Assembly: GCF_007164525.1 (NCBI RefSeq) | Contig: NZ_AP019791.1 | Span: 2,343,501 to 2,407,500 of the forward strand | Origin: Rubrobacter xylanophilus | GTDB taxonomy: Bacteria; Actinomycetota; Rubrobacteria; Rubrobacterales; Rubrobacteraceae | Length of the DNA: 64,000 nt | Direction of reading: 5' to 3' | In this document: positions 1 to 64,000 of the stretch, in pieces | Position numbering within the stretch: position 1 is the first letter of the stretch | Layout: each line of letters starts with the position of its first letter | Program-made: the position numbers and the translations under genes | The notes under the pieces: model-generated | Told to the model about the DNA's origin: nothing | The model's database searches: none | What the model saw: the letters and a program-made list of their open reading frames with translations, nothing else

Positions 1-326
1 CCTTCTGGGAGAGCCTGGAGGAGCCCGAGCTTCCGGCTATCCCGGGCGGTCCGACGGTGCAGATCTTCGTCGTCGGCCAGGACCGGCCCGAGGCCGTGGA
101 GGAGGTGGGGGAGGCGTCTGAGCCGGGTGTCTCGGGCGTCTACGGTGTGGTGGTCGCCGTCCCGCACCGGCCGAGCCCGCTGGCAGGTTCCCTCCTGTAC
201 CAGGGGGTGGAGCGGCTCAAAGGCCGGGGGGTCAGGGCCGGCGTCATAGAGCCCGCCCTCCTGCACGCCCTCCCCTCCGAGTGCGAGGCCTACGCCCGCA
301 GGCTCCTCGGGCACGTCCGGCGCTAG
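1..326 (+). CDS. C-terminal part of an unidentified protein
   Basis: An open frame enters from the left edge and stops with TAG at 324-326. The visible tail is about 107 residues, rich in Glu, Pro and Gly, with a hydrophobic stretch (GVYGVVVAVP) and a basic C-terminus. I do not recognise the family and see no membrane segment or catalytic motif. The next gene begins about 30 bases downstream on the same strand, so the two may be co-transcribed. The start lies outside the window. Confidence 0.5.
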   Translation, partial: FWESLEEPELPAIPGGPTVQIFVVGQDRPEAVEEVGEASEPGVSGVYGVVVAVPHRPSPLAGSLLYQGVERLKGRGVRAGVIEPALLHALPSECEAYARRLLGHVRR

Positions 327-355
327 GGGGTGACGGGATAGGGGAGCCGGGAAAG

Positions 356-1042
356 TTGGTGGCCGCCGTCGCGGTGACGGCCGTCTTCGCCGCGCTGGCC
401 TACCGGCTCGGGATGGTAAGCGCGGGCGGGGCGGCGGGGGGTATGGTGATCGGGACGCTCGTCTACGCCGGTCTCGGGGCGCCGGGTTTCGCCGTTCTGG
501 CGCTCTTCGTGGTCGGGGGGTCGCTGCTCACCCGGCTCGGGTACGAGCGCAAGCGCCGCTCCGGAACGGCTGAGGCCCGCGGCGGGCGGCGCGGGGCGAA
601 GAACGCGCTCGCCAACGGGGGGGTCGCGGTCGCGTGCGCGCTGCTCGCCTCCGCCACCCCCTATGGGGAGGGGTTTGCGGCCGCTTTCGTGGCGGCGCTC
701 GGGGCCGCCTTCGCCGACACCGCGGAGTCCGAGATCGGGCAGCTGGCGGGCGGCTCCCCGCGCCTGATCACGACCATGCAGAAGGTCCGGCCCGGCACGG
801 ATGGGGCCGTCTCGCTTGCCGGGACGCTCGCCGGGGTCGCCGCTGCAGGAATCACCGCGGCCCTCGGGGCCGTGCTCGGGCTCGCTGGCGAGCTGGCACC
901 GGTGGCGGCCGCGGCCTTCCTCGGCACCGTCGTCGACAGCCTCATTGGGGCGCTCGCTCCCCGGATCGGGAACGAGCTCACCAACGTCTCTGGAACCCTC
1001 GCCGCTGCCGGGGCTGCGTTCGTCCTGATCGGCTGGTTCTGA
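356..1042 (+). CDS. DUF92 family integral membrane protein
   Basis: A polytopic membrane protein of about 228 residues with six or so hydrophobic segments. It has the DUF92 hallmarks: a Gly-rich N-terminal helix, the stretch GAAFADTAESEIGQL near the middle, PGTDGAVSLAGT after it, and a late NELTNVSGTLAA motif. Some members of this family are phytyl-phosphate kinases (VTE6-type) in plants; bacterial members are mostly uncharacterised, so no substrate is assigned. I chose TTG at 356 because GGGGAG lies about 10 bases upstream; GTG at 359 is equally possible, and longer starts would overlap the previous gene. Confidence 0.75.
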   Translation: MVAAVAVTAVFAALAYRLGMVSAGGAAGGMVIGTLVYAGLGAPGFAVLALFVVGGSLLTRLGYERKRRSGTAEARGGRRGAKNALANGGVAVACALLASATPYGEGFAAAFVAALGAAFADTAESEIGQLAGGSPRLITTMQKVRPGTDGAVSLAGTLAGVAAAGITAALGAVLGLAGELAPVAAAAFLGTVVDSLIGALAPRIGNELTNVSGTLAAAGAAFVLIGWF

Positions 1043-1202
1043 GAAGGGTGCCGGAGGTGATAAGATAAAAACAGGTAGTATGGGTGCTGCAGGGAAAAAG
1101 TCCGCTTTCTTACAGTCTCGACTATAGGTTCCTGCTGCCCCGCACTTCGGAGGGGTTTTCGGGCTCGCGATGAAGAACGACCGTGAAGCGGAGGAGTCCA
1201 TC

Positions 1203-3656
1203 TTGAGCGAGACGTTTACAAAGAGAGCTTCTCGCAGGGGATACGATCCCCGGGCCATAGAGGCGCGCTGGCAGCGGCGCTGGGCGGAGAGTGGTCTGTA
1301 CAGGACCGACGAGGATCCGGGCAAGCCCAAGCACTACGCGCTCACCATGCTGCCCTATCCGAGCGGGGATCTACACGTCGGGCACTGGTACGCGATGACG
1401 CCGTCGGACACCCGGGCCCGCTTCATGCGGATGCGCGGCTACCGAGTTTTCTTCCCCATAGGCTTCGACGCCTTCGGGCTCCCGGCGGAGAACGCGGCCA
1501 TAAAACGGGGTATCCACCCGCGAGACTGGACATACTCCAACATAGAGCGGATGCGGGGCCAGCTGAGGCAGATGGGCACCATGTTCGACTTCGACGCCGA
1601 GGTGGTGACCTGCGATCCAGAATACTACCGCTGGAACCAGTGGTTCTTCCTGAAGTTCTACGAGCGGGGGCTCGCCTACCGGGAGAAGGCCCCGGTGGAC
1701 TGGTGCCCGTCGTGCAACACCACGCTCGCCCGGGAGCAGGTGGTGGGTCCGGACAGGCGGTGCGAGCGCTGCGACACCCCGGTCGTAAAGCGAAACCTGG
1801 CCCAGTGGCTCTTCAAGATCACCGACTACGCCGAGGAGCTCCTGGACTTCTCCAAGATAGATTGGCCCGAGCGGGTCAAGACGCTGCAGAGGAACTGGAT
1901 CGGGCGCTCCGAGGGGGCGGAGGTAGAGTTCGAGATCGAAGGCTACGGGAAGGTCACGGTGTTCACCACCCGGCCGGACACGCTCTTTGGGGCCACGTTC
2001 TTCGTGGTTGCGCCCGAGCATCCGGCCGTGGAGAGGATCACCACCCCGGAGCGCCGGGACGAGGTGCGGGCGTACGTGGAGCGGGCCGCCCGGATGAGCG
2101 AGATAGACCGGACCGACGTTACCCGGGAGAAGACCGGGGTCTTCACCGGGGCCTACGCTACCAACCCGGCCAACGGGGAGAAGATACCGGTTTACGTGGC
2201 GGACTACGTGCTCATGGGCTACGGGACGGGCGCGATCATGGCCGTTCCCGCCCACGACGAGCGGGACTTCGAGTTCGCGAAGAAGTACGGCATCGAGATC
2301 CGGACCGTCATAGCCCCTCCCGACTGGGACGGCTCCCCTCTGGGGGAGGCCTACACCGGCGAGGGCCAGATGGTCAACTCCGGTCCCTTCGACGGCACCC
2401 CGAGCTCCGAGGGCATAGATAAGGTGACCCGGTGGCTCGAGGAGCGGGGGCTGGGGCGCCCCGCGGTCAACTACCGGCTGCGGGACTGGCTCATCTCACG
2501 CCAGCGCTACTGGGGGACCCCCATCCCCATCGTCTACTGCGAGCGGTGCGGGACGGTGCCGGTCCCGGAGGAGGATCTCCCCGTGCTGCTACCGGAGGAC
2601 GCGGAGTTCATGCCCACCGGTGAGTCGCCGCTCAAGTTCAACGACGAGTTCCGCAGGACGCAGTGCCCGCGGTGCGGGGGGGCCGCCGAGCGGGAGACGG
2701 ACACCATGGACACCTTCGTCGACTCCTCCTGGTACCAGTACCGCTACCTCTCGCCGCACTACGAGGAGGGACCGTTCGATCCGGAGCGGGGCAAGGAGTG
2801 GCTCCCCGTCGACCAGTACACCGGCGGCATCGAGCACGCGACGATGCACCTGCTCTACACCCGCTTCTTCACCAAGGTCATGCGGGACATCGGGCTCGTG
2901 GACTTCGATGAGCCGATGCTGCGGCTGTTCAACCAGGGGGTCATCCTCGGTCCCGACGGCAACCGGATGTCCAAGAGCCGGGGCAACGTGGTCAATCCCC
3001 AGGAGTACGTGGACCGCTACGGCTCCGACGTCCTGCGCTGCTATCTGATGTTCATCGGTCCCTGGGACGAGGGCGGACCGTGGGACCCCGGCGGGATAGA
3101 GGGCGTCGCCCGCTGGCTGCGCCGGGCCTTCAATCTGGTGGCGGGGGAGGAGGTCTCCGAGGCCGAGGCGGACCCCCGGGAGCTCTCCCGGCGCACTCAC
3201 CGGCTGGTGAAGCGGGTAACGGAGTATCTGGAGGGCTTCCGCTTCAACACGGCCATAGCCGCGCTCATGGAGCACACCAACTACCTGCTGGCCGTCAAGG
3301 GCGAGGCGGAGGAGGGAGAGTGGCGGGAGGCCATGAGGACCTTCCTGCTGGTGCTGGCCCCCTTCGCCCCGCACCACGCCGAGGAGATGTGGGAGATCCT
3401 TGGCGAGGGGTACTCCGTCCACGAGCAGGCCTGGCCGCGGTGGGACGAGGAGCTGGTTCGCGAGGAGACGGTCACCCTCGTCGTCCAGGTCAACGGCAAG
3501 CTGCGCGACCGGGTGGAGGCCCCGGCCGGGGTGGACGAGGGTCAGGCGCGGGAGCTTGCCCTCGCCAGCGAGCGGGTGCGCGCCCACATAGAGGGCAAGG
3601 AACTCCGCAAGACCGTGTACGTGCCGGGGCGCCTGATCAACCTGGTCGTGAGCTAG
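1203..3656 (+). CDS. leuS: leucyl-tRNA synthetase
   Basis: Class I aminoacyl-tRNA synthetase that charges tRNA-Leu in the cytoplasm; about 817 residues, normal for bacterial LeuRS. The HIGH-type signature is HVGH at about residues 58-61 and the KMSKS loop reads RMSKS at about 588-592. The CP1 editing domain is present with the [12 protein letters not shown] signature, and two CxxC pairs (CPSC/CERC and CERC/CPRC) may bind zinc. Start: TTG at 1203 has GGAGGAG six bases upstream. An in-frame ATG at 1170 would add 11 residues but has a poorer spaced ribosome site (GGAGGGG at 1149-1155). The 160-base leader lacks a T-box TGGNACCGCG sequence. Confidence 0.97.
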
Positions 3657-3660
3657 CGGC

Positions 3661-4623
3661 CTAGATGTCCTTCAGCACCGCGGCGAGCTCTCGCTCGTAG
3701 AACCGGCAGAACTCCTCCTGGGCGTCGCCGATCTGCACGAGCGCCACGTAGGTGAACCCTGCCTCGGCGTACTGCCGGACGCCCTCGGCTATCTTCTCCG
3801 GGTCCGGACCGCAGGGGATCTGCTGCGCCACGTCCTCTTCCCGGACGAAGCGGGTGCAGGCGTCGAAGTTGACCGGGTTGGGCAGCTCGGCCATCACCTT
3901 CCAGCCGCCGGCCATCCAGCGGAACTGCTCGCGGGCCAGGGCGCGGCACTCCGCCTCGTCCGGGCCCCAGCAGACCGGCAGCTGGCCCACGGCGGGCTTG
4001 CCCGCGCCGCCGGCCTCGCGGAACATCCGCACGAGCTCCGCCTCCGGCTCCACGGCTATGAGCATGTCGCCCTTGGCGCCGGCCAGCTCGCAGGAGGGTC
4101 TCCCGCTCGCGGCTATCCCTATCTTCGGTGGCTCCTCCGGCAGATCGAAGAGCCGGGCGTCCTCTGCGTCATGGTACGCGCCGCGGTAGGTCACGTAGCC
4201 GCCCTCGAAGAGGCGGCGGATGATCTCGACCGCCTCGGAGAGCATCTCGTGGCGTACGTCCACCGACGGCCAGCCGCTCCCGATGATGTGTTCGTTGAGG
4301 TTCTCCCCGGCGCCGAGACCCAGCGTGAAACGCCCGCCGGAGAGGAGGGAGACCGTGGCCGCCTTCTGGGCGACGACGGCCGGATGATAGCGGAAGGTGG
4401 GGCAGGTCACGTAGGTCATGAGGGGGATGCTCTGCGTCGCCTGGGCGACGGCCCCGAGGATCGACCAGGCGTAGCCCGAGTGCCCCTGCTCCTCGAGCCA
4501 GGGATGGAAGTGGTCCGAGATGACCGCGAAGGCGAAGCCCGCGTTCTCCGCCGCCACCGCGTCCCCTACCAGCTCTCGGGGTCCCCGCTGCTCGCACATC
4601 AGCGTGTAGCCTACCTCGACCAA
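3661..4623 (-). CDS. LLM-class F420-dependent oxidoreductase (TIGR03557-like)
   Basis: About 320 residues with the TIM-barrel fold of luciferase-like flavin/F420 enzymes. Visible family signatures are the N-terminal VGYTLMCEQRGP, the SDHFHPW motif that contacts the deazaflavin in F420 enzymes, and GRFTLGLGAGENLNEHI. It most resembles the F420-dependent glucose-6-phosphate dehydrogenase-like group; the substrate cannot be read from sequence. It starts at TTG (4621-4623) with GGGAGG upstream. It ends head to head with leuS, four bases from its stop, so the two genes converge without a visible terminator between them. Confidence 0.85.
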   Translation of the reverse strand: MVEVGYTLMCEQRGPRELVGDAVAAENAGFAFAVISDHFHPWLEEQGHSGYAWSILGAVAQATQSIPLMTYVTCPTFRYHPAVVAQKAATVSLLSGGRFTLGLGAGENLNEHIIGSGWPSVDVRHEMLSEAVEIIRRLFEGGYVTYRGAYHDAEDARLFDLPEEPPKIGIAASGRPSCELAGAKGDMLIAVEPEAELVRMFREAGGAGKPAVGQLPVCWGPDEAECRALAREQFRWMAGGWKVMAELPNPVNFDACTRFVREEDVAQQIPCGPDPEKIAEGVRQYAEAGFTYVALVQIGDAQEEFCRFYERELAAVLKDI

Positions 4624-4704
4624 GGCGCCTCGACCTCCCGTCGTTGCTTTCTCTTTGGAGATACGGGAGGGATACGTACCCCGGAGGGGCGGCGGTCAAA
4701 AGTG

Positions 4705-5415
4705 CTAGTCGCCGAAGTCCAGGTCCACGCCTCCTCCGCCCGAGGAACCGTGGGAGTGGGGTGGGACGACGGGCCCCTCAGAGGGCTGCACTAGCACCCA
4801 CCCCGGGCCCTCGAAGGCGATCTGGAAGGTCTCCCCGCTGCCGCGGCCGAGAAAGGTCTTGAAGGAGACGTCGCTCTTTATCCGGGTGCGCACCCCGCCG
4901 CTCCAGGCCACCACAGAGTCCGGGTCCGCGAAGGTGGGGGTGTTGGTGTCGAGCAGCACCGGTTCTCCATCTGAGGTGACGGCCACCTGACCCCGGCCCT
5001 CCAGCACTACGTTGAACAGGCCTCCGGCGAGCCTCCCTGCGCCCTCCACGCGCCGGATGTCCCAGTCGATGCCCGGCTCGAAGGCCAGCACGTTGTCGCC
5101 GTTGACGGTCATCTGCCCGCCGTCGAGGTCTATGATCATGATCTTCCGCTTGTCGCGGGCGAGGAAGAGGTCGCCCGTTCCGCGGCAGGACATGAGCCGG
5201 ACGCCCTCCCCGGTGAGCGCCCGCTTGAAGAGCCTGCCCAGTCCGCCGCCCTTGTGTTCGAAGCGGATGTCGCCCTGGTAGGCGACCATGGAGCCCAGGA
5301 GCGCCTGCACCTCGTCGCCCTCGAGTCGGACCTTGAGCATGGAGGAGTTCTGCAGGGTGAACCTCCCCGTGGAGGCCACCTCGGCGAACTGCTCCAGGTT
5401 GGTGCCGTTGCCCAC
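4705..5415 (-). CDS. AIM24/DUF124 family protein
   Basis: About 236 residues matching the AIM24 (formerly DUF124) beta-helix family: FTLQNSSMLKVRL near the start, GDLFLARDKRKIMIIDLDGG, then LEGRGQVAVTSDGEPVLL and a C-terminal SFKTFLGRGSGETFQIAFEGPGWVLVQPS. The C-terminus is a flexible His/Ser/Gly-rich tail. AIM24 proteins are linked to mitochondrial membrane organisation in yeast; bacterial roles are unknown. GTG start at 5415 is preceded by GAGGAGGT. It lies between the LLM oxidoreductase and the CsaA-like gene on the same strand, with 60-80 base gaps, so an operon is possible. Confidence 0.85.
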   Translation of the reverse strand: MGNGTNLEQFAEVASTGRFTLQNSSMLKVRLEGDEVQALLGSMVAYQGDIRFEHKGGGLGRLFKRALTGEGVRLMSCRGTGDLFLARDKRKIMIIDLDGGQMTVNGDNVLAFEPGIDWDIRRVEGAGRLAGGLFNVVLEGRGQVAVTSDGEPVLLDTNTPTFADPDSVVAWSGGVRTRIKSDVSFKTFLGRGSGETFQIAFEGPGWVLVQPSEGPVVPPHSHGSSGGGGVDLDFGD

Positions 5416-5478
5416 CTCACACCTCCTCGCGCAGCCTGCAGGGAGATACTACCGGCGGGAGGGCCCGCCGCGCCACCC

Positions 5479-5817
5479 TCAGAACAGCCGGACCCCGGGC
5501 TCCACCTCGCGGTCCGGGCCGACGAGCACCACCTCTCCGGCTTCGTCCGGTACACCCAGCACGAGCACCTCACTCTCGAAGCCCGCTATCCGTTTGGGGG
5601 GGAAATTCACCACGGCGAGCACCTGCCTTCCGACGAGCTCCTCCGGCTTGTAGTGGGCCGTGATCTGGGCGCTGGACCGCTTCTTGCCCACCTCCGGTCC
5701 GAAATCCACCAGGAGCTTCATGGAGGGCTTGCGCGCCTCCGGGAACGGCTCGGCGGCGACGACCCGCCCCACCCGCATGTCCACCTTCTCGAAGTCCTCC
5801 CAGCTTATCCGGCTCAA
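5479..5817 (-). CDS. CsaA-like / EMAP-type tRNA-binding domain protein
   Basis: A stand-alone OB-fold tRNA-binding domain of 112 residues. It shows the family pattern [13 protein letters not shown] at the N-terminus, [19 protein letters not shown] in the middle and [20 protein letters not shown] toward the end. The same fold forms the C-terminus of many MetRS enzymes and the small export chaperone CsaA; the length and lack of other domains fit CsaA or a YtpR-like protein. The gene is between the GntR regulator (25-base gap) and the AIM24 gene. Its role here is unproven. Confidence 0.85.
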
Positions 5818-5842
5818 AGATCCTCCTCGCTCCCCGCTTCCG

Positions 5843-6634
5843 TCAAGAGATCCTGCGCACCTCGTAGAGTTCCCTGACCACGTGCAGATCCAGGTGTCCC
5901 GGCAGGAAGATGTTGCGCGACCACTGCGCGGGACGGCCGTTCTCGAGATACATGGTCTCGATGAGGGAGAGCGCCGCCGAAACGGAACCCAGTTCGAGCG
6001 CCCTCCCTACCGGATCGTCCGGAGATATGAGCTCGGCGTCTATGAGGAGCTTGCTGTGGGTGATGGGCACACCCCGCGAGACGAGCAGATCCAGCAGCAT
6101 GGCGTTCGGGTCGAACCCCTCCAATGCCTCCCCGGCCGCCATGATCTCCTCGGGCACCACGTCGACCATCCAAGCCGCCAGCTCGCCGTCCACCAGGAGA
6201 ACCCGCTCCACCCGCGCCAGCGGTGTTCCCTCGGGAACCTCCAGAGCAGATGCCTCCTCAGCACTCGCCGCAACACGCTCGATCTTGAGCCCCCGGCTCC
6301 CGAGCTCCAGACCCAGCCGCTCGGCGTGCACCGTGTAGGACTCAAGCCGCTCCAGACCGTTGCGCAGCCGCACGCCCTCGGGCGGGCGTGCCAGGAACGT
6401 GCCGCTCCCCTGCCGCCGCTCCAGCAGCCCCCGCTCCACGAGCCGCGAAAGACCAGCCCGCACCGTGGCCCGGGAGACCCCGAGGCTCTCCACCAGCTCC
6501 GCCTCCGGCGGGATCCTGTCGCCCACCCGGTACCGCTTCCGGACCAGTAGGTCCTCTATCCGGCGCTCCACCTCCACATAGAGCAAATTCTTGCTGAGCG
6601 GAGCCAGACCACGCCTCCCTGCCGCCACAAGCAC
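5843..6634 (-). CDS. GntR family regulator with UTRA ligand domain (HutC type)
   Basis: About 263 residues. A winged helix-turn-helix occupies residues 20-85, with the GntR signature around [21 protein letters not shown] followed by the wing GSGTFLA. The rest (about 95-260) is a UTRA small-molecule sensing domain ending in [17 protein letters not shown]. It is divergent from the permease-glnA operon, and a perfect palindrome lies in that operon's promoter (separate entry), so it probably represses that operon and responds to its amine substrate or a glutamylated intermediate. GTG start at 6634; GTG at 6628 is also possible. Confidence 0.9.
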
Positions 6635-6691
6635 CTCCGATCTCCCTCAAAAAAGATTCTATCAGCGACGGTTCAAGACCTATTTATCATC

Positions 6692-6720
6692 TTGACGTAC
6701 AAATTTGTATCTGATATCGT
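6692..6720 (+). promoter_or_regulatory. promoter with palindromic operator for the permease-glnA operon
   Basis: A sigma-70-like -35 (TTGACG, 6692-6697) and -10 (TATCGT, 6715-6720) are separated by 17 bases. The spacer opens with the perfect 12-bp palindrome TACAAATTTGTA (6698-6709), directly abutting the -35. This AT-rich site stands out in GC-rich DNA and is where a repressor would block RNA polymerase. The divergent GntR/UTRA gene is the natural candidate; its own start is about 60 bases away, so the site may serve both genes. Confidence 0.65.
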
Positions 6721-6808
6721 GCCGGCCGTGTTGGCTCGTTCCGCCCTGCGGTGTCTTAGGGGTGAGCCTGCGGGGTGGAGGGGGTTAGAGAGAGGAGGGT
6801 TATCTGGG

Positions 6809-8251
6809 ATGAGCAGGGGTGAGAGGCGGGGCAGCCAGGGAGTCGAGTACGAGCACGTCGGGGCCGATTATCTGGAGCGGCGGCAGCTCCGGAAGGGGGC
6901 GGCCGGGTGGGTTCTTCTGGCCGGGCTTGGTGTGGCGTATGTGATCTCCGGGGACTTCGCCGGCTGGAACTTCGGGCTCGCGCAGGGTGGCTGGGGTGGT
7001 CTTTTGATCGCCACGCTGCTCATGGCCACGATGTACACCACCATGGTGCTTGCGCTGGCCGAGCTCTCTTCCGCCATACCGGTTGCCGGTGCCGGGTACG
7101 GGTTTGCCCGGCGGGCGATGGGCCCGTGGGGCGGGTTTCTCACCGGCACCGCCATCCTCATCGAGTATGCGATCGCTCCGGCGGCCATAGCGACCTTCAT
7201 CGGGGCTTACGTGGAGTCGCTCGTCGGCTTCGGGGGGCCGCTGGTGTATCTGTTCTTCTATGCGGTGTTCGTCGGGATACATCTGTACGGGGTCGGTGAG
7301 GCGCTCAAGCTAATGTTCGCCATCACCGCCGTGGCCGCTCTGGCGCTGGCGGTGTTCGTGATCGGCATGATCCCGAAGTTCGACGTGGCCAACCTCTTCG
7401 ACATAGCCCCCACCGCCGCGGCGGGCGCCAGCGAGTTTCTGCCCTTCGGGTATCTGGGGATCTGGGCTGCGCTGCCCTACGCGATCTGGTTCTTCCTCGC
7501 CATCGAGGGGGTTCCGCTGGCGGCCGAGGAGACCCGCGATCCCGCCACCGACATGCCGAAGGGTCTGATCGGCGGGATGCTGGTTCTGCTGGTCTTCGCC
7601 GCGCTCATACTCCTGTTCGGGCCGGGCGGGGCTGGGTCCGCGGCCATCCAGGACTCCGGGAACCCGCTCGTGGAGGCCGTGCAGGCCGCCTACGGCGGGA
7701 GCAACCTGCTCGGCAACTTTATCAACGTGGTGGGGCTCGCCGGGCTCATCGCCAGCTTCTTCTCCATAATCTTCGCCTACTCGCGGCAGATCTTCGCCCT
7801 CTCCCGGGCGGGATATCTGCCGCGGTGGCTGTCGGTCACCAACCGGCGGCGAGCCCCGTGGGTCGCGCTCGTCGTCCCCGGGATCATAGGTTTCCTGCTC
7901 TCGCTCAGCGGGCAGGGGGATCTCCTCATACTCATCGCCGTCTTCGGGGCCACCATCTCCTACGTGCTCATGATGCTCTCCCACATCATCCTCCGCTACA
8001 AGGAGCCCGGCATGGAGAGGCCGTACAGGACGCCTGGTGGGGTCCTCACCTCCGGGGTTGCACTCGTGCTGGCCGCGGCGGCCGTGGTCGCCGGGTTCCT
8101 GGTGGACCCGCGGGTGCTCGTCGGCACCGCCATAATCTACGCCATCCTGATAGCCTACTTCGCCTTCTATAGCAGGCATCACCTCGTCGCCGAGGCCCCG
8201 GAGGAGGAGTTCGAGGCCGTGGAGAAGGCGGAGGCCGAGCTGTCCGGGTAG
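6809..8251 (+). CDS. APC-superfamily amine/amino acid permease, ethanolamine permease-like
   Basis: About 480 residues with 12 predicted membrane helices. The N-terminal part (KGAAGWVLLAGLGVAYVISG, the GWNFGLAQGGWGGL stretch, then GFLTGTAILIEYAIAPAAIA) closely recalls the ethanolamine permease (Eat) group of the APC superfamily; this is from memory of the family, not a search. ATG at 6809 is chosen because AGGAGGG lies about 10 bases upstream. An upstream in-frame start at 6692 would lie inside the promoter. It is the first gene of the operon under the palindromic promoter and is followed 15 bases later by the glnA-like gene. Confidence 0.88.
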   Translation: MSRGERRGSQGVEYEHVGADYLERRQLRKGAAGWVLLAGLGVAYVISGDFAGWNFGLAQGGWGGLLIATLLMATMYTTMVLALAELSSAIPVAGAGYGFARRAMGPWGGFLTGTAILIEYAIAPAAIATFIGAYVESLVGFGGPLVYLFFYAVFVGIHLYGVGEALKLMFAITAVAALALAVFVIGMIPKFDVANLFDIAPTAAAGASEFLPFGYLGIWAALPYAIWFFLAIEGVPLAAEETRDPATDMPKGLIGGMLVLLVFAALILLFGPGGAGSAAIQDSGNPLVEAVQAAYGGSNLLGNFINVVGLAGLIASFFSIIFAYSRQIFALSRAGYLPRWLSVTNRRRAPWVALVVPGIIGFLLSLSGQGDLLILIAVFGATISYVLMMLSHIILRYKEPGMERPYRTPGGVLTSGVALVLAAAAVVAGFLVDPRVLVGTAIIYAILIAYFAFYSRHHLVAEAPEEEFEAVEKAEAELSG

Positions 8252-8266
8252 AGTCCAGGGGGAACC

Positions 8267-9637
8267 ATGGAGAGGACCAGACATAGAAGGGGAATGCTGG
8301 AGCTGGAGGCCCTGCGCGGCGCGGTCCGGGAGGGGAGCATAGACACCGTGCTTCTGGCCATGACCGACATGCAGGGAAGACTGCAGGGCAAGCGGCTCAC
8401 CGCCGAGCACTTTCTCGACGAGGTGGTCGAACACGCCGCCGAAGGGTGCAACTACCTGCTCGCGGTGGACGTGGAGATGAACACCGTGGACGGCTACGCG
8501 ATGAGCTCCTGGGAGCGGGGCTACGGGGACTTCGTCTTCAAGCCCGACCTCTCCACCCTGAGGCGCGTGCCCTGGCTGGAGGGGACGGCGCTGGTGATCT
8601 GCGACCTCGCCTGGGAGGACGGCTCACCGGTGGCGGCCTCCCCGCGGCAGATCCTGCGCCGCCAGCTCGAAAGGCTCGCTGGCCTCGGGCTCAGGGCGTA
8701 TGTCGGCACGGAGCTCGAGTTCATGGTCTTCCGCGACACCTACGAGGACGCCTGGCGCAAGGGGTACAGGGATCTCGAGCCAGCCAACCTGTACAACGTC
8801 GACTACTCCCTGCTCGGGACCGCCAGGGTGGAGCCGCTGCTGCGGCGCATCCGCAACTGCATGGCCGGTGCGGGCCTGCGGGTGGAGAACGCCAAGGGCG
8901 AGTGCAACCTCGGCCAGCACGAGATCAACTTCAGGTACGATGAGGCCCTCGCCACCGCCGACGGCCACTCCATCTACAAGAACGGGGCGAAGGAGATCGC
9001 CGCCCAGGAGGGCTGCTCGATCACCTTCATGCCCAAGTTCAACGAGCGGGAGGGGAACTCCTGCCACATCCACCTGAGCCTCCGGGGCGAGGACGGCGCC
9101 CCGGTCTTCGCCGACGGGCACGCCTTCTCCAAGACCTTCGAGCATTTTCTGGCCGGGCAGCTCGCCTGTATCCGGGAGCTCATGCTCTTTCTCGCACCCA
9201 ACGTAAACTCCTACAAGCGCTACGCGCCCGGCTCCTTCGCCCCGACGGCCATCGCCTGGGGCAAGGACAACAGGACCTGTGCCTTCCGCGTGGTGGGGCA
9301 CGGTCCCTCCCTCCGGGTTGAGTGCCGGATCCCCGGGGGAGACGTGAACCCGTACCTCGGGATAAGCGCGATGATCGCCGCCGGGCTCTACGGCATCGAG
9401 AACGAGCTGCCGCTGGAGGAGGAGTTCGTCGGCAACGCCTACGGCGCACAGGACAAACCGCACGTCCCGCGCAACCTCTACGAAGCCTGCGAGCTGTTCG
9501 CAAAAAGCGGGGTCGCCCGCCGGGCGTTCGGCGAGGAGGTCGTCGAGCACTACCTCAACATGGCCCGCGTGGAGATAGAGTCCTTCGAGGCCGCCGTCAC
9601 CGACTGGGAACGCTACCGGAACTTCGAGCGGCTGTGA
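8267..9637 (+). CDS. glutamine synthetase-like gamma-glutamyl-amine ligase (GlnA3/GlnA4/PuuA type)
   Basis: About 456 residues with the glutamine synthetase fold: beta-grasp N-terminal domain and catalytic domain containing GTELEFMVF, GQHEINFRYDEAL (metal and glutamate ligands), KFNEREGNSCHIHLSL (ATP site), NSYKRYAPGSFAPTAIAWGKDNR and the late VECRIPGGDVNPYL. Such non-canonical GlnA enzymes join glutamate to an amine using ATP. In Streptomyces, GlnA3 acts on polyamines and GlnA4 on ethanolamine. The neighbouring permease and the presence of an SDR favour ethanolamine, which is inference. ATG start follows GGGGGAACC; the stop overlaps the next gene's start. Confidence 0.88.
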   Translation: MERTRHRRGMLELEALRGAVREGSIDTVLLAMTDMQGRLQGKRLTAEHFLDEVVEHAAEGCNYLLAVDVEMNTVDGYAMSSWERGYGDFVFKPDLSTLRRVPWLEGTALVICDLAWEDGSPVAASPRQILRRQLERLAGLGLRAYVGTELEFMVFRDTYEDAWRKGYRDLEPANLYNVDYSLLGTARVEPLLRRIRNCMAGAGLRVENAKGECNLGQHEINFRYDEALATADGHSIYKNGAKEIAAQEGCSITFMPKFNEREGNSCHIHLSLRGEDGAPVFADGHAFSKTFEHFLAGQLACIRELMLFLAPNVNSYKRYAPGSFAPTAIAWGKDNRTCAFRVVGHGPSLRVECRIPGGDVNPYLGISAMIAAGLYGIENELPLEEEFVGNAYGAQDKPHVPRNLYEACELFAKSGVARRAFGEEVVEHYLNMARVEIESFEAAVTDWERYRNFERL

Positions 9638-10350
9638 GACCCAGGGTAGGGATAACCGCGGCCGTGGAGCGTATCAGCTACGGCGCCTGGAGCGGGGTGG
9701 AGGCGGCGCTCTCTCCCATCGGGTACGTGCGGGCGGTGAGCGAGGCCGGTGGAAGGGCCCTGCTTCTGCCCCCGGAGCCCGAAGGCACGGAGAGACCCGA
9801 AGAGCTTCTCGGGTTGCTCGACGCCCTCGTGCTCACCGGGGGCGCCGGTGACATAGACCCGGCCCTGTACGGTCAGCGGCCGCATCCCGAGACCGGCCCC
9901 ATACAGCCCGGGCGGGACGCTTTCGAGCTCTCGCTCGCCAGGGCCGCGGTGGAGAGAGATATGCCCGTCCTCGGCATCTGCCGCGGGATGCAGCTGCTCA
10001 ACGTGGCCTTCGGGGGCTCTCTGGAGCAGCATCTGCCCGAGGTGGTCGGGCACGAGGGGCACCGGCGGGTGCCCGGCAGGTTCTCCGAGCACGAGGTGAG
10101 CCTGGAGCCGGGATCCCTGGCGGCCCGGGCCTGCGGGGGCGAGCGGGTCAGGGTCAAGTCCCACCACCACCAGGGCATAGCCGAGGTTGGGGAGGGGCTG
10201 ATCCCCACCGGCTGGGACGCGGAGGACGGCACCGTGGAGGCCATAGAGATGCCCGGCAAAAGGTTCGTGCTGGGAGTCCTCTGGCATCCGGAGGAAGACA
10301 GGGAGAGCCGTCTGATCCGGGCTCTCGTGGAGGAGGTGGAACTGGTTTGA
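9634..10350 (+). CDS. gamma-glutamyl hydrolase, peptidase C26 / class I glutamine amidotransferase-like (PuuD type)
   Basis: About 238 residues. The nucleophile elbow is GICRGMQLLN (catalytic Cys) and the His/Glu pair is in WHPEED near the C-terminus; GGAGDIDPALYGQ and SHHHQGI are typical of the PuuD/C26 group. It would hydrolyse a gamma-glutamyl amide, releasing glutamate at the end of a glutamylated-amine route. The GTG start at 9634 overlaps the glnA stop (GTGA), implying translational coupling. Its own stop overlaps the aldehyde dehydrogenase start in the same way. Confidence 0.87.
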   Translation: MRPRVGITAAVERISYGAWSGVEAALSPIGYVRAVSEAGGRALLLPPEPEGTERPEELLGLLDALVLTGGAGDIDPALYGQRPHPETGPIQPGRDAFELSLARAAVERDMPVLGICRGMQLLNVAFGGSLEQHLPEVVGHEGHRRVPGRFSEHEVSLEPGSLAARACGGERVRVKSHHHQGIAEVGEGLIPTGWDAEDGTVEAIEMPGKRFVLGVLWHPEEDRESRLIRALVEEVELV

Positions 10351-11708
10351 TAGAGGTCGTTAACCCAGCCACCGAGGAGGTGCTGGAGCGCCTGGAGCCG
10401 GCCTCCCGCGAGGAGGTCGACGCCGCCGTGGAGCGCGCCAGAGAGGCCTTCCCCGTTTGGAGGGATCTTCCGCCCGCAGACCGCGCCCGGCTGCTGCGGA
10501 GGCTCGCGGAGGCGCTTGACGACGAGCGTGAGGCGCTCGCCCGCATCGAGTCCGAGAACGTCGGTAAGCCGATAGCCTCGGCCCGCGCCGAGATGCAGAT
10601 GGTGGTGGACACCTTCGACTACTACGCGGGGGCACCGGAGCGTCTGCTGGGAGAAACCATCCCCGTTGCCGGGGGGGTGGACGTGACCTTCCGGGAGCCG
10701 CTCGGGGTGGTCGGGCTCATCGTCCCCTGGAACTTCCCGCTGCAGATAGCGAGCTGGAAGGTCGCGCCGGCGCTGGCCGCGGGCAACACCGTGGTCCTCA
10801 AGCCGGCGGAGCTCACGCCCCTCACGGCGCTCAGACTTGAGCGCCTCGCGAGGGAGGCCGGCCTCCCCGAGGGCGTTCTCAACGTGGTCGTGGGGCCGGG
10901 CGAGGTCGCCGGAGCACGCCTCGTCGAGCACCCCGCGGTGGCCAAGATAGCCTTCACCGGCTCCACGGAGGTCGGAAAGAAGATAATGGCAGCCGCCGCC
11001 GGTACCATAAAGCGCGTCACCCTGGAGCTCGGGGGCAAGTCCGCGAGCCTCGTCTTCGCCGATGCGGATCTCAAGCGAGCCGCCGCGGCGGCCCCCATGG
11101 CCGTCTTCGACAACGCCGGGCAGGACTGCTGCGCCCGCTCGCGCATCCTCGTCGAAAGGAGCGTCTTCGAGGAGTTCATGTCCCTGCTCGAGCCGGCGGT
11201 GAAGAGCTTGAGGGTCGGGGATCCGCGGGATGAAGCCACCCAGATGGGGCCCCTGATCTCCGCCTCCCACCGTGAGCGGGTTGCTTCCTACGTCTCCGGG
11301 GATGCGCCCGTCGCCATAAGGGGCGAGGCTCCGGACGGCAGGGGCTTCTGGTACCCGCCCACGGTGCTGGCTCCCCTGTCCAACGAGGACAGGGCCGCCA
11401 GGGAGGAGATCTTCGGTCCCGTGGCCGTCGTGATCCCCTTCGATGACGAAGCGGAGGCCGTTAGACTGGCGAACGACACCATCTACGGCCTCTCCGGCTC
11501 GATCTGGACCCGGGATGTTGCGAGGGCGCTCCGCGTGGCGCGGAGGGTGGAGACCGGCACCCTCTCGGTGAACTCCAACACCTCCGTGCGCGTCGCCACC
11601 CCTTTCGGGGGCTTCAAGCAGTCGGGGATCGGGCGCGAGCTCGGGCCTCACGCGCTGGATCACTACACCGAGGTGAAGAACGTCTTCGTCGCTACGGAGG
11701 AGGGTTAA
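10347..11708 (+). CDS. NAD(P)-dependent aldehyde dehydrogenase (PuuC/betaine aldehyde dehydrogenase-like)
   Basis: About 453 residues with the full ALDH fold: VVGLIVPWNFPLQIA and KPAELTPLTALRL in the cofactor domain, FTGSTEVGKKI, catalytic Glu in TLELGGKS, catalytic Cys in NAGQDCCARSR, and EEIFGPVAVV. In this operon it would oxidise a gamma-glutamyl aldehyde to the acid (gamma-glutamylglycine if the substrate is ethanolamine). It uses TTG at 10347, overlapping the previous stop by four bases. The related enzyme at 28527 is a separate, SSADH-like paralogue. Confidence 0.88.
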   Translation: MIEVVNPATEEVLERLEPASREEVDAAVERAREAFPVWRDLPPADRARLLRRLAEALDDEREALARIESENVGKPIASARAEMQMVVDTFDYYAGAPERLLGETIPVAGGVDVTFREPLGVVGLIVPWNFPLQIASWKVAPALAAGNTVVLKPAELTPLTALRLERLAREAGLPEGVLNVVVGPGEVAGARLVEHPAVAKIAFTGSTEVGKKIMAAAAGTIKRVTLELGGKSASLVFADADLKRAAAAAPMAVFDNAGQDCCARSRILVERSVFEEFMSLLEPAVKSLRVGDPRDEATQMGPLISASHRERVASYVSGDAPVAIRGEAPDGRGFWYPPTVLAPLSNEDRAAREEIFGPVAVVIPFDDEAEAVRLANDTIYGLSGSIWTRDVARALRVARRVETGTLSVNSNTSVRVATPFGGFKQSGIGRELGPHALDHYTEVKNVFVATEEG

Positions 11709-11714
11709 AGAAAT

Positions 11715-12479
11715 ATGCCGGGACGCCTGGAAGGCAAGGTCGCCGTCATTACCGGCGCCGCGAGCGGTATAGGCCGCGAGAGTGCCCGGAGGTTCGCCGA
11801 AGAGGGGGCCGGGGTGTGCGTGGCGGACCTGGACCCGCGCGGCAAGGAGGTGGCCGCCGCCGTGGACGGCCTGTACCTGCGCGTGGACGTCACCGACCCC
11901 GACGACGTACGGCGCATGTACCGCGAGGCAGCAGATTACTTCGGTCATCTGGATGTCCTCTTCAACAACGCCGGTATCTCTCCCCCCGAGGACGGCTCCA
12001 TCCTCGAGACCGGTCTTGAAGCCTGGCAGCGGGTCCAGGACGTCAACCTCAAGAGCGTCTACCTGTGCTGCAAATACGGCATCCCATACCTGCTGCAGAA
12101 CGGCGGCGGCTCGGTGATAAACACCGCCTCGTTCGTCGCGGTGATGGGCGCGGCCACCTCCCAGATCTCCTACACCGCCTCCAAGGGCGGCGTTCTGGCC
12201 ATGAGCCGTGAGCTCGGCGTGCAGTTCGCCAGGCAGGGCGTGCGGGTTAACGCCCTGTGCCCCGGGCCCGTCAACACCCCCCTCCTGCAGGAGCTCTTCG
12301 CCAAGGACCCGGAGAAGGCCGCCCGGCGGCTCGTGCACCTGCCCATGGGCCGCTTCGCCGAGGCGGCCGAGATCGCCAACGCCGCCCTCTTCCTCGCCTC
12401 CGACGAGGCCTCCTACATTACCGCCTCCACCTTCCTGGTTGACGGTGGCCTCTCCGGGGCATACGTTACACCGGAGTGA
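11715..12479 (+). CDS. short-chain dehydrogenase/reductase (SDR, classical)
   Basis: 254 residues of a classical SDR: cofactor motif TGAASGIG at about 15-22, NNAG at about 87, catalytic Tyr/Lys in SYTASKGG and the C-terminal GG motif (VDGGLSGAYV). An acidic residue after beta-2 (VADLD) suggests NAD preference. Six bases separate it from the aldehyde dehydrogenase. An alcohol dehydrogenase step is just what an ethanolamine (but not a putrescine) glutamylation route needs, so it may oxidise gamma-glutamylethanolamide to the aldehyde. That assignment is inferred from context. Confidence 0.88.
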   Translation: MPGRLEGKVAVITGAASGIGRESARRFAEEGAGVCVADLDPRGKEVAAAVDGLYLRVDVTDPDDVRRMYREAADYFGHLDVLFNNAGISPPEDGSILETGLEAWQRVQDVNLKSVYLCCKYGIPYLLQNGGGSVINTASFVAVMGAATSQISYTASKGGVLAMSRELGVQFARQGVRVNALCPGPVNTPLLQELFAKDPEKAARRLVHLPMGRFAEAAEIANAALFLASDEASYITASTFLVDGGLSGAYVTPE

Positions 12480-12494
12480 GGAGGTGTTGCTTTT

Positions 12495-13436
12495 ATGCCG
12501 CATGGGATCTCGGAGAACATCCTCGACGCGATCGGCGACACGCCGCTCATAAAGCTCGAAGGCATCTACTGCAAGCTGGAGTACCTCAACCCCTCAGGCT
12601 CCATCAAGGCGCGCATCGCCAAATACATGATCGAGAAAGCAGAAAGAGAAGGGCTGCTTAAGCCCGGCGACACCATAGTCGAGGCCACAAGCGGCAACAC
12701 CGGCAACGCCCTCTCCATGGTGGCGGCCGTCAAAGGCTACAGGATGGTGGTGGTGATGCCCGAGGGGCTCTCTGGAGAGCGGGTGGCCATAAGCCGCTCC
12801 TTCGGAGCGGAGATACTGCAGGTAGGGCACTTCCACGTGGATGCGGCGCTAAAGAAGGCGAAAGAGCTTGGGCAGAGGGAGGGCTACTACTGCCCCTCCC
12901 AGTTTGAGTCGGAGTGGAACGTAGAGGAGAACCGGCAGTGGCTTGGGCCTGAGATACTCGAGCAGCTGGATGCGGAAGGGGTTGTACCGGATGCCCTGGT
13001 GATGGGTGTAGGGACTGGGGGGACGCTCATAGGGGTAGGGCAGGCCTTCAGGGAGAGAAACCCCAAAGCCAGGCTCTTTGCGGTGGAGCCGGACGAGTCG
13101 TGCACGATTCTGTGCGGGGAGGTAGGGCGGCATCAGATAGAAGGCATTTCGGATGGCTTTGTGCCGGGGATATACGAGCGGCACAAAGCCATTGTGGACG
13201 GGGTGATAGCGGTAGGTTCTGAGGAAGCGGTTAGGGAGATGCGGCGCCTGGCATGCCGCTACGGGTTGTTTGTAGGACCGTCGAGCGGGGCGAACCTGGT
13301 AGCGGCGCGGCGGGTGAGGGAGGAGCATCCGGAGCTAAAGAACATCGTCACGCTCTTCTGCGACGAGGGCGAGAAGTACATCTCAGAGCATTTCGCTGAG
13401 GAGGCCCGGTTGTCTGAGGCGGGGAAGCTGGAGTAG
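12495..13436 (+). CDS. PLP-dependent cysteine synthase / cystathionine beta-synthase-like enzyme
   Basis: 313 residues of the fold II PLP family. The internal lysine is in NPSGSIKAR, the substrate loop is EATSGNTGNALS, and the phosphate cup is GVGTGGTL. The variant SGSIKAR (usually SSSVKDR in CysK or GGSVKDR in CBS) suggests altered specificity. GGAGGT lies nine bases before ATG. It is the last gene of the operon, 15 bases after the SDR, where a cysteine synthase has no obvious role; it might use O-acetyl- or phosphoserine, or handle serine/glycine-derived carbon. The second half has slightly lower GC than its neighbours. Confidence 0.8.
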   Translation: MPHGISENILDAIGDTPLIKLEGIYCKLEYLNPSGSIKARIAKYMIEKAEREGLLKPGDTIVEATSGNTGNALSMVAAVKGYRMVVVMPEGLSGERVAISRSFGAEILQVGHFHVDAALKKAKELGQREGYYCPSQFESEWNVEENRQWLGPEILEQLDAEGVVPDALVMGVGTGGTLIGVGQAFRERNPKARLFAVEPDESCTILCGEVGRHQIEGISDGFVPGIYERHKAIVDGVIAVGSEEAVREMRRLACRYGLFVGPSSGANLVAARRVREEHPELKNIVTLFCDEGEKYISEHFAEEARLSEAGKLE

Positions 13437-13524
13437 CCCGCCGGAAAACCCCTCACTCCTCCGCCTGGCAGGGCTCGCGAAGGCGTCGAGGCCCCGTCTT
13501 CTCTGGATGAGGGCTCTCCCGCCA

Positions 13525-13548
13525 CCACAGGAGGCGCCCCGCCTGTGG
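13525..13548. terminator. hairpin between convergent genes
   Basis: The 7-bp arms CCACAGG (13525-13531) and CCTGTGG (13542-13548) enclose a 10-base loop, in the roughly 200-base gap between the CysK-like gene and the minus-strand exported protein gene. There is no T-run, so a termination role is only suggested by position. I see nothing else in this gap. Confidence 0.3.
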
Positions 13549-13638
13549 GGAACGGGTGCCGGGATCAAGGCCGCGGGCACGTCTCGCGCTGTTTCCGACG
13601 AGATGTTCGGGACCGTATCCCGGCGAGATCGGGCGTTC

Positions 13639-14424
13639 CTACGGTCCCCAGACCTGAGCCGTCGCGGAGTAGATGCAGTTGCCGCCGTCCACCCGCGTGT
13701 ATACGTCGATCGTGGCGGCCTCGGCGCTGGATCCGGTACCGACGGAGAGATGCCACGTCGTGCGCTCCGTGACCTGGAAGTTCGAGTTCCAGGAGAGGGC
13801 TCCGGGACTGCTGAAGTAGTCCGGATCGGTGGCTCCGGTGTCCCGCCACATCGTGAACGTTCCCCGCGATTGATCAAAATCCGTAAGCGCCACGTTGGCT
13901 CCGGAGCTCTGGCAGTTGAGCGTCCTTACCCTCGCGAACCCGGGAACGGAGATCACAACTTCGTCCGGGGAGGGGTTGGATGTCGGCACGACGACCCGAC
14001 CAACGTAGACCTTGCCGCTTCCCTGAACGAACGAGGCTGAATCCCTGCCGTCCAGCATGTCGGCGTTGAGCCTGTTCACCCTGGTCGAGGAGTTCACCCT
14101 CAGCGGAGCGCGGCCGGGCTCCACCTGCAGGCTCAGGGCGGTGGCGCTTGCGTTTTTTGAGTTGTTGTCTATGCGGAGGTTGGCCCCGCTTCCAACGCTC
14201 CCCACAAGAGAACTGAGTTTGTTGACGGTGTTCGTCTGACCCAGATTGAAGGGCGCTCCCACTCCCGTCCCCGCCAGTGCGGTTGTCGCCACGCCGAACG
14301 CAATGGCGAGTATCACGGAGAGACCTGTCAGAAACACCGTTGCTCTACCCACCCACATCACCTTGCCTGCCAGGCGCTTAATCTCTGGTTCTCCTCTCCT
14401 CGGGATGCGGGGCTCCTCCCGCAT
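13639..14424 (-). CDS. exported or membrane-anchored protein, function unknown
   Basis: 261 residues (a later ATG giving MWVGRATVFL is an alternative start). After a basic N-terminus there is one hydrophobic helix (VFLTGLSVILAIAFGVATTALAG) ending like a signal peptide. Next come a Ser/Asn-rich segment, a region with TRVNRLNADMLDGRDSASF, and a beta-rich C-terminus with two cysteines (LNCQSS, GGNCIYS). The LNADMLDG motif recurs in actinobacterial secreted proteins and resembles shaft segments of tail-fibre-like proteins. No enzymatic motif is visible. It is likely a cell-surface protein. Confidence 0.65.
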   Translation of the reverse strand: MREEPRIPRRGEPEIKRLAGKVMWVGRATVFLTGLSVILAIAFGVATTALAGTGVGAPFNLGQTNTVNKLSSLVGSVGSGANLRIDNNSKNASATALSLQVEPGRAPLRVNSSTRVNRLNADMLDGRDSASFVQGSGKVYVGRVVVPTSNPSPDEVVISVPGFARVRTLNCQSSGANVALTDFDQSRGTFTMWRDTGATDPDYFSSPGALSWNSNFQVTERTTWHLSVGTGSSAEAATIDVYTRVDGGNCIYSATAQVWGP

Positions 14425-14454
14425 CTATGTAGCTTGTGTATCTGGAGACCTTGT

Positions 14455-14949
14455 TTATCCTCCCGGGGGTAGTGGTATCTCGATGCCGTACTTCGGGGCG
14501 GTCGCCAGGAGCTTCTCTATCTCCGCCGGGCCGAAGGGCGGCGGGTCGGAGACGTCCGTGCCGGGCACCCCGACCTCCTCGAAGAACCTGTCGAGCCCCG
14601 CCGGGACGACGAGCGTCAGGAGCCGCCCGATCTCCGAACCGGCGTTCCTGAACGTGTGCAGGCGGCCCCTGGGCACGTGGACGAAGGAGCCTGGGGCGGC
14701 CTCTATCCAGCGGTCCCCCGCCAGGAACTCGAAACGGCCCTCCAGCACGTAGAAGCTCTCGGCCTCGCGGGTGTGGACGTGCGGCGGCGGGCCGCCTCCG
14801 GGCAGCACCAGCGAGTCGAAGAGGGCGTACTCTCCGCCCGTGTCCTCTCCGGTGGCCTTGAAGGTGACCAGGTCGGTCCCGGCCACCCACAGCGTCGTCT
14901 TGCCCGCGCCATCCGCCAAGTGCGTAACGCTCTCCTGCCTGGCCTGCAT
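14455..14949 (-). CDS. cupin-domain protein, copy 1
   Basis: About 164 residues forming one cupin barrel. The two conserved motifs are visible: GGPPPHVHTREAESFYVLEGRFEF (with metal-type His residues) and GSFVHVPRGRLHTFRN. The C-terminal tail has a pattern DRFFEEVG...IEIPLPPGG shared with copy 2. The ATG at 14949 is preferred over one at 14973 because GGAAGGAGAG sits just before it. It is divergent from the LuxR-type gene at 15121; the pair is repeated 1.8 kb downstream. The ligand is unknown. Confidence 0.85.
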   Translation of the reverse strand: MQARQESVTHLADGAGKTTLWVAGTDLVTFKATGEDTGGEYALFDSLVLPGGGPPPHVHTREAESFYVLEGRFEFLAGDRWIEAAPGSFVHVPRGRLHTFRNAGSEIGRLLTLVVPAGLDRFFEEVGVPGTDVSDPPPFGPAEIEKLLATAPKYGIEIPLPPGG

Positions 14950-15044
14950 GCCCTCTCCTTCCGGTGCTTCCATCCGTCTGGGACGACTGTAGGCCGCCGG
15001 GCGCGGCGGCGGTATGACACAAACCCGTCATTTTCTGGTCCTGG

Positions 15045-15065
15045 ATACGCAATTTGGGGGATGCG
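15045..15065 (+). promoter_or_regulatory. conserved intergenic element, copy 1
   Basis: Between the divergent cupin and LuxR genes lies a segment beginning ATAC and ending GGGGATGCG. A counterpart at 16847-16867 begins ATAC and ends GTGATGCG; the two match at 16 of 21 positions without gaps, although the rest of the intergenic regions is much less alike. It sits about 60-80 bases before each LuxR start and is a candidate binding site for the LuxR proteins. Confidence 0.4.
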
Positions 15066-15120
15066 CCCCCGCCGCAGGACGTGCGATGATGACCGGCGTA
15101 ACGTCTAGCGGGGGTGAGCG

Positions 15121-16227
15121 GTGATGAGGGCGTTGGCGGAGGAACGGGCCTTCTCGGAGCTGAAGCGGCTGTGCTGCTCGGGGCTCGACGGGCCGGAGCT
15201 GCTCGGGCGGGTCGTCGAGCGTCTGCAGCTCGCGGTCCCCTTCGACGCGTACTGCGCCTCCACGGCAGACCCGGCGAGCGGGCTGGTCACGCGCTCGCTG
15301 GCCGGGGAGATGGGCGGGGCGGAAGAGGCCGCCCTCTTCTTCGAGCGCCTGTACTTCGAGCACGACCTGGAGCAGCTGCGTGCGATGGCGCGGGAGCGCA
15401 CCGCCGTGGCCCTGCTCTCCGAGTCCACGGACGGAAGACCGGAGCGCTCCCAGCGCTACCGGGAGCTGCTCGGCCCGCTCGGGCTCGCCCACGAGGCGCG
15501 CACCGTCTTCGCCGCGGGCGGCTACCTGTGGGGCTCGATGGACCTGATCCGCGCCAGAGGCACCCCGGACTTCTCCGCGCGCGAGGCCGCGTTCCTCAGG
15601 CGCCTCGCCCCGCACCTGGCCGCGGGGCTCCGGACGGCGGCCCTGCGCGCGCGGTCTCCCGCCGGGCGGAAGGGCGCCGGTATCCCCGGGGTCCTCGCCC
15701 TCGACGGCCGGGGCTCGGTGGTCCGGCACACGCCCGCCGCCGAGTTCCTCCTGCGGGAGCTCGAGGACCTGCGCCCCGACTGGCGCGGCTGGGAGGGACT
15801 GCCACCCGTGGTGCGCATGGTGGTCTGCGCCCTGAGGCGGGCGCTCGCGTCCGGGGACGACGACGCGGCCGGCCCGTACGTGCGTGCCAGCGGGCGCCGC
15901 GGGCGCTGGCTGACGCTCTACGCCTCCCTGACCGAGCCCGAAGACGGGCGACCGGGCGAGACGGTGGTCGTCATCGAGCCCAGCAAGCCCGAGGAGGTCG
16001 CCTGGATGAGCGTCGCCGCTTACGGGCTCACGCCCCGCGAGGAGGAGATAACCCGGCTCGTCGCTCGCGGCCTCTCCACGCGCCAGATCTCGCGCACGCT
16101 CTTCATCTCCGAGCACACCGTGCAGAACCACCTGCGCAACGTCTTCGAGAAGGTCGGCGTCCACAGCCGCCGGGAACTGGTGAAGAGGCTCTTCTTCGAG
16201 GGGCTCTACCCCTCGCTGTTCGGTTAG
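15121..16227 (+). CDS. LuxR family transcriptional regulator, copy 1
   Basis: About 368 residues. The N-terminal 190 residues resemble a GAF-type sensor (VPFDAYCASTADP, then a hydrophobic strand pattern). A short PAS-like middle follows. The C-terminal LuxR helix-turn-helix starts at about residue 300 with YGLTPREEEITRLVARGLS and contains ISEHTVQNHLRNVFEKVGV. There is no receiver domain, so it is not a standard response regulator. GTG at 15121 and ATG at 15124 are both possible; a GGGGGTGAG ribosome site is close by. It is divergent from cupin copy 1 and probably controls it. Confidence 0.88.
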   Translation: MMRALAEERAFSELKRLCCSGLDGPELLGRVVERLQLAVPFDAYCASTADPASGLVTRSLAGEMGGAEEAALFFERLYFEHDLEQLRAMARERTAVALLSESTDGRPERSQRYRELLGPLGLAHEARTVFAAGGYLWGSMDLIRARGTPDFSAREAAFLRRLAPHLAAGLRTAALRARSPAGRKGAGIPGVLALDGRGSVVRHTPAAEFLLRELEDLRPDWRGWEGLPPVVRMVVCALRRALASGDDDAAGPYVRASGRRGRWLTLYASLTEPEDGRPGETVVVIEPSKPEEVAWMSVAAYGLTPREEEITRLVARGLSTRQISRTLFISEHTVQNHLRNVFEKVGVHSRRELVKRLFFEGLYPSLFG

Positions 16228-16231
16228 CAAA

Positions 16232-16256
16232 GGGGCCGCCCGTGCCTTCCGGCCCC
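16232..16256. terminator. hairpin between convergent luxR copy 1 and cupin copy 2
   Basis: GGGGCCG (16232-16238) pairs with CGGCCCC (16250-16256) in the 40-base gap between two convergent genes. The location suits a bidirectional terminator, though no T-run follows. Confidence 0.4.
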
Positions 16257-16267
16257 CGCCGCTGCCG

Positions 16268-16756
16268 CTACGAGGGCGGCAGTATCTCGATGCCGTGCCG
16301 GGCCGCCGCGGTGACGAGCCCCTCGACGTCCGGCGGACCCTCGTGAGCCGGCGGGGAGGTCCGGTCGGTGGCGGGCTCGCCGATCTCCGCGAAGAACCTC
16401 TCGTGCGGTCCCGCCGGGCTGGCCGTGACCAGAAGCCTCCCGGGGGCGGTCCCCACACACCTGAAGGTATGCACGGTGCCTCCGGGGATGTGGACGAAAG
16501 ACCCCGGCCCGGCCTCGACGGTACCCTCGCCGAGCGGGAACTCGAAGCGGCCCTCCAGCACGTAGAAGCCCTCGTCGTCCCGGTGTTTGTGCGGCGGCGG
16601 CCCGCCCTCCGGCTGCGTCGTTAGCTCGAACGCCGAGTAGGCGCCCCCAGTCTCAGCGCCCGTCGCCTTGAACTCCACCAGCATCTCGCCCAGGATCCAG
16701 AACGCCCGGCCCTCTCCGGCGGCCCGGTGCGTCACCCCGCGCTCTTGCGTCTCCAC
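16268..16756 (-). CDS. cupin-domain protein, copy 2
   Basis: About 162 residues, paralogous to the protein at 14455-14949: motif 1 GGPPPHKHRDDEGFYVLEGRFEF, motif 2 GSFVHIPGGTVHTFRC, and the same ERFFAEIGEPATD and HGIEILPPS tail. It starts with GTG at 16756 after a GGAG. It is the minus-strand partner of the second LuxR gene. The two copies share cupin residues but differ enough in the body to suggest an old duplication or different ligands. Confidence 0.85.
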   Translation of the reverse strand: METQERGVTHRAAGEGRAFWILGEMLVEFKATGAETGGAYSAFELTTQPEGGPPPHKHRDDEGFYVLEGRFEFPLGEGTVEAGPGSFVHIPGGTVHTFRCVGTAPGRLLVTASPAGPHERFFAEIGEPATDRTSPPAHEGPPDVEGLVTAAARHGIEILPPS

Positions 16757-16846
16757 CGCTCTACTCCTCTCCGTGCCCGGTACGTCGGGCCCATGCTAGG
16801 GGTACGGCCGGTGTCCGCCTATCCCAGAAACCTGCTATTTCCCGAA

Positions 16847-16867
16847 ATACTGCATTGGGGTGATGCG
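16847..16867 (+). promoter_or_regulatory. conserved intergenic element, copy 2
   Basis: Counterpart of the element at 15045-15065, at the same relative place between the second divergent cupin and LuxR genes. It begins ATACTGCATT and ends GTGATGCG, sharing 16 of 21 positions with copy 1. Confidence 0.4.
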
Positions 16868-16923
16868 GCGGCGACGGATCCGTGCGAGTATTCAGTCAGG
16901 GACGGCTTACGGCGAGGTCTGAC

Positions 16924-18039
16924 GTGAGCGCAATGCTCGAAGATAGGGTCTTCGACGAGGTAAAGCGGCTCTGCTACGCCGGGCTCGAGGATGATGTTTT
17001 GCTACGGGAGGTGGCGGCGCGTCTGCGGCGGGTAGTGCCCTTCGACGCGTACTGCGCCTCGAAGACCGATCCTCTGAGTGCCATGATCACGCGCTCCGTG
17101 CACGAGAACCTCGGCGGCGCGAGGATCGTGAGCCTCTTCTTCCGGCACCTGTACTTCGAGGACGACGTGGGCGGCTACAACTGGCTGCCGGCGTCCGAGC
17201 GCCCCGTCGAGCGGCCCGTGCGCCTGATCTCCGAGGCCACCGGGGGCCGCCTGGAGCGCTCCATGCGCTACCGCGAGCTCCTGCGCCCCGCCGGGCTCAC
17301 CTACGAGCTGCGCGCCTTCTCCGCCGTGGGCCGGGAGTTCTGGGGAAACCTGAACCTCGCCCGCGAGCGCGGCCGCCCGGACTTCGACGCCCGCGAGGTC
17401 TCCCTCGTGCGCAGGGTGGCCCCGCACCTCGGCACGGGCCTCAGGGCCTCCACCCTCCGCGTGCGGGCCGCCGAAGCCGACCACGGCGACGCACCCGGCA
17501 TAGTAGTCCTCGACGACCGGGGGCTGGTGACGCACCACACCGCCGCCGCCGAGCGGATGCTTCGGGACCTCGGCGAACTCGGCCCCGGCTGGCGCGAGGA
17601 CGGCGGCCTGCCCGCGCCGGTGTGTATGGTGCTCGGCGCGCTCGGGAGGTCGCTGAGTCCGCGGAGCGAGCGGGATCGCAGCACCGTCCCGCGTCTGTGC
17701 GTCCGGGGGCGCTCCGGGCGCTGGCTCACGCTCCAAGCGGTGCGCGGCGAGCCGCAGTCAGACGGTGGCGTGACGATGGTCGTCATCGAGCCGGCGGGCG
17801 TGGGGGAGGTGGCCTGGATCCGCGCGAGCGCCTACGGGCTCACCCGCCGCGAGCGCGAGGTCGTGGACCTCGTCGTGCAGGGTGTCTCCACGAAAGGGAT
17901 CTCACGCCGCCTCTACATCTCCGAGTACACCGTCCAGAACCACCTCTCCAGCGTCTTCGAGAAGGTCGGCGTCCACAGCCGCCGGGAACTGGTGAAGAGG
18001 CTCTTCTTCGAAGGGCTCTGTCCCTCATTCTTCGGGTAG
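16924..18039 (+). CDS. LuxR family transcriptional regulator, copy 2
   Basis: About 371 residues, a full-length paralogue of copy 1: VPFDAYCASKTDP in the GAF-like region and YGLTRREREVVDLVVQGVS opening the LuxR DNA-binding domain. I prefer GTG at 16924 (GGCGAGG seven bases upstream) to an in-frame GTG at 16882, because it aligns with the copy 1 start. A 60-base segment inside the helix-turn-helix (17952-18011) is identical to copy 1 (16140-16199), far above the rest of the gene, which suggests gene conversion or strong constraint. A hairpin CTTCGGG/CCCGAAG (18030-18054) overlaps the stop. Confidence 0.88.
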   Translation: MSAMLEDRVFDEVKRLCYAGLEDDVLLREVAARLRRVVPFDAYCASKTDPLSAMITRSVHENLGGARIVSLFFRHLYFEDDVGGYNWLPASERPVERPVRLISEATGGRLERSMRYRELLRPAGLTYELRAFSAVGREFWGNLNLARERGRPDFDAREVSLVRRVAPHLGTGLRASTLRVRAAEADHGDAPGIVVLDDRGLVTHHTAAAERMLRDLGELGPGWREDGGLPAPVCMVLGALGRSLSPRSERDRSTVPRLCVRGRSGRWLTLQAVRGEPQSDGGVTMVVIEPAGVGEVAWIRASAYGLTRREREVVDLVVQGVSTKGISRRLYISEYTVQNHLSSVFEKVGVHSRRELVKRLFFEGLCPSFFG

Positions 18040-18091
18040 CGCCACCCCCCGAAGACCGGGCTATTGTGCTAGGCTTATCTTGCCCGCAGAG

Positions 18092-18255
18092 GGCCGCGGG
18101 AGAGAGCCGTCGCAGGCGGCCGCCGAAGGTGAAAGGTTCCGGTGGGGAGCCGAATCTCTCAGGCAAAAGGACCGCGGCCGGAGGGCGTCCTGGAGAGTCC
18201 GGCCGTGGGCCGGCGCCGACGGGGTAACACTCTCAGGTTCCGGGACAGGACGACA
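18092..18255 (+). ncRNA. glycine riboswitch, tandem aptamers (gcvT element)
   Basis: The leader of the gcv operon contains two glycine aptamer signatures. Aptamer 1 (about 18095-18178) has GGGAGAGAGCCG, GCCGAAGGTGAAA and the hallmark AATCTCTCAGGCAAAAGGAC. Aptamer 2 (about 18187-18252) has CTGGAGAGTCCG, GCCGACGGGG and CTCTCAGG followed by GGGACAGGACG. In this family glycine binding usually switches on glycine cleavage genes. About 45 bases remain between aptamer 2 and the gcvPA start, enough for an expression platform that could act on the GAGGGGG ribosome site. Confidence 0.93.
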
Positions 18256-18298
18256 AAGGAAGACGTCCAACCGGAAGAGACCAAGAGGGGGTATACCC

Positions 18299-19588
18299 GT
18301 GGCGCGCTTCACACCGCACACCGAGGCGGACATCCGGGAGATGCTGGAGGTCATCGGGGTTTCCTCGATCGACGAGCTCTTCGCCGACGTCTCCCCGAAG
18401 TTCGAGGGGGAGTTGGATCTGCCGCTGGCGCTCTCCGAGCACGAGGTATTGAGGGAGGCCGAGCGGCTCGCGGGGAAGAACGCCGCCGGGCTTCCCGTCT
18501 TTCTGGGAGCCGGAGCCTACGACAGGATAACGCCGGCCGCCGTCGGGCAGATCATCTCCCGCGGCGAGTTCATGACCTCCTACACCCCCTACCAGCCGGA
18601 GGTGAGCCAGGGCCACCTGCAGGCCATCTTCGAGTTCCAGTCGGTGATCTCCGAGCTCACCGGCCTGGAGGTCTCCAACGCCTCGGTCTACGACGCAGCG
18701 AGCGCGGTCGCCGAGGCCGCCCTGATGACCGCCCGCCTCACGGGGCGTGAACCGAAGGTCGCCGCCTCTGCGGGCCTGAACCCCCGCTACCGCGAGGTGC
18801 TCGAGACCTACGGCGTGGAGGTGGCCGGGCTCCCCTTCGAGGGCGGCGCGACGGACTTCTCCTCCGTACCCGGGGACGTCTCGGGTGTCATCGTGCAGAG
18901 CCCCAACTTCTTCGGGATCGTCGAGGACGTCCGGGCGGCCTCAGAGGCCGCGCACGAGAGCGGGGCGCTCGCCGTCGCCGTCTGCGACCCCGTCGCGCTC
19001 GCCGTGCTGGAGCCACCCGGGAGCTTGGGGGCTGATATCGCGGTGGGGGAGACCCAGCCGCTCGGCGTCCCCCTCATGTTCGGGGGGCCCTACGCCGGGT
19101 ACATGGCCACCCGCCAGAGGTTCGTCCGCCAGCTTCCCGGCCGCATCGCCGGGGAGACCGTGGACCGGGAGGGGCGGCTGGCCTACGTGCTCACGCTGAG
19201 GGCCCGTGAGCAGGACATCCGCCGCGCCAGGGCCAACTCCAACATCTGCACCAACCAGGCGCTCACCGCCCTTGCGGCGACCATCTACGCGGCGCTCATG
19301 GGTCCCGAGGGGCTGCGCGAGGTGGCCGAGCTCTCCATCTCCAAGGCCCACTACCTCTCGGGCCGGCTCGGGGAGGCCGGGTTCGCGCTCCGCTACCCGG
19401 AGGCGCCCTTCCTCTGGGAGTTCGCGGTGGAGATGCCGGACGTGAAGAGGGCCAACGCGGCGCTGCTGGAGCGCGGCATCGTGGGCGGGCTCGACCTCGG
19501 CGACGGGGCGATGCTCGTGGCGGTGACGGAGAAGAGGACCAAAGAGGAGCTCGACGCCTTCGTGGAGGTGGTGGCGAATGCTGGGTAA
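18299..19588 (+). CDS. gcvPA: glycine dehydrogenase (decarboxylating) subunit 1
   Basis: About 429 residues, the N-terminal half of the PLP-dependent P-protein, encoded separately as in many Gram-positive and thermophilic bacteria. It begins MARFTPHTEADIREML with RGEFMTSYTPYQPEVSQG and the NASVYDAASAVAEA cofactor-side segment. Together with GcvPB it decarboxylates glycine and passes the aminomethyl group to lipoylated GcvH. GTG at 18299 follows AGAGGGGG by eight bases; upstream in-frame codons fall within the riboswitch. It overlaps gcvPB by 11 bases. Confidence 0.95.
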   Translation: MARFTPHTEADIREMLEVIGVSSIDELFADVSPKFEGELDLPLALSEHEVLREAERLAGKNAAGLPVFLGAGAYDRITPAAVGQIISRGEFMTSYTPYQPEVSQGHLQAIFEFQSVISELTGLEVSNASVYDAASAVAEAALMTARLTGREPKVAASAGLNPRYREVLETYGVEVAGLPFEGGATDFSSVPGDVSGVIVQSPNFFGIVEDVRAASEAAHESGALAVAVCDPVALAVLEPPGSLGADIAVGETQPLGVPLMFGGPYAGYMATRQRFVRQLPGRIAGETVDREGRLAYVLTLRAREQDIRRARANSNICTNQALTALAATIYAALMGPEGLREVAELSISKAHYLSGRLGEAGFALRYPEAPFLWEFAVEMPDVKRANAALLERGIVGGLDLGDGAMLVAVTEKRTKEELDAFVEVVANAG

Positions 19589-20993
19589 CCTGATCCGAGA
19601 CAAGGGACGCTCCGGCCGCCGGGGATACACCCTGCCCCGGCCGGACGTGGAGCTCGTGAGCCCGGAGGACGTGATCCCGGAGCGGTTCCTCCGCCGGGAG
19701 AGGCCCCGGCTGCCGGAGGTCGACGAGCCCACGGTCGTCCGCCACTACACCAACCTCTCCCGCAGGAACTGGGGCATCGACACCAACTTCTACCCTCTGG
19801 GTTCCTGCACCATGAAACACAACCCCCGGGCCAACGAGGTCGCCGCCGCCAACTCCGGCTTCGCCGGGCTGCACCCCCTGCAGCCCGAGGAGCAGGTACA
19901 GGGGGCGCTGCAGATCATGTACGAGCTGCAGGGGTTCCTCGCCGAGATCTCCGGCTTCCCGGCGGTCTCGCTGCAGCCGCTCGCCGGAGCCCAGGGCGAG
20001 CTCACCAGCATCCTCATGATCCGTGACTACTTCCGGGACGCCGGGGATACGGGGCGCAGGGTGGTCCTCATCCCCCAGACCGCCCACGGCACCAACCCGG
20101 CCACCGCGGCGATGGCCGGTTTCGAGGCCAGGGAGATCGGGCTCGACGACCGCGGCTGCGTGGACGTGGAGGAGCTGCGCCGGATGGCCGACGAGAGCAC
20201 CGCGGCGCTCATGATCACCAACCCCAACACCTGCGGGGTCTTCGAGCGGAACATGGAGGAGATCGCCGGGATCCTCCACTCCGTCGGGGCCTTCCTGTAC
20301 ATGGACGGGGCGAACATGAACGCGAACATGGGCCGGATGCGCCCGGCCGACGCCGGGGTGGACATCATGCACTTCAACCTGCACAAGACGTTCTCCACCC
20401 CCCACGGCGGCGGCGGCCCGGGCTCGGGGGCCATCGCCTGCTCGGAGCGCCTGGCCCCCTTCAGGCCCGACCCGGTGGTGGAGAGGACCGGCGACGCCTA
20501 CCGCTTCGTCCGGCCGGAGAAGAGCATCGGCCGGGTGGCCACCTTCCACGGCAACTTCGGCCCGATGCTCCGGGCCTGGAGCTACATCCGGATGCACGGC
20601 CCGGAGCTAAGGGAGGTCACGGACCTGGCCGTGCTGAACGCCAACTACGTCCGGGCCCGCCTGAAGGGTACCTACCGGCTCCCCTACGAGGGGCCGTGCA
20701 AGCACGAGGTGGTGGTCCAGCCTCCCAAGGGCATGAGAGCGCTGGACATCGCCAAGGGCCTCATAGACCATGGCTTCCACCCCCCCACCATCTACTTCCC
20801 CCTCGTCGTCAAGGAGGCTATGCTCATCGAGCCGACCGAGACCGAGTCGAAGGAGACCCTCGACGACTTCGTGGGGGCGATGCTGGAGCTGGCCGAGGCG
20901 AAGCCGGAGGAGCTGGAGGAGGCCCCCACCCGGGCCCCCACCCGCCGCCTCGACGAGGCCCGCGCCGCCCGCAGGCTGAAGGCCCGGTGGTAG
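19578..20993 (+). CDS. gcvPB: glycine dehydrogenase (decarboxylating) subunit 2
   Basis: About 471 residues, the C-terminal half of the P-protein. The segment NFYPLGSCTMKHNPR and the PLP lysine motif FNLHKTFSTPHGGGGPGSG are intact. It pairs with GcvPA to form the active alpha2-beta2 enzyme. It ends two bases before the gcvT start. The tail after residue 440 is a variable Glu/Ala/Pro-rich extension. Confidence 0.96.
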   Translation: MLGNLIRDKGRSGRRGYTLPRPDVELVSPEDVIPERFLRRERPRLPEVDEPTVVRHYTNLSRRNWGIDTNFYPLGSCTMKHNPRANEVAAANSGFAGLHPLQPEEQVQGALQIMYELQGFLAEISGFPAVSLQPLAGAQGELTSILMIRDYFRDAGDTGRRVVLIPQTAHGTNPATAAMAGFEAREIGLDDRGCVDVEELRRMADESTAALMITNPNTCGVFERNMEEIAGILHSVGAFLYMDGANMNANMGRMRPADAGVDIMHFNLHKTFSTPHGGGGPGSGAIACSERLAPFRPDPVVERTGDAYRFVRPEKSIGRVATFHGNFGPMLRAWSYIRMHGPELREVTDLAVLNANYVRARLKGTYRLPYEGPCKHEVVVQPPKGMRALDIAKGLIDHGFHPPTIYFPLVVKEAMLIEPTETESKETLDDFVGAMLELAEAKPEELEEAPTRAPTRRLDEARAARRLKARW

Positions 20994-20995
20994 CC

Positions 20996-22078
20996 GTGGC
21001 CGAGGGTACCCTGCGCCGCACCCCGCTCTACGACGAGCACCGGAGGCTCGGAGCCCGCCTGGTGGACTTCGCCGGCTGGGAGATGCCGGTGCAGTACGCG
21101 GGGATAAGGGCCGAACACGAGGCGGTGCGCACCCGCGCGGGCCTCTTCGACGTCTCGCATATGGGCGAGGTGGCCTTTCGCGGCCCGGACGCCGAGAGGG
21201 CCCTTCAGCGGCTCCTCACCCGCGACGTCTCCCGGCTGGAGCGGGGACAGGCGGGCTACGCCGCCGTCTGCCTGGAAAGCGGGGGAACGGTGGACGACGT
21301 GATCGCCTACCGCCGCGAGGAGGATTTCCTCGTGGTGGTGAACGCCGCCAACCGCGAGAAAGACCTCGCCCACTTCCGCCGGCACACCTCAGACCTCGAC
21401 GTAGAGATCTCCGACGAGACGGAGGAGTGGGCGCTCCTGGCTCTGCAGGGACCGGCCTCCGAGGAGATCCTGCAGCGCTTCGTCGGGAGAGACCTCTCCA
21501 CCCTCGGGCGCTACCGCTTCGTGCGGGAAGAGGTGGGCGGCGCTCCCGCGATCGTCTCCCGCACCGGCTACACCGGGGAGGACGGCTTCGAGATCTTCGT
21601 CTCCCCTAGGGACGCGCCCTCCCTGTGGCGGCGCCTCATCGAGGCGGGGGCCGCGCCCGCGGGCCTCGGGGCCCGGGACACCCTGCGCCTGGAGGCCGGG
21701 ATGTGCCTCTACGGCAACGAGCTGGACGAGGAGACCACGCCGCTCGAGGCCGGGATCTCCTTCGCCGTCCACCTGGACAAGGAAGAGGAGTTCGTGGGCC
21801 GGCAGGCGCTGCGCCGACAGAGGGAGGAGGGGCTGAGGAAAAAACTCGTCGGCTTCGAGCTCGAGGGGCGCGGGATCGCCCGCCACGGCTACCCGGTCGC
21901 GGCGGGCGGCGAGGAGGTTGGGGTCGTCACCAGCGGAACGATGTCCCCGACGCTGAACCGGGCCATCGGGATGGCCTACGTCCCCCCGGACCTGGAGGAC
22001 GGCCTCGCGGTGATCATCCGGGGGCGGCCGGTCCCGGCCAGGATCGTCCCGCTCCCCTTCTACCGGCGCGGCAGATAG
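20996..22078 (+). CDS. gcvT: aminomethyltransferase (glycine cleavage T-protein)
   Basis: About 360 residues. It opens with [29 protein letters not shown] and FDVSHMGEV, both standard for GcvT, and has [11 protein letters not shown] and [14 protein letters not shown] (folate/aminomethyl site). It releases ammonia from the aminomethyl-lipoyl arm and forms methylene-tetrahydrofolate. The start is GTG at 20996, or GTG at 20987 overlapping the gcvPB stop. No strong ribosome site is visible, which suits coupling to gcvPB. Confidence 0.95.
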
Positions 22079-22103
22079 GAGAGAGACCGAAGGGAGGAAC
22101 ATT

Positions 22104-22484
22104 TTGCCCGAGATACCTCAGGATCTCCAGTACACCCGGACCCACGAATGGGTCCGCATCGAAGACGGAACCGCCACCGTCGGTATAACCGACCACGCCC
22201 AGGAAGAACTCGGCGACGTGGTCTTCGTCGAACTGCCCGAACCGGGCAGCTCCGTGGAGGCCGGAGAACCCTTCGGCACCATAGAGTCGGTGAAGGCCGT
22301 CTCCGACCTCTACTCCCCCGTCAGCGGCGAGGTCGCGGAGGTGAACAGAACCCTCGAAGAGAGCCCGGAGAGGGTCAACGAAGATCCCTACGGCGAAGGC
22401 TGGCTCATCCGCGTCCGGATCTCCGGCCAGCCCGACCTCCTCTCCCCCGAAGAGTACGCCAGCCGCCTCGAAGAAGAGGAGTAG
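22104..22484 (+). CDS. gcvH: glycine cleavage system H-protein
   Basis: 126 residues, normal for GcvH. The lipoylated lysine is in FGTIESVKAVSDLYSPVSGEV, and the N-terminal LQYTRTHEWVRIEDG is standard. It carries the aminomethyl intermediate between the P and T proteins. TTG at 22104 follows GGGAGGA by a few bases. It is the last gene of the operon, with a strong palindrome 10 bases after the stop. Confidence 0.96.
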   Translation: MPEIPQDLQYTRTHEWVRIEDGTATVGITDHAQEELGDVVFVELPEPGSSVEAGEPFGTIESVKAVSDLYSPVSGEVAEVNRTLEESPERVNEDPYGEGWLIRVRISGQPDLLSPEEYASRLEEEE

Positions 22485-22494
22485 CCCGGTAAAC

Positions 22495-22526
22495 CCGGCG
22501 GGCCACCGTATACGGTGGCCCGCCGG
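22495..22526 (+). terminator. perfect palindrome, probable gcv operon terminator
   Basis: A perfect inverted repeat with two 16-base arms and no spacer (arm: CCGGCGGGCCACCGTA) begins 10 bases after the gcvH stop and is followed by TTCT. The very GC-rich stem could end transcription despite the short T-run, or could be recognised as DNA. Confidence 0.65.
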
Positions 22527-22608
22527 TTCTCAGGACCCCATATGTGCCGGCCATATATACTGCCAGCAGCTATCTGCAGAATTTTTCTGAATTTTCTGTT
22601 CCGAGGCC

Positions 22609-22637
22609 TTTACAAAGTGTGACGAGCGCGATATCAT
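22609..22637 (+). promoter_or_regulatory. promoter of the candidate small RNA
   Basis: TTTACA (22609-22614) and TATCAT (22632-22637) are separated by exactly 17 bases, close to the sigma-70 consensus. About 20 bases upstream is an AT-rich tract (around 22580-22599, ATTTTTCTGAATTTTCTG) like an UP element. No protein gene starts downstream on this strand before the terminator at 22847. Confidence 0.6.
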
Positions 22638-22686
22638 ACTGGCGTCGGTTGGTGCGAAACCAAAACCGACACACAATTAAAGAGTT

Positions 22687-22743
22687 CGGGGCGCGACTCC
22701 TCCTTTCCCTTTCCCCACCTATCACCCCTAAACAGCGCCCCGG
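22687..22743 (+). repeat. 57-bp direct repeat, unit 1
   Basis: Identical to 22758-22814, with a period of 71 bases. The unit has inverted ends CGGGGCGC and GCGCCCCG, so each copy folds into its own 8-bp stem. The 14-base spacer between units (22744-22757) is unrelated to the repeat body. Confidence 0.95.
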
Positions 22744-22757
22744 GCTCTTCCCCGGTA

Positions 22758-22814
22758 CGGGGCGCGACTCCTCCTTTCCCTTTCCCCACCTATCACCCCT
22801 AAACAGCGCCCCGG
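22758..22814 (+). repeat. 57-bp direct repeat, unit 2
   Basis: Exact second copy of the unit at 22687-22743. The first base that differs from copy 1 is at 22815. Exact identity of a non-coding stretch implies recent duplication or selection on both loops. Confidence 0.95.
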
Positions 22815-22846
22815 CCGGGACCTTTTCTTTTTCCGGGAAGATCGGG

Positions 22847-22889
22847 ACAAAAGCGGCTGCGCTCCTGACTGGAACGCAGCCGCTTTTGT
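22847..22889. terminator. bidirectional intrinsic terminator
   Basis: Arms of 15 bases (ACAAAAGCGGCTGCG at 22847-22861 and its exact complement at 22875-22889) surround a 13-base loop. The A-run of the left arm and T-run of the right arm make it work in both directions: for the small RNA on the plus strand and for rex on the minus strand, whose stop codon is 16 bases away. Confidence 0.85.
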
Positions 22890-22904
22890 TGGGGGTCTTT
22901 CTTT

Positions 22905-23555
22905 TCAGGTCGCGGGGGCGGCTTCTTCGGTTTCGGCCTGGGTGAGGTAGTAGAGGGTGTGCATCAGTTGGGCGGTCGGGTCTATACGATGAACGGTGAC
23001 GCCGGGTGGGACGTGAAGGAGCACGTCGGTGTAGTTGAGGATCACGCGGATATTCGCCTCGACCATGAGGTCGGCGACCTGCTGGGCGGCGGAGGCCGGG
23101 GTGGCGATTATCCCGATCACCTCGTCCGCTTCGGCGACGCTCTTCTTGAGCTCGTCTATGTGCTTGACGACTACGTTGCCGACGGTGCGGCCGATCTTCT
23201 GGGGGTCGTTGTCGAAGACGTCGTGGATGACGAAGCCGCGCTTGGGGAGGATGGTGCTGGAGGCTATGGCGCTCCCCAGGTTGCCCGCTCCCACGAGGGC
23301 GATGTTGTAGGTCTGGCGCAGCCCGAGGATGCCGCGCACCGCCTCGACCAGATCGTAGGCCTGATAACCAACCCCCCGCGTGCCGGAGAAGCCTATGGCG
23401 TTCAGATCCCGCCGCACCTGTACCGGGTTTATCCCCGTGAAGTCCCCAAGCTCCTTGCTGGAGACCGCATCCCTGCCCTCCTCGATGAGCTGCTGGGTAA
23501 CCCTGAGATACTTGGTGAGCCGGTTGGTCAGACCCGGTTGTAGCGTGGTTCGCAC
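22905..23555 (-). CDS. rex: redox-sensing transcriptional repressor Rex
   Basis: 216 residues, standard for Rex. A winged helix N-terminus (TNRLTKYLRVTQQLIEEGRDAVSSKELGDF, then INPVQVRRDLNAIG) precedes a Rossmann domain with ALVGAGNLGSAIA, the NADH-binding site. A C-terminal domain-swap helix (AQLMHTLYYLTQAE) completes it. Rex senses the NADH/NAD ratio and represses respiratory and fermentative genes. GTG start at 23555 follows AAGGAG by eight bases. No clear Rex operator (TTGTGA-N6-TCACAA) was found at its promoter. Confidence 0.95.
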   Translation of the reverse strand: MRTTLQPGLTNRLTKYLRVTQQLIEEGRDAVSSKELGDFTGINPVQVRRDLNAIGFSGTRGVGYQAYDLVEAVRGILGLRQTYNIALVGAGNLGSAIASSTILPKRGFVIHDVFDNDPQKIGRTVGNVVVKHIDELKKSVAEADEVIGIIATPASAAQQVADLMVEANIRVILNYTDVLLHVPPGVTVHRIDPTAQLMHTLYYLTQAETEEAAPAT

Positions 23556-23600
23556 CTTGTACGCTCCTTCTGGTCACAGGTCGCTCTCTGCGGTGAGAGC

Positions 23601-23628
23601 ATTGTAACAAAATGGATCGCTCTTGCAA
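23601..23628 (-). promoter_or_regulatory. rex promoter
   Basis: Read on the minus strand, TTGCAA (23628-23623) and TACAAT (23606-23601) are 16 bases apart, about 45 bases before the rex start codon. This is a near-consensus sigma-70 promoter. Confidence 0.65.
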
Positions 23629-23864
23629 TAAAGATGCTCTTAGTCGTGGACAACTCAGTAAGCAGGTTAGATTACAGCGGCGCGAGGAGCTTTCTTCGGG
23701 CCGTGGGGTGTTGTAGCATGGAGCGCGTGGGCGAGGCGCATCACGCGGGCACCATCTTTGGGCGGTTCCCCCGACCGTCCCTGCCCCGGCCGTCCCGCCT
23801 CTAGGGGCGATCCGGGGCTCTACAGGGCGCGAAGCAGAGTTCTTGATCTCTTTTTGGGGGAAAA

Positions 23865-24773
23865 TTGTCAGCTTTCACGACCTCAGAGGCGACGGGGAAG
23901 CGATCCGGTGTTCTCATCCGGAGGATGGGGGAGGCGGATCTGGAGGGGGTCAGGGAGCTGCGTTCGGTGGTTCGCTGGGCGGCGGACCCCGGGGCTTTCG
24001 AGCTCCTGCGCGGGACCCGGGATGCCCGCTGGGCGGTGGCCGAGTTGCCCGGCGGGTCGGTGGCGGGGATGGTGGGGGCGGTGCCGCTCGGAGGGGTTGG
24101 GATCCTGTGCCACCTCGCGGTCCGCGAGGAGCACCGCGGGAGCGGGCTCGGGAGTGCGCTCAGCCGGTGGGCCGTCGCCTGTCTGCGGGGGAGAGGGGTG
24201 CGGGTGGTGCGGCTGTACTCCACCCGGCAGGCAGAGGGGATCTACGGAGCGTTGGGTTTCAGGCCGGTCTGTCGGCGCACCGTGTACAGGAGGGAGGGGG
24301 AGGGGTTGCCCGCGGTGCGGGAGCCCCGCGGCTACCGGATCGGAGCTTTGCTCATGGGGGACCTCCCCGAGCTCTACGGGCTCGATTACTGGTCCTACGG
24401 CGGTGACCGCTCGCACATCATCTTCGCCATCCTGCGGCGGCATCCCGGCCTCGGGCTGGTGGCCCGGGACCGGGCCGGGCGGATGAAGGGCTACCTGATC
24501 CGGAGCCTCTCCGGAGATGCGGTCAGGATCGGGCCTTTCATGGCCGAGGACTTCCGGGTCGCCCGCGCCCTGCTGCGGCGTGCCCTCGCCGACGGTGGAG
24601 GGAAGAGGATCGAGGCCGCCGTGCCGGAGGGCCCGGAGAGCCCGGCGCACGCCCTCTTCCGGAGCTTCGGCTTCGCGGGCAGGAGCGAGAGGCTTCGGAT
24701 GGAGCTCGGCGACGAGCCGGGGGAGGGGGGAGGTCTGGAGCAGTACGCCACCACCGCCTACCTCGCCACCTGA
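23865..24773 (+). CDS. GNAT family N-acetyltransferase, two-domain
   Basis: About 302 residues. The N-terminal GNAT domain has the acetyl-CoA motif HLAVREEHRGSGLGSALSRWA (about residues 84-104) and the late LYSTRQAEGIYGALGFRPV. A second domain (about 145-290, beginning GYRIGALLMGDLPELYGLDYW) resembles the YitH-type acetyltransferase C-terminal half, with FRSFGFAGRSERLRM near the end. TTG at 23865 is taken as start. The 230-base gap between the rex promoter and this gene shows no feature I can name. Confidence 0.85.
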   Translation: MSAFTTSEATGKRSGVLIRRMGEADLEGVRELRSVVRWAADPGAFELLRGTRDARWAVAELPGGSVAGMVGAVPLGGVGILCHLAVREEHRGSGLGSALSRWAVACLRGRGVRVVRLYSTRQAEGIYGALGFRPVCRRTVYRREGEGLPAVREPRGYRIGALLMGDLPELYGLDYWSYGGDRSHIIFAILRRHPGLGLVARDRAGRMKGYLIRSLSGDAVRIGPFMAEDFRVARALLRRALADGGGKRIEAAVPEGPESPAHALFRSFGFAGRSERLRMELGDEPGEGGGLEQYATTAYLAT

Positions 24774-24833
24774 GGGGGCGTCATCCGCGGCGGTATATGG
24801 GAGGGGGAGCGCCTCGGCACGCTCGACGGGGCT

Positions 24834-26429
24834 CTAAGGGGATCGGTGGAGGGACTCGACGAACCGCTCGGTGCCGAGCGGGGCACCCGTGGCCCGCTCG
24901 ACGGTGTCGCGCCAGTTCTCGCGGGCGCCGGGCCCGAAGAGCGACTCCAGCAGGTAGAGCCCGGCCGAGCGGCTCCCGTAGAAGGGACCGCGGGTGACGT
25001 AGCGCTCCAGGTGGTCTCTGAGCTGGGCGGCGATGAGGTGTCCCAGCACGTAGTTGTGGTAGTAGACCGGCGAGACGGCGATGTGGATCTTGGCCGCCCA
25101 GTCCGGTTCGTCCCGGCCCGGCGGGCGCTCCAGGAGCTGGAGCCGACCGACGAGGTTCCACCACAGATCGTTCAGATCGTCCCTGTCGGGGTCGGAGTAC
25201 AGCTCCCGCTCGAAGCGGTACATCACCAGCGCCCAGCGGACGAAGACCAGCCGGTCGGCCCGTTCCCTCTCGCGCAGGTACTCCCGGACGCCTTCCAGCT
25301 CGGCCTCCGGCACGCCGGCGACGGAGGAGAGCCACTCGGGGTCCTCCGCCAGCGAGCCCATCATGAGGGCCATGGCCTCCGTGGTGGCCAGGTGGGCGTA
25401 GCCGCGCAGGAAGTAGGGGAGGTTCGGGTTGACATGCTTGTCGTAGACGGCGTGCCCGAACTCGTGCAGCAGGGTCTCCATCCAGTAGGCGCCCGGCCTG
25501 ACGTTCGCCAGCACCCGAACGTCGTAGGGGTACTCGCGCCCGATCCGGGTGCAGAAGGCGTGCTGGAGCTTGCCGGGCCGCTCTGCGAGGTCGCTGCGGG
25601 CGAGTACGTCGCGCACCTCCAGCCCGAGGGCGTCGTAGGTTCTCAGGGTGAGCTCCGCGAGGTCCCTCTCCCGGAAGAAGCCGTCCACGTCCGGGGCCTC
25701 ACCGGCTGTGGCCGCGAGGTCCTCCCGGCAGCTCTGGAAGAAGGGGTCGGCGTGATGCCAGGGCATCACCCGATCCGTCCCGAAGCGCTTCTTGAGGCCC
25801 TCGTCCAGGCGCCGCTTCAGCTCCCGGAAGGGGGTCTCCGTAGCCTCTTCGAGGCGGGACATGATGTCCTCCAGCTCTCCGGGCTCTATCTCCTGCAGCT
25901 CCAGCGAGCGGAGGTAGTGGTTCTCGTGGCCCTGCTCACGGGCGAGTTGGTTGCGCAGCCGGGCGAGCTCCCGGACGAGCGGGGCCGCCTCCCGGCCCAC
26001 GCTTTTCGAGGCCTCCCACGCCTCCCGCCGCAGCGCGTCATCGCGGGAGGTGCGCAGGATCTCACGGAGCTCGTTCTCCCCGACCTCCCGGCCCCCCACG
26101 GAGGCCCGGTGGTTCCCGTAGAGGGCGTTGGCCTCCGCCTCGAGCTCCTCTATGCGGGCCATGGTCTTGCGGTCGCCCTGGCAGGCGGCGAACGCCCCGT
26201 GGAGCACCTCGACCTGTCGCCGCAGCAGGGCGTTTCCGATCTCGTCGCGTTCGGCGTACCAGGAACGGACCTTACGGAAGGCGTCGGGGTCGGAGAAGAT
26301 CTCATTGTACTCCATCCCGGCGCGCACCAGCTCCTCGCGGGCCTCCTCGCTGCCGGTGGTGGCCAGCTTCCACCACGCCTCGGAGACGGCCCGCTCCGCC
26401 GGGGCGGCGCGCTCCCCGTAGCGGGCCAC
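24834..26429 (-). CDS. zinc metallopeptidase, M2/M3-like (gluzincin)
   Basis: About 531 residues, mostly helical. The zinc site is LLHEFGHAVYD with a downstream glutamate in LATTEAMALMMG, the gluzincin arrangement seen in M2 (ACE-like) and M3 (thimet-like) peptidases. IHIAVSPVYYHNYVLGHLIAAQL near the C-terminus carries tyrosine and histidine residues of the kind that stabilise the transition state in this clan. No signal peptide is seen, so it is probably cytoplasmic. GTG at 26429 is the first usual start after an in-frame stop (26478-26480); homology to LEARQIEEF just before it hints at a slightly earlier CTG start. Confidence 0.8.
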   Translation of the reverse strand: MARYGERAAPAERAVSEAWWKLATTGSEEAREELVRAGMEYNEIFSDPDAFRKVRSWYAERDEIGNALLRRQVEVLHGAFAACQGDRKTMARIEELEAEANALYGNHRASVGGREVGENELREILRTSRDDALRREAWEASKSVGREAAPLVRELARLRNQLAREQGHENHYLRSLELQEIEPGELEDIMSRLEEATETPFRELKRRLDEGLKKRFGTDRVMPWHHADPFFQSCREDLAATAGEAPDVDGFFRERDLAELTLRTYDALGLEVRDVLARSDLAERPGKLQHAFCTRIGREYPYDVRVLANVRPGAYWMETLLHEFGHAVYDKHVNPNLPYFLRGYAHLATTEAMALMMGSLAEDPEWLSSVAGVPEAELEGVREYLRERERADRLVFVRWALVMYRFERELYSDPDRDDLNDLWWNLVGRLQLLERPPGRDEPDWAAKIHIAVSPVYYHNYVLGHLIAAQLRDHLERYVTRGPFYGSRSAGLYLLESLFGPGARENWRDTVERATGAPLGTERFVESLHRSP

Positions 26430-26477
26430 GAACTCTTCTATCTGCCGGGCTTCCAGCTTCAGGGCCTCTGAGCCTCT

Positions 26478-27263
26478 CTAGCGGCGCGCGGCGCGCCGGT
26501 TGCCGAGGTAGATGACCAGAAGCAGCAGCGCCATGCCGACCGTGGCGAACTGCAGCAGCCCCACCGGGCCCCCCTGGCCGCCTACGACCAGCGCCGCCAC
26601 GAACACCAGCGCCACCCCCCAGTAACCGGCGGCCCGGTAGGCGAAGTACGCCGCGAGGAGCCCCGCCACCGTGTAGATCACCGGCATGAAGGGGGCGAGC
26701 GCCGCGAGCCAGACCAGCGGCCCCGGGTCGGCGGCCCCGGTCGCCCAGAGGCCCACCTGTCCGGCGGCGATGAACGCCGCGAACGAGCCCGCGAAGCTCA
26801 GGGCCCCGGTCTTCCAGTTCACCGGTTCCGGCTCGAAGTGGTGCGGCTCGTACCAGCGGGCCTCCCGGATCTCGTAGCGCCCCCGCACCCGGACGTTCTC
26901 CCGCCGGGAGCCGCGCTTGCCGCGCCGCAGGCGGTTGCGCAGCCGCTCGCCGAGGCCGGGCCCGCCCTCCGCCTCCCGCTGCGCGCGGCGGGCGGCGAGC
27001 TCGTCCTCCAGCTTGCTGAAGTCCAGGTCCGAGAGCTGGGAGGCGGCGAAGGCCAGATCCAGCTCCTCGTCGTGCCGGCGGCGGCGCTCCGGGTCGGAGA
27101 GCACCTCGTGCGCCTCCTGCAGGAGGGCGAACTCACGGGCGTCACCGCCGGGGCTGTCCGGGTGGCGCTCCTTCGCCAGCCGCCGGTAGGCGTTCCGGAT
27201 CTCCGCCTGCGAGGCGTCCCGCGGAACCCCGAGAACCTCGTAGTAGTTGACCTGATCCGCCAT
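26478..27263 (-). CDS. J-domain protein with C-terminal membrane segments
   Basis: 261 residues. The J domain (about 5-70) contains NYYEVLGVPRDASQAEIRNAYRRLAKERHPD, so the HPD motif that stimulates DnaK is intact. There is no Gly/Phe or zinc-finger region, so it is not DnaJ itself. After a basic linker, four or so hydrophobic helices from residue 155 onward suggest it tethers DnaK to the membrane. It sits just upstream of the metallopeptidase on the same strand, so the two may be expressed together. Confidence 0.88.
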   Translation of the reverse strand: MADQVNYYEVLGVPRDASQAEIRNAYRRLAKERHPDSPGGDAREFALLQEAHEVLSDPERRRRHDEELDLAFAASQLSDLDFSKLEDELAARRAQREAEGGPGLGERLRNRLRRGKRGSRRENVRVRGRYEIREARWYEPHHFEPEPVNWKTGALSFAGSFAAFIAAGQVGLWATGAADPGPLVWLAALAPFMPVIYTVAGLLAAYFAYRAAGYWGVALVFVAALVVGGQGGPVGLLQFATVGMALLLLVIYLGNRRAARR

Positions 27264-27277
27264 CTCTTGTCGCTATT

Positions 27278-28429
27278 CTAACCTACCGTCGCCCGGGAGA
27301 GGGCGAGCTCCATCTCCCTCCGGCACCAGGGGTCGCGCTCCCGATGTGCCGCCCCGGAGAGCTCCTCCTCCGCCCCGCCGATCTCCCCCAGCGCCCACGC
27401 CGCGTGCCCGCGCACGAGCGGCGAGGGATCCTCCCGCAGGCAGCCGACGAGCGCCGGGACGGCCTCCTCGAGCCTCAGGTTTCCCGCTACCACGCAGCAA
27501 TTGCGCAGCAGCCCGGCCCGTCCGGGGCGGGTGAGGGGGGTGCCGGCGAAGCGCCGTTCGAACTCCTCCTCGCTCCGGATGGCGAGCACCTCCGCAATCT
27601 TCAGGTACGGCCCGGCCCCGGCCTCTGCCGAGAACTCGGGCCACCGGCTCTTCCGCGCCTTCCGCCGGTTGTACGGGCAGACCTCCTGGCAGAGGTCGCA
27701 GCCGAAGGCCCAGTCCCCCACGAGCGGCCGCAGGCTGCGCGGGATCTCCCCGCGGTTCTCGATCGTCAGGTAGGAGATGCACAGCCGGGCGTCCACCACC
27801 CCGGGAGCCTTTATGGCCCCTGTGGGGCAGCGGTCGATGCACCGGGTGCACCTGCCGCAGGTCCCCTCGCCCGGGAGGTTCGGCTCGATCTTGAGGTCCA
27901 CGAGCAGCTCGGCGATGAAGAAGTACGATCCCATCGCCGGGTTGATGAGGCACGAGTTGCGCCCGAAGAAGCCCAGGCCCGCCCTCTGCGCCGCCGAGCG
28001 CTCGAGCAGCGGCACCGCGTCGGTGAAGGCGCGGGCCCTGATGCGGCACCCGAGCGCCTCCTCCAGCTCCCGCCGCAGCCCGAACAGCCGCTCCTTTATG
28101 ACCCGGTGGTAGTCGCGCCCCCAGGCGTAGCGCGCAACCCGTCCCCCGTCCCCCGGGTTCTCCGGGTGCTCCCCGGGGTAGTAGGAGACCCCGAGCGAGA
28201 TCACGCTCCGGGCGCTCTTCTGCAGCCGTCGGGGGTCGGAGAGGAGCTCCGGCGGGCGCCGCATGTAGCCCATTTCCCCCGCCATTCCCGCCTCCTGCCA
28301 CCGGCGCAGGCGCTCTCCGCCGCCCGCCAGCGGCTCGGCGCTCGTCACCCCCACGAGCTCGAAGCCCGCCGCCCGGGCCAGCTCCTCGACGACCTTCCTG
28401 TGCTCTCTGGCCGGCTCCGCCGTCTCCAC
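27278..28429 (-). CDS. queG: epoxyqueuosine reductase
   Basis: About 383 residues. It reduces epoxyqueuosine to queuosine in tRNA with cobalamin and two [4Fe-4S] clusters. The cluster motifs are CGRCTRCIDRCPTGAI and FGCDLCQEVCPYNRR. The segments RYAWGRDYHRVIKERL and AGLGFFGRNSCLINP are QueG signatures, and a HEAT-like C-terminal tail (RGHAAWALGEIGG) is present. GTG at 28429 is the likely start; longer in-frame starts would run through the divergent dehydrogenase gene. Confidence 0.93.
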   Translation of the reverse strand: METAEPAREHRKVVEELARAAGFELVGVTSAEPLAGGGERLRRWQEAGMAGEMGYMRRPPELLSDPRRLQKSARSVISLGVSYYPGEHPENPGDGGRVARYAWGRDYHRVIKERLFGLRRELEEALGCRIRARAFTDAVPLLERSAAQRAGLGFFGRNSCLINPAMGSYFFIAELLVDLKIEPNLPGEGTCGRCTRCIDRCPTGAIKAPGVVDARLCISYLTIENRGEIPRSLRPLVGDWAFGCDLCQEVCPYNRRKARKSRWPEFSAEAGAGPYLKIAEVLAIRSEEEFERRFAGTPLTRPGRAGLLRNCCVVAGNLRLEEAVPALVGCLREDPSPLVRGHAAWALGEIGGAEEELSGAAHRERDPWCRREMELALSRATVG

Positions 28430-28526
28430 TGCCTCGAGTATACCTGGGGCGTGGGTAGCGGGGCCGCCGCGGGTATATAACCTCAAAAAGGAAACGCTGA
28501 AAAACGTCTTCCGGAGGAGGTATGCC

Positions 28527-29924
28527 GTGGCCATCGCGACCGTGAACCCAGCCACCGGGGAAGAGCTCAAGCGCTTCGAGGCCCTGAGCCGGGAGGAGGT
28601 GGACGAGAGGATAGGGCACGCCGCCGAGGCCTTCCGGGGCTGGCGCGAGACCCCCGTGCAGGAGCGCTGCCGGCTCGTGGGTCGGGCCGCGGAGGTTCTG
28701 GAGGAGCGGGCCGAGAAGTTCGGGCGGCTCATCACCACCGAGATGGGCAAGCCGCTCGCCGCCGCCGTCGCCGAGGTGCGCAAGTGCGCCCGGGGTTGCC
28801 GCTACTACGCCGAGAACGCCGGGCGGTTCCTCGCCGACGAGGAGATAGAGCTCGAGGGAGCCCGGGCATTCGTCCGCTACCAGCCGTTGGGTCCGGTGCT
28901 CGCCGTCATGCCGTGGAACTTCCCGTTCTGGCAGGTCTTCCGGTTCGCGGCCCCCGCGCTCTCGGCCGGCAACGTGGGGCTCCTCAAGCACGCCTCCAAC
29001 GTGCCGCAGTGCGCCCTGGCCATAGAGGAGGTCTTCCTGCAGGCCGGCTTCCCCGAGGGTGTCTTCCAGACGCTGCTCATAAGCGCCTCTCAGGTGAGGG
29101 ACGTGATCTCCGACGCGCGGGTGCGGGCCGCCACCCTCACCGGCAGCACCCCGGCCGGCAGCGACGTCGGGGGGGAGGCCGGCAGGAACATAAAGCCGAG
29201 CGTGCTTGAGCTTGGGGGCAGCGATCCGTTCATCGTGATGCCCTCGGCGGATCTGGAGCGGGCGCTGGATACCGCGGTGACCTCGCGCACCCTCAACAAC
29301 GGCCAGTCGTGCATCAACGCCAAGCGGATCATCGTCCACGAACGGGTCGCCGAGGAGTTCACCCGCCGCTTCGTGGAGAAGATGGAGTCGCTCGAGGTCG
29401 GCGACCCAATGGACGAGACGACGGACATGGGACCGCTCGCGATGCCCTCCATCCTGGAGGGAGTAGACGAGCAGGTCCGCAGGAGCGTGGAGGCGGGGGC
29501 GAAGGTGCTCACCGGCGGTAAGCCGCTCGGCGGCCCGGGGTACTTCTACCCCCCGACGGTGCTCACGGACATCCCCGAGGGAACCCCGGCCCGCGACGAG
29601 GAGATCTTCGGCCCCGTAGCCTCGCTTTTCGTCGTCCGGGACGTCGACGAGGCGATCCGGCTGGCCAACGAGACCCCCTTCGGGCTGGGTTCCAGCGCCT
29701 GGACCAACGATCCGGAGGAGCAGGAGCGCTTCATAAACGAGATAGAGGCCGGGATGGTGTACATAAACCGGCTGGTGGAGTCCACGCCCGAGGTGCCCTT
29801 CGGCGGGGTGAAGAACTCGGGCTACGGCCGGGAGCTCTCCCACTTCGGTATCCGGGAGTTCGTGAACATAAAGACCGTGTGGATCGAATCCTCCGGCGGA
29901 GAGCCCGGCCAGGGGGTGGAGTAG
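28527..29924 (+). CDS. succinate-semialdehyde dehydrogenase-type aldehyde dehydrogenase
   Basis: 465 residues. The N-terminus (ATVNPATGEELKRFE) and LAVMPWNFPFWQVFRF are typical of the NAD(P)-dependent SSADH (GabD) group. Catalytic Glu is in VLELGGSDPF and catalytic Cys in NNGQSCINAKRI, both intact. It would oxidise succinate semialdehyde to succinate, closing GABA catabolism, though no GABA transaminase is nearby. GTG at 28527 is eight bases after GGAGGAGG; an ATG at 28522 is out of frame. It is divergent from queG. Confidence 0.87.
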   Translation: MAIATVNPATGEELKRFEALSREEVDERIGHAAEAFRGWRETPVQERCRLVGRAAEVLEERAEKFGRLITTEMGKPLAAAVAEVRKCARGCRYYAENAGRFLADEEIELEGARAFVRYQPLGPVLAVMPWNFPFWQVFRFAAPALSAGNVGLLKHASNVPQCALAIEEVFLQAGFPEGVFQTLLISASQVRDVISDARVRAATLTGSTPAGSDVGGEAGRNIKPSVLELGGSDPFIVMPSADLERALDTAVTSRTLNNGQSCINAKRIIVHERVAEEFTRRFVEKMESLEVGDPMDETTDMGPLAMPSILEGVDEQVRRSVEAGAKVLTGGKPLGGPGYFYPPTVLTDIPEGTPARDEEIFGPVASLFVVRDVDEAIRLANETPFGLGSSAWTNDPEEQERFINEIEAGMVYINRLVESTPEVPFGGVKNSGYGRELSHFGIREFVNIKTVWIESSGGEPGQGVE

Positions 29925-29986
29925 GCGCTGACGCGTGAACGCCATCGCAGAACCTCCGCTCCGGGGAGGGTAGCTTTTCCCGGTAG

Positions 29987-30445
29987 ATGAACCCATCCGT
30001 GCGCAACCTGCTGGTCCTGGGCGCCGCCTGGGGTCTCCTGCTGGCGGCGCCCCCGGCCGTCCTGATGGCCGGGGAACCGGACTTTTTCTTGCTCGCGGCG
30101 TTGCTCGGGGCCGCGCTGGCGGGAGCGCTGGGCACCCTCGCGGCGGCGCGGTCCCTCTCGGGGGGGAGCGGGGGGCTCCGGGCTCTGCTGGGCTTCGGGG
30201 CCCGGCAGGGGCTTTCGGGCGGCGCGGTCGCCGCCGGGCTCGTGTGGGTCGCGATGGCGGTCTCCATCGCCGGCGTCTCCCCGGCGGAGCCCGGGGGGAT
30301 CTCCGCTCTGATGCGCCCGGCGGTCTTCGTGGGGAGCTTCTTCGTCGCCCTCTCCGTCTTTGTCTACGCCCTGCTGGCCGGCCTGCTGTTTGGGCCGGTT
30401 GTGGGCCTGCTCGCAGTCCGTCTACTGAGGAAGGGGGAGGCGTGA
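29987..30445 (+). CDS. small polytopic membrane protein
   Basis: 152 residues with four predicted helices (starting NLLVLGAAWGLLLAAPPAVLMAG) and a basic end (RLLRKGEA). I recognise no family. The stop overlaps the start of the following membrane protein gene (GTGA), so the two are probably made together and could form one complex. Confidence 0.65.
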   Translation: MNPSVRNLLVLGAAWGLLLAAPPAVLMAGEPDFFLLAALLGAALAGALGTLAAARSLSGGSGGLRALLGFGARQGLSGGAVAAGLVWVAMAVSIAGVSPAEPGGISALMRPAVFVGSFFVALSVFVYALLAGLLFGPVVGLLAVRLLRKGEA

Positions 30446-30984
30446 TCCTCGCGCGTCTCGTGGGCGTCGGTGCCCTCTACGGGTTCACCTTCATGATCGT
30501 AAAGTCGCTCTTCCCGATGCCGCTGATGCTGCTGCTCTTGCAGGGCGAGCAGGGCGGCGAAGGGAACCTGACGGTGCTTGTTCTGGTGTACATGGCCGCC
30601 GGCCTCGTGGGCGGCGTCGTCGCGGCCCCGCTCTTTGGGCTCCTGCTGCTCTCCAGGCGCAAGGGGGGCAGTATAAGTCCTCACTCATCCGGCGCCCGAC
30701 TCGTGCTGAGCCTGGGGCTGAGCCTGACGATGGGCGTGATCTCGGCGCTCCTGATCCTGCTCTCCTACGCCGCCGGCGTCTTGCAGCCCGGCGGCGTGCT
30801 CGACCCGCTCAAGCTCATCCAGAGCTCCAACTTCCCCACCGGAACGCCCTTCCTGGTGGCCTGGACCATAGCCCGAGATCTCCTCCCCGCCGGGCTCGCC
30901 GGGCTATTCCTCGCCCCGGTGGGCGGCGGTATGCTGGTCCGGCTGTACGCCTCGGACCGCCCGCGGCAGCCCCGAAGCCTCTAG
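30442..30984 (+). CDS. polytopic membrane protein
   Basis: About 180 residues with five or so hydrophobic segments (LVGVGALYGFTFMIVKSLF, VLVYMAAGLVGGVVAAPLFGLLLL and others). Function unknown. GTG at 30442 overlaps the preceding stop. It converges with a small minus-strand gene and overlaps its stop by four bases. Confidence 0.6.
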   Translation: MILARLVGVGALYGFTFMIVKSLFPMPLMLLLLQGEQGGEGNLTVLVLVYMAAGLVGGVVAAPLFGLLLLSRRKGGSISPHSSGARLVLSLGLSLTMGVISALLILLSYAAGVLQPGGVLDPLKLIQSSNFPTGTPFLVAWTIARDLLPAGLAGLFLAPVGGGMLVRLYASDRPRQPRSL

Positions 30985-31229
30985 AGGATGCTGACCAGCG
31001 GAGAGATCTTGCACTCCGCCAGCGTGTAGTCCTCCGCCCGGCGGGGAGCCCGCACCAGATACTCCGTGCAGTTGCCCCGGCAGTCGTCCTTGCCGCAGGG
31101 AACCTCTATGGTCCCCAGATCCTCCACGATCCGCACCACCGGATCCAGCCCATCCCCAGGCACCGCGTCCACCCGGCGCACGTACTCCCCCTCCTCAAAC
31201 TGCTCCCTGCCGTAGCGGTAGACCACCAT
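30981..31229 (-). CDS. small cysteine-containing protein, unknown
   Basis: 82 residues, acidic, with a cluster VPCGKDDCRGNCTEYL that could bind a metal or form disulfides, and a later lone Cys (AECKISP). No family recognised. ATG start. Coding status is supported by its position between flanking genes and by amino acid composition only. Confidence 0.5.
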   Translation of the reverse strand: MVVYRYGREQFEEGEYVRRVDAVPGDGLDPVVRIVEDLGTIEVPCGKDDCRGNCTEYLVRAPRRAEDYTLAECKISPLVSIL

Positions 31230-31310
31230 ACACCAATTCTACACCCGTTTGATCTGGATCACACTTCGTCGCCCCAAAGTAACAACTCAGTAACATCCCC
31301 GCCCAACCCC

Positions 31311-31338
31311 TTGTCCACCGCCCCACCCGTGGTAGATT
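31311..31338 (+). promoter_or_regulatory. promoter for the FUSC-like gene
   Basis: TTGTCC (31311-31316) and TAGATT (31333-31338) lie 16 bases apart, about 50 bases before the ATG at 31386. A GGGAGGTGAT ribosome site follows. Confidence 0.45.
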
Positions 31339-31385
31339 CTTCGCTTTGTTATGTGCAAAAAGCATATACAGAAGGGAGGTGATAG

Positions 31386-32519
31386 ATGACGTTTTCGGCG
31401 GTAGTGAGGGGCTTTGAGGCTGCCGGGCTGCGGGCGTTCGGCGGGGCGCTGGAGCGGCTGCGGTACGGGTGGTGGCCGGTGGTACAGTCGGCGGTGGCGG
31501 CGAGCCTTGCGTGGTATCTGGCGGAGGTTCTTCTGGGGCACGAGCGGCCGTTCGTTGCGGCGATCGCGGCGGTGATCTCCGTCGGGGCCGTCGCCGGGCA
31601 GACGCTCCGGCGGGCTGCGGAGTGGATCCTGGGGGTTGCGCTGGGGCTTGCGGTCGCGGACCTCATCATGCTGGCCATCGGCACCGGGGTTCTCCAGACC
31701 GGGTTCATCGTGGGGCTGGCGATGGCGGTGGCGCTCATGATCCGGGGTGGGGTGATGCTGGTGACGGAGGCGGGCGTCTCCGCGTTGCTGGTGGCCAACC
31801 TAGACCCCACGACCTACGGCGTCTCCCCGGACAGGTTCGTCGAGGCGCTGGTGGGCGGGGGCACGGCGCTCGCGGTGAGCGCGCTCTTTCCGAGCGATCC
31901 CCGGGCCCGGGTCGAGCGGACCGCCGACCGCACCCTCGTCACGCTGGCGGCGGTACAGCGCGAGATCTCGGCGGCCCTCGACGGTGGAGACCTTGATCGC
32001 GCGGAGCGGGCGCTTCGGGAGGCCCGGGGCATAGATGCCCGGGTGGCGGAGCTGCGGGAGACGCTCGACGGCGGCTACGAGATCGCCCGTTACTCCCCGC
32101 CGCGCCGGAGAGTGCTGGGGCAGCTCTCCTACTACGCCACGGCCGCTGAGCAGCTCGACCTCGCGGTGCGCAACACCCGCGTCCTGGCCCGCGCGGCGGT
32201 GAGCATGGTGCAGGAGCGGGGGGCCGCGCCGCCCGCTGTGTGCTCGGCCATAGAGGATCTCGCCCGGGCGGTCGAGGCGCTCGACGCCTACCTGGACAGG
32301 CCCGAGCATCCGCTCGACACCCGCGCCTTCGCCCTGCAGGCCGCTTCCAAGGCCACCGCCGTGCTCCGGGAGCGCACCGATCTGGAGACCAGCGTGCTGG
32401 TCGGTCAGATCCGGTCGACCGCCCTTGATCTGCTGCAGGCCTCCGGCATGAGCTCCCCGGAGGCGCTCCGGGCGATGCGCGAGGCCTGCTCCGTTGCACC
32501 CTCCAGCGAGCGGTGCTAG
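31386..32519 (+). CDS. FUSC/aromatic acid exporter family membrane protein
   Basis: 377 residues. The N-terminal half has five or six closely packed helices starting at about residue 28 (WWPVVQSAVAASLAWYLAEVLLG), then a large cytoplasmic helical domain from about residue 175. This is the architecture of FUSC/DUF939-type efflux components related to AaeB. The exact substrate cannot be told. It starts after GGGAGGTGAT. It stands alone between a convergent pair and the MFS gene. Confidence 0.8.
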   Translation: MTFSAVVRGFEAAGLRAFGGALERLRYGWWPVVQSAVAASLAWYLAEVLLGHERPFVAAIAAVISVGAVAGQTLRRAAEWILGVALGLAVADLIMLAIGTGVLQTGFIVGLAMAVALMIRGGVMLVTEAGVSALLVANLDPTTYGVSPDRFVEALVGGGTALAVSALFPSDPRARVERTADRTLVTLAAVQREISAALDGGDLDRAERALREARGIDARVAELRETLDGGYEIARYSPPRRRVLGQLSYYATAAEQLDLAVRNTRVLARAAVSMVQERGAAPPAVCSAIEDLARAVEALDAYLDRPEHPLDTRAFALQAASKATAVLRERTDLETSVLVGQIRSTALDLLQASGMSSPEALRAMREACSVAPSSERC

Positions 32520-32600
32520 CCTTCCCGCGGTGATCCGCGTGGGCGACATTCCGGCGTAGGCTTCCCCGCCGCCCGTCCTCTTCGCCCGAAAGGAGCCTGG

Positions 32601-33773
32601 TTGCCCATGCCGTCTCCGCTACCCGCCCGCTTCCTCACCGTGCTGTTGCTCTTCTCCTCCATGGGGGCCCACGTGGGCGTGTGGGCCGTGCTGCTCGCCG
32701 ACCTGGCACGCCACCTGGGGCTCTCGCCGGCCTCCCTCGGGCTGGCGCTCGCCCTCCAGTCGGCCTCCGGCGTCGCCGGCCTCCTCGCCGCCGGCCGGGC
32801 CGTCGACCGCCTCGGCCGGCGGCCCGTTCTGGTCGCCGGGATCTCCGGGACCGGCGCCTACCTCCTCCTGCTCCCGTTCGTCGAGGGCTACGCCGCGCTG
32901 CTCGCCGTGCTGGCCCTCTCCGGGACGGCCGGCTTCTACGACCTCTCCTGCAACCTCCTCGGTGGGGACTACGAACGGCAGACCGGACATCGCGCCATGA
33001 TCCTCTTCCACGCCGGCTTCAGCGGCGGCGCGGGGCTCGGAGCCCTCGGTTCCGGGATGGCGCTCGCCGCGGGGGCGGGCTACGAGGCCGTCTACGCGGC
33101 GGCGGGAACGGCGCTCCTGGCGCTCGCGCTCGCCGCCCTCCGGCTGCCGCTCCCCGGAGACGCCCCGGCGCCCGGCGAGGAGGCCGGCGGAGAGTCCCCC
33201 GGCCGACTTTCCTCCGCCGTGTTCGTCTGCGCGGCCCTCGTCTTCGTGTGTTTCTTCGCCGACGCGGCGATCGAGGGGTACGCCTCCCTCTACCTGCGCG
33301 GCGCTCTGGGCTCCGGAGCCTTCCTCGGGGGAGCCGCCATCGCCGGGATGTACCTCGCCGGAGCCGCGGGCCGGTTGCTCGGGGCCGCCGCCGTGGCCCG
33401 CCTCGGCGAACGGTGGGTGCTCGCGGGGGCCGGACTCCTGGCGGCGGCGGGGCTCGTGGCAGCCGCCCTGGCGGGCTCGGCCTCCCGGGCGGCGGCGGGG
33501 CTCGTGCTCGTGGGGGTGGCCCTCTCCCCGGTCGCGCCGCTGGCCTTCTCGCTCACCGCCCGGGCCGCCCCCGGCAGCGGGCGGGCCGTCTCGGTCGTCA
33601 CAGCGGCCGGGTACCTGGCCTTCACCGCGGGCCCGGTGCTCTTCGGAGCTTTGGCCGACGCCCTCTCGCTCGGCGCGGCGTTCCTGCTGCTGGGGGTGCT
33701 CTGCTTTGCCCTCGCGCCGCTCGCCCGGTTCCCCACCGGGCGGCTCTGGAAGCGGTCCCCCGGTGCGCGGTAG
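32601..33773 (+). CDS. MFS transporter
   Basis: 390 residues with 12 predicted helices and the MFS loop motif RAVDRLGRRPVLVAG between helices 2 and 3. The middle loop (GDAPAPGEEAGGES) separates two six-helix halves. Substrate unknown. TTG at 32601 is five bases after AAGGAG; ATG at 32607 is also possible. The alpha-glucosidase gene follows 36 bases later on the same strand, so sugar uptake is a possible role. Confidence 0.88.
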   Translation: MPMPSPLPARFLTVLLLFSSMGAHVGVWAVLLADLARHLGLSPASLGLALALQSASGVAGLLAAGRAVDRLGRRPVLVAGISGTGAYLLLLPFVEGYAALLAVLALSGTAGFYDLSCNLLGGDYERQTGHRAMILFHAGFSGGAGLGALGSGMALAAGAGYEAVYAAAGTALLALALAALRLPLPGDAPAPGEEAGGESPGRLSSAVFVCAALVFVCFFADAAIEGYASLYLRGALGSGAFLGGAAIAGMYLAGAAGRLLGAAAVARLGERWVLAGAGLLAAAGLVAAALAGSASRAAAGLVLVGVALSPVAPLAFSLTARAAPGSGRAVSVVTAAGYLAFTAGPVLFGALADALSLGAAFLLLGVLCFALAPLARFPTGRLWKRSPGAR

Positions 33774-33809
33774 CCTACCCTTCTGCCGGAGAAGAGAGAC
33801 GGGAGGAAC

Positions 33810-35402
33810 ATGACGGAAGGACGGAAGCACTCCTGGTGGCAGCGGGGTGTGATCTACCACATCTACCCGCGCTCCTTCCAGGACACAAACGGCGACGGCG
33901 TGGGCGACCTCAGGGGCGTCACCCAGAGACTCGACTACCTCCAGTGGCTCGGCGTCGACGCCCTCTGGCTCTCCCCCTTCTACCCCTCCCCCATGGCCGA
34001 CTTCGGCTACGACATCACAGACCACTGCAACGTAGACCCCCTCTTCGGCACGCTCGAAAACTTCGACGAGCTCCTTGAGGAGGCGCACCGTCTGGGACTG
34101 AGGGTGATCGTCGACTACGTCCCAAACCACACCTCAGACGAGCACCCGTGGTTCGTGGAGTCCCGCTCCTCGCGGGAGAGCCCGAAGCGCGACTGGTACA
34201 TCTGGGAGGACCCCAAGCCCGACGGCTCGCCTCCGAACAACTGGCTGAGCGTCTTTGGGGGACCGGCGTGGGAGTGGGACGAGAGGACGGAGCAGTACTA
34301 CTACCACGCCTTCCACCGCAAGCAGCCGGACCTCAACTGGCGCAACCCCGAGGTGAGGGAGGCGATGTACGGGGTGATGCGCTTCTGGCTAAAGAGGGGC
34401 GTGGACGGTTTCAGGGTGGATGCGCTGCGGCACCTCGTCAAGGACGAAGAGCTGCGGGACAACCCGCCGAACCCGGATTACCAGGAGGGACGCCCCTCCT
34501 ACGAGACCCAGCTCCCCGTCTACACCACCGACCGTCCGGAGGTGCACCGGATAATCTCGGGCATGCGCCGCGTCCTCGACGGCTACGGTGCCGACCGCGT
34601 CATGATCGGGGAGCTCTACCTCCCCTTCGACCGACTCGTGCTCTACTACGGCGAGGACGGCCGGGGCGTCCACCTGCCGACGAACATGCACCTGATCACA
34701 ACTCCCTGGAGCGCCCCCTCCCTCGCCGCCCTCGTCTCGGAGTACGAGGCCGCCCTCCCCCCGTACGGCTGGCCGAACTGGGTCCTCGGCAACCACGACA
34801 ACCCCCGCATCGCCACCCGGATCGGCCCGGAGAAGGCGCGGGCCGCCGCCGTGCTCCTCCTCACCCTGCGCGGCACCCCCACCATGTACTACGGGGACGA
34901 GATCGGGATGTCCGACGGGAAGATCCCGCCGGAGCATCTCCACGACCCGGCCGGCGAAGAGGCCCCGCACCTCGGCCGCGACCCGGCCCGTACCCCGATG
35001 CAGTGGAGCGACACCCCAAACGCCGGCTTCTGCCCGCCGGACACGAGACCCTGGCTCCCGCTCTCCTCCGACCACCGCCGGCGTAACGTCGCCGTCCAGC
35101 GCCTCGACCCACACTCCATCCTCTCCCTCTACCGCAGGCTCCTCCGGCTCCGCCGCTCCGAACCCGCCCTCTCCATAGGCTCCTACGAGCCGCTGGAGGC
35201 CACCTCCTCCCTGCTGGCCTACGCCCGCAGCTACGCAGAACGCCGCCTCCTTATCGCCCTGAACCTCGGCGATGCCCCCACAAGCCTGCCCCGGACCCTC
35301 CAGGGCCGTATCCTCCTCTCCACCTCCCCCCAGGAGGAAGGCCACACCCTCCACCCCTCCACCCGCCTCTTCCCCGGCGAAGCCCTCGTCGTCGCGCCCT
35401 GA
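33810..35402 (+). CDS. GH13 alpha-glucosidase / oligo-1,6-glucosidase-like
   Basis: 530 residues with the complete (beta/alpha)8 catalytic fold. The conserved GH13 regions are DYVPNHTS (I), GFRVDALRHL with the nucleophile Asp (II), IGELYLP with the acid/base Glu (III) and LGNHDNPRI with the third acid (IV). WQRGVIYHIYPRSFQDTNGDGVGDLRG at the start is typical of alpha-glucosidases. It has no signal peptide, so it acts inside the cell on imported oligosaccharides or on trehalose/sucrose-type disaccharides. ATG follows GGGAGGAAC. It is probably in one operon with the MFS transporter. Confidence 0.92.
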   Translation: MTEGRKHSWWQRGVIYHIYPRSFQDTNGDGVGDLRGVTQRLDYLQWLGVDALWLSPFYPSPMADFGYDITDHCNVDPLFGTLENFDELLEEAHRLGLRVIVDYVPNHTSDEHPWFVESRSSRESPKRDWYIWEDPKPDGSPPNNWLSVFGGPAWEWDERTEQYYYHAFHRKQPDLNWRNPEVREAMYGVMRFWLKRGVDGFRVDALRHLVKDEELRDNPPNPDYQEGRPSYETQLPVYTTDRPEVHRIISGMRRVLDGYGADRVMIGELYLPFDRLVLYYGEDGRGVHLPTNMHLITTPWSAPSLAALVSEYEAALPPYGWPNWVLGNHDNPRIATRIGPEKARAAAVLLLTLRGTPTMYYGDEIGMSDGKIPPEHLHDPAGEEAPHLGRDPARTPMQWSDTPNAGFCPPDTRPWLPLSSDHRRRNVAVQRLDPHSILSLYRRLLRLRRSEPALSIGSYEPLEATSSLLAYARSYAERRLLIALNLGDAPTSLPRTLQGRILLSTSPQEEGHTLHPSTRLFPGEALVVAP

Positions 35403-35405
35403 ACC

Positions 35406-35434
35406 TTGGGATTGTCATAGTCAAATGGTACGAT
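35406..35434 (+). promoter_or_regulatory. promoter for the EamA-type transporter
   Basis: TTGGGA (35406-35411) and TACGAT (35429-35434) are separated by 17 bases, upstream of the GTG at 35471. The AT-rich spacer (TTGTCATAGTCAAATGG) stands out in this GC-rich DNA. Confidence 0.45.
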
Positions 35435-35470
35435 CTCGCTGATCGTTTCCTCTGGCGTGGAGGTGGAGAG

Positions 35471-36343
35471 GTGAGCCTGAAGGGAAGCAAGGAGCTGGCC
35501 GGGGCGTTCCCGCCGGAGGGGCTTGTGTTGCTGGCGGTCTGTTCGGTGCAGCTCGGGGCCGCCGTTGCCAAGGGGCTCTTCGAGGAGGTGGGGCCTGGGG
35601 GGACGGTCTTTCTCAGGGTCGGGTTCGCCGCTGTCTTTCTGTTGCTTCTGTGGCGGCCGGAGGTACGGGGTTATCCGCGGTCGGCCTACCGGATCGCCGT
35701 CTCCTTCGGGGCGGTACTGGCGGCGATGAACCTCTCCTTCTACGCAGCGCTCGACCGCATACCGCTCGGGGTGGCGGTGACGCTCGAGTTCGTGGGGCCG
35801 CTCGGGGTGGCGGTGGCGGGCAGCCGGCGGGGGTTGGACGTGTTGTGGGTTCTGCTGGCCGCGTCCGGGATACTCCTTCTGGCTCCGCTCGGGACCTTCG
35901 GCGGAGCGGACCTCGACCCGGTGGGGGTGGGGCTCGCGCTGCTCGCCGGTGGCTTCTGGGCCGGGTACATCCTGCTCGGGGCCAGGACCGGGCGCGTCTT
36001 TCCCGGCTCCGCGGGGCTCGTCGTCGCCATGTGTGCCGGGGCGATGCTCACCGCGCCGGTGGGGCTCGTCTCCGCCGGCGGGGGGCTGCTGGACTGGGAG
36101 GTGCTTCTGGCCGGGGCGGCCGTCGCCCTGCTCTCCTCGGCGGTGCCCTACTCTCTCGAGCTGGAGGCGCTCCGGCGTCTGCCGTCCCGGGTCTTCGGGG
36201 TGCTCATGAGCCTCGAGCCCGCGGTGGCCGCGCTCGTGGGCTTCCTGGTGCTCGGGGAGCGGCTCGGGTGGCGGGCGGTGCTCGCCGTGCTCCTGGTCAC
36301 CCTTGCTGCGGCCGGGGCTTCCCGCTCTTCGGCGGCTCAGTGA
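35471..36343 (+). CDS. EamA/DMT-family transporter (RhtA-like)
   Basis: 290 residues with ten predicted helices in two EamA repeats (about 15-135 and 150-285). AMNLSFYAALDRIPLGVAVTLEFVGPL in the first and the late RVFGVLMSLEPAVAALVGFLVLGE are typical of the RhtA/YdcZ-like amino acid or metabolite exporters. GTG start after GGAGGTGGAGAG. The 3' end overlaps the convergent GNAT gene by seven bases. Confidence 0.88.
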   Translation: MSLKGSKELAGAFPPEGLVLLAVCSVQLGAAVAKGLFEEVGPGGTVFLRVGFAAVFLLLLWRPEVRGYPRSAYRIAVSFGAVLAAMNLSFYAALDRIPLGVAVTLEFVGPLGVAVAGSRRGLDVLWVLLAASGILLLAPLGTFGGADLDPVGVGLALLAGGFWAGYILLGARTGRVFPGSAGLVVAMCAGAMLTAPVGLVSAGGGLLDWEVLLAGAAVALLSSAVPYSLELEALRRLPSRVFGVLMSLEPAVAALVGFLVLGERLGWRAVLAVLLVTLAAAGASRSSAAQ

Positions 36344-36789
36344 CGGGTTTTTGCGGCCAGCAGCGGCAGCACCCGCTCCCTGCCGTCCAGCTCCGCGACC
36401 CGCTCCCCGATCTTCGCCGCCCCCATGCGCACGTAGAAGCCCTCCGCGTTCGGGTCCGACTCGATCAGTAGCGTCTCGGCCCCCAGCTCCGCGGCCCTGG
36501 AGAGCGCGTGGAAGAACAGGGCCCGGCCCACGCCCTCACCCAGCCGCTCCGGCCGCACCCACAGGTGCTCCAGTTCCCTGCCGGAGGGGGAGAGGGCGTA
36601 GAAGCCGAGCTTGGCTCCGTCCTCCTCGGCCACCCACACCTCGCCCTCGGCGGCGAGCTGCGGCGTGATCGTCAGTTCCTTCCGCCACAGCTCCATCCAG
36701 CGCTCCGGGTAGCCCCAGTGGCGCTTCGCCGCCAGGGCCATCTCCGTCAGCTCTGCGGCGTCCTGCGACGTTGCCCGCGAGATCTCCAT
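36337..36789 (-). CDS. GNAT family N-acetyltransferase
   Basis: 150 residues. The acetyl-CoA binding pattern is VRPERLGEGVGRALFFHAL (a degenerate Q/RxxGxG/A), followed by LLIESDPNAEGFYVRMGA. Substrate unknown. It lies four bases downstream of the polA-like gene and is likely co-transcribed with it. Confidence 0.85.
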   Translation of the reverse strand: MEISRATSQDAAELTEMALAAKRHWGYPERWMELWRKELTITPQLAAEGEVWVAEEDGAKLGFYALSPSGRELEHLWVRPERLGEGVGRALFFHALSRAAELGAETLLIESDPNAEGFYVRMGAAKIGERVAELDGRERVLPLLAAKTRH

Positions 36790-36793
36790 CCCG

Positions 36794-38542
36794 CTACTTC
36801 CTCCACTCCCGGGAGACGGCCACCTCCACCTCCACCGGCACCCGCTTCAGGAGCCGCTCGCCCGCCCGGACCATCGCCGAGCGCACCCGGGAGGCCACCT
36901 CCTCCGCCCGGAGGGCCGGGCACTCCACCACGAACTCGTCGTGGATGCAGTTGATCAGGCGGGCGTCCAGGTTCCTGAGCTCCGAGTGGATGTAGATCAG
37001 GGCCAGCTTCGCGATGTCCGCGCTGGTGCCCTGGATGGGGTAGTTCATCGCCTCCCGCTTGAGGGCGCCCCGCTCAGCGTTGCTCAGGCCCCTCGTGCGG
37101 CCGAACCTGCGGAGCCTCCCGGAGAGGGTGCGCAGGGTGCCCTCCCTCAGTGCTCGGTTCGCCGTCTCGTTCAGGTAGCGCTGCACCCGGCCGTAGGTGG
37201 CGAAGTACTCGTCGATGAGCTCGCGGGCGCGCTCCTCGTCGGTGCCCAGCTGGGCCGCCAGGCTGCGCGGGCCGCGCCCGTAGGCCAGGCCGAAGTTGAT
37301 CCGCTTGGCCGCCGAGCGCTGCTCGGCGGTGACCTCGTCCTTCGGCACCCCGAACATCGTCGCCGCCGTCACCCGGTGCAGGTCCTCCCCCCGCCGGAAC
37401 GCCTCCACGAAGCCCTCATCCCCGGAGACCTCCGCCAGTATCCTCAGCTCTATCTGCGAGTAGTCGGCGATCACCAGGACGTTGCCCTCCTCGGCGACGA
37501 AGCAGCGGCGGAACTCCTCCTCGTGGGGTATCTGCTGCACGTTCGGGTTGGTGCAGGCCAGCCGGCCCGTGGGCACCCGGCACTGCAGGAAGCTCGCGTG
37601 GATCCTGCCCGTCTTCGGGTGGATGAAGTCCTCGTAGGTCTCCAGGTAGGTGCCGAGCTTCTTCTGCAGCTCCCGGTAATCCAGCAGGTCGCGGGCCGCC
37701 GGGTGGTCCACCGTCATGAGGGTCCACATCCGGGTGTCCGGCAGCTCTATCCCTATGGACCGGAAGGCCTCCATGATCTGCTGCGGGCTGTTGAGGTTCA
37801 GGCGCGGCTCGAGCCCCTCCAGCGGGAGCACGCCCTCCGGCTCGGGGAAGTGGGCCGCCAGCCGGCGGGCCACCTCGTCGCGCCGCTGCCGGACAGTCTT
37901 CCCCAGCTCCCGCCATCTCTCCACGTCCAGCTTTATCCCGGACAGCTCCATCTCGGCGATGGCCGCCACGGCCCCGAACTCTATCCGGGAGACCGGTCCG
38001 AGCCCCTCCCGGTGGAGCAGACTTTGCAACCGTTCCTGAAGCGGCAGCAGGATGGTGGCGTCCCGCGCGGCGTACTCCAGCTGCTCGCGGCTGAGCTTTC
38101 CGGACCAGTCCTCCCGGCGCGCCGTCTTGTCCACCGTCTCCTCCAGGTAGCGCTCGGCCACCGCTTCCAGGGAGTAGGAGGGGCCCTGCTCGCCGCCGTC
38201 CAGGAGCTGCGCCGCGAGCATCGTGTCGAAGAGCGGTGAGATCCGGAGACCGTGCTGGGCGTGGAGGAACTTGTAGTCGAACTTCGCGTTGTGGAGCACC
38301 TTGAGCGGACCGCCCTCCAGGACGTCACTCAGCGGCGAGAGATCCCCGACCCTGAACGCGTCCACCACGAAGGTCTCCTCTCCCGTGGAGAGCTGCAGCA
38401 GGCGCATCCGGGCGTCCAGCGGGGAGAGCCCCGTGGCCTCGACGTCCAGCCCCACCCGCTGCGCCCCGGCGAGCGCCCGGGCGGTCTCGCGCAGTCCCTC
38501 GGGGTCTGTGATCAGGTGGAACGCGGCGGTCCTCTCCTCCAT
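36794..38542 (-). CDS. family A DNA polymerase I lacking the 5' nuclease domain
   Basis: 582 residues. The DEDDy 3'-5' exonuclease is intact: Exo I in DVEATG (33-38), Exo III around YAARDA (157-162). The polymerase motifs are A DYSQIELR (360-367), B KRINFGLAYG (413-422) and C HDE (534-536). The 5' flap endonuclease of about 300 residues found in standard Pol I is absent: the protein starts directly in the exonuclease domain, preceded by an untranslated gap and the divergent M50 gene. It may be a second Pol I, or act with a separate 5' nuclease. It is followed four bases later by a GNAT gene. Confidence 0.92.
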   Translation of the reverse strand: MEERTAAFHLITDPEGLRETARALAGAQRVGLDVEATGLSPLDARMRLLQLSTGEETFVVDAFRVGDLSPLSDVLEGGPLKVLHNAKFDYKFLHAQHGLRISPLFDTMLAAQLLDGGEQGPSYSLEAVAERYLEETVDKTARREDWSGKLSREQLEYAARDATILLPLQERLQSLLHREGLGPVSRIEFGAVAAIAEMELSGIKLDVERWRELGKTVRQRRDEVARRLAAHFPEPEGVLPLEGLEPRLNLNSPQQIMEAFRSIGIELPDTRMWTLMTVDHPAARDLLDYRELQKKLGTYLETYEDFIHPKTGRIHASFLQCRVPTGRLACTNPNVQQIPHEEEFRRCFVAEEGNVLVIADYSQIELRILAEVSGDEGFVEAFRRGEDLHRVTAATMFGVPKDEVTAEQRSAAKRINFGLAYGRGPRSLAAQLGTDEERARELIDEYFATYGRVQRYLNETANRALREGTLRTLSGRLRRFGRTRGLSNAERGALKREAMNYPIQGTSADIAKLALIYIHSELRNLDARLINCIHDEFVVECPALRAEEVASRVRSAMVRAGERLLKRVPVEVEVAVSREWRK

Positions 38543-38601
38543 GGCACCAGGGATTCTAGCAGGGGTTGCGGGAACGGCCGATGGGGTAAACTGTCCGCGA
38601 G

Positions 38602-39732
38602 ATGGGCGGCTCCTTCAAGATCGGCCGGGCTTTCGGCATCGACGTGAAGGTCCACTGGACCTTCCTGCTGCTCGTCGTCTTCTTCGGCTTTCTGGCCTAC
38701 CAGGCCACCGGGAGCGCCGGGCGGGCGCTGGCGGTCATCGGCCTGATCCTGGGCCTCTTCGTGTGCGTCCTGCTGCACGAGTACGGTCACTCGCTCACCG
38801 CCCAGCGACTCGGCATCGAGATAAACGACATAACCCTCCTGCCCATCGGCGGCCTGGCGCGCATGAAATCCCTCCCCGAGAGGCCCGCCGACGAGGTGAA
38901 GATCGCCCTCGCTGGCCCCCTGGTGAACGTGGTGCTCGCGCCGGTCTTCTTCGCGGTCGGCCACCTGCTCGGGGCTTCCCCCTTCAGCGCCACCGGCTTC
39001 GTCTCCGCCGCCGACTCGGCCGGGCAGTTCTTCTCCTTTCTCGGGGTGGTGAACGTCCTGCTGGCGGTCTTCAACCTGATCCCGGCCTTCCCCATGGACG
39101 GCGGCCGGGTGCTGCGGGGGCTGCTCGCCACCCGGATGGGTCCCGTGCGCGCCACGGACATCTCCTCGGCCGTGGGGCAGGGGTTCGCCCTGCTGTTCTT
39201 CCTCTACGGGCTTCTGGGTGGAAACTTGCTCCTGGTGCTCATCGCCGTCTTCATCTTCTTCGGGGCCGGTGGGGAGGCCGAGATCGTGCGCCAGCGGGAG
39301 CTGATGCGCGGGCTCACCGTCCGCGACGTCATGGGCACCCGCAGGAGGACGGAGACGGTGACCCCCTGGCACACCTTCGGCCAGGTGCTCGACTCGGTCA
39401 TCCACGGCTACCAGATGGACTTCCCGGTGGTGGACGAGGACGGGCGGCTGGTGGGGATGCTCACGCGCAACGAGATCATGGCCGCAGCCCACTCCCCGGA
39501 CCGCTTCAGCGAGGTGCGCCAGATCATGCGCACCGAGTTCCCCACGATCTCCCCGGAGGCCGACCTGTTCGCCGAGGGACAGAAGCTGCTGCAGGAGAGC
39601 GGCCTACGCGCCATCCCGGTGGTCGAGGACGGAGAGCTCGTCGGGATGCTCACCCTGGAGGACATGAGCCAGGCCTCCCTGCTGCGCGACATCCGCAAGC
39701 TGCAGCAGCGGCCCGCCCCCTGGGGGCGCTGA
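38602..39732 (+). CDS. site-2 protease family M50 metallopeptidase with CBS pair
   Basis: 376 residues. The zinc motif is VCVLLHEYGHSLTAQRLG and the third ligand is in FNLIPAFPMDGGRVLRGLL, both in membrane helices. A CBS pair occupies about 235-360 (VRDVMGTRRRTETVT, then DFPVVDEDGRLVGML, and the second repeat near AIPVVEDGELVGMLTLEDM). It is the Rip3-like group of intramembrane proteases, perhaps regulated by adenine nucleotides through the CBS domains. The stop overlaps the next start (TGATG). Confidence 0.92.
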   Translation: MGGSFKIGRAFGIDVKVHWTFLLLVVFFGFLAYQATGSAGRALAVIGLILGLFVCVLLHEYGHSLTAQRLGIEINDITLLPIGGLARMKSLPERPADEVKIALAGPLVNVVLAPVFFAVGHLLGASPFSATGFVSAADSAGQFFSFLGVVNVLLAVFNLIPAFPMDGGRVLRGLLATRMGPVRATDISSAVGQGFALLFFLYGLLGGNLLLVLIAVFIFFGAGGEAEIVRQRELMRGLTVRDVMGTRRRTETVTPWHTFGQVLDSVIHGYQMDFPVVDEDGRLVGMLTRNEIMAAAHSPDRFSEVRQIMRTEFPTISPEADLFAEGQKLLQESGLRAIPVVEDGELVGMLTLEDMSQASLLRDIRKLQQRPAPWGR

Positions 39733-40661
39733 TGCGCACCGTCTCGCTGCTCCCGGCGGCGACGGAGATGGTGTGCCTGGCGGGGGCACGCGAAGCCCTG
39801 GTGGGCGTCACCCACGAGTGCGACCATCCCCCCGAGGTCCGCTCCCTGCCGCGCCTGACCTCCAGCGGGATAGACCACCACGGGATGACCAGCGCCGAGG
39901 TGGACGCGGCGGTGCGGAGCCTAACCGACGGGTCGAGCCTCTACTCCCTCGACGCCGCTCTCCTGCGCCGGCTGGAGCCGGACCTCGTGATCACGCAGGG
40001 CCTCTGTGAAGTCTGCGCCGTCTCTCCCGGGGTGGTCGAGCGGGCGATCTCCGGGCTTCCCCGGCGTCCGGAGGTGCTCTCCCTCGATCCCTCCTCCCTG
40101 GAGGAGGTGCTCTCCGACACCGTGAGGGTCGGCGAGGCCCTCGGTAGGGGCCGGGAGGCCCGGCGGAAGACCGAGGAGTTCCGGCGGAGGCTCCGCCGGG
40201 TCGCCCGGGCCGTCGCTGGCCGGCCCCGGCCGCGGGTCGCCTGCCTGGAGTGGCTCGACCCGCCCTACTCGGCCGGGCACTGGGTCCCCGAGATGGTCGG
40301 GCTCGCCGGAGGGGAGCCGCTCTTCGCCGCCCCCGGCGAGCCCTCCCGGCGCATGGGCTGGGAAGAGGTCGCCGGTGCCGCACCGGAGGCCATCGTCCTC
40401 ATGCCCTGCGGCTTCGACGTGCGGCGCACGCTGCAGGAGGCCGGGCTGCTCGCGCGGATGCCGGGGTGGGAGGAGATCCCCGCCGTTCGGGAGGGACGGG
40501 TCTGGGCCGTCGACGCCAACGCGTACTTCTCCCGCCCCGGGCCGCGCCTGGTGCGGGGGGTCGAGCTCCTCGCCGCCCTGCTTCATCCGGAGGCACCGGT
40601 CCCGGTGCCCCGCCCCGATGAGGCGGCGCGCCTCACCCGTGAGGCTCTCACCGCCCGTTAG
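39732..40661 (+). CDS. BtuF-like cobalamin-binding protein without signal peptide
   Basis: About 309 residues matching the helical-backbone periplasmic binding fold of BtuF/FecB proteins: MRTVSLLPAATEMVCLAGAREALVGVTHECDHP, LVITQGLCEVCAVS and the late IPAVREGRVWAVDANAYFSRPGPRLVRG. Unlike exported BtuF it has no signal peptide or lipobox, so it is probably cytoplasmic. Similar stand-alone proteins are annotated as cobalamin-binding. The ATG overlaps the M50 stop. No B12 transporter genes are nearby; note, however, that QueG, a cobalamin enzyme, is encoded in this window. Confidence 0.85.
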   Translation: MRTVSLLPAATEMVCLAGAREALVGVTHECDHPPEVRSLPRLTSSGIDHHGMTSAEVDAAVRSLTDGSSLYSLDAALLRRLEPDLVITQGLCEVCAVSPGVVERAISGLPRRPEVLSLDPSSLEEVLSDTVRVGEALGRGREARRKTEEFRRRLRRVARAVAGRPRPRVACLEWLDPPYSAGHWVPEMVGLAGGEPLFAAPGEPSRRMGWEEVAGAAPEAIVLMPCGFDVRRTLQEAGLLARMPGWEEIPAVREGRVWAVDANAYFSRPGPRLVRGVELLAALLHPEAPVPVPRPDEAARLTREALTAR

Positions 40662-40696
40662 CCGCAAGCCCTGGCATCGTTTAGACTGCACTACCT

Positions 40697-41302
40697 GTGA
40701 TGCGCACGCTCGTACACGAGGTCGAGGAGCTCGTCTCCCGCGTCGGCACCCACCCCGTGTGGGGCTACGGCCACTGCCGGAGGGTCTCCCGGCTCGCCGG
40801 CGAGCTGGCCCGCGCCGAACGGCTCGAGCACGACGGTGAGATCCTGCACCTCGCCGCCCTGCTGCACGACATCGGGTTGTACAAGGCCTACAACATGCGT
40901 GAGGCCCCCGACCACGCCGAGCGGGGGGCCATCGTCGCCGACAGGATCCTCAAGGACGCCGACTTCCCGCCGCGGGCCCGGCGGGTGGTGGTGGACGCCG
41001 TCCGGCACCATCCCCCCGGGTCCCGGCCCGGCTCCTCCGCCGAGGCGGCGCTGCTCAAGGACGCCGTCGCCCTGGACTACCTCGGCGCGGTCGGCGTCTC
41101 CCGGGTGCTGGCGATGATCGGGCTCGAGGAGGAGGTCCCGGACCTCCCGGCGGCCATAGCCCATGCCCGGAGCCTGCATCGCACCATCCCGGAGCTGCTC
41201 ATCTTCGAGAGCAGCAGGATCATCGCCCGCGAGCGCGCCCTCGAGACGGAGCGTTTTCTGGAGGATCTCGGTCGCTCGACAGCCGGGCTGAAGCTCCTGT
41301 AG
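40697..41302 (+). CDS. HD-domain phosphohydrolase
   Basis: 201 residues. The metal ligands are visible: H in GYGHCRRVSRLA, HD in LAALLHDIGLYKAYN, H in VVDAVRHHPPG and D in LLKDAVALDYLG. HD domains of this size hydrolyse nucleotides or phosphodiesters; the substrate is unknown. GTG at 40697 or ATG at 40700 is the start. It follows the BtuF-like gene by 35 bases. Confidence 0.88.
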   Translation: MMRTLVHEVEELVSRVGTHPVWGYGHCRRVSRLAGELARAERLEHDGEILHLAALLHDIGLYKAYNMREAPDHAERGAIVADRILKDADFPPRARRVVVDAVRHHPPGSRPGSSAEAALLKDAVALDYLGAVGVSRVLAMIGLEEEVPDLPAAIAHARSLHRTIPELLIFESSRIIARERALETERFLEDLGRSTAGLKLL

Positions 41303-41303
41303 C

Positions 41304-41528
41304 CTACCCGCCGAAGTAGGACCACAGCAGGTATCCACCGGCGACCAGGCACACCGCCCCCACCACCAGCATCCTGAGCCCGGCTATGACGTGCACCCCC
41401 CGCTCCGGCAGCGGGCCTATGCCGCCGCTCTGCCCCCGGCCGCCGTGCAGCAGCGCGTAGAGCCCGTAGCCCACCCCGCCGAAGCCCGCGAGGAGCAGCA
41501 GGAGCCCCAGCGCCAGCGCGGCGGACAA
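41304..41528 (-). CDS. small two-helix membrane protein
   Basis: 74 residues with two hydrophobic helices (LALGLLLLLAGFGGVGYGLYALL and LVVGAVCLVAGGYLLWSYF) separated by a Gly-rich loop. It starts with TTG six bases after the TPR gene stop, so it is the second gene of a short operon. Function unknown. Confidence 0.6.
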   Translation of the reverse strand: MSAALALGLLLLLAGFGGVGYGLYALLHGGRGQSGGIGPLPERGVHVIAGLRMLVVGAVCLVAGGYLLWSYFGG

Positions 41529-41534
41529 GGCGGC

Positions 41535-42869
41535 TCAGTCCCCCTCGGACATCCGGGAGAGGAGCCTCCGGAAGCGGGGGTCCTGCCGGAGGGGGGCGAA
41601 CTCCAGCGCCCGCTTGAAGTGCTCGGCGTCGCGCTCTCCGGCCTCGATGGCCTTCTCCAGGTAGTCCAGCGAGGCGGCGTACTCGCCCCGCCGGGCGCGG
41701 ATGCTCGCCAGCGCCGAGAGGGCGGGCGAGTAGCCCGGATCGGCGGCCAGCGCCCGCACCAGCAGCTCCTCGGCCGTCTCCAGCTCCCCGGCGGTGTAGT
41801 AGACGTTGGCGTAGGAGTAGAGCGTCCGGGGGTTGCCGGGGTCGGCCTTCAGCGACTCCACGAAGTGCCTCTCCGCCCTCTCCCGCTCCCCGCGGCGGTC
41901 GTGGAGGATGCCGAGCTCCAGGTGGGCCTCGGGGTTCTCCGGATCCAGCCGGAGGACCGTCCGGTAGGCCTCTATCGCCCCCTCCTCGTCACCGTTCGCC
42001 AGCCGCGCCTCGCCCAGAGTGTAGAGGTGCCGGATCTCGTCGCTCCCCAGGGCCACGGCCTCCTCGGCCAGCGAGAGCGCCTCGCGGACGTCTCCGCCGT
42101 GGGCCAGCAGGTGGGCGGCCAGCTCGTCCCTTATCTCGGGGGAGCCGGGACAGGCCTCGAGCCCGCGCCGGAAGGCAGCCTCCGCCTCCCGCAGGTGCCC
42201 GCTTCTGGCGTGGCAGATGCCCAGGTTGGCGTGCGCCTCCCACCACTGTGGATCCTCGGCTATCACCGCCTCGTAGGAGGCCACCGCCTCCTCGTAGCGG
42301 CCGAGCATGTCCAGCGCGTTTGCCCGGAACGTCAGCGCCCCGAGGCGCTGCTCGGCGTCCTCGGCCGCCTCGACCGCCCGCTCGAAGAACTCCAGCGCCG
42401 GGGCGTAGTCGCCGGCGTCGAAGAGGGTGAGCCCGGCGTTGATCAGCATGTCCGCGTCGTCCGGGTGGCGGGCGAGCCACCGCTCGAAGGTGGCCCGGGC
42501 GAGCAGCGGCTCCCCCATGAGCCCGTAGTAGCGGCCGAGCTCCACGTAGGCGTCGGGCTGCTCGGGGTCGGCCTCTATGGCCCGCTCCAGGTGGTGGACG
42601 ATCTTGAACGGCTCGTCCCGGCGCATCGCCACCATCGCCAGCCCCATCCGCGGGGCCACCCACCCGGGGTCCATCTCCAGCGCGTCGAGAAAGCTGGCCT
42701 CCGCCTCCTCCAGCCGTCCGAGCCCCAGGAGCGCCCGGCCCACGGCCTCGACCACCTCGGGGTTCTCGGGGGCCCGCTGCAGCGCCTGCTCGAAGCGTTC
42801 CAGGGCCTCTTCTATCAGGCCCTCGCCCGCGAGCGCCTCGCCCTGTTCGATCAGCTCCCTGTGGTCCAT
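41535..42869 (-). CDS. tetratricopeptide repeat protein
   Basis: 444 residues made almost entirely of TPR units, about 12 of them, with the usual W/L/G/Y/A/F/A/P spacing (for example LINAGLTLFDAGDYAPALEFFERAVEAA and AHANLGICHARSGHLREAEAAFRRGLEA). It has no signal peptide or membrane segment and probably scaffolds protein interactions. Its partner is unknown. An AT-rich palindrome TTAATTAA lies just upstream. Confidence 0.9.
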   Translation of the reverse strand: MDHRELIEQGEALAGEGLIEEALERFEQALQRAPENPEVVEAVGRALLGLGRLEEAEASFLDALEMDPGWVAPRMGLAMVAMRRDEPFKIVHHLERAIEADPEQPDAYVELGRYYGLMGEPLLARATFERWLARHPDDADMLINAGLTLFDAGDYAPALEFFERAVEAAEDAEQRLGALTFRANALDMLGRYEEAVASYEAVIAEDPQWWEAHANLGICHARSGHLREAEAAFRRGLEACPGSPEIRDELAAHLLAHGGDVREALSLAEEAVALGSDEIRHLYTLGEARLANGDEEGAIEAYRTVLRLDPENPEAHLELGILHDRRGERERAERHFVESLKADPGNPRTLYSYANVYYTAGELETAEELLVRALAADPGYSPALSALASIRARRGEYAASLDYLEKAIEAGERDAEHFKRALEFAPLRQDPRFRRLLSRMSEGD

Positions 42870-42948
42870 CGAGCTTAATTAAATCAGATGCGGCAAACGC
42901 TTACGTGTAAAATCTCCCCCTGCTGCCGGCGTGAAGTGAGGTGATGCC

Positions 42949-43419
42949 TTGAAGAAGCCACCGGTGGTGAGGCGGCTCGAGATCCGCTACCAGGATCTCG
43001 ACCCCTACGGTCACGTGAACAACGCCGTCTACCTGCAGTTCTTCGAGTCCTTGCGCTTCGCCTACTGGCGGGCGCTCGCGGGGGTCGTGGGGGCCACCGA
43101 GTTCGAGGCTGGCGGGATCATCCCCGGCGGCCGGTACGTGATCGCCGAGACCACCGTACGCTACCGCTCGGAGCTGCTCTTCGGCGACGAGCTGCACGGG
43201 GCGGCGAGCATCCGCAGCGTGGGCAACAGCTCTTTCGTCATGGACTACGAGCTGCGCAAGGGAGTCTCCTTCGAGGGCGGTGCGCCGGTGGCCGACGGCT
43301 CGGCCGTCCACGTCTTCTACGACATGAGATCCCGCCGCTCCCGGCCACGGCCGGACTGGTTCCTGCCGGCCGTGGCCGAGCTGGAGGGCCGCCCGGAGGA
43401 AGGTTTTTTGCTCGATTAG
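42949..43419 (+). CDS. acyl-CoA thioesterase, hotdog fold (YbgC/4HBT type)
   Basis: 156 residues. The 4HBT signature is IRYQDLDPYGHVNNAVYLQFFESLRFAYW, with the catalytic Asp in QDLDPYGH, followed by VAETTVRYRSELLFGDELHG. It would hydrolyse an acyl-CoA. TTG at 42949 follows GAGGTGAT. It is the last chromosomal gene before the insertion-sequence island. Confidence 0.87.
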   Translation: MKKPPVVRRLEIRYQDLDPYGHVNNAVYLQFFESLRFAYWRALAGVVGATEFEAGGIIPGGRYVIAETTVRYRSELLFGDELHGAASIRSVGNSSFVMDYELRKGVSFEGGAPVADGSAVHVFYDMRSRRSRPRPDWFLPAVAELEGRPEEGFLLD

Positions 43420-43504
43420 AAAGGTCGAAGCAATTCTTGGTGGAGACCACGCCTTAGTGGTGATCACGCTAATATGTGAAGCGTGAAAGGCGGGGGTGGA
43501 GGTG

Positions 43505-43712
43505 CGAGATGAATGCCACAAGTACAGAATGCAGCCTTGTACCGATCTCTATTACGCCGCGCTCCGCGTAGTTAAAATGGCACGCTAAAGTCTGTCAGCG
43601 TTATCACTGTAGAGGGTTGCGTCGCCTGGTTTGGCAAGACCCCAACACACCGCTGTATCAGTAGACGAGTTCTGGTCGTTCGTGAGAAAAAGAGAGCCAC
43701 CTCAAGCCTCAG
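43505..43712 (+). pseudogene. IS1-like transposase remnant, 5' part
   Basis: Frameshifted reading shows pieces of an IS1-type transposase. VVKMAR then CQRYHCRGL (about 43586-43612) looks like the zinc-ribbon of the InsA region. VDEFWSFVRKRE (43661-43696) matches the first catalytic Asp block (D at 43664). The sequence breaks off at the left end of an IS256 element at about 43713; a matching C-terminal piece is on its far side at 46514-46767. About 100 middle residues are missing, so a deletion accompanied or followed the insertion. Confidence 0.55.
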
Positions 43713-44924
43713 GGGCAAGTCCCGAATTTTCTGTAATTTCCTCCAAGATGCGAACCTGCTCTCATCGCTGTGTGAGAATCACCTCCTCCTTTGCTGCTCG
43801 CTCTTTCGAGCGTCGCTTCTTGAGCTGCTCCATGTCGAGATAGCGCCTCCCTGTAACCCACTCCTCCGATTGCTCAACGGCTAAGGCTGTGACCAGCCTC
43901 AGGCACGACTCCCTGTTAGGGAAGATCCTCACCACTCTCGTTCTGCGCTTTATCTCCTGGTTGAACCTCTCCAGTCCGTTGGTGGTGCGGATGCGCCTGC
44001 GGTGGGACTCGGGGAAAGCCAGGCAAGCTAGGCACTCCTCGACGTGCTCCTCCAAGTGTTCGGCCACCTTTTCGTGGCTCCCTCGCCACCGATCCGCCAG
44101 CTCCTCGGCAGCCCGCAAAGCCAGCTCCTTCGTGGGAGCAGCGAAGATCCCTCGCAAACCCTCGGCAAGTTCGGCGCGTTTGTCGAGGCCCACCATCCCC
44201 AGGAGGTTCTTCGCGTAGTGGAACTGGCAGCGCTGGTGACTCGCTCCCCGAAAGTGGCGCTCTATGGCGCTCTTTAGGCCCTTGTGCTCGTCGGAGGTCA
44301 CCAGTTCCACCCCCTTGAGGCCTCGCTCCTTTAGAGCGCGAAACAGCTCCTGGTAGGTCGCCTCGCTCTCGACATCGGCCACCTCTAACCCGAGGATCTC
44401 CCTATAGCCGTCGTCGCGAACCGCCGAAACGACCAAGACGCCCTCGCCTTGACGATCCGGCAGCCAACTCGCACCTTCTCGCATTAAGGGCGTCCACGAA
44501 GAGGTAGGGATAAGCCTCGGCTGTAAGCGGCCGGCTCCTCCACTCTTTGAGCTCCGAGTCGAGCTCGGTAGCCAGGCGCGAGACCGTGCTCTTGGAGAAG
44601 GCGGTGCCGCACAGCTTCTCAGTCACCTCCTTGACCTTCCTGGTGGAAACCCCTTCGATATACATCTCCATCAGCGCCAAAGCGAGCGCCTTCTCGTTGC
44701 GCTCTGGTAGCGGGCAAAGAGCTGGGTGGAGAAGGTGCCTTCCCGGTCCTGGGGCACCAGCAGATCAAGGGTGCCGACTCTACTCTTGAGCTTCCTCGGT
44801 TTGTAGCCGTTGCGGTAGCCTTTGCGGTTCTCGGTGCGTTGGTGGGGGGCGGCACCGAGATGCTCGGTGATCTCCGCCTCCAGCATCTGCTGGAGCATCC
44901 CTTCTACGATCCCACGCAGGAATC

Positions 44925-44962
44925 GGTAGTGTCCCAGGAAGTGGGTAGTGTCCCAGGAAGTG
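44925..44962 (+). repeat. tandem duplication of the inner IS left terminus
   Basis: GGTAGTGTCCCAGGAAGTG occurs twice without a gap, at 44925-44943 and 44944-44962. The element therefore has two left ends in tandem, the outer of which abuts the target duplication. Confidence 0.95.
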
Positions 44963-45039
44963 TGTAGAAAAGGTCGTTGACGAAGACGGCCACCGTGTGG
45001 TTCCTGAAAGAGAGTCAATCGAAACAGGAGGGACACACG

Positions 45040-46278
45040 ATGGCCGATGAGTTGAGGGTAGGACTTTCGGAGTTGCTGCGCAAGGCGCAGATGCAACACG
45101 ACACGGATTTCCTTCGCGAGAGCGTCAGGACGCTCAGAGAAAGGCGCTGATGGAGTTGGAAGTGGAGGAGCATATAGGCGCCTCCCGCCACGAGCGCACC
45201 GCCGAGCGGTCGGGAGTGCGCAACGGATACCGCCACAGGCAGTGGGACACGAGGGTGGGTACGGTGGAACTTTCGGTTCCGAGAGTACGAGACGGCAGCT
45301 ACTTCCCCTCGCTTTTGGAGCCGCGCAGAAAGGCTGAGAGGGCGCTCTCCGCCGTGGTCCAGGAAGCCTACGTGCATGGCGTCTCTACCCGCAAGGTGGA
45401 CGAGCTGGTGCAGGCTCTTGGCATGAGCGGCGTCTCCAAGAGCCAGGTCAGTAGGCTCTTGGAGCAACTCGATGAGGAGGTCGAACGCTTCCGCAGCCGG
45501 CCGCTTGAAGGCTCCTACCCCTACGTGTGGCTGGACGCCACCTACGTAAAGGCGCGCCAGGACGGACAGGTAGTGAGCACTGCGGTGGTGATCGCCATCG
45601 GTCTCAACGCCGAGAGCGGCCAGAGGGAGGTTCTCTGGGGCTTGATGTGGGTCCCAGTGAGGACGGAGCATTCTGGCTCTCTTTCCTACGCTCTTTGGTG
45701 GCCCGTGGGCTCTCGGGAGTAAGGTTGGTAACCAGCGATTCCCACCAAGACCTCAAAGGCGCCATAGAAGCCGTATTGCAGGGAGCGGGCTGGCAGAGGT
45801 GTCGAGTTCATTTCATGAGGAACGCCCTTTCCACGGTTCCCAAAGAAGCTTTAAGCAGATGGTCGGGGCCACGATCCGCACCGTCTTTGCCCAGCCCGAC
45901 TCTGAGAGCGCCCATCAGCAATGGCGTAGGGTAGCCGACGGTTTCAGGGGCCGTTTTGCGAAGCTGGCGCATCTGATGGACGAGGCCGAGGAAGAGGTAC
46001 TTTCCTACGCGACGTTTCCCAAAGAGCACTGGCAGAAGATCTGGTCGAACAACCCCCTGGAGAGGTTGAACAAGGAGGTCAAGAGGAGGACAGAAGTGGT
46101 GGGCATCTTCCCCAACGAGGCAGCCGTCGTCCGGCTGGTGGGAGCTATCTTGAACGAGCAGCATGATGAATGGCAGGTAGGAAAGCGTTACTTTGGCGCG
46201 GGATCGCTGGAGAAGCTGGGCGAGCAGAGTGGCGAAGCGCAGGCTGCTCATGAGCAGCCTGCGCTGATAGGAGGCTGA
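45040..46278 (+). pseudogene. IS256-family transposase, inner element, frameshifted
   Basis: ATG at 45040 has AGGAGGGA upstream and begins MADELRVGLSELLRKA. A first frameshift near 45140 puts ERR-stop in place of KALMELEVEEH. A second near 45632-45638 (an extra CT) breaks before GLDVGPSEDGAFW. A third near 45850-45856 breaks before QMVGATIRTVFAQPD. All three DDE residues survive in separate frames (VWLDATY, LVTSDSHQD, NPLERLNKEV). Removing three small indels would restore about 410 residues, so decay is recent. No functional transposase is made. Confidence 0.88.
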
Positions 46279-46513
46279 GGCAGAGTTGGAAATGAGGCCA
46301 CACGGTGTGAATTACACACTTGACGGGACGCATACCAGGAATCCCGGATCGTCGAGCAACGCCCCTTGCACCAGCTCTTCGTCGAGCCTACGATGACGTT
46401 TGGCCATCGTCTCACCTCTATCGATCGGTTGACCTTTGACATCAACCATCTTGGAGGACGATGGTCCTTCTTTTCCAGTGGCTCACCAATTTACAGAAGT
46501 TTAGGGACACAAT

Positions 46514-46767
46514 CGGCTGACACGCCTGACGCGCAAGATGCACACCTTCGCTAAGAGCGCTTCAACGTGGAATACGCTGTTCGGGCTGGCGCTCTTCGAG
46601 CGCAACTGGCTGTGGACGCACCTGGCGCTTAGCCAGCCGAGTACCGCACCCAGGCGACGCTAAGCGGCGCATGCCATCAGATGGCCTAGGATTGGCCGAC
46701 CATCGCTGGTCTTGGCCAGAGTTCCTGACCACGAGGGCTATATTGTCAACTCTTGAAGGCAGCACTA
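46514..46767 (+). pseudogene. IS1-like transposase remnant, 3' part
   Basis: The first frame reads RLTRLTRKMHTFAKSA and ALFERNWLWTHLALSQ, then stops at 46661-46663. A second frame continues with MPSDGLGLADHRWSWPEFL. Both match the C-terminus of IS1-type transposases, where a FxHNWLRPH block is followed by GLTDHxWxxEELL. It is the partner of the fragment at 43505-43712 on the other side of the nested IS256 elements. Confidence 0.6.
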
Positions 46768-46776
46768 CCAAAACTA

Positions 46777-46806
46777 TTGACTAGTACCCTGCTGTAACCG
46801 TATAAT
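46777..46806 (+). promoter_or_regulatory. near-consensus promoter for the island genes
   Basis: TTGACT (46777-46782) and the perfect -10 TATAAT (46801-46806) are 18 bases apart, with more A/T downstream. It lies just outside the IS1-like remnant and about 70 bases before the GTG at 46879, so it should drive both island genes strongly and constitutively. Confidence 0.75.
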
Positions 46807-46878
46807 TATATTTGAATAAGACCCACTCGGGTCGAAGAGGAGATCTGTAGGCTGAGGTGAAGGGAAGGAGGAGTAGTA

Positions 46879-47280
46879 GTGTCCCAGAGGACAGAAACGG
46901 CTGAGCGCTGGGTGGAAGATTTCCGGCGTGTCACTAACGAAGATCCGGAGATCCAAGCCCATGGAAAATACTTTTCGTGCTCTTTTCTTCTGGACATGGA
47001 GCAGAGCAGGTTCTTGGTGAAGATGCACGAAGGCAAGGTCGAGGAGATCTTGACGAATCCAGGACCTCTGGATGAGCGCTACCAGTTTGCTCTTAGGGCG
47101 AGTGCGGAAACTTGGCGCAAGTTCGGAGAAGAAGTTCCGGAGCCCATGTATCATGGTATTTGGTCAGCTTCTTTTCAAAGAGATCTGCGCTTGGAAGGAG
47201 ATCTCTTGGTATTGATGCAGAACTTGCGTTGCTTCACTCGGCAATTCGAGCTTCTTCGGCAAATCGGTGTGCCGGTATAG
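46879..47280 (+). CDS. small SCP2-like protein of unknown function
   Basis: 133 residues, acidic. The pattern LTNPGPLDERYQFALRASAETWRKF followed by LRLEGDLLVLMQNLRCFTRQFELL resembles the SCP2 sterol-carrier fold, in which a WxxF block and an L-x-G-D-x-x-x-L-x-x-N block recur; this is weak evidence. GTG at 46879 follows AAGGAGGAG. GC content is far below the chromosome. It is the first gene of a two-gene unit with the hydrolase and may present a lipid-like substrate to it. Confidence 0.7.
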   Translation: MSQRTETAERWVEDFRRVTNEDPEIQAHGKYFSCSFLLDMEQSRFLVKMHEGKVEEILTNPGPLDERYQFALRASAETWRKFGEEVPEPMYHGIWSASFQRDLRLEGDLLVLMQNLRCFTRQFELLRQIGVPV

Positions 47281-47313
47281 GGGCGTACTTGAAGGGAAGA
47301 GGAGAGTAGATCC

Positions 47314-48168
47314 ATGGCGCAGTTTTCGCCGGTTACTGGGAGATATGTAACCATTGACGTACTCGGGGACGAGTGTAAGGTTTTCTTCTTGGAGAATGGA
47401 GAGGGGCAGCCGCTCGTCTGTCAGCATACTGCGGGCTGCCACAATCATCAGTGGCGAGATCTTTTGGAGGACGAGGAAATCACTCGCAACTATAGGGTAA
47501 TTGCCTATGACCTTGCTCGCCACGGAAAGTCCGATCCTCCCAAGAACAGGGAGTGGTGGAAAGAAGAGTATCGGCTTACAGCCGATTATTACACTGCCTT
47601 TATAGTAGCGTTCTGTGATGCGCTAGAGCTTGAGGATCCTATTTTTATGGGATCTTCGTTTGGAGGTAACGTTGCTTTGCAGCTGGCCTTGAGGCATCCG
47701 GACCGCTTCAAGGCAGTAATACCGGTTGAAGCTGCGGAATATTCCCCGGGTTTCTTCCTCGATTGGTGGCAGCATCCACAAGCCAACGCCGCACAGGTTT
47801 GTGCCAGTGGAGTTTGGGATCTGATGGCTCCCCAGTCGCCCGAAAAAGATCGTTGGGCAACATGGTTCTATTACTCTCAAGGTTCCGAAGCTTTTCGTGG
47901 GGACCTTTATTTCTACTCGGTAGATCATGATCTTCGAGGGAAACTGGATCAGATAGATGGTGAGAAGTGTCCTGTAATCATGCTCACGGGCGATTATGAT
48001 TACCTCACTACTCCCGAGGACAGTCAGCGCACTGCGGATCAGATAAAGGGCGGAGAGTTCATAGAGATGAAGGGAATAGGTCATTTCCCAATGAGCGAAA
48101 ATTATCCGCTTTTTAAGCGCTACCTTCAGCAGGCTCTTCAGAGGATTGAGAACCGCACTGGAGGTTGA
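47314..48168 (+). CDS. alpha/beta hydrolase
   Basis: 284 residues with the alpha/beta hydrolase fold. The nucleophile elbow is GSSFGG (Ser 115), the acid is in LTGDYDYL (Asp 227 or 229) and the catalytic His is in GIGHFPM (His 257). LVCQHTAGCHNHQWRDL is the oxyanion region and RVIAYDLARHGKSDPP the standard strand-4 loop. The large cap (about 135-205) has many aromatic residues, suggesting a bulky substrate. GC is low like its partner at 46879. Together they look like an acquired esterase or lactonase/C-C hydrolase module. Confidence 0.88.
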   Translation: MAQFSPVTGRYVTIDVLGDECKVFFLENGEGQPLVCQHTAGCHNHQWRDLLEDEEITRNYRVIAYDLARHGKSDPPKNREWWKEEYRLTADYYTAFIVAFCDALELEDPIFMGSSFGGNVALQLALRHPDRFKAVIPVEAAEYSPGFFLDWWQHPQANAAQVCASGVWDLMAPQSPEKDRWATWFYYSQGSEAFRGDLYFYSVDHDLRGKLDQIDGEKCPVIMLTGDYDYLTTPEDSQRTADQIKGGEFIEMKGIGHFPMSENYPLFKRYLQQALQRIENRTGG

Positions 48169-48186
48169 GAGTAGGCGCAAATTGTT

Positions 48187-48270
48187 AACCTGATCAAAGA
48201 TATGGCTCTCTCCTGCGACGAATGAGTTAGAGGACGGAACGTCGTAGGAGAGGGCCATCTTTGTCAGGTT
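48187..48270. repeat. long imperfect inverted repeat at the island edge
   Basis: The arm 48187-48220 (AACCTGATCAAAGATATGGC onward) is nearly complementary to 48240-48270, with two small gaps and a few mismatches, around a 19-base loop. It begins 18 bases after the hydrolase stop and ends just before the truncated symporter. It could be a terminator for the hydrolase unit or the remains of a small mobile element with terminal repeats. Confidence 0.7.
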
Positions 48271-48864
48271 CCCGGTTCGGAGCTGGTAGTGAACGAGGCG
48301 AACTTCTCGCCATGGCTGGTGGGGATAATGCTCTCGGGGGCTTTGGCGGCTGCGATGTCTACCGGATCGAACCTGGCCCATACCGCCTCGACCGTGCTGG
48401 TGAGGGACCTGTTCGTGGCGGTGTTCAGGCAAGATATGCCGGAGAGGCAGGTGGTCCTGCTCACCAAGATCTTCGTCGTCGTGATCTCGGTGGTCGCCTA
48501 CGTGCTGGCGCTCTTCAACCCGGCTTCCCTCGTTGGGCTTTTGCTCGGCGCGTACGGGGCGGTGGTGCAGTTCTTCCCACTGATCGTGGCCGTCTTCTTC
48601 TGGAAGCGGGCCACCAAAGCGGGCGCGTTCGCCGGTCTGATCTCCGGTAGCGCGGTCATGCTCTACTTCTCGTTTCTCGCTCCCCCGCCCTTTGAGATAC
48701 ACGCCGGGATCTGGGGGCTTCTGGCCAACACGGTAGCGCTGGTTGCCGTGAGCCTCCTCACGGAGCCCATGCCCGAGGAGCACGTCGAGAGGTTTGTGGA
48801 GGGCTCCAAGGCTTCGCTGGAGGAGATCTCCGGCCCCCCGCGGCCAGACGCCTCGACCGCATAG
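48271..48864 (+). pseudogene. sodium:solute symporter, C-terminal fragment
   Basis: About 195 residues corresponding to the last five or so helices of an SSS-family symporter: SPWLVGIMLSGALAAAMSTGSNL matches the conserved LAGxLAAxMSTADS block, then helices VVVISVVAYVLALF, YGAVVQFFPLIVAVFFW and others. A full member has about 500 residues; the N-terminal 300 are missing because the frame begins right at the inverted repeat. A GTG at 48289 could start translation, but the transport core is lost, so I treat it as a decayed gene. Confidence 0.8.
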
Positions 48865-48915
48865 AAAAGGATAAGCCCCAACCCCGGCGGACCCGGGCTC
48901 GCCTAAAATACCGGC

Positions 48916-49725
48916 GTGGAGCTGAGGGATCTCGAAGCTTTCGGCGAGCCGGGGGCGATGGTCTACCTGGCGGATTGCGTGGAGCTCATGCGCCTTATGC
49001 CGCCAGGGAGCGTGGACGCCATCTTCGCCGATCCTCCCTACCGGCTCTCGGGCGGCGGCGTGACGGTGAGGGCCGGACGGCTCGTCCCCGTGGACAAGGG
49101 CGGGTGGGACCGGCCGCTCGGGCCTCGGGGCAACCACGAGTTCAACCTCCGCTGGCTGCGGGAAGCGCGCCGCATTCTGAAGCCGGGCGGGAGCCTCTGG
49201 GTCTCCGGCACCCACCACATCATCTTCAGCCTCGGTTTCGCGCTCCAGACGCTGGGCTTCCGCATCATAAACGACATCGTCTGGCAGAAGCCCGACCCGC
49301 CCCCAAACGCCCTGCGCACGGCGTTCACGCACGCGCACGAGACCCTGATCTGGGCGAGCAAGGGGCGCGGGCACACCTTCAACCACGAACTGCTGGACGG
49401 CCCGGCCCCCGCCTCGCGGATCTCCTCGGTCTGGCGCATGCCGCCTCCCCCCTCCAGGGAGCGGCTGCACGGTTACCATCCCACCCAGAAGCCCCTGCGC
49501 CTGGTGCGCCGGGCGCTTCTGGCCTCGACGCGGGAGGGGGAGCTGGTCTTCGACCCCTTCACCGGCTCCGGGACCACGGCCGTGGCCGCGAAGGAGCTGG
49601 GCCGCTTCTTCGTCGGTGCCGAGCTGGAGAGGGAGTACGCCGAGCTGGCCGGCCGCCGGATAAGGGCCGCCGGGCGCGGCACTGCAGTCCAGCCGGCGCG
49701 GGGCTCGGGGAACCCCGCCGGTTGA
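48916..49725 (+). CDS. site-specific DNA adenine methyltransferase, DpnA-like, orphan
   Basis: 269 residues of the N6/N4 beta-class type: the catalytic motif DPPY is in DAIFADPPYRLSGGG and the SAM motif is FDPFTGSGTTAVAAKELGR at the C-terminal side. GHEFN and HPTQKPLRLVRRALL are typical. The arrangement with DKGGWDRP resembles M.DpnA-type enzymes. No restriction gene is nearby. GTG at 48916 has TAAAAT seven bases before it and no ribosome site, so the message may be leaderless, though no -35 is visible. Confidence 0.88.
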   Translation: MELRDLEAFGEPGAMVYLADCVELMRLMPPGSVDAIFADPPYRLSGGGVTVRAGRLVPVDKGGWDRPLGPRGNHEFNLRWLREARRILKPGGSLWVSGTHHIIFSLGFALQTLGFRIINDIVWQKPDPPPNALRTAFTHAHETLIWASKGRGHTFNHELLDGPAPASRISSVWRMPPPPSRERLHGYHPTQKPLRLVRRALLASTREGELVFDPFTGSGTTAVAAKELGRFFVGAELEREYAELAGRRIRAAGRGTAVQPARGSGNPAG

Positions 49726-49794
49726 GGAGAAAGCCAGAAGGGGAGTATCATGTTGCGGCATCCCTTTCACGGTGCACGGGAAGGAGGAGGGAGA

Positions 49795-49956
49795 ATGGAC
49801 GTCACCCGCGAGAGCACTTCTGCCGCCGCGACCCCCGTCCGGGAGGACGACCGGCCGGAAGAAGCCGCCCGGACCGGCGGGGGCGAGTCCGGTGCCGTCG
49901 AGGAGGAGATCCTCATCGAGGAGGTCAGCATAGACGGCATGTGCGGGGTCTATTAG
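49795..49956 (+). CDS. mftA: mycofactocin precursor peptide
   Basis: 53 residues. The C-terminus IDGMCGVY is the mycofactocin precursor signature, from whose terminal Val-Tyr the redox cofactor is made. The acidic middle (EEEILIEEVS) is the recognition region for MftB. ATG at 49795 is chosen because the strong AAGGAGGAGGGAG lies just upstream; an in-frame ATG at 49750 would add 15 residues without a ribosome site. It is the first gene of the mft locus. Confidence 0.95.
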   Translation: MDVTRESTSAAATPVREDDRPEEAARTGGGESGAVEEEILIEEVSIDGMCGVY

Positions 49957-49968
49957 GTCCTCGCGCCC

Positions 49969-50826
49969 TTGGAGGGACGGCGGACCCTGCTCCTGGAGGA
50001 CAGGGTGGCCCTCATCACGGGGGCGGCGCGCGGCCAGGGGCGCTCGCACGCGCTCACCCTGGCCCGGGAGGGAGCGGACATAATAGCCTGCGATATCTGC
50101 GAGCCGATCTCCAGCGCCCCTTATCCCATGGGTAGCCGAGAGGAGCTGGAGCAGACGGCCCGGATGGTCGCGGAGCTCGGCAGGCGGGTCGTCGCGCAGA
50201 AGGCCGACGTGCGCAGCCTGGAGCAGCTGCGCGCGGTGGTGGAGCGGGGGCTCTCCGAGCTCGGGCGCATAGACGTCGTGTGCGCCAACGCCGGCGTGAT
50301 CAGCTACGCCCCCTCCTGGCGGATAACCGAGGAGCAGTGGCGCGAGACGCTGGAGACCAACCTCACCGGCGCCTGGCACACCTGCAGGGCCGTCATCCCC
50401 CACATGATGGAGCGGGGAGAGGGCGGCTCCATCATCCTCACCGGCTCCACGGCGGCGGTGGTGGGCTTCGAAAACCTGGCCCACTACGTCTCCGCCAAGC
50501 ACGGGCTGGTGGGGCTCATGAAGACGCTGGCCAACGAGCTGGCCCCCCACCGCATCCGGGTGAACATCGTCCACCCCACCAGCGTCGACACCGCCATGAT
50601 CCACAACGAGGCCACCTACCGCCTCTTCGTCCCCGGCGCGGACCGCACCCCCACCCGCGAGGAGGCCGCCCGCGCCTTCCGCACCCTCAACGCCCTGCCC
50701 GTCCCCTGGGTGGAGCCGGAGGACGTCTCGAACGCCGTGCTCTGGCTCGCCTCGGACCACTCCCGCTACGTCACCGGCCAGCAGCTGCGGGTGGACGCCG
50801 GGGCCGCGGAGAAGGCGAGGAGGTAG
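49969..50826 (+). CDS. mycofactocin-coupled SDR family oxidoreductase
   Basis: 285 residues. The cofactor motif is VALITGAARGQGRSHALTLAREGAD, followed by an extra loop (CDICEPISSAPYPMGS) that is characteristic of the mycofactocin-dependent SDR group; these hold NAD tightly and use mycofactocin as the electron carrier. Catalytic Tyr/Lys are in HYVSAKHGLVG. It is 12 bases from mftA. TTG at 49969 is the probable start, with no good ribosome site, so coupling to mftA is likely. Confidence 0.9.
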   Translation: MEGRRTLLLEDRVALITGAARGQGRSHALTLAREGADIIACDICEPISSAPYPMGSREELEQTARMVAELGRRVVAQKADVRSLEQLRAVVERGLSELGRIDVVCANAGVISYAPSWRITEEQWRETLETNLTGAWHTCRAVIPHMMERGEGGSIILTGSTAAVVGFENLAHYVSAKHGLVGLMKTLANELAPHRIRVNIVHPTSVDTAMIHNEATYRLFVPGADRTPTREEAARAFRTLNALPVPWVEPEDVSNAVLWLASDHSRYVTGQQLRVDAGAAEKARR

Positions 50827-50851
50827 AAAAGAAAGGAGGCAGAAAACCGCT

Positions 50852-51130
50852 TTGACGCTCAGAGACGAGGCCCGGTGCAGCCTTGCGCCGCAGGTGTCCG
50901 TGAGGGCCGAGCGATTCGGTGGTCTAATCTACCGCTACGACGACCGGGCGCTGCTCTTTCTGCGCTCCCGGCCGCTGGTGGAGCTCCTGCTCGGGCTGGA
51001 CGGCACGAAGACGCTCAAGGAGGCGCTGGAGGAGCTCGCCGCCGAGCGGGACCTCGGCGTCCGCGAGCTGCGCGCCGTAAAGGACGCTCTGCAGAAGCTC
51101 GAAGAGAGGGGGATAGTCCGTGAGCTATGA
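50852..51130 (+). CDS. mftB: mycofactocin system chaperone, RiPP recognition element
   Basis: 92 residues, the PqqD-like winged helix of MftB. SLAPQVSVRAERFGGLIYRYDDRALLFLRSRPLVELL is characteristic. It binds the leader of MftA and delivers it to the radical SAM enzyme MftC. TTG at 50852 follows GGAGG by about 13 bases. It overlaps mftC by 11 bases. Confidence 0.92.
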   Translation: MTLRDEARCSLAPQVSVRAERFGGLIYRYDDRALLFLRSRPLVELLLGLDGTKTLKEALEELAAERDLGVRELRAVKDALQKLEERGIVREL

Positions 51131-52205
51131 GCTCTTGAGAGAGGGGCTTGACGCCCCCATCTGCCTCACCTGGGAGCTCACCTACCACTGCAACCTGCGC
51201 TGCGCCCACTGCCTCTCCGACTCCGGGATGGGGCGCGAGGACGAGCTCACCACCGGGGAGGCCAGGTCCCTCATCGACGAGTGGGCCGAGATGAAGGTCT
51301 TCTACGTAAACGTCGGCGGCGGGGAGCCCATGACCCGCCCGGACTTCTTCGAGCTCATGGACTACTGCCTCCAGAGGGGCATCGGGGTGAAGTTCTCCAC
51401 CAACGGCACCCTCCTCGACGACGCGGCGGCGGACTGGATCTCCTCCCGCCCCTACCTGGACGTGCAGATAAGCCTCGACGGGGCCAACCCCGAGACCAAC
51501 GACCCCGTCCGCGGTACCGGCTCCTTCAAGCGGGCCCGGCGCGCCATGGAGCGGCTCGCCGAGCGCTCCTTCCCCTTCAAGATAAACACCGTCCTCACCC
51601 GCCACAACTTCCCCCAGCTCGACGAGCTCTACGCGCTGGCGAAGGGGTACGGGGCCCGGCTGCGCCTCACGCGCCTCAGACCCTCCGGCCGGGGCGTGCG
51701 GGTGTGGGGGGAGCTGCGCCCCACCCGCGAGCAGAACAGAGAGCTCTACCGCTGGCTGCACGCCCACCCCGACGTGCTCACCGGCGACTCCTTCTTCCAC
51801 CTCTCCGCCTACGGAGAGCCGCTCGCGGGGATGAACATGTGCGGGGCCGGGCGCATCGTGTGCTGCGTGGACCCCGTGGGGGAGGTCTACGCCTGCCCCT
51901 TTGTGCTCGCCCCCGAGTTCTCGGCGGGCAACGTGCGCGACCCCGGCGGCTTCGCCAGGGTGTGGCGCGAATCCCCGCTCTTCAGGCGCCTGCGGGAGTG
52001 GCAGGTGGGCGGTGAGTGCCGGAGCTGCAACGCCTACCACCTGTGCCACGGGGGCTGCATGGCCGTAAAGCACTTCACAGGGCGCCCGCTGGACTCCCCC
52101 GACCCCGACTGCGTCTTCGGCCGGGGAGAGGAGCCTTCCCGGGGGCAGTTCGTGGCCCTGGGGTCCGGAAAGAGGGGCGCGGGGGCGGCGTCGGCGCTAG
52201 AATGA
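51120..52205 (+). CDS. mftC: mycofactocin radical SAM maturase
   Basis: 361 residues. The radical SAM cluster motif is CNLRCAHC (Cys 24, 28, 31). The SPASM region has GMNMCGAGRIVCCVDPVGEVYACPF and then CRSCNAYHLCHGGC. MftC first oxidatively decarboxylates and then cyclises the Val-Tyr end of MftA. GTG at 51120. It is flanked by mftB and the alcohol dehydrogenase gene. Confidence 0.96.
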   Translation: MSYELLREGLDAPICLTWELTYHCNLRCAHCLSDSGMGREDELTTGEARSLIDEWAEMKVFYVNVGGGEPMTRPDFFELMDYCLQRGIGVKFSTNGTLLDDAAADWISSRPYLDVQISLDGANPETNDPVRGTGSFKRARRAMERLAERSFPFKINTVLTRHNFPQLDELYALAKGYGARLRLTRLRPSGRGVRVWGELRPTREQNRELYRWLHAHPDVLTGDSFFHLSAYGEPLAGMNMCGAGRIVCCVDPVGEVYACPFVLAPEFSAGNVRDPGGFARVWRESPLFRRLREWQVGGECRSCNAYHLCHGGCMAVKHFTGRPLDSPDPDCVFGRGEEPSRGQFVALGSGKRGAGAASALE

Positions 52206-52245
52206 TGTTCCCCACAACCGCGGGTGATTCGGGAAAGGAGGAGCG

Positions 52246-53373
52246 GTGAAGAGTCGTGCGGCTTTGCTCTACGGCGAGGGGCAGGAGTTCAGGGTCGAGG
52301 AGATCGAGGTGGACGACCCCAAGCAGAACGAGGTGCTGGTGCACCTCGCGGCCACGGGGCTGTGCCACTCGGACTACCACATGGTGACGGGTGAGTACGG
52401 ACCGCTGCACTTCCCCATGATCGGGGGTCACGAGGGCGCCGGGGTCGTGGAGAAGGTGGGACCCGGCGTCACCCGGGTGAAGCCTGGGGACCACGTCCTG
52501 CTCACCTTCATCCCCGCCTGCGGCCACTGCCGGTTCTGCTCCATGGGCCTCAGCTTCCTGTGCGACCGGGGTGCGGCGATCCTGCAGGGGCCGCAGCTCG
52601 ACGGCACCTTCCGGATGCACACCGCCGACGGGCAGGACGCCGGGCAGTTCTGCTGCATCTCCACCTTCAGCGAGTACACCGTGGTCCCCGAGGCTTCCAT
52701 CGTCCCTATCGCCGATGACCTCGACCTGACCAAGGTCTGCATCGTGGGCTGTTGCGTGCCCACCGGGTTCGGCTCGGCGGTCAACCGGGCCGACGTCCAG
52801 CCGGGCGAGACGGTCGTGATCTTCGGGATCGGCGGGGTCGGCATCAACGCGGTGCAGGGGGCGGCGGTGAAGGGCGCCTCCAAGGTGGTTGCCGTCGACC
52901 CGGTGGACTTCAAGCTGGAGACCGCCGAAGAGCTCGGCGCCACCCACACCATAAACCCCAACGAGCGGGACCCCGTCCAGACCGTCGTCGACCTCACCAA
53001 CGGGGTCGGGGCGGACAAGGCGATCATCACCATAGACAACGTGCTGCCCGAGCACGTCGGGCAGGCCTTCAGGGCCGTCCGCAAGGGCGGCCGGGTGGTG
53101 GTGACCGGGGTGGCCCGCTACGACCACCAGCACATAGACGTCTCGCCCTACGAGCTGACCCTCTTCGCCAAGGAGGTGGTCGGCACCATGTACGGTCACT
53201 CGCCGGTCAACTCCGACCTGCAGCGCTACCTGGAGCTCTACCGCACGGGCCGGCTCAAGGTGGACGAGCTTATCACCCGCACCTACTCCCACGACGAGAT
53301 CAACCAGGGCTACCGCGACATGCTCGACGGGAAGAACATCCGCGGCGTGATCGTCTACGACTGGGCGAGGTGA
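52246..53373 (+). CDS. NDMA-type (mycofactocin-linked) zinc alcohol dehydrogenase, Rxyl_3153 family
   Basis: 375 residues of the medium-chain zinc ADH family. Catalytic zinc ligands are in GLCHSDYH and GGHEGAGVVEKVGPGV, the structural-zinc-like loop is CGHCRFCSMGLSFLCDRG, and the NAD motif is GIGGVGINAVQGA. This subgroup keeps its NAD bound and passes electrons to mycofactocin (N,N-dimethyl-4-nitrosoaniline in vitro). GTG at 52246 follows GGGAAAGGAGGAG, exactly complementary to the loops of the small RNA at 22644. It follows mftC by 40 bases. Confidence 0.92.
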   Translation: MKSRAALLYGEGQEFRVEEIEVDDPKQNEVLVHLAATGLCHSDYHMVTGEYGPLHFPMIGGHEGAGVVEKVGPGVTRVKPGDHVLLTFIPACGHCRFCSMGLSFLCDRGAAILQGPQLDGTFRMHTADGQDAGQFCCISTFSEYTVVPEASIVPIADDLDLTKVCIVGCCVPTGFGSAVNRADVQPGETVVIFGIGGVGINAVQGAAVKGASKVVAVDPVDFKLETAEELGATHTINPNERDPVQTVVDLTNGVGADKAIITIDNVLPEHVGQAFRAVRKGGRVVVTGVARYDHQHIDVSPYELTLFAKEVVGTMYGHSPVNSDLQRYLELYRTGRLKVDELITRTYSHDEINQGYRDMLDGKNIRGVIVYDWAR

Positions 53374-53383
53374 GCCCGCGGCG

Positions 53384-55246
53384 GTGGACCTGATCCGCAT
53401 CCACGACGAGGTCCGGCGCAGCATCGTCGGCCGCGAGGAGGAGCTGCAGCTCCTCCTCGCGGCCCTCGCCGCGGGCCGCGACGTGCTCCTGGAGGGGCCT
53501 CCGGGGACGAGCAAGTCCACCCTCCTGCGCGCCGTGACGCGTGCGAGCGGTTCCAGCCTGCGCTTCGTAGAGGGCAACGCGGACCTGACCCCGGCGAAGC
53601 TGGTCGGTCACCACAGCCCCTCCCGGGTGCTGCAGGAGGACTACGGGCCGGAGAACTTCGTCTACGGCCCTCTCCCCCAGGCGATGCGCGAGGGCGGGAT
53701 CCTGTACATCGAGGAGCTCAACCGGGTACCCGAGGACACCCTGAACGCCCTGCTCACCGCGATGGCCGAGCGCGAGCTCACCATCCCCCGCGTCGGGGTG
53801 GTGCGCGCGGCGGAGGGCTTCCGGGTCGTCGCGGCGATGAACCCCTTCGACAACATCGGCACCGCCCGGCTGGGCGGGGCCGTCACCGACCGCCTGTGCC
53901 GGGTCCGGCTGGACTACCAGCCGGAGGACGAGGAGCGCCGGATAGTGGCCCGCAGGACCGGGAGCGAGGACGCCTTCCTGGTGGGCCTCGCCGTCCGGGT
54001 CGCCCGCCTCACCCGCTCGCACCCCGACGTCCGGATGGGGGCCTCGGTGCGCGCCGCTATAGACTTCGTGCTGGTGGCCGAACAGCTGCTGCGGCTGCGC
54101 GGGCTTGCCGCCCCCGACGCCCCCCGCGACGAGGCGGTCCGGAGGACCCTCGTCTCCGCCGCCCAGACGGCCCTCTCCATCAAGATCGCCGTGCGCGAAG
54201 CCTCCGGGCGCTCCGCCGACGAGGTGGTCGAGGAGGTGGTGCGCGCCGCCCTCGCCGGCCCCCGGGACCCGGAAGAGCCCCCGGAGCCCTCCTCCAACGG
54301 TGCGCCGGAGGGTGTCCCGCGGGCTCCGCGACCCCGTTCCGGCGGGGAGACCCGCCGGACGGTGGGGCAGGGATCGCTCGGCTCGCTGGCCAGGAGCCGG
54401 CCGAATCTCGCCGGGAGGCTCGCCGCGGAGCGTAGCCTCGACGCCGCCGCCCTGGAAGCGGCGGTCCGGGACGAGGGGGGCGAGCCGCTCGAGGTTCTTG
54501 GCGAGCTGGTCGACCTCTACGACCGGGCGGACCTGCGCGAGCTCGCCCGGAGGCTGGCGCGCGAGCTCGTCCTGCGGGCGGCCCGCCGCGACGCCGCCGG
54601 GAGGGGCGGCAGGGGTCGCCTTGCGAGCTCCCCCTACCGGGGGCAGGCCGCGGAGCTGGACCTGGACCGCTCCCTGGAGCGGGCGCTCCTTCCCCCGGCC
54701 CCCCGGGACGAAGAGCTCTTCGTGCTCGACCGGCGCCACCACCGGCGCGCCTACGCGCTGGTGCTCGACGCCTCGGGCTCCATGAAGGGCGGGGCTCTCC
54801 TGCGCGCAGCCCTCGCCGCCTCGGCCTTCGCGGTGCGCGCCGACCCGGACCCCTTCGCCGTCGTCGCCTTCTGGCGGGAGGTGGCCGTGATCAAACACCT
54901 TGAGGAGCGGCTCCCTTTGGAGGTCCTCCTCGACCGGGTGCTCTCGCTGCCCGCCCGGGGCCTGACCGACCTCTGCCTAGGCCTGCGGACCGGGCTAGAG
55001 GAGCTGGAAGGGAGCGGCCTGCGGGAACGCACCGGGCTTCTGTTCAGCGACGGGATGCAGACCACCGGCTCGCCCGCAGAGCCCGTCGCCGCGGCCTTCC
55101 CTCAACTTCACGTGGTGGCCGCCGCCCAGAGTCCGGAGTCGCTCGCCCGGTGCCGGCACCTGGCCGATCTCGGGCGGGGCCGGTACGCCCCGGTAAGGAG
55201 CATCTCGGAGATACCGGCCGCGATCAACAGCTGTCTGGCGGCGTAG
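53384..55246 (+). CDS. MoxR-type AAA ATPase fused to a VWA domain, in the mft locus
   Basis: About 620 residues. The AAA domain (1-290) has Walker A GPPGTSKST (38-46), Walker B ILYIEE (106-111) and sensor AAMNPFDNIG. After a Pro/Arg-rich linker (about 300-330) and a helical region, the VWA domain (about 455-615) has the MIDAS motif DASGS (462-466). MoxR-VWA pairs help assemble metal or cofactor-dependent enzymes, as in methanol dehydrogenase; here they are one chain, as in magnesium-chelatase-like proteins. It starts with GTG ten bases after the ADH and precedes mftD by ten bases, so it is part of the operon. Confidence 0.88.
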   Translation: MDLIRIHDEVRRSIVGREEELQLLLAALAAGRDVLLEGPPGTSKSTLLRAVTRASGSSLRFVEGNADLTPAKLVGHHSPSRVLQEDYGPENFVYGPLPQAMREGGILYIEELNRVPEDTLNALLTAMAERELTIPRVGVVRAAEGFRVVAAMNPFDNIGTARLGGAVTDRLCRVRLDYQPEDEERRIVARRTGSEDAFLVGLAVRVARLTRSHPDVRMGASVRAAIDFVLVAEQLLRLRGLAAPDAPRDEAVRRTLVSAAQTALSIKIAVREASGRSADEVVEEVVRAALAGPRDPEEPPEPSSNGAPEGVPRAPRPRSGGETRRTVGQGSLGSLARSRPNLAGRLAAERSLDAAALEAAVRDEGGEPLEVLGELVDLYDRADLRELARRLARELVLRAARRDAAGRGGRGRLASSPYRGQAAELDLDRSLERALLPPAPRDEELFVLDRRHHRRAYALVLDASGSMKGGALLRAALAASAFAVRADPDPFAVVAFWREVAVIKHLEERLPLEVLLDRVLSLPARGLTDLCLGLRTGLEELEGSGLRERTGLLFSDGMQTTGSPAEPVAAAFPQLHVVAAAQSPESLARCRHLADLGRGRYAPVRSISEIPAAINSCLAA

Positions 55247-55256
55247 GAGGGGAGAG

Positions 55257-56456
55257 ATGGCGAGCAGCGGGGAGTGGTTCGAGTCGGTCGCCGAGGCACA
55301 GCGGAGGGCCCGGCGGCGGCTGCCCAGATCCGTGTACAGGGCGCTTCTCGCGGGCACCGAGAAGGGCCTCACCCTCCGGGACAACCTGGCGGCCTTCGAC
55401 GAGCTGGGACTGGTGCCCCGTCTCGTGGGGTTCCCGGGCGGAGGCTTCGAGCTCTCCACGCGGGTGATGGGCCTGGAGGTCTCGATGCCCGTTCTCATCT
55501 CCCCCACCGGGGTCCAGGCCGTCCACCCCGAGGGGGAGCTCGCGGTGGCCCGGGCCGCCGCCGCCCGGGGGACGGCCATGGGCCTCAGCTCCTTCGCCAG
55601 CAAGCCGGTCGAGGAGGTCGTCTCCGCCAACCCCAGGACCTTCTTCCAGACCTACTGGATCGGAGGCAGGGAGCGGATGCTCGGGATCGTGGAGCGGGCC
55701 CGGGAGGCGGGGGCCGCCGGCATGATCCTCACCCTCGACTGGAGCTTCTCCCACAGCCGGGACTGGGGCAGCCCCTACATCCCGGACAGAATAGACCTCA
55801 AGACGATGCTCCGCTTCGCCCCGGAGGTCGCCCTCAAACCCGGCTGGCTGCTGAGGTACGCGAACGCGCGCTCCCTCCCCGAGCTCACCGTGCCCAACAT
55901 GACGCCTTCTCCCAAGGACCCGGCCCCCACCTTCTTCGGGGCCTACGCCGAGTGGATGCAGTCCCCACCGCCCACCTGGGAGGACGTGGCGTGGCTGCGG
56001 GAGCGGTGGGGCGGGCCTTTCATGCTCAAGGGCGTGATGCGCGTCGACGAGGCCCGCAGGGCCGTGGAGGAGGCGGGGGTGACGGCCATCTCCGTCTCCA
56101 ACCACGGCGGCAACAACCTCGACGGCGTCCCGGCCTCCATCCGGGCGCTGCCGGCCATCGCCGAGGCGGTGGGCGACAGGGTGGAGGTGCTGCTCGACGG
56201 CGGCATCCGGCGTGGCGGCGACGTCGTCAAGGCGCTGGCGCTGGGCGCCCGGGCCGTCATGATCGGGCGGGCCTATCTGTGGGGGCTCGCAGCGGGCGGA
56301 CAGGCCGGGGTCGAGAACGTGCTGGAGATCCTGCGTTCCGGGATGGAGTCCACCCTGCGAGGTCTCGGAAAGAGTTCCATCCACGACCTGGACAGAGACG
56401 ACCTGATCGTGCCGGCGGGCTTCGAGCGCCGGCTCGGCGAGGGGGATGGGGAATAG
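55257..56456 (+). CDS. mftD: pre-mycofactocin synthase
   Basis: 399 residues of the FMN-dependent alpha-hydroxyacid oxidase fold: PVLISPTGVQAVHPEGELAVARAA, then TLDWSFSHSRDWG, LKGVMRVDEARRAVEEAG, ISVSNHGGNNLDG with the catalytic His, and LLDGGIRRGGDVVKAL. MftD converts the MftA-derived intermediate into pre-mycofactocin, forming the alpha-keto amide that gives the cofactor its redox activity. GAGGGGAG precedes the ATG. It overlaps mftE by 11 bases. Confidence 0.95.
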   Translation: MASSGEWFESVAEAQRRARRRLPRSVYRALLAGTEKGLTLRDNLAAFDELGLVPRLVGFPGGGFELSTRVMGLEVSMPVLISPTGVQAVHPEGELAVARAAAARGTAMGLSSFASKPVEEVVSANPRTFFQTYWIGGRERMLGIVERAREAGAAGMILTLDWSFSHSRDWGSPYIPDRIDLKTMLRFAPEVALKPGWLLRYANARSLPELTVPNMTPSPKDPAPTFFGAYAEWMQSPPPTWEDVAWLRERWGGPFMLKGVMRVDEARRAVEEAGVTAISVSNHGGNNLDGVPASIRALPAIAEAVGDRVEVLLDGGIRRGGDVVKALALGARAVMIGRAYLWGLAAGGQAGVENVLEILRSGMESTLRGLGKSSIHDLDRDDLIVPAGFERRLGEGDGE

Positions 56457-57204
56457 GCTCGCCGAGATGAGCTGGCCGGAGGTGGAGCGGGCGGTGGCCG
56501 CCGGGGCCACCACGGTCCTCCTGCCGCTCGGGGCCACCGAACAGCACGGACCCCACCTGCCGCTCGGAACCGACACCGTGAGGGCCGAGGCGCTGGCCGG
56601 GCTGCTGGCCGAGAGGCTTCCGGGCGCGCTCGTGGCGCCGGCGCTTCCTTTCGGCTGCTCCGACGAGCACGCCGGCTTTCCCGGGCTTCTGGGGGTCGGG
56701 AAGGAGACGCTGGCCCGCCTGATCGTGGACCTCGCCCGCAGGATGGCCGGGTGGGGGGTGGAGCGGCTGGTGCTGCTCTCGGCGCACGGGGGCAACGGGG
56801 AGGCGCTCTCCCTGGCCCGCGCGATGCTCCGGAGCGAGCTCCCCGGCCTCGCCGTCTGGGCGCCGGAGGACCTCACCTCCCTCTCCCCGGCCACCGCCGG
56901 GGTGGCCCGCCGCGCGGGGGTGCCCGAAGGCGCGCTCGGGCTGCACGCCGGGGAGGGTGAGACCTCGGAGCTGCTCCACCTGCGCCCGGAGCTCGTGCGC
57001 CGGGAGAGGGCCCGCCCCGGCTACACCGGGGACATGGAATCCGTCGTAAAGATCCTGAAGGCCGGCGGGCTGCGGGCGGCCCACCGGAGCGGGGTGCTCG
57101 GGGATCCGACCCTCGCCTCGGCCGGTCGGGGCGCCTCCTACCTGGAGGCGCGGGCGGAGGAGATTGCCCGGGCCGTGCTCGGCGACCCGGATGGCGGGCG
57201 CTAG
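56446..57204 (+). CDS. mftE: mycofactocin peptidase, creatininase family
   Basis: 252 residues. The creatininase metal site is visible in LPLGATEQHGPHLPLGTDT and GCSDEHAGFPG; the remainder includes VLLSAHGGNGEAL and GLHAGEGETSELL. It releases the modified C-terminal dipeptide from MftA. It starts inside the end of mftD and its stop overlaps mftF by 14 bases. Confidence 0.95.
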   Translation: MGNRLAEMSWPEVERAVAAGATTVLLPLGATEQHGPHLPLGTDTVRAEALAGLLAERLPGALVAPALPFGCSDEHAGFPGLLGVGKETLARLIVDLARRMAGWGVERLVLLSAHGGNGEALSLARAMLRSELPGLAVWAPEDLTSLSPATAGVARRAGVPEGALGLHAGEGETSELLHLRPELVRRERARPGYTGDMESVVKILKAGGLRAAHRSGVLGDPTLASAGRGASYLEARAEEIARAVLGDPDGGR

Positions 57205-59539
57205 CCGCGCGGAGCGCCGGAGGCGCCTGTGGGAGGAGGCGCTGGTGCTTCCTCCCCGGCGCGACCTGCGGGAGAGCCTGGTGGGCGAGCTCGCCGGCTA
57301 CCTGGGGCTCCGTGAAGATGAGGTGGCCGAACGCTGCGAGGGTGCGGCCGCCCGGCTCGCGGCGAGCTGGCGTGCCGCCGCGCCCCGGACGCCCGCGCAG
57401 GTCGCGGCCTTCTACCGGGGGGCCGGGGACTACCTCTACGACCTCACCCGGTGGCACGCGCTGGTGGAGGACGAGAGCGCGCTCGCCGCGGTGGGGGCTC
57501 TGGAGGAGGCCCTCGGGCGCCGGGCCCGCAGGGTCCTGGACTTCGGCAGCGGCATCGGCTCGCTCGGCATCCTCCTCGCCCGCCACGGGCTGGAGGTGAC
57601 CCTCGCGGAGATAAACCCCTCGCTCGACGCCTACGCCCGCTGGCGCCTGGCCCGGCGCAGCCTCACCGCCCGGCATCTGGACCTGGGCCGCGAGCCGCTT
57701 CCCCGGGCTGCCTTCGACCTGATCGCGGCGGTGGACGTGCTCGAGCACCTCCCCGATCCGCGCGCCGCCCTGATCCAGCTCGCCGCGGCGCTCAGGCCCG
57801 GGGGGACCCTCTTCGTCCACCTGCCCCCGGGCGGGGACCCGCTGCACCCGATGCACCTGTGGGACAACCCTGAAACCCTCCTCGAGCCCCTGGAAGAGGC
57901 CGGGCTGTGGCTCGAGCGGGCGGAAGAAGCCTCGCTCGTCCTCCGGCGCGGGCCCGCCCCACGCTACCGGCTGCGGTACGGGCTCTCCCTCCGGCGGGCT
58001 GAGGGGGGGTGGGCCCTGTTCTCGGAGCGCCCCCTCGCCGCCTTCCGTCTCGCCCCGGAGGCCGCCCGGCTCCTCGCGGTTCTCCAGGAGGACGGGCGGA
58101 CGGCGGCCGGCGCGGCCCGGGAGGCCGGACTGCCGCTCGCCCGGGCCACGGCCCTCCTGGAGGGCTTCGCCCGGCGGCGGGTGCTGGCGCGCTCCGGCCG
58201 GACGCCTCCCTCCCGGTGGCCCTCCGTCACCGTCGTCGTCCCGGCCCGGGGCCGGCCCCGCGAGACCCGGGCCTGCGTTGCGTCGCTGCTCGCCCTCGAC
58301 TATCCCCGGGATCTTCTGGAGGTTCTGGTCGTGGACGACGCCTCGGAGCCGCCTCTCGCCCGGGCGCTCGCCGGGCTTCCGGTGCGGGTGCTCCGGCTGG
58401 AGAGGAGGGCAGGGCCGTCCGCCGCACGCAACCTGGGGCTCCGGGAGGCGCGGGGCGAGGTCGTGGCCTTCACGGACAACGACTGCGAGGTTTCGCCCGG
58501 CTGGCTGCGAGCCCTCGTGGCGCCGCTGTGCGAGCCCGGGGTCGAGGTGGTGGGGGGGAGGGTCCTGTCCCCGCGCCCGGAGGGGGCGCTCGGGGCCTTC
58601 GAGGCCGTCCGTTCGCCGCTCGACATGGGGCCCTCCGGCGGGAGGGTCGGTCTGGAGGAGGCGGTGTCCTACCTGCCCTCCTGCAACCTCGCGGCGGACC
58701 GGCGGGCCCTGCTGAAGCTGGGCGGCTTCGACGAGGGTATGGAGCTCGGGGAGGACGTGGATCTCGTGTGGCGGGCGGTGCGGGCCGGGCTGGGGGTGCG
58801 CTACGAGCCCTCCGCCCGGGTCGTGCACCGGCACCGCACCCGCCTCGGGGCCTTCCTGCGGCGCCGGGCGGACTACGGCTCCTCGGAGGCCGACCTGCAG
58901 CTGCGGCACCCGGAGGCCGGCAGGAGGATGATGCTCCCGGTCTCCGGTCTCTTCTGGCTCGCGGCGCTCGGAGCGCTCGCCCGCTCGCGGCGAGCCGCAG
59001 TCCTCCTCGCCGCGCTCTCCCTCCTCCTCGCGGGGATGGAGACCGGGGGCAAGCTGCTGCGGACACGACGAGCCGGCGCGCTGCTCCCACTCCCGGCGGT
59101 CGCTGGTGCGGTGCTGCGCCAGCACGCGGCGGAGCTCTACCACCTCGGCGCGGGCGTCTCCCGCTACTACGGCCTGCCGCTCCTTGCGGCCGCGCTCCTT
59201 TGGCGACCGCTCCGGTTGCCGGCGCTCCTCCTGCTGCTCGTCCCGCCGGCCGTGGATCATCGGCGGCTGCGTCCCGGTCTCTCGCCGGCCGGGTTCGCGC
59301 TGCTCTGGGGGCTCGAGATGGCCGCCTACCAGCTCGGCGTGTGGCGCGGTTGCCTGCGGCATCGCAGCCTGCGGCCCCTCCTGCCGCGCCTCCTCTCGCC
59401 CCCGCTGTTCGATGTGCTCCTGCGGATTCTCCCACGCGAATCCCCGGCGCCTCCCCGCTCGTATAAGCTGTATGGCAGGATGAGAAAGACGAGATTCGGT
59501 CCCCAAGGGGGGGAGCGTCATACGCAGGACGAAGCATGA
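57191..59539 (+). CDS. mftF: MftF glycosyltransferase with N-terminal SAM methyltransferase domain
   Basis: 782 residues, about 300 more than usual MftF. Residues 75-255 are a class I SAM methyltransferase: VLDFGSGIGSLGI (from 115), AEINPS and AAVDVLEHLPDP. From about 258 a PqqD-like region (RLRYGLSLRRAEGGWALFS) precedes the GT-A glycosyltransferase (VTVVVPARGRPRET at about 345, then FTDNDCE with the DxD-like acids). The C-terminal 300 residues include hydrophobic helices. MftF adds the glucose chain to mycofactocin; the added domain could methylate the sugars. ATG at 57191 overlaps mftE. Confidence 0.9.
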   Translation: MAGASRAERRRRLWEEALVLPPRRDLRESLVGELAGYLGLREDEVAERCEGAAARLAASWRAAAPRTPAQVAAFYRGAGDYLYDLTRWHALVEDESALAAVGALEEALGRRARRVLDFGSGIGSLGILLARHGLEVTLAEINPSLDAYARWRLARRSLTARHLDLGREPLPRAAFDLIAAVDVLEHLPDPRAALIQLAAALRPGGTLFVHLPPGGDPLHPMHLWDNPETLLEPLEEAGLWLERAEEASLVLRRGPAPRYRLRYGLSLRRAEGGWALFSERPLAAFRLAPEAARLLAVLQEDGRTAAGAAREAGLPLARATALLEGFARRRVLARSGRTPPSRWPSVTVVVPARGRPRETRACVASLLALDYPRDLLEVLVVDDASEPPLARALAGLPVRVLRLERRAGPSAARNLGLREARGEVVAFTDNDCEVSPGWLRALVAPLCEPGVEVVGGRVLSPRPEGALGAFEAVRSPLDMGPSGGRVGLEEAVSYLPSCNLAADRRALLKLGGFDEGMELGEDVDLVWRAVRAGLGVRYEPSARVVHRHRTRLGAFLRRRADYGSSEADLQLRHPEAGRRMMLPVSGLFWLAALGALARSRRAAVLLAALSLLLAGMETGGKLLRTRRAGALLPLPAVAGAVLRQHAAELYHLGAGVSRYYGLPLLAAALLWRPLRLPALLLLLVPPAVDHRRLRPGLSPAGFALLWGLEMAAYQLGVWRGCLRHRSLRPLLPRLLSPPLFDVLLRILPRESPAPPRSYKLYGRMRKTRFGPQGGERHTQDEA

Positions 59540-59599
59540 TGTAACAACCCGTGCTCCCGGAGGTGCGTCCTGAGGGAGGTTCTGGTCCTCGCGCCGCTG

Positions 59600-61882
59600 G
59601 TGCTGGGGCTGCTCTCGGCACCCGCCGTCGCGGCCGTGGGGGCGTGGCGGCCGCGGGCTGCGGCCCCGGCCGGGGCGCTCTTCGCAGCCCTCTCCTTCGC
59701 GGCGGCGCTCGCGGGGTGGGTTCTCGTCCGGGGAGAGAGCGTCGTCCTCCCCTGGGCGCCCAGCCTCGGCGTGAGCTTCGCGGTCGAGCTGGACGGGCTC
59801 GCCGCGCTCTACTCCCTGCTCGCCACCGGCATCGGGTTCGCCGTGCTCGTCTACTCCGCGGGCTACCTCCCGCGGCATCTGGGGCACGAGGGGCGTCCCG
59901 CCGCCGAGGGCGGCCGCTTCTACTTCTTCATGCTGCTCTTTATGGGCGCGATGGTGGGCCTGGCCATGGCCCAGGACCTCATCCTCATATTCCTCTTCTG
60001 GGACCTCACCGCCATCGCCTCCTACTTCCTCATCGGGTATGACGCCCACAAAGAAGAGTCGCGCTACGCCGCGCTGATGGCGCTGCTTGTCACCGGGATC
60101 ACGGCGGTGCTGCTGCTGGTGGGGGCGCTGCTCCTGCACGGAGCCTACGGGACCTTCTACGTCCCCGGGCTCGCGGAGCGTGCCCGGCCCGGCCTCCTGC
60201 TCGACGTGGCGGGAGGGCTTATCCTGGTGGCCGGGCTCGCAAAGAGCGCCCAGGCACCCCTCCACTTCTGGCTTCCGCGGGCGATGGCCGCCCCCACGCC
60301 GGTCTCGGCCTACCTGCACTCGGCGGCCATGGTCGCCGCCGGGGTGCTGCTCGTCGGGCGGGTCTACCCCGTCGTCTCCTCGAGCGGGGCGCTGCTCGGC
60401 GCGCTCCTCGTCGCGGGGGGCGTCTCCATCGCCGTGGGCGGGCTGCTGGCCCTCACCCGGGATACGCTCAAGCAGCTTCTGGCCTGCTCCACCATCTCGC
60501 AGTACGGGTATGTGGTCTTTATGTACGGGCTCGGCGGGGAGTACGGGGCCGCCGGGGCCTCCTTCTACGTCATCGCCCACGCTCTGGCCAAGAGCGCCCT
60601 GTTCCTGACCGCCGGGGCGGTAACCGAGGCCACCGGTGAGGACCGGCTCCCGGAGCTCGGGGGGCTCGCCGGGAGGATGCCGCTGCTCGCCGCCTCGGGC
60701 GGGGCGGCGGCCGCCGGGCTGGCCGCCCTCCCGCTCACCATCGGGTTCTTCAAGGACGAGCTGCTGTTCGCCGCGGCGCTGGAGAGGGGACCCGCCTGCG
60801 CGGCCATCGCGCTCGGTGCGGCGGTGCTCACGCTGGCCTACACCTGGAGGTTCTGGGCCGGGATCTTCCTCGGCCGGGCCGGGGCGGAGCCGGGGCGGGT
60901 GCCGGGGACGCTTGTGTGGCCGGTGACCCTTCTCGGGGGGCTGGTCGTCCTCGGCGGCGTCCTGCCGGGGGCCTTCGCCGGTCTTGCGGGGGAAGCGGCG
61001 GCGGCCTCCCTCGGGGAGCCGGTGGGCGGGGTGGAGGTGGCCTACCACCTCGACGCGAGGCCGGAGAACCTGCTCGCGCTCGCAACCTACGCCCTCGGGA
61101 CCCTCGCCGTTCTCACCCGCGGGGGATGGGAGCCCGCCGCGCGCCTCTTCGCCCGCGCCGGGGAGGTGGCCGGGCCCGAGCGCGGCTACCGGCTCGGGCT
61201 GCGGCGGCTGAACCTGCTCTCCGACCGCGCACACGAGCTCGAGGCCAGGGACCTCAGGGGCAGGATCGCGGGGATCCTCCTTCCCGCCGGGGTGCTCGTC
61301 GGGCTGGGGCTCGTGGCGACGCCCACCGCAGGCGTCTTCCGCTTCGGGGAGGTGGGGGCCGACGACCTGCCGCTGCTCATCGCCCTCGCGGCCGCTGCGG
61401 CCGCCGCGCTCGCCACCTGCCTCACCGTCCGGCACCTCACGCTCGCGCTCGTCGTCTCCAGCGCGGGCTTCTCCATGGCGCTCGTCTACGGGTTTCTGGG
61501 TGCGCCGGACGTCGCGCTGGTCGCCGTGCTCGTGGAGACCATCCTCACGCTGCTTTTGCTCGCCACCATGCGCCTGATCCCGCCCGGGGTCCTGAGGGAG
61601 GGAGCTAGGGTGACCGCCCGGCAGGCCCGCCTGAAGGCGGCGGTCGCCGCGGTGGCCGGTCTGTTCGCGCTCGGCGTCTCCTGGGGCACCTTCTCCCAGC
61701 CCGCCGTCCAGCGGGGAGCCTACGAGCGCCTCATCGCGCTCACCCCCGATGCCCACGGGAAAGACGTGGTCACCGTCACCCTCGCCGACTTCCGGGGGCT
61801 CGACACGCTGGGCGAGATCACCGTGGTCGCCCTGGCCCTGCTCGGGGTCGCCACCCTCCTCACCCGGGGGAGGCTCCCGTGA
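59600..61882 (+). CDS. mrpA: Na+/H+ antiporter subunit A (MrpA/MnhA)
   Basis: About 760 residues of many membrane helices. The proton-antiporter part has FLFWDLTAIASYFLIGYD, LAKSAQAPLHFWLPRAMAAPTPVSAYLHSA and STISQYGYVVFMYGLG. The C-terminal segment (GAPDVALVAVLVETILTLLLLATMRL, then the HGKDVVTVTLADFRGLDTLGEI end) corresponds to the MbhD/MbhE-like modules. It is the large subunit of the multi-subunit sodium/proton antiporter for pH and sodium control. A GTG at 59600 has no close ribosome site; CTG at 59570, five bases after GGAGGT, may be the true start. Confidence 0.92.
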   Translation: MLGLLSAPAVAAVGAWRPRAAAPAGALFAALSFAAALAGWVLVRGESVVLPWAPSLGVSFAVELDGLAALYSLLATGIGFAVLVYSAGYLPRHLGHEGRPAAEGGRFYFFMLLFMGAMVGLAMAQDLILIFLFWDLTAIASYFLIGYDAHKEESRYAALMALLVTGITAVLLLVGALLLHGAYGTFYVPGLAERARPGLLLDVAGGLILVAGLAKSAQAPLHFWLPRAMAAPTPVSAYLHSAAMVAAGVLLVGRVYPVVSSSGALLGALLVAGGVSIAVGGLLALTRDTLKQLLACSTISQYGYVVFMYGLGGEYGAAGASFYVIAHALAKSALFLTAGAVTEATGEDRLPELGGLAGRMPLLAASGGAAAAGLAALPLTIGFFKDELLFAAALERGPACAAIALGAAVLTLAYTWRFWAGIFLGRAGAEPGRVPGTLVWPVTLLGGLVVLGGVLPGAFAGLAGEAAAASLGEPVGGVEVAYHLDARPENLLALATYALGTLAVLTRGGWEPAARLFARAGEVAGPERGYRLGLRRLNLLSDRAHELEARDLRGRIAGILLPAGVLVGLGLVATPTAGVFRFGEVGADDLPLLIALAAAAAAALATCLTVRHLTLALVVSSAGFSMALVYGFLGAPDVALVAVLVETILTLLLLATMRLIPPGVLREGARVTARQARLKAAVAAVAGLFALGVSWGTFSQPAVQRGAYERLIALTPDAHGKDVVTVTLADFRGLDTLGEITVVALALLGVATLLTRGRLP

Positions 61883-62331
61883 GGCCGGAGGCCCGCCAGG
61901 GCGACATGACGCGCTTTGTCGCCCGGGCCCTGCTGTTGCCCGCCCTCGTGACGGCCGCTGCCATCCTCGTCAAGGGGTACGCCCAGCCCGGGGACGGCTT
62001 CTCGGCGGGGGTGGTTGCCTCCCTGGGGGTGCTGCTGCAGTACATGGCCTTCGGCAAGGAAGAGGCCGAGCGCCTCCTCCCGCTGCCCCCGGCCGGGCTC
62101 CTGTGCTTCGGGGGTCTCCTCTTCGCCCTCACCATAGCCGCCGTCCCGCTCCTGCTCGGGGACCCGCCGCTCACCCACTACCCGCCCCCCGGCGAGGAGC
62201 CCATCCACCTCGGGACCCTGGAGCTCATCACCGCGGTGGCCTTCGATCTCGGCATCTTCCTGCTCGTCTTCAGCTTCTCCCTGGGGGTGATGCGCCTGAT
62301 CTCGGCGACGCGGGAGGAGGGCGAGGAATGA
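61879..62331 (+). CDS. mrpB: Na+/H+ antiporter subunit B
   Basis: 150 residues with four helices. GYAQPGDGFSAGVVASLGVLLQYMAFG is the MrpB signature, and PIHLGTLELITAVAFDLGIFLLVFSFSLG follows. GTG at 61879 overlaps mrpA by four bases, and its stop overlaps mrpC likewise. Confidence 0.94.
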   Translation: MRPEARQGDMTRFVARALLLPALVTAAAILVKGYAQPGDGFSAGVVASLGVLLQYMAFGKEEAERLLPLPPAGLLCFGGLLFALTIAAVPLLLGDPPLTHYPPPGEEPIHLGTLELITAVAFDLGIFLLVFSFSLGVMRLISATREEGEE

Positions 62332-62723
62332 CCTTCCTCCTCTCCCTCGCCGTCGCCATCATCTTCGGAGCCGGGGCCTACCTCGTCCTGCAGCGCAACC
62401 TCGTGCGGGTCGTCACCGGCATGATCCTCATCTCCAACGCCGCGATACTCTTCGTGATCTCCGCCGGGCTCTCGCGCGGCTACCCTCCGATCTACCCGCT
62501 CCCGGAGGATGAGCCGGTCAGCGACCCGCTCGTGCAGGCGATGGCCCTGACCGCCATCGTGATCAGCTTCAGCGTCACCGCGCTGCTGCTGTGCATGGTC
62601 TACCGGCTCTACACCTCCCACGGCTCGGTGGATCTGGAGGATATCTCGGCGGCCGAGGTGCGGGAGGCCGAGGCGCTCGAGCGGGGGGAGAGCATCGAGA
62701 AGGCCGAGGAGGGGAGGCCGTGA
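62328..62723 (+). CDS. mrpC: Na+/H+ antiporter subunit C
   Basis: 131 residues, homologous to NuoK: three helices with GAYLVLQRNLVRVVTGMILISNAAILFVISAG and DPLVQAMALTAIVISFSVTALLLCMVYR. It has an acidic C-terminal tail. ATG at 62328 overlaps the mrpB stop; the stop overlaps mrpD. Confidence 0.94.
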   Translation: MTFLLSLAVAIIFGAGAYLVLQRNLVRVVTGMILISNAAILFVISAGLSRGYPPIYPLPEDEPVSDPLVQAMALTAIVISFSVTALLLCMVYRLYTSHGSVDLEDISAAEVREAEALERGESIEKAEEGRP

Positions 62724-64000
62724 TCCTGCTCTCCCTCTCCTTCGGCATCTCCTGGGTGCTCGGGGCTGCGCTCGCCCTCGCCGACGGGCGCCGCCCGACC
62801 GCCGGCTGGCTGGCCGTGGCGGGGATGGGAGCCTCCCTGGTGTGTGTTGGGCTGCTGACCGCCCGGGTGCTGACGGAGGGGCCGGTGTGGACGGTGGCGG
62901 GAGGGTGGCCCCCGGGGGTCGGCATCACGCTGCGGGCCGACGCCCTCGGGGCGGTCTTCGCGCTGGTCTCCACCGGGGTCGTCTTTCTTGCGCTGGTGCA
63001 CGAGGTGCTGGCGGGGGTGCGCTCACGGACCTTCCCTGCCCTCGTGCTGCTGCTCAACGCCGGCCTCTGCGGCGTCTTCCTCACCGGGGACATCTTCAAC
63101 TTCTACGTGTTCTTCGAGATAGCCATGACCGCCGCCTACGCGCTCACAGGCTACCGGGAGCAGGACTACCAGATCCGGGCGGCCTTTATCTTCGCGGTGG
63201 TCAACCTGATCGGCTCGGTGATCTTCCTAATCGCCGTCGCCGGCATGTACCACCTGACCGGGAGCCTGGACATGGAGACGGTTGCCCGGCGGATGGCCGG
63301 CGCCGAACCGGCCTCGACGGCGGTGATCTCGGTGGCAGTCTTCGTGGCCTTCGGGCTGAAGCTGGGGCTCTTCCCGTTCCACTTCTGGCTCCCGGCGGTC
63401 TACGTGGGCAGCCACCCACCGGTGGCCGCCATCCTCTCGGGGGCGCTGGCGAACATCGGCAGCTACGGCCTCCTGCGCTTCGGCGGGGAGATCCTGCCGG
63501 GCTTCTCCGGGCTGGGGGCGCTGGTCCTGCTGGCCCTGGGCAGCGCCAGCATCCTCTACGGGGCCCTGCAGGCCGTCTCGCGCCGCCTGCCGGCCGAGGT
63601 GATGGCCTACTCGGCCATCGGGCAGGCGGGGTACATCCTCATCGCCATAGGCGTCGGGGGGACCGTCGGGTACGCCGCGGCAACCCTCTACTCCCTGACG
63701 AACGCCCTGAACAAGGGACTTCTGTTCACCGCCACCGGGCTGCGGGGACCGTGGGTGGGGGCATCCTTCGCGGTGGGCGCGTTCTCCGTCGCCGGGGTGC
63801 CGCCGGCCGCCGGCTTTCTGGGGAAGCTCGCGCTCTTCCGGGCCGCGCTCGAGGCCGGAGGCGTGTTCTGGAGCACGGTCCTTACCTCCCTGGTCTTCGC
63901 CGGGGGTGCGCTCTCCTTCGTCTACTGCTTCCAGGTCTACCAGCGGGCGTACATGGTTCCGGACGATGCGAAGCCCGACGGGGCTGCACAGCGGGCGCTG
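62720..64000 (+). CDS. mrpD: Na+/H+ antiporter subunit D (partial, runs off the right edge)
   Basis: The first 427 residues of an MrpD/NuoN-like subunit, open to the end of the window. FYVFFEIAMTAAYALTGYREQDYQ (with the conserved Glu), LKLGLFPFHFWLPAVYVGSHPPVAAILSGAL and YSAIGQAGYILIAIGVGG identify it. The GTG at 62720 overlaps the mrpC stop. mrpE, mrpF and mrpG are expected beyond the edge. Confidence 0.93.
   Translation, partial: MILLSLSFGISWVLGAALALADGRRPTAGWLAVAGMGASLVCVGLLTARVLTEGPVWTVAGGWPPGVGITLRADALGAVFALVSTGVVFLALVHEVLAGVRSRTFPALVLLLNAGLCGVFLTGDIFNFYVFFEIAMTAAYALTGYREQDYQIRAAFIFAVVNLIGSVIFLIAVAGMYHLTGSLDMETVARRMAGAEPASTAVISVAVFVAFGLKLGLFPFHFWLPAVYVGSHPPVAAILSGALANIGSYGLLRFGGEILPGFSGLGALVLLALGSASILYGALQAVSRRLPAEVMAYSAIGQAGYILIAIGVGGTVGYAAATLYSLTNALNKGLLFTATGLRGPWVGASFAVGAFSVAGVPPAAGFLGKLALFRAALEAGGVFWSTVLTSLVFAGGALSFVYCFQVYQRAYMVPDDAKPDGAAQRAL

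Follow-up and report, generated by a model that had tools for sequence, protein, structure and literature searches.

What kind of element occupies the interval between gcvH (22104-22484, + strand) and rex (22905-23555, - strand) of Rubrobacter xylanophilus, and on what does it act? Within the window, the 64,000-nucleotide stretch of DNA that was analysed, the original prediction had read this interval as a probable new, self-contained non-coding RNA gene whose product could block many messages at once. The architecture of the locus, its conservation in relatives and the complement of its loop elsewhere in the genome bear on the two parts of this proposal differently.

The gene begins with a sigma-70-type promoter (22609-22637, + strand), in which the -35 element TTTACA (22609-22614) and the -10 element TATCAT (22632-22637) are separated by a 17-bp spacer, as predicted, and agree with the consensus at 10 of 12 positions. 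Two such sites occur in 1.3 kb, as compared with 0.4 in shuffles, and the pattern TTTACAA..TGT..C.AG...TA..AT is kept across an alignment of 28 orthologues. The transcript start is probably near 22644, where a 5' hairpin begins (GUCGGUUGGUGCGAAACCAAAACCGAC, 22644-22670, +). This conserved element, absent from the earlier description, has 10 pairs, with 97.7% of cells paired across 30 species. Next come two stem-loops on the same strand (22680-22749 and 22751-22819), the second recognized by repeat search and folding as a near-exact copy of the first. The stems CGGGGCGC/GCGCCCCG proposed to close each module are present but too short: folding gives 15 pairs in module 1 (22680-22694 with 22735-22749) and 14 in module 2, and each stem-loop presents a 40-nt unpaired loop. 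The claimed period of 71 also holds, and the two exact 57-base modules sit inside a direct repeat of 60-nt modules (22684-22743 and 22755-22814) that is identical at 59 of 60 positions. The pyrimidine sequence of the first loop (CTCCTCCTTTCCCTTTCCCCACCTATCACCCCTAA, 22697-22731, +) has the same bases in the second (22768-22802, +); its invariance in orthologues and its complement in fdhA leaders suggest that it is the pairing region.

Directly 3' of stem-loop 2 lies a U-tract (CUUUUCUUUUU, 22822-22832, +), the probable 3' end of the RNA. This U-tract and the same layout in single-hairpin relatives place the transcript end probably at ~22835, which makes the RNA nearer 190 nt than the ~245 nt first suggested. 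The strong terminator expected at the end of the locus does exist as an inverted repeat (22847-22889, strand unassigned; 19-bp arms, 95% complementary by repeat search), but the RNA probably ends before it, and this hairpin may be a two-way terminator common to the small RNA gene and rex. The folding energy of 22644-22896 is 7.3 standard deviations below that of dinucleotide shuffles, and 0 of 200 shuffles are as low.

Of the first 36 family genomes, 28, the source genome (G000) among them, gave strong matches in a DNA search (E≤1e-28), and the same search of relatives gave no match at this threshold outside Rubrobacteraceae. Orthologues are present in ~30 Rubrobacteraceae. At most of their loci rex is the convergent neighbour; gcvH lies on the opposite side in many and is replaced at some by ssb-like genes (assigned by eye). 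Most species carry one hairpin followed by a U-tract, and the exact tandem copy, which had been regarded as a distinguishing feature, is confined to two species (G000 and G001). Second modules differ in G002, G014 and G011, with two loop cores within one further loop in G002 and G014, so that extra loops apparently evolved on more than one occasion; variant modules of their own also occur in genus g2 and in g11.

When applied to 30 orthologues, RNAalifold independently recovered both helices (25 pairs). Pair counting in 30 orthologues gave 98.3% standard pairs, falling to 35-47% in slid controls. Double (compensatory) changes occur at six pairs, amounting to 24 double-change cells as compared with 5.0 in shuffles, and in stem-loop 1 they are found at 6 of 15 pairs. 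While the stems vary, the 34-base loop sequence CUCCUCCUUUCCCUUUCCCCACCUAUCACCCCUA is invariant across 30 species in its first 33 bases and nearly so in the 34th; the invariant columns span CTCC to CCCCT in all 30. By this comparative evidence, varying paired stems around a constant loop, the product is a structured RNA with the loop as its functional sequence. From the computed architecture, conservation, covariation and loop invariance, we infer that the locus is transcribed and is a conserved, previously undescribed small RNA gene of Rubrobacteraceae. Its own promoter, covarying stems and conservation among orthologues thus support the self-contained gene of the original prediction, and the check proposed there, in other Rubrobacter genomes, found stems that covary and a C/U-rich loop that stays constant.

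The locus is also spanned by an open reading frame (22544-22945), and a U-tract ends the hairpin, as might be the case if it were part of a protein gene, or an unusual terminator or attenuator, and no trans regulator at all. This is highly improbable. The gene has its own conserved promoter, unrelated stems elsewhere carry the loop core too, and nothing downstream is controlled, since rex is convergent. The coding reading was rejected because orthologues differ by gaps of 1-3 nt outside the loop, which are incompatible with coding; these indels rule out conservation as a protein gene, one of the outcomes that had been named as refuting.

Within the genomes searched, the loop sequence is confined to one family. 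An exact scan of 84,980 species genomes for a 21-nt loop core returned 48 stretches, only in Rubrobacteraceae, titled Rubrobacter, Rubrobacteraceae, or actinobacterial MAGs that match family genomes. An 18-nt core with at most one mismatch was present in 35 of 39 family genomes, and the reversed control gave one match in total. Across the phylum, 2-mismatch matches to the core were about as frequent as for the reversed control, and a search of IMG/VR for a viral origin gave 0 matches. One weak covariance-model match beyond the family (G246, 29.4 bits) was taken as chance.

Within many genomes of the family, the ~20-nt loop core recurs on dispersed hairpins with unrelated stems and promoters of their own (type II). 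Their stems are mostly CCTGGTGYCC/GGGCACCAGG, and TTGACA with a palindromic CTATRTGCG..TARAATATAG box overlapping the -10 element is often found upstream. Among 112 core instances examined, 93 have a stem of at least 7 pairs, although a few of the 93 are the complementary fdhD site and not RNA copies. G000 and G001 apparently have only the type I gene, in duplicated form. The operator-bearing promoter of the type II copies would allow the pairing loop to be expressed under other conditions.

The type II box (CTATRTGC-N5-GCAYATAG) occurs at 29 sites in 18 of 39 family genomes and at none in the reversed control. About 18 of these sites are at small RNAs. Others stand upstream of genes that are phasin-like or lipid-droplet-like by weak family matches, and the box is also found in the interval that separates a phaB-like gene from the gene of a PhaQ-type PadR repressor (a match to TIGR02719 with E 1.2e-38, just short of the cutoff). 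In B. megaterium, PhaQ acts as a repressor that responds to PHB (PMC9049629), and the palindrome common to small RNAs, phasin-like genes and the phaB/PhaQ-type pair (L322, L326, L329, L341) possibly marks a PHB regulon. A related CTATGTGC-N5-GCAGATAT lies upstream of about half of the type I genes, with scores of 13-14/16 in about half of 28 orthologues as compared with 2 of 300 random windows. It is weak in the R. xylanophilus source genome, where the alignment places half-sites TATGTGC (22541-22547) and GCAGCTATCTGC (22566-22577) on the + strand. A similar palindrome with two mismatches (31349-31369) stands before a membrane protein gene (31386-32519) in the window, and in G006 (L323) the box precedes an apparent homologue of that gene; because the box in the window precedes this different gene, PadR-type is a safer name for the regulator than PhaQ. 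A search for the Rex operator TTGTGAN6TCACAA with up to three mismatches found none at the small RNA gene. Rex-like sites number 9 in the window, as compared with 4.7 by chance, and a weak one upstream of rex (23593-23610) is perhaps autoregulatory.

Analysis of the complement of the loop points to a specific partner. Outside the locus, the exact 18-nt complement occurs in G000 only at 2141058-2141075, ~105 nt before the fdhA start codon; the reversed control gave 9 matches at ≤3 mismatches, from which simple scaling expects ~0.0004 exact matches. The site, GGGGAAAGGGAAAGGAGG, is found close to the 5' terminus of fdhA leaders and is exact in two genera (G000 and G001 of one; G012, G025, G035 and G029 of g12) and near-exact elsewhere, including one mismatch in G006 (g6) and G009 (g9). 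In a scan of fdhA leaders from -200 to -60, 5 of 30 had an exact site, 9 of 30 a site within three mismatches and 16 of 30 one within five, the 16 not being independent because fdhA leaders are partly related by descent; with small RNA copies masked, 0 of 213 other genes had a site within five mismatches. The fdhA leader site stands 95-140 nt ahead of the start codon, and a promoter-like TTGNGC-17-TACKKT (recognized by eye) precedes it by ~20-50 nt. Apart from this site, leaders of different fdhA types align poorly, an argument for selection on the site itself. Predicted duplexes for sites with 0-1 mismatch have energies of -38 to -52 kcal/mol, as compared with a median of -11 and a lowest value of -37 for random windows. 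A Rfam search of the fdh leaders and type II loci found nothing except a tRNA. An upstream open reading frame was rejected as the cause of the purine site, since an ATG just after the site was seen (by eye) in one leader (L195) only.

The genes behind this leader concern formaldehyde and formate. In G000 the operon order is fdhA-fdhF-fdhD: FdhA was assigned with the glutathione-independent formaldehyde dehydrogenase model TIGR02819 (E 7.6e-109, short of the equivalog cutoff), and a FdhF/YdeP-type oxidoreductase and then fdhD follow. In genus g2 the fdhA leader lacks the site and the fdhD leader has it, with 0-1 mismatch; fdhD is there the first gene of the formate dehydrogenase cluster. This g2 site makes up both the loop and the 3' arm of a short hairpin that resembles a terminator, has a U-run after it (GGGAACUCC-AGGGGAAAGGGAAA-GGAGGAGUUCCC-UUUUU) and possesses a promoter-like sequence of its own. 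Directly after fdhD in a g2 genome (G002, L319:3540-4300), the formate dehydrogenase alpha gene has an in-frame UGA at NRAUHAAS, probably encoding selenocysteine, and L321 of R. taiwanensis may be comparable. In several RNA-bearing genomes, for example G005, G010 and G013, neither the fdhA nor the fdhD leader has a good site, which means that the RNA must have further partners. As the loop is invariant, covariation between loop and target is not demonstrable.

The locus has the general properties of a trans-acting base-pairing small RNA, namely its own promoter and terminator, an intergenic position, no coding capacity and a conserved structure, and the fdhA/fdhD leaders provide a conserved complementary target site. 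From this computed site and the paralogues that share the loop, we infer pairing and a physiological role: with moderate confidence, the type I gene is read as a trans-acting small RNA that pairs with the formaldehyde/formate operon leader and controls the operon, and thereby probably controls formaldehyde and formate oxidation.

Three other uses of the same loop were weighed against this reading. A C/U-rich loop might equally bind protein, and a long single-stranded pyrimidine loop, with copies multiplied in some species, would suit a decoy that titrates a single-strand RNA-binding protein in the manner of CsrB. Such proteins tolerate base changes, yet the loop bases are constant, and a decoy gives no reason to expect an exact complement in fdhA leaders; this role is very improbable. 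If instead the abundant fdhA/fdhD leader were a sponge that titrates the small RNAs and not their regulated target, the distance of the site from the fdhA start codon and the separate promoter-like sequence of the g2 hairpin would both be accounted for, and a sponge RNA for RoxS is mentioned in PMC8216469. However, the site stays with one operon despite changed gene order, as expected for regulation and as sponges need not, and the sponge reading appears unlikely.

The wider role first proposed, a general anti-Shine-Dalgarno RNA whose loops mask ribosome-binding sites across many messages and so prevent their translation, is not supported and is judged unlikely. It draws on the presence of CCUCCUUUC in the loop, on complements with two to three mismatches at the Shine-Dalgarno sequences of aldehyde dehydrogenase-like, permease, E1-alpha-like, formamidase-like and CoxS-like genes in G000 (catabolic genes, named by eye), and on a purine-rich E1-alpha-like site in many relatives. 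Against it, duplex energies over 225 predicted ribosome-binding windows had a median of -14.4, no better than the -14.7 to -16.2 of shuffled loops, a weak negative because start-codon prediction was crude. Near-matches outside the locus number 14, the exact fdhA site included, versus 9 for the reversed control, and a purely anti-Shine-Dalgarno role does not need 34 invariant bases. The Shine-Dalgarno sequence of the E1-alpha-like dehydrogenase is itself unusually purine-rich (GGGGAAAGGAGG) in many species (L287-L301) and is a weaker candidate target.

If the type I RNA controls the operon through its leader, the mechanism would likely involve: a hairpin that keeps the long C/U-rich loop, its working part, open; pairing of this loop, where at least 18-20 nt are available, with purine-rich stretches of other RNAs; and a main conserved partner located within the first 20-50 nt of the formaldehyde/formate operon mRNA leader. 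Given the distance between the site and the start codon, control would most likely act on leader stability or early termination, and not by covering the ribosome site. Fitting mechanisms would be shielding of the mRNA 5' end from RNase J, early-termination control as suggested by the hairpin of g2, or a leader that titrates the small RNA. The source genome has two RNase J-type genes, and Hfq was not detected in it. A more elaborate possibility, rather doubtful, is a loop-loop switch in which the small RNA loop invades a terminator-like hairpin with a purine loop at the operon's 5' end, such as is evident in g2 fdhD, and switches termination, with multicopy versions under a PadR-type operator (possibly that of PhaQ, which responds to PHB) linking carbon storage to C1 oxidation.

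Comparison with known systems places this RNA near several and within none. In the Rfam search of the window only a tandem glycine riboswitch passed, elsewhere (18087-18252, 72 and 43 bits, upstream of glycine cleavage genes); the absence of a match at the locus agrees with its predicted novelty. The alpha-r14 RNAs of Rhizobiales (NfeR1, SmelA075) carry an identical anti-Shine-Dalgarno-like loop motif, CCUCCUCCC, on diverging stems (PMC10746234, PMC3927594). An ultraconserved pyrimidine loop motif on divergent stems is found here too, but it is CUCCUCCUUUCCCUUUCCCC, with ~34 constant bases versus 9 and on one or two such hairpins; the main target suggested here is a leader site distant from the Shine-Dalgarno sequence, the organisms are unrelated, and the ar14 model scored 13.7 bits versus a cutoff of 58.8. 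CcsR1-4 of Rhodobacter sphaeroides concern the same pathways as are suggested here by fdhA and, weakly, by the E1-alpha gene. They derive from the ccaF1 3' UTR, whereas the Rubrobacter genes are free-standing, and the CcsR1 model gave 15.2 bits versus a cutoff of 65.3, on the terminator only.

RoxS/RsaE of Firmicutes use C-rich regions to pair with G-rich sites, including the extreme mRNA 5' end; RoxS-yflS pairing shields the mRNA from RNase J1, and RoxS has a role in NADH balance (PMC5419742). The likeness lies in a C-rich region facing a G-rich site near an mRNA 5' end and in the RNase J-type genes. The difference is that the small RNA promoter here has no Rex-type operator, although rex adjoins; no RoxS or RsaE model was listed at E≤10. 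In the actinobacterial 6C and B11 RNAs, C-rich hairpin loops (that of the terminator in B11) base-pair with G tracts close to ribosome sites (PMC12395582), and each of the two loops of 6C contains about six C (PMC4046766). The loops here are 40-nt and mixed C/U, usually on one such hairpin, and the absence of a 6C match at the gathering threshold or at E≤10 bears out the predicted distinction. The RNA thus appears to work like the C-rich-loop small RNAs (alpha-r14/NfeR1, CcsR, RoxS, 6C/B11) and belongs by model match to none of them. What would set it apart as a new family are the length and constancy of its loop, the interchangeability of its scaffolds and the location of its target in a leader.

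A literature search found no relevant study of Rubrobacter small RNAs. With this locus, a deep actinobacterial lineage gains a small RNA family not described before, together with a specific candidate target. The constant loop on unrelated stems is a natural experiment that separates pairing region from scaffold. Like CcsR in Rhodobacter, the family would connect RNAs with C-rich loops to one-carbon metabolism, and as a further, independent case it would suggest convergent use of such loops.
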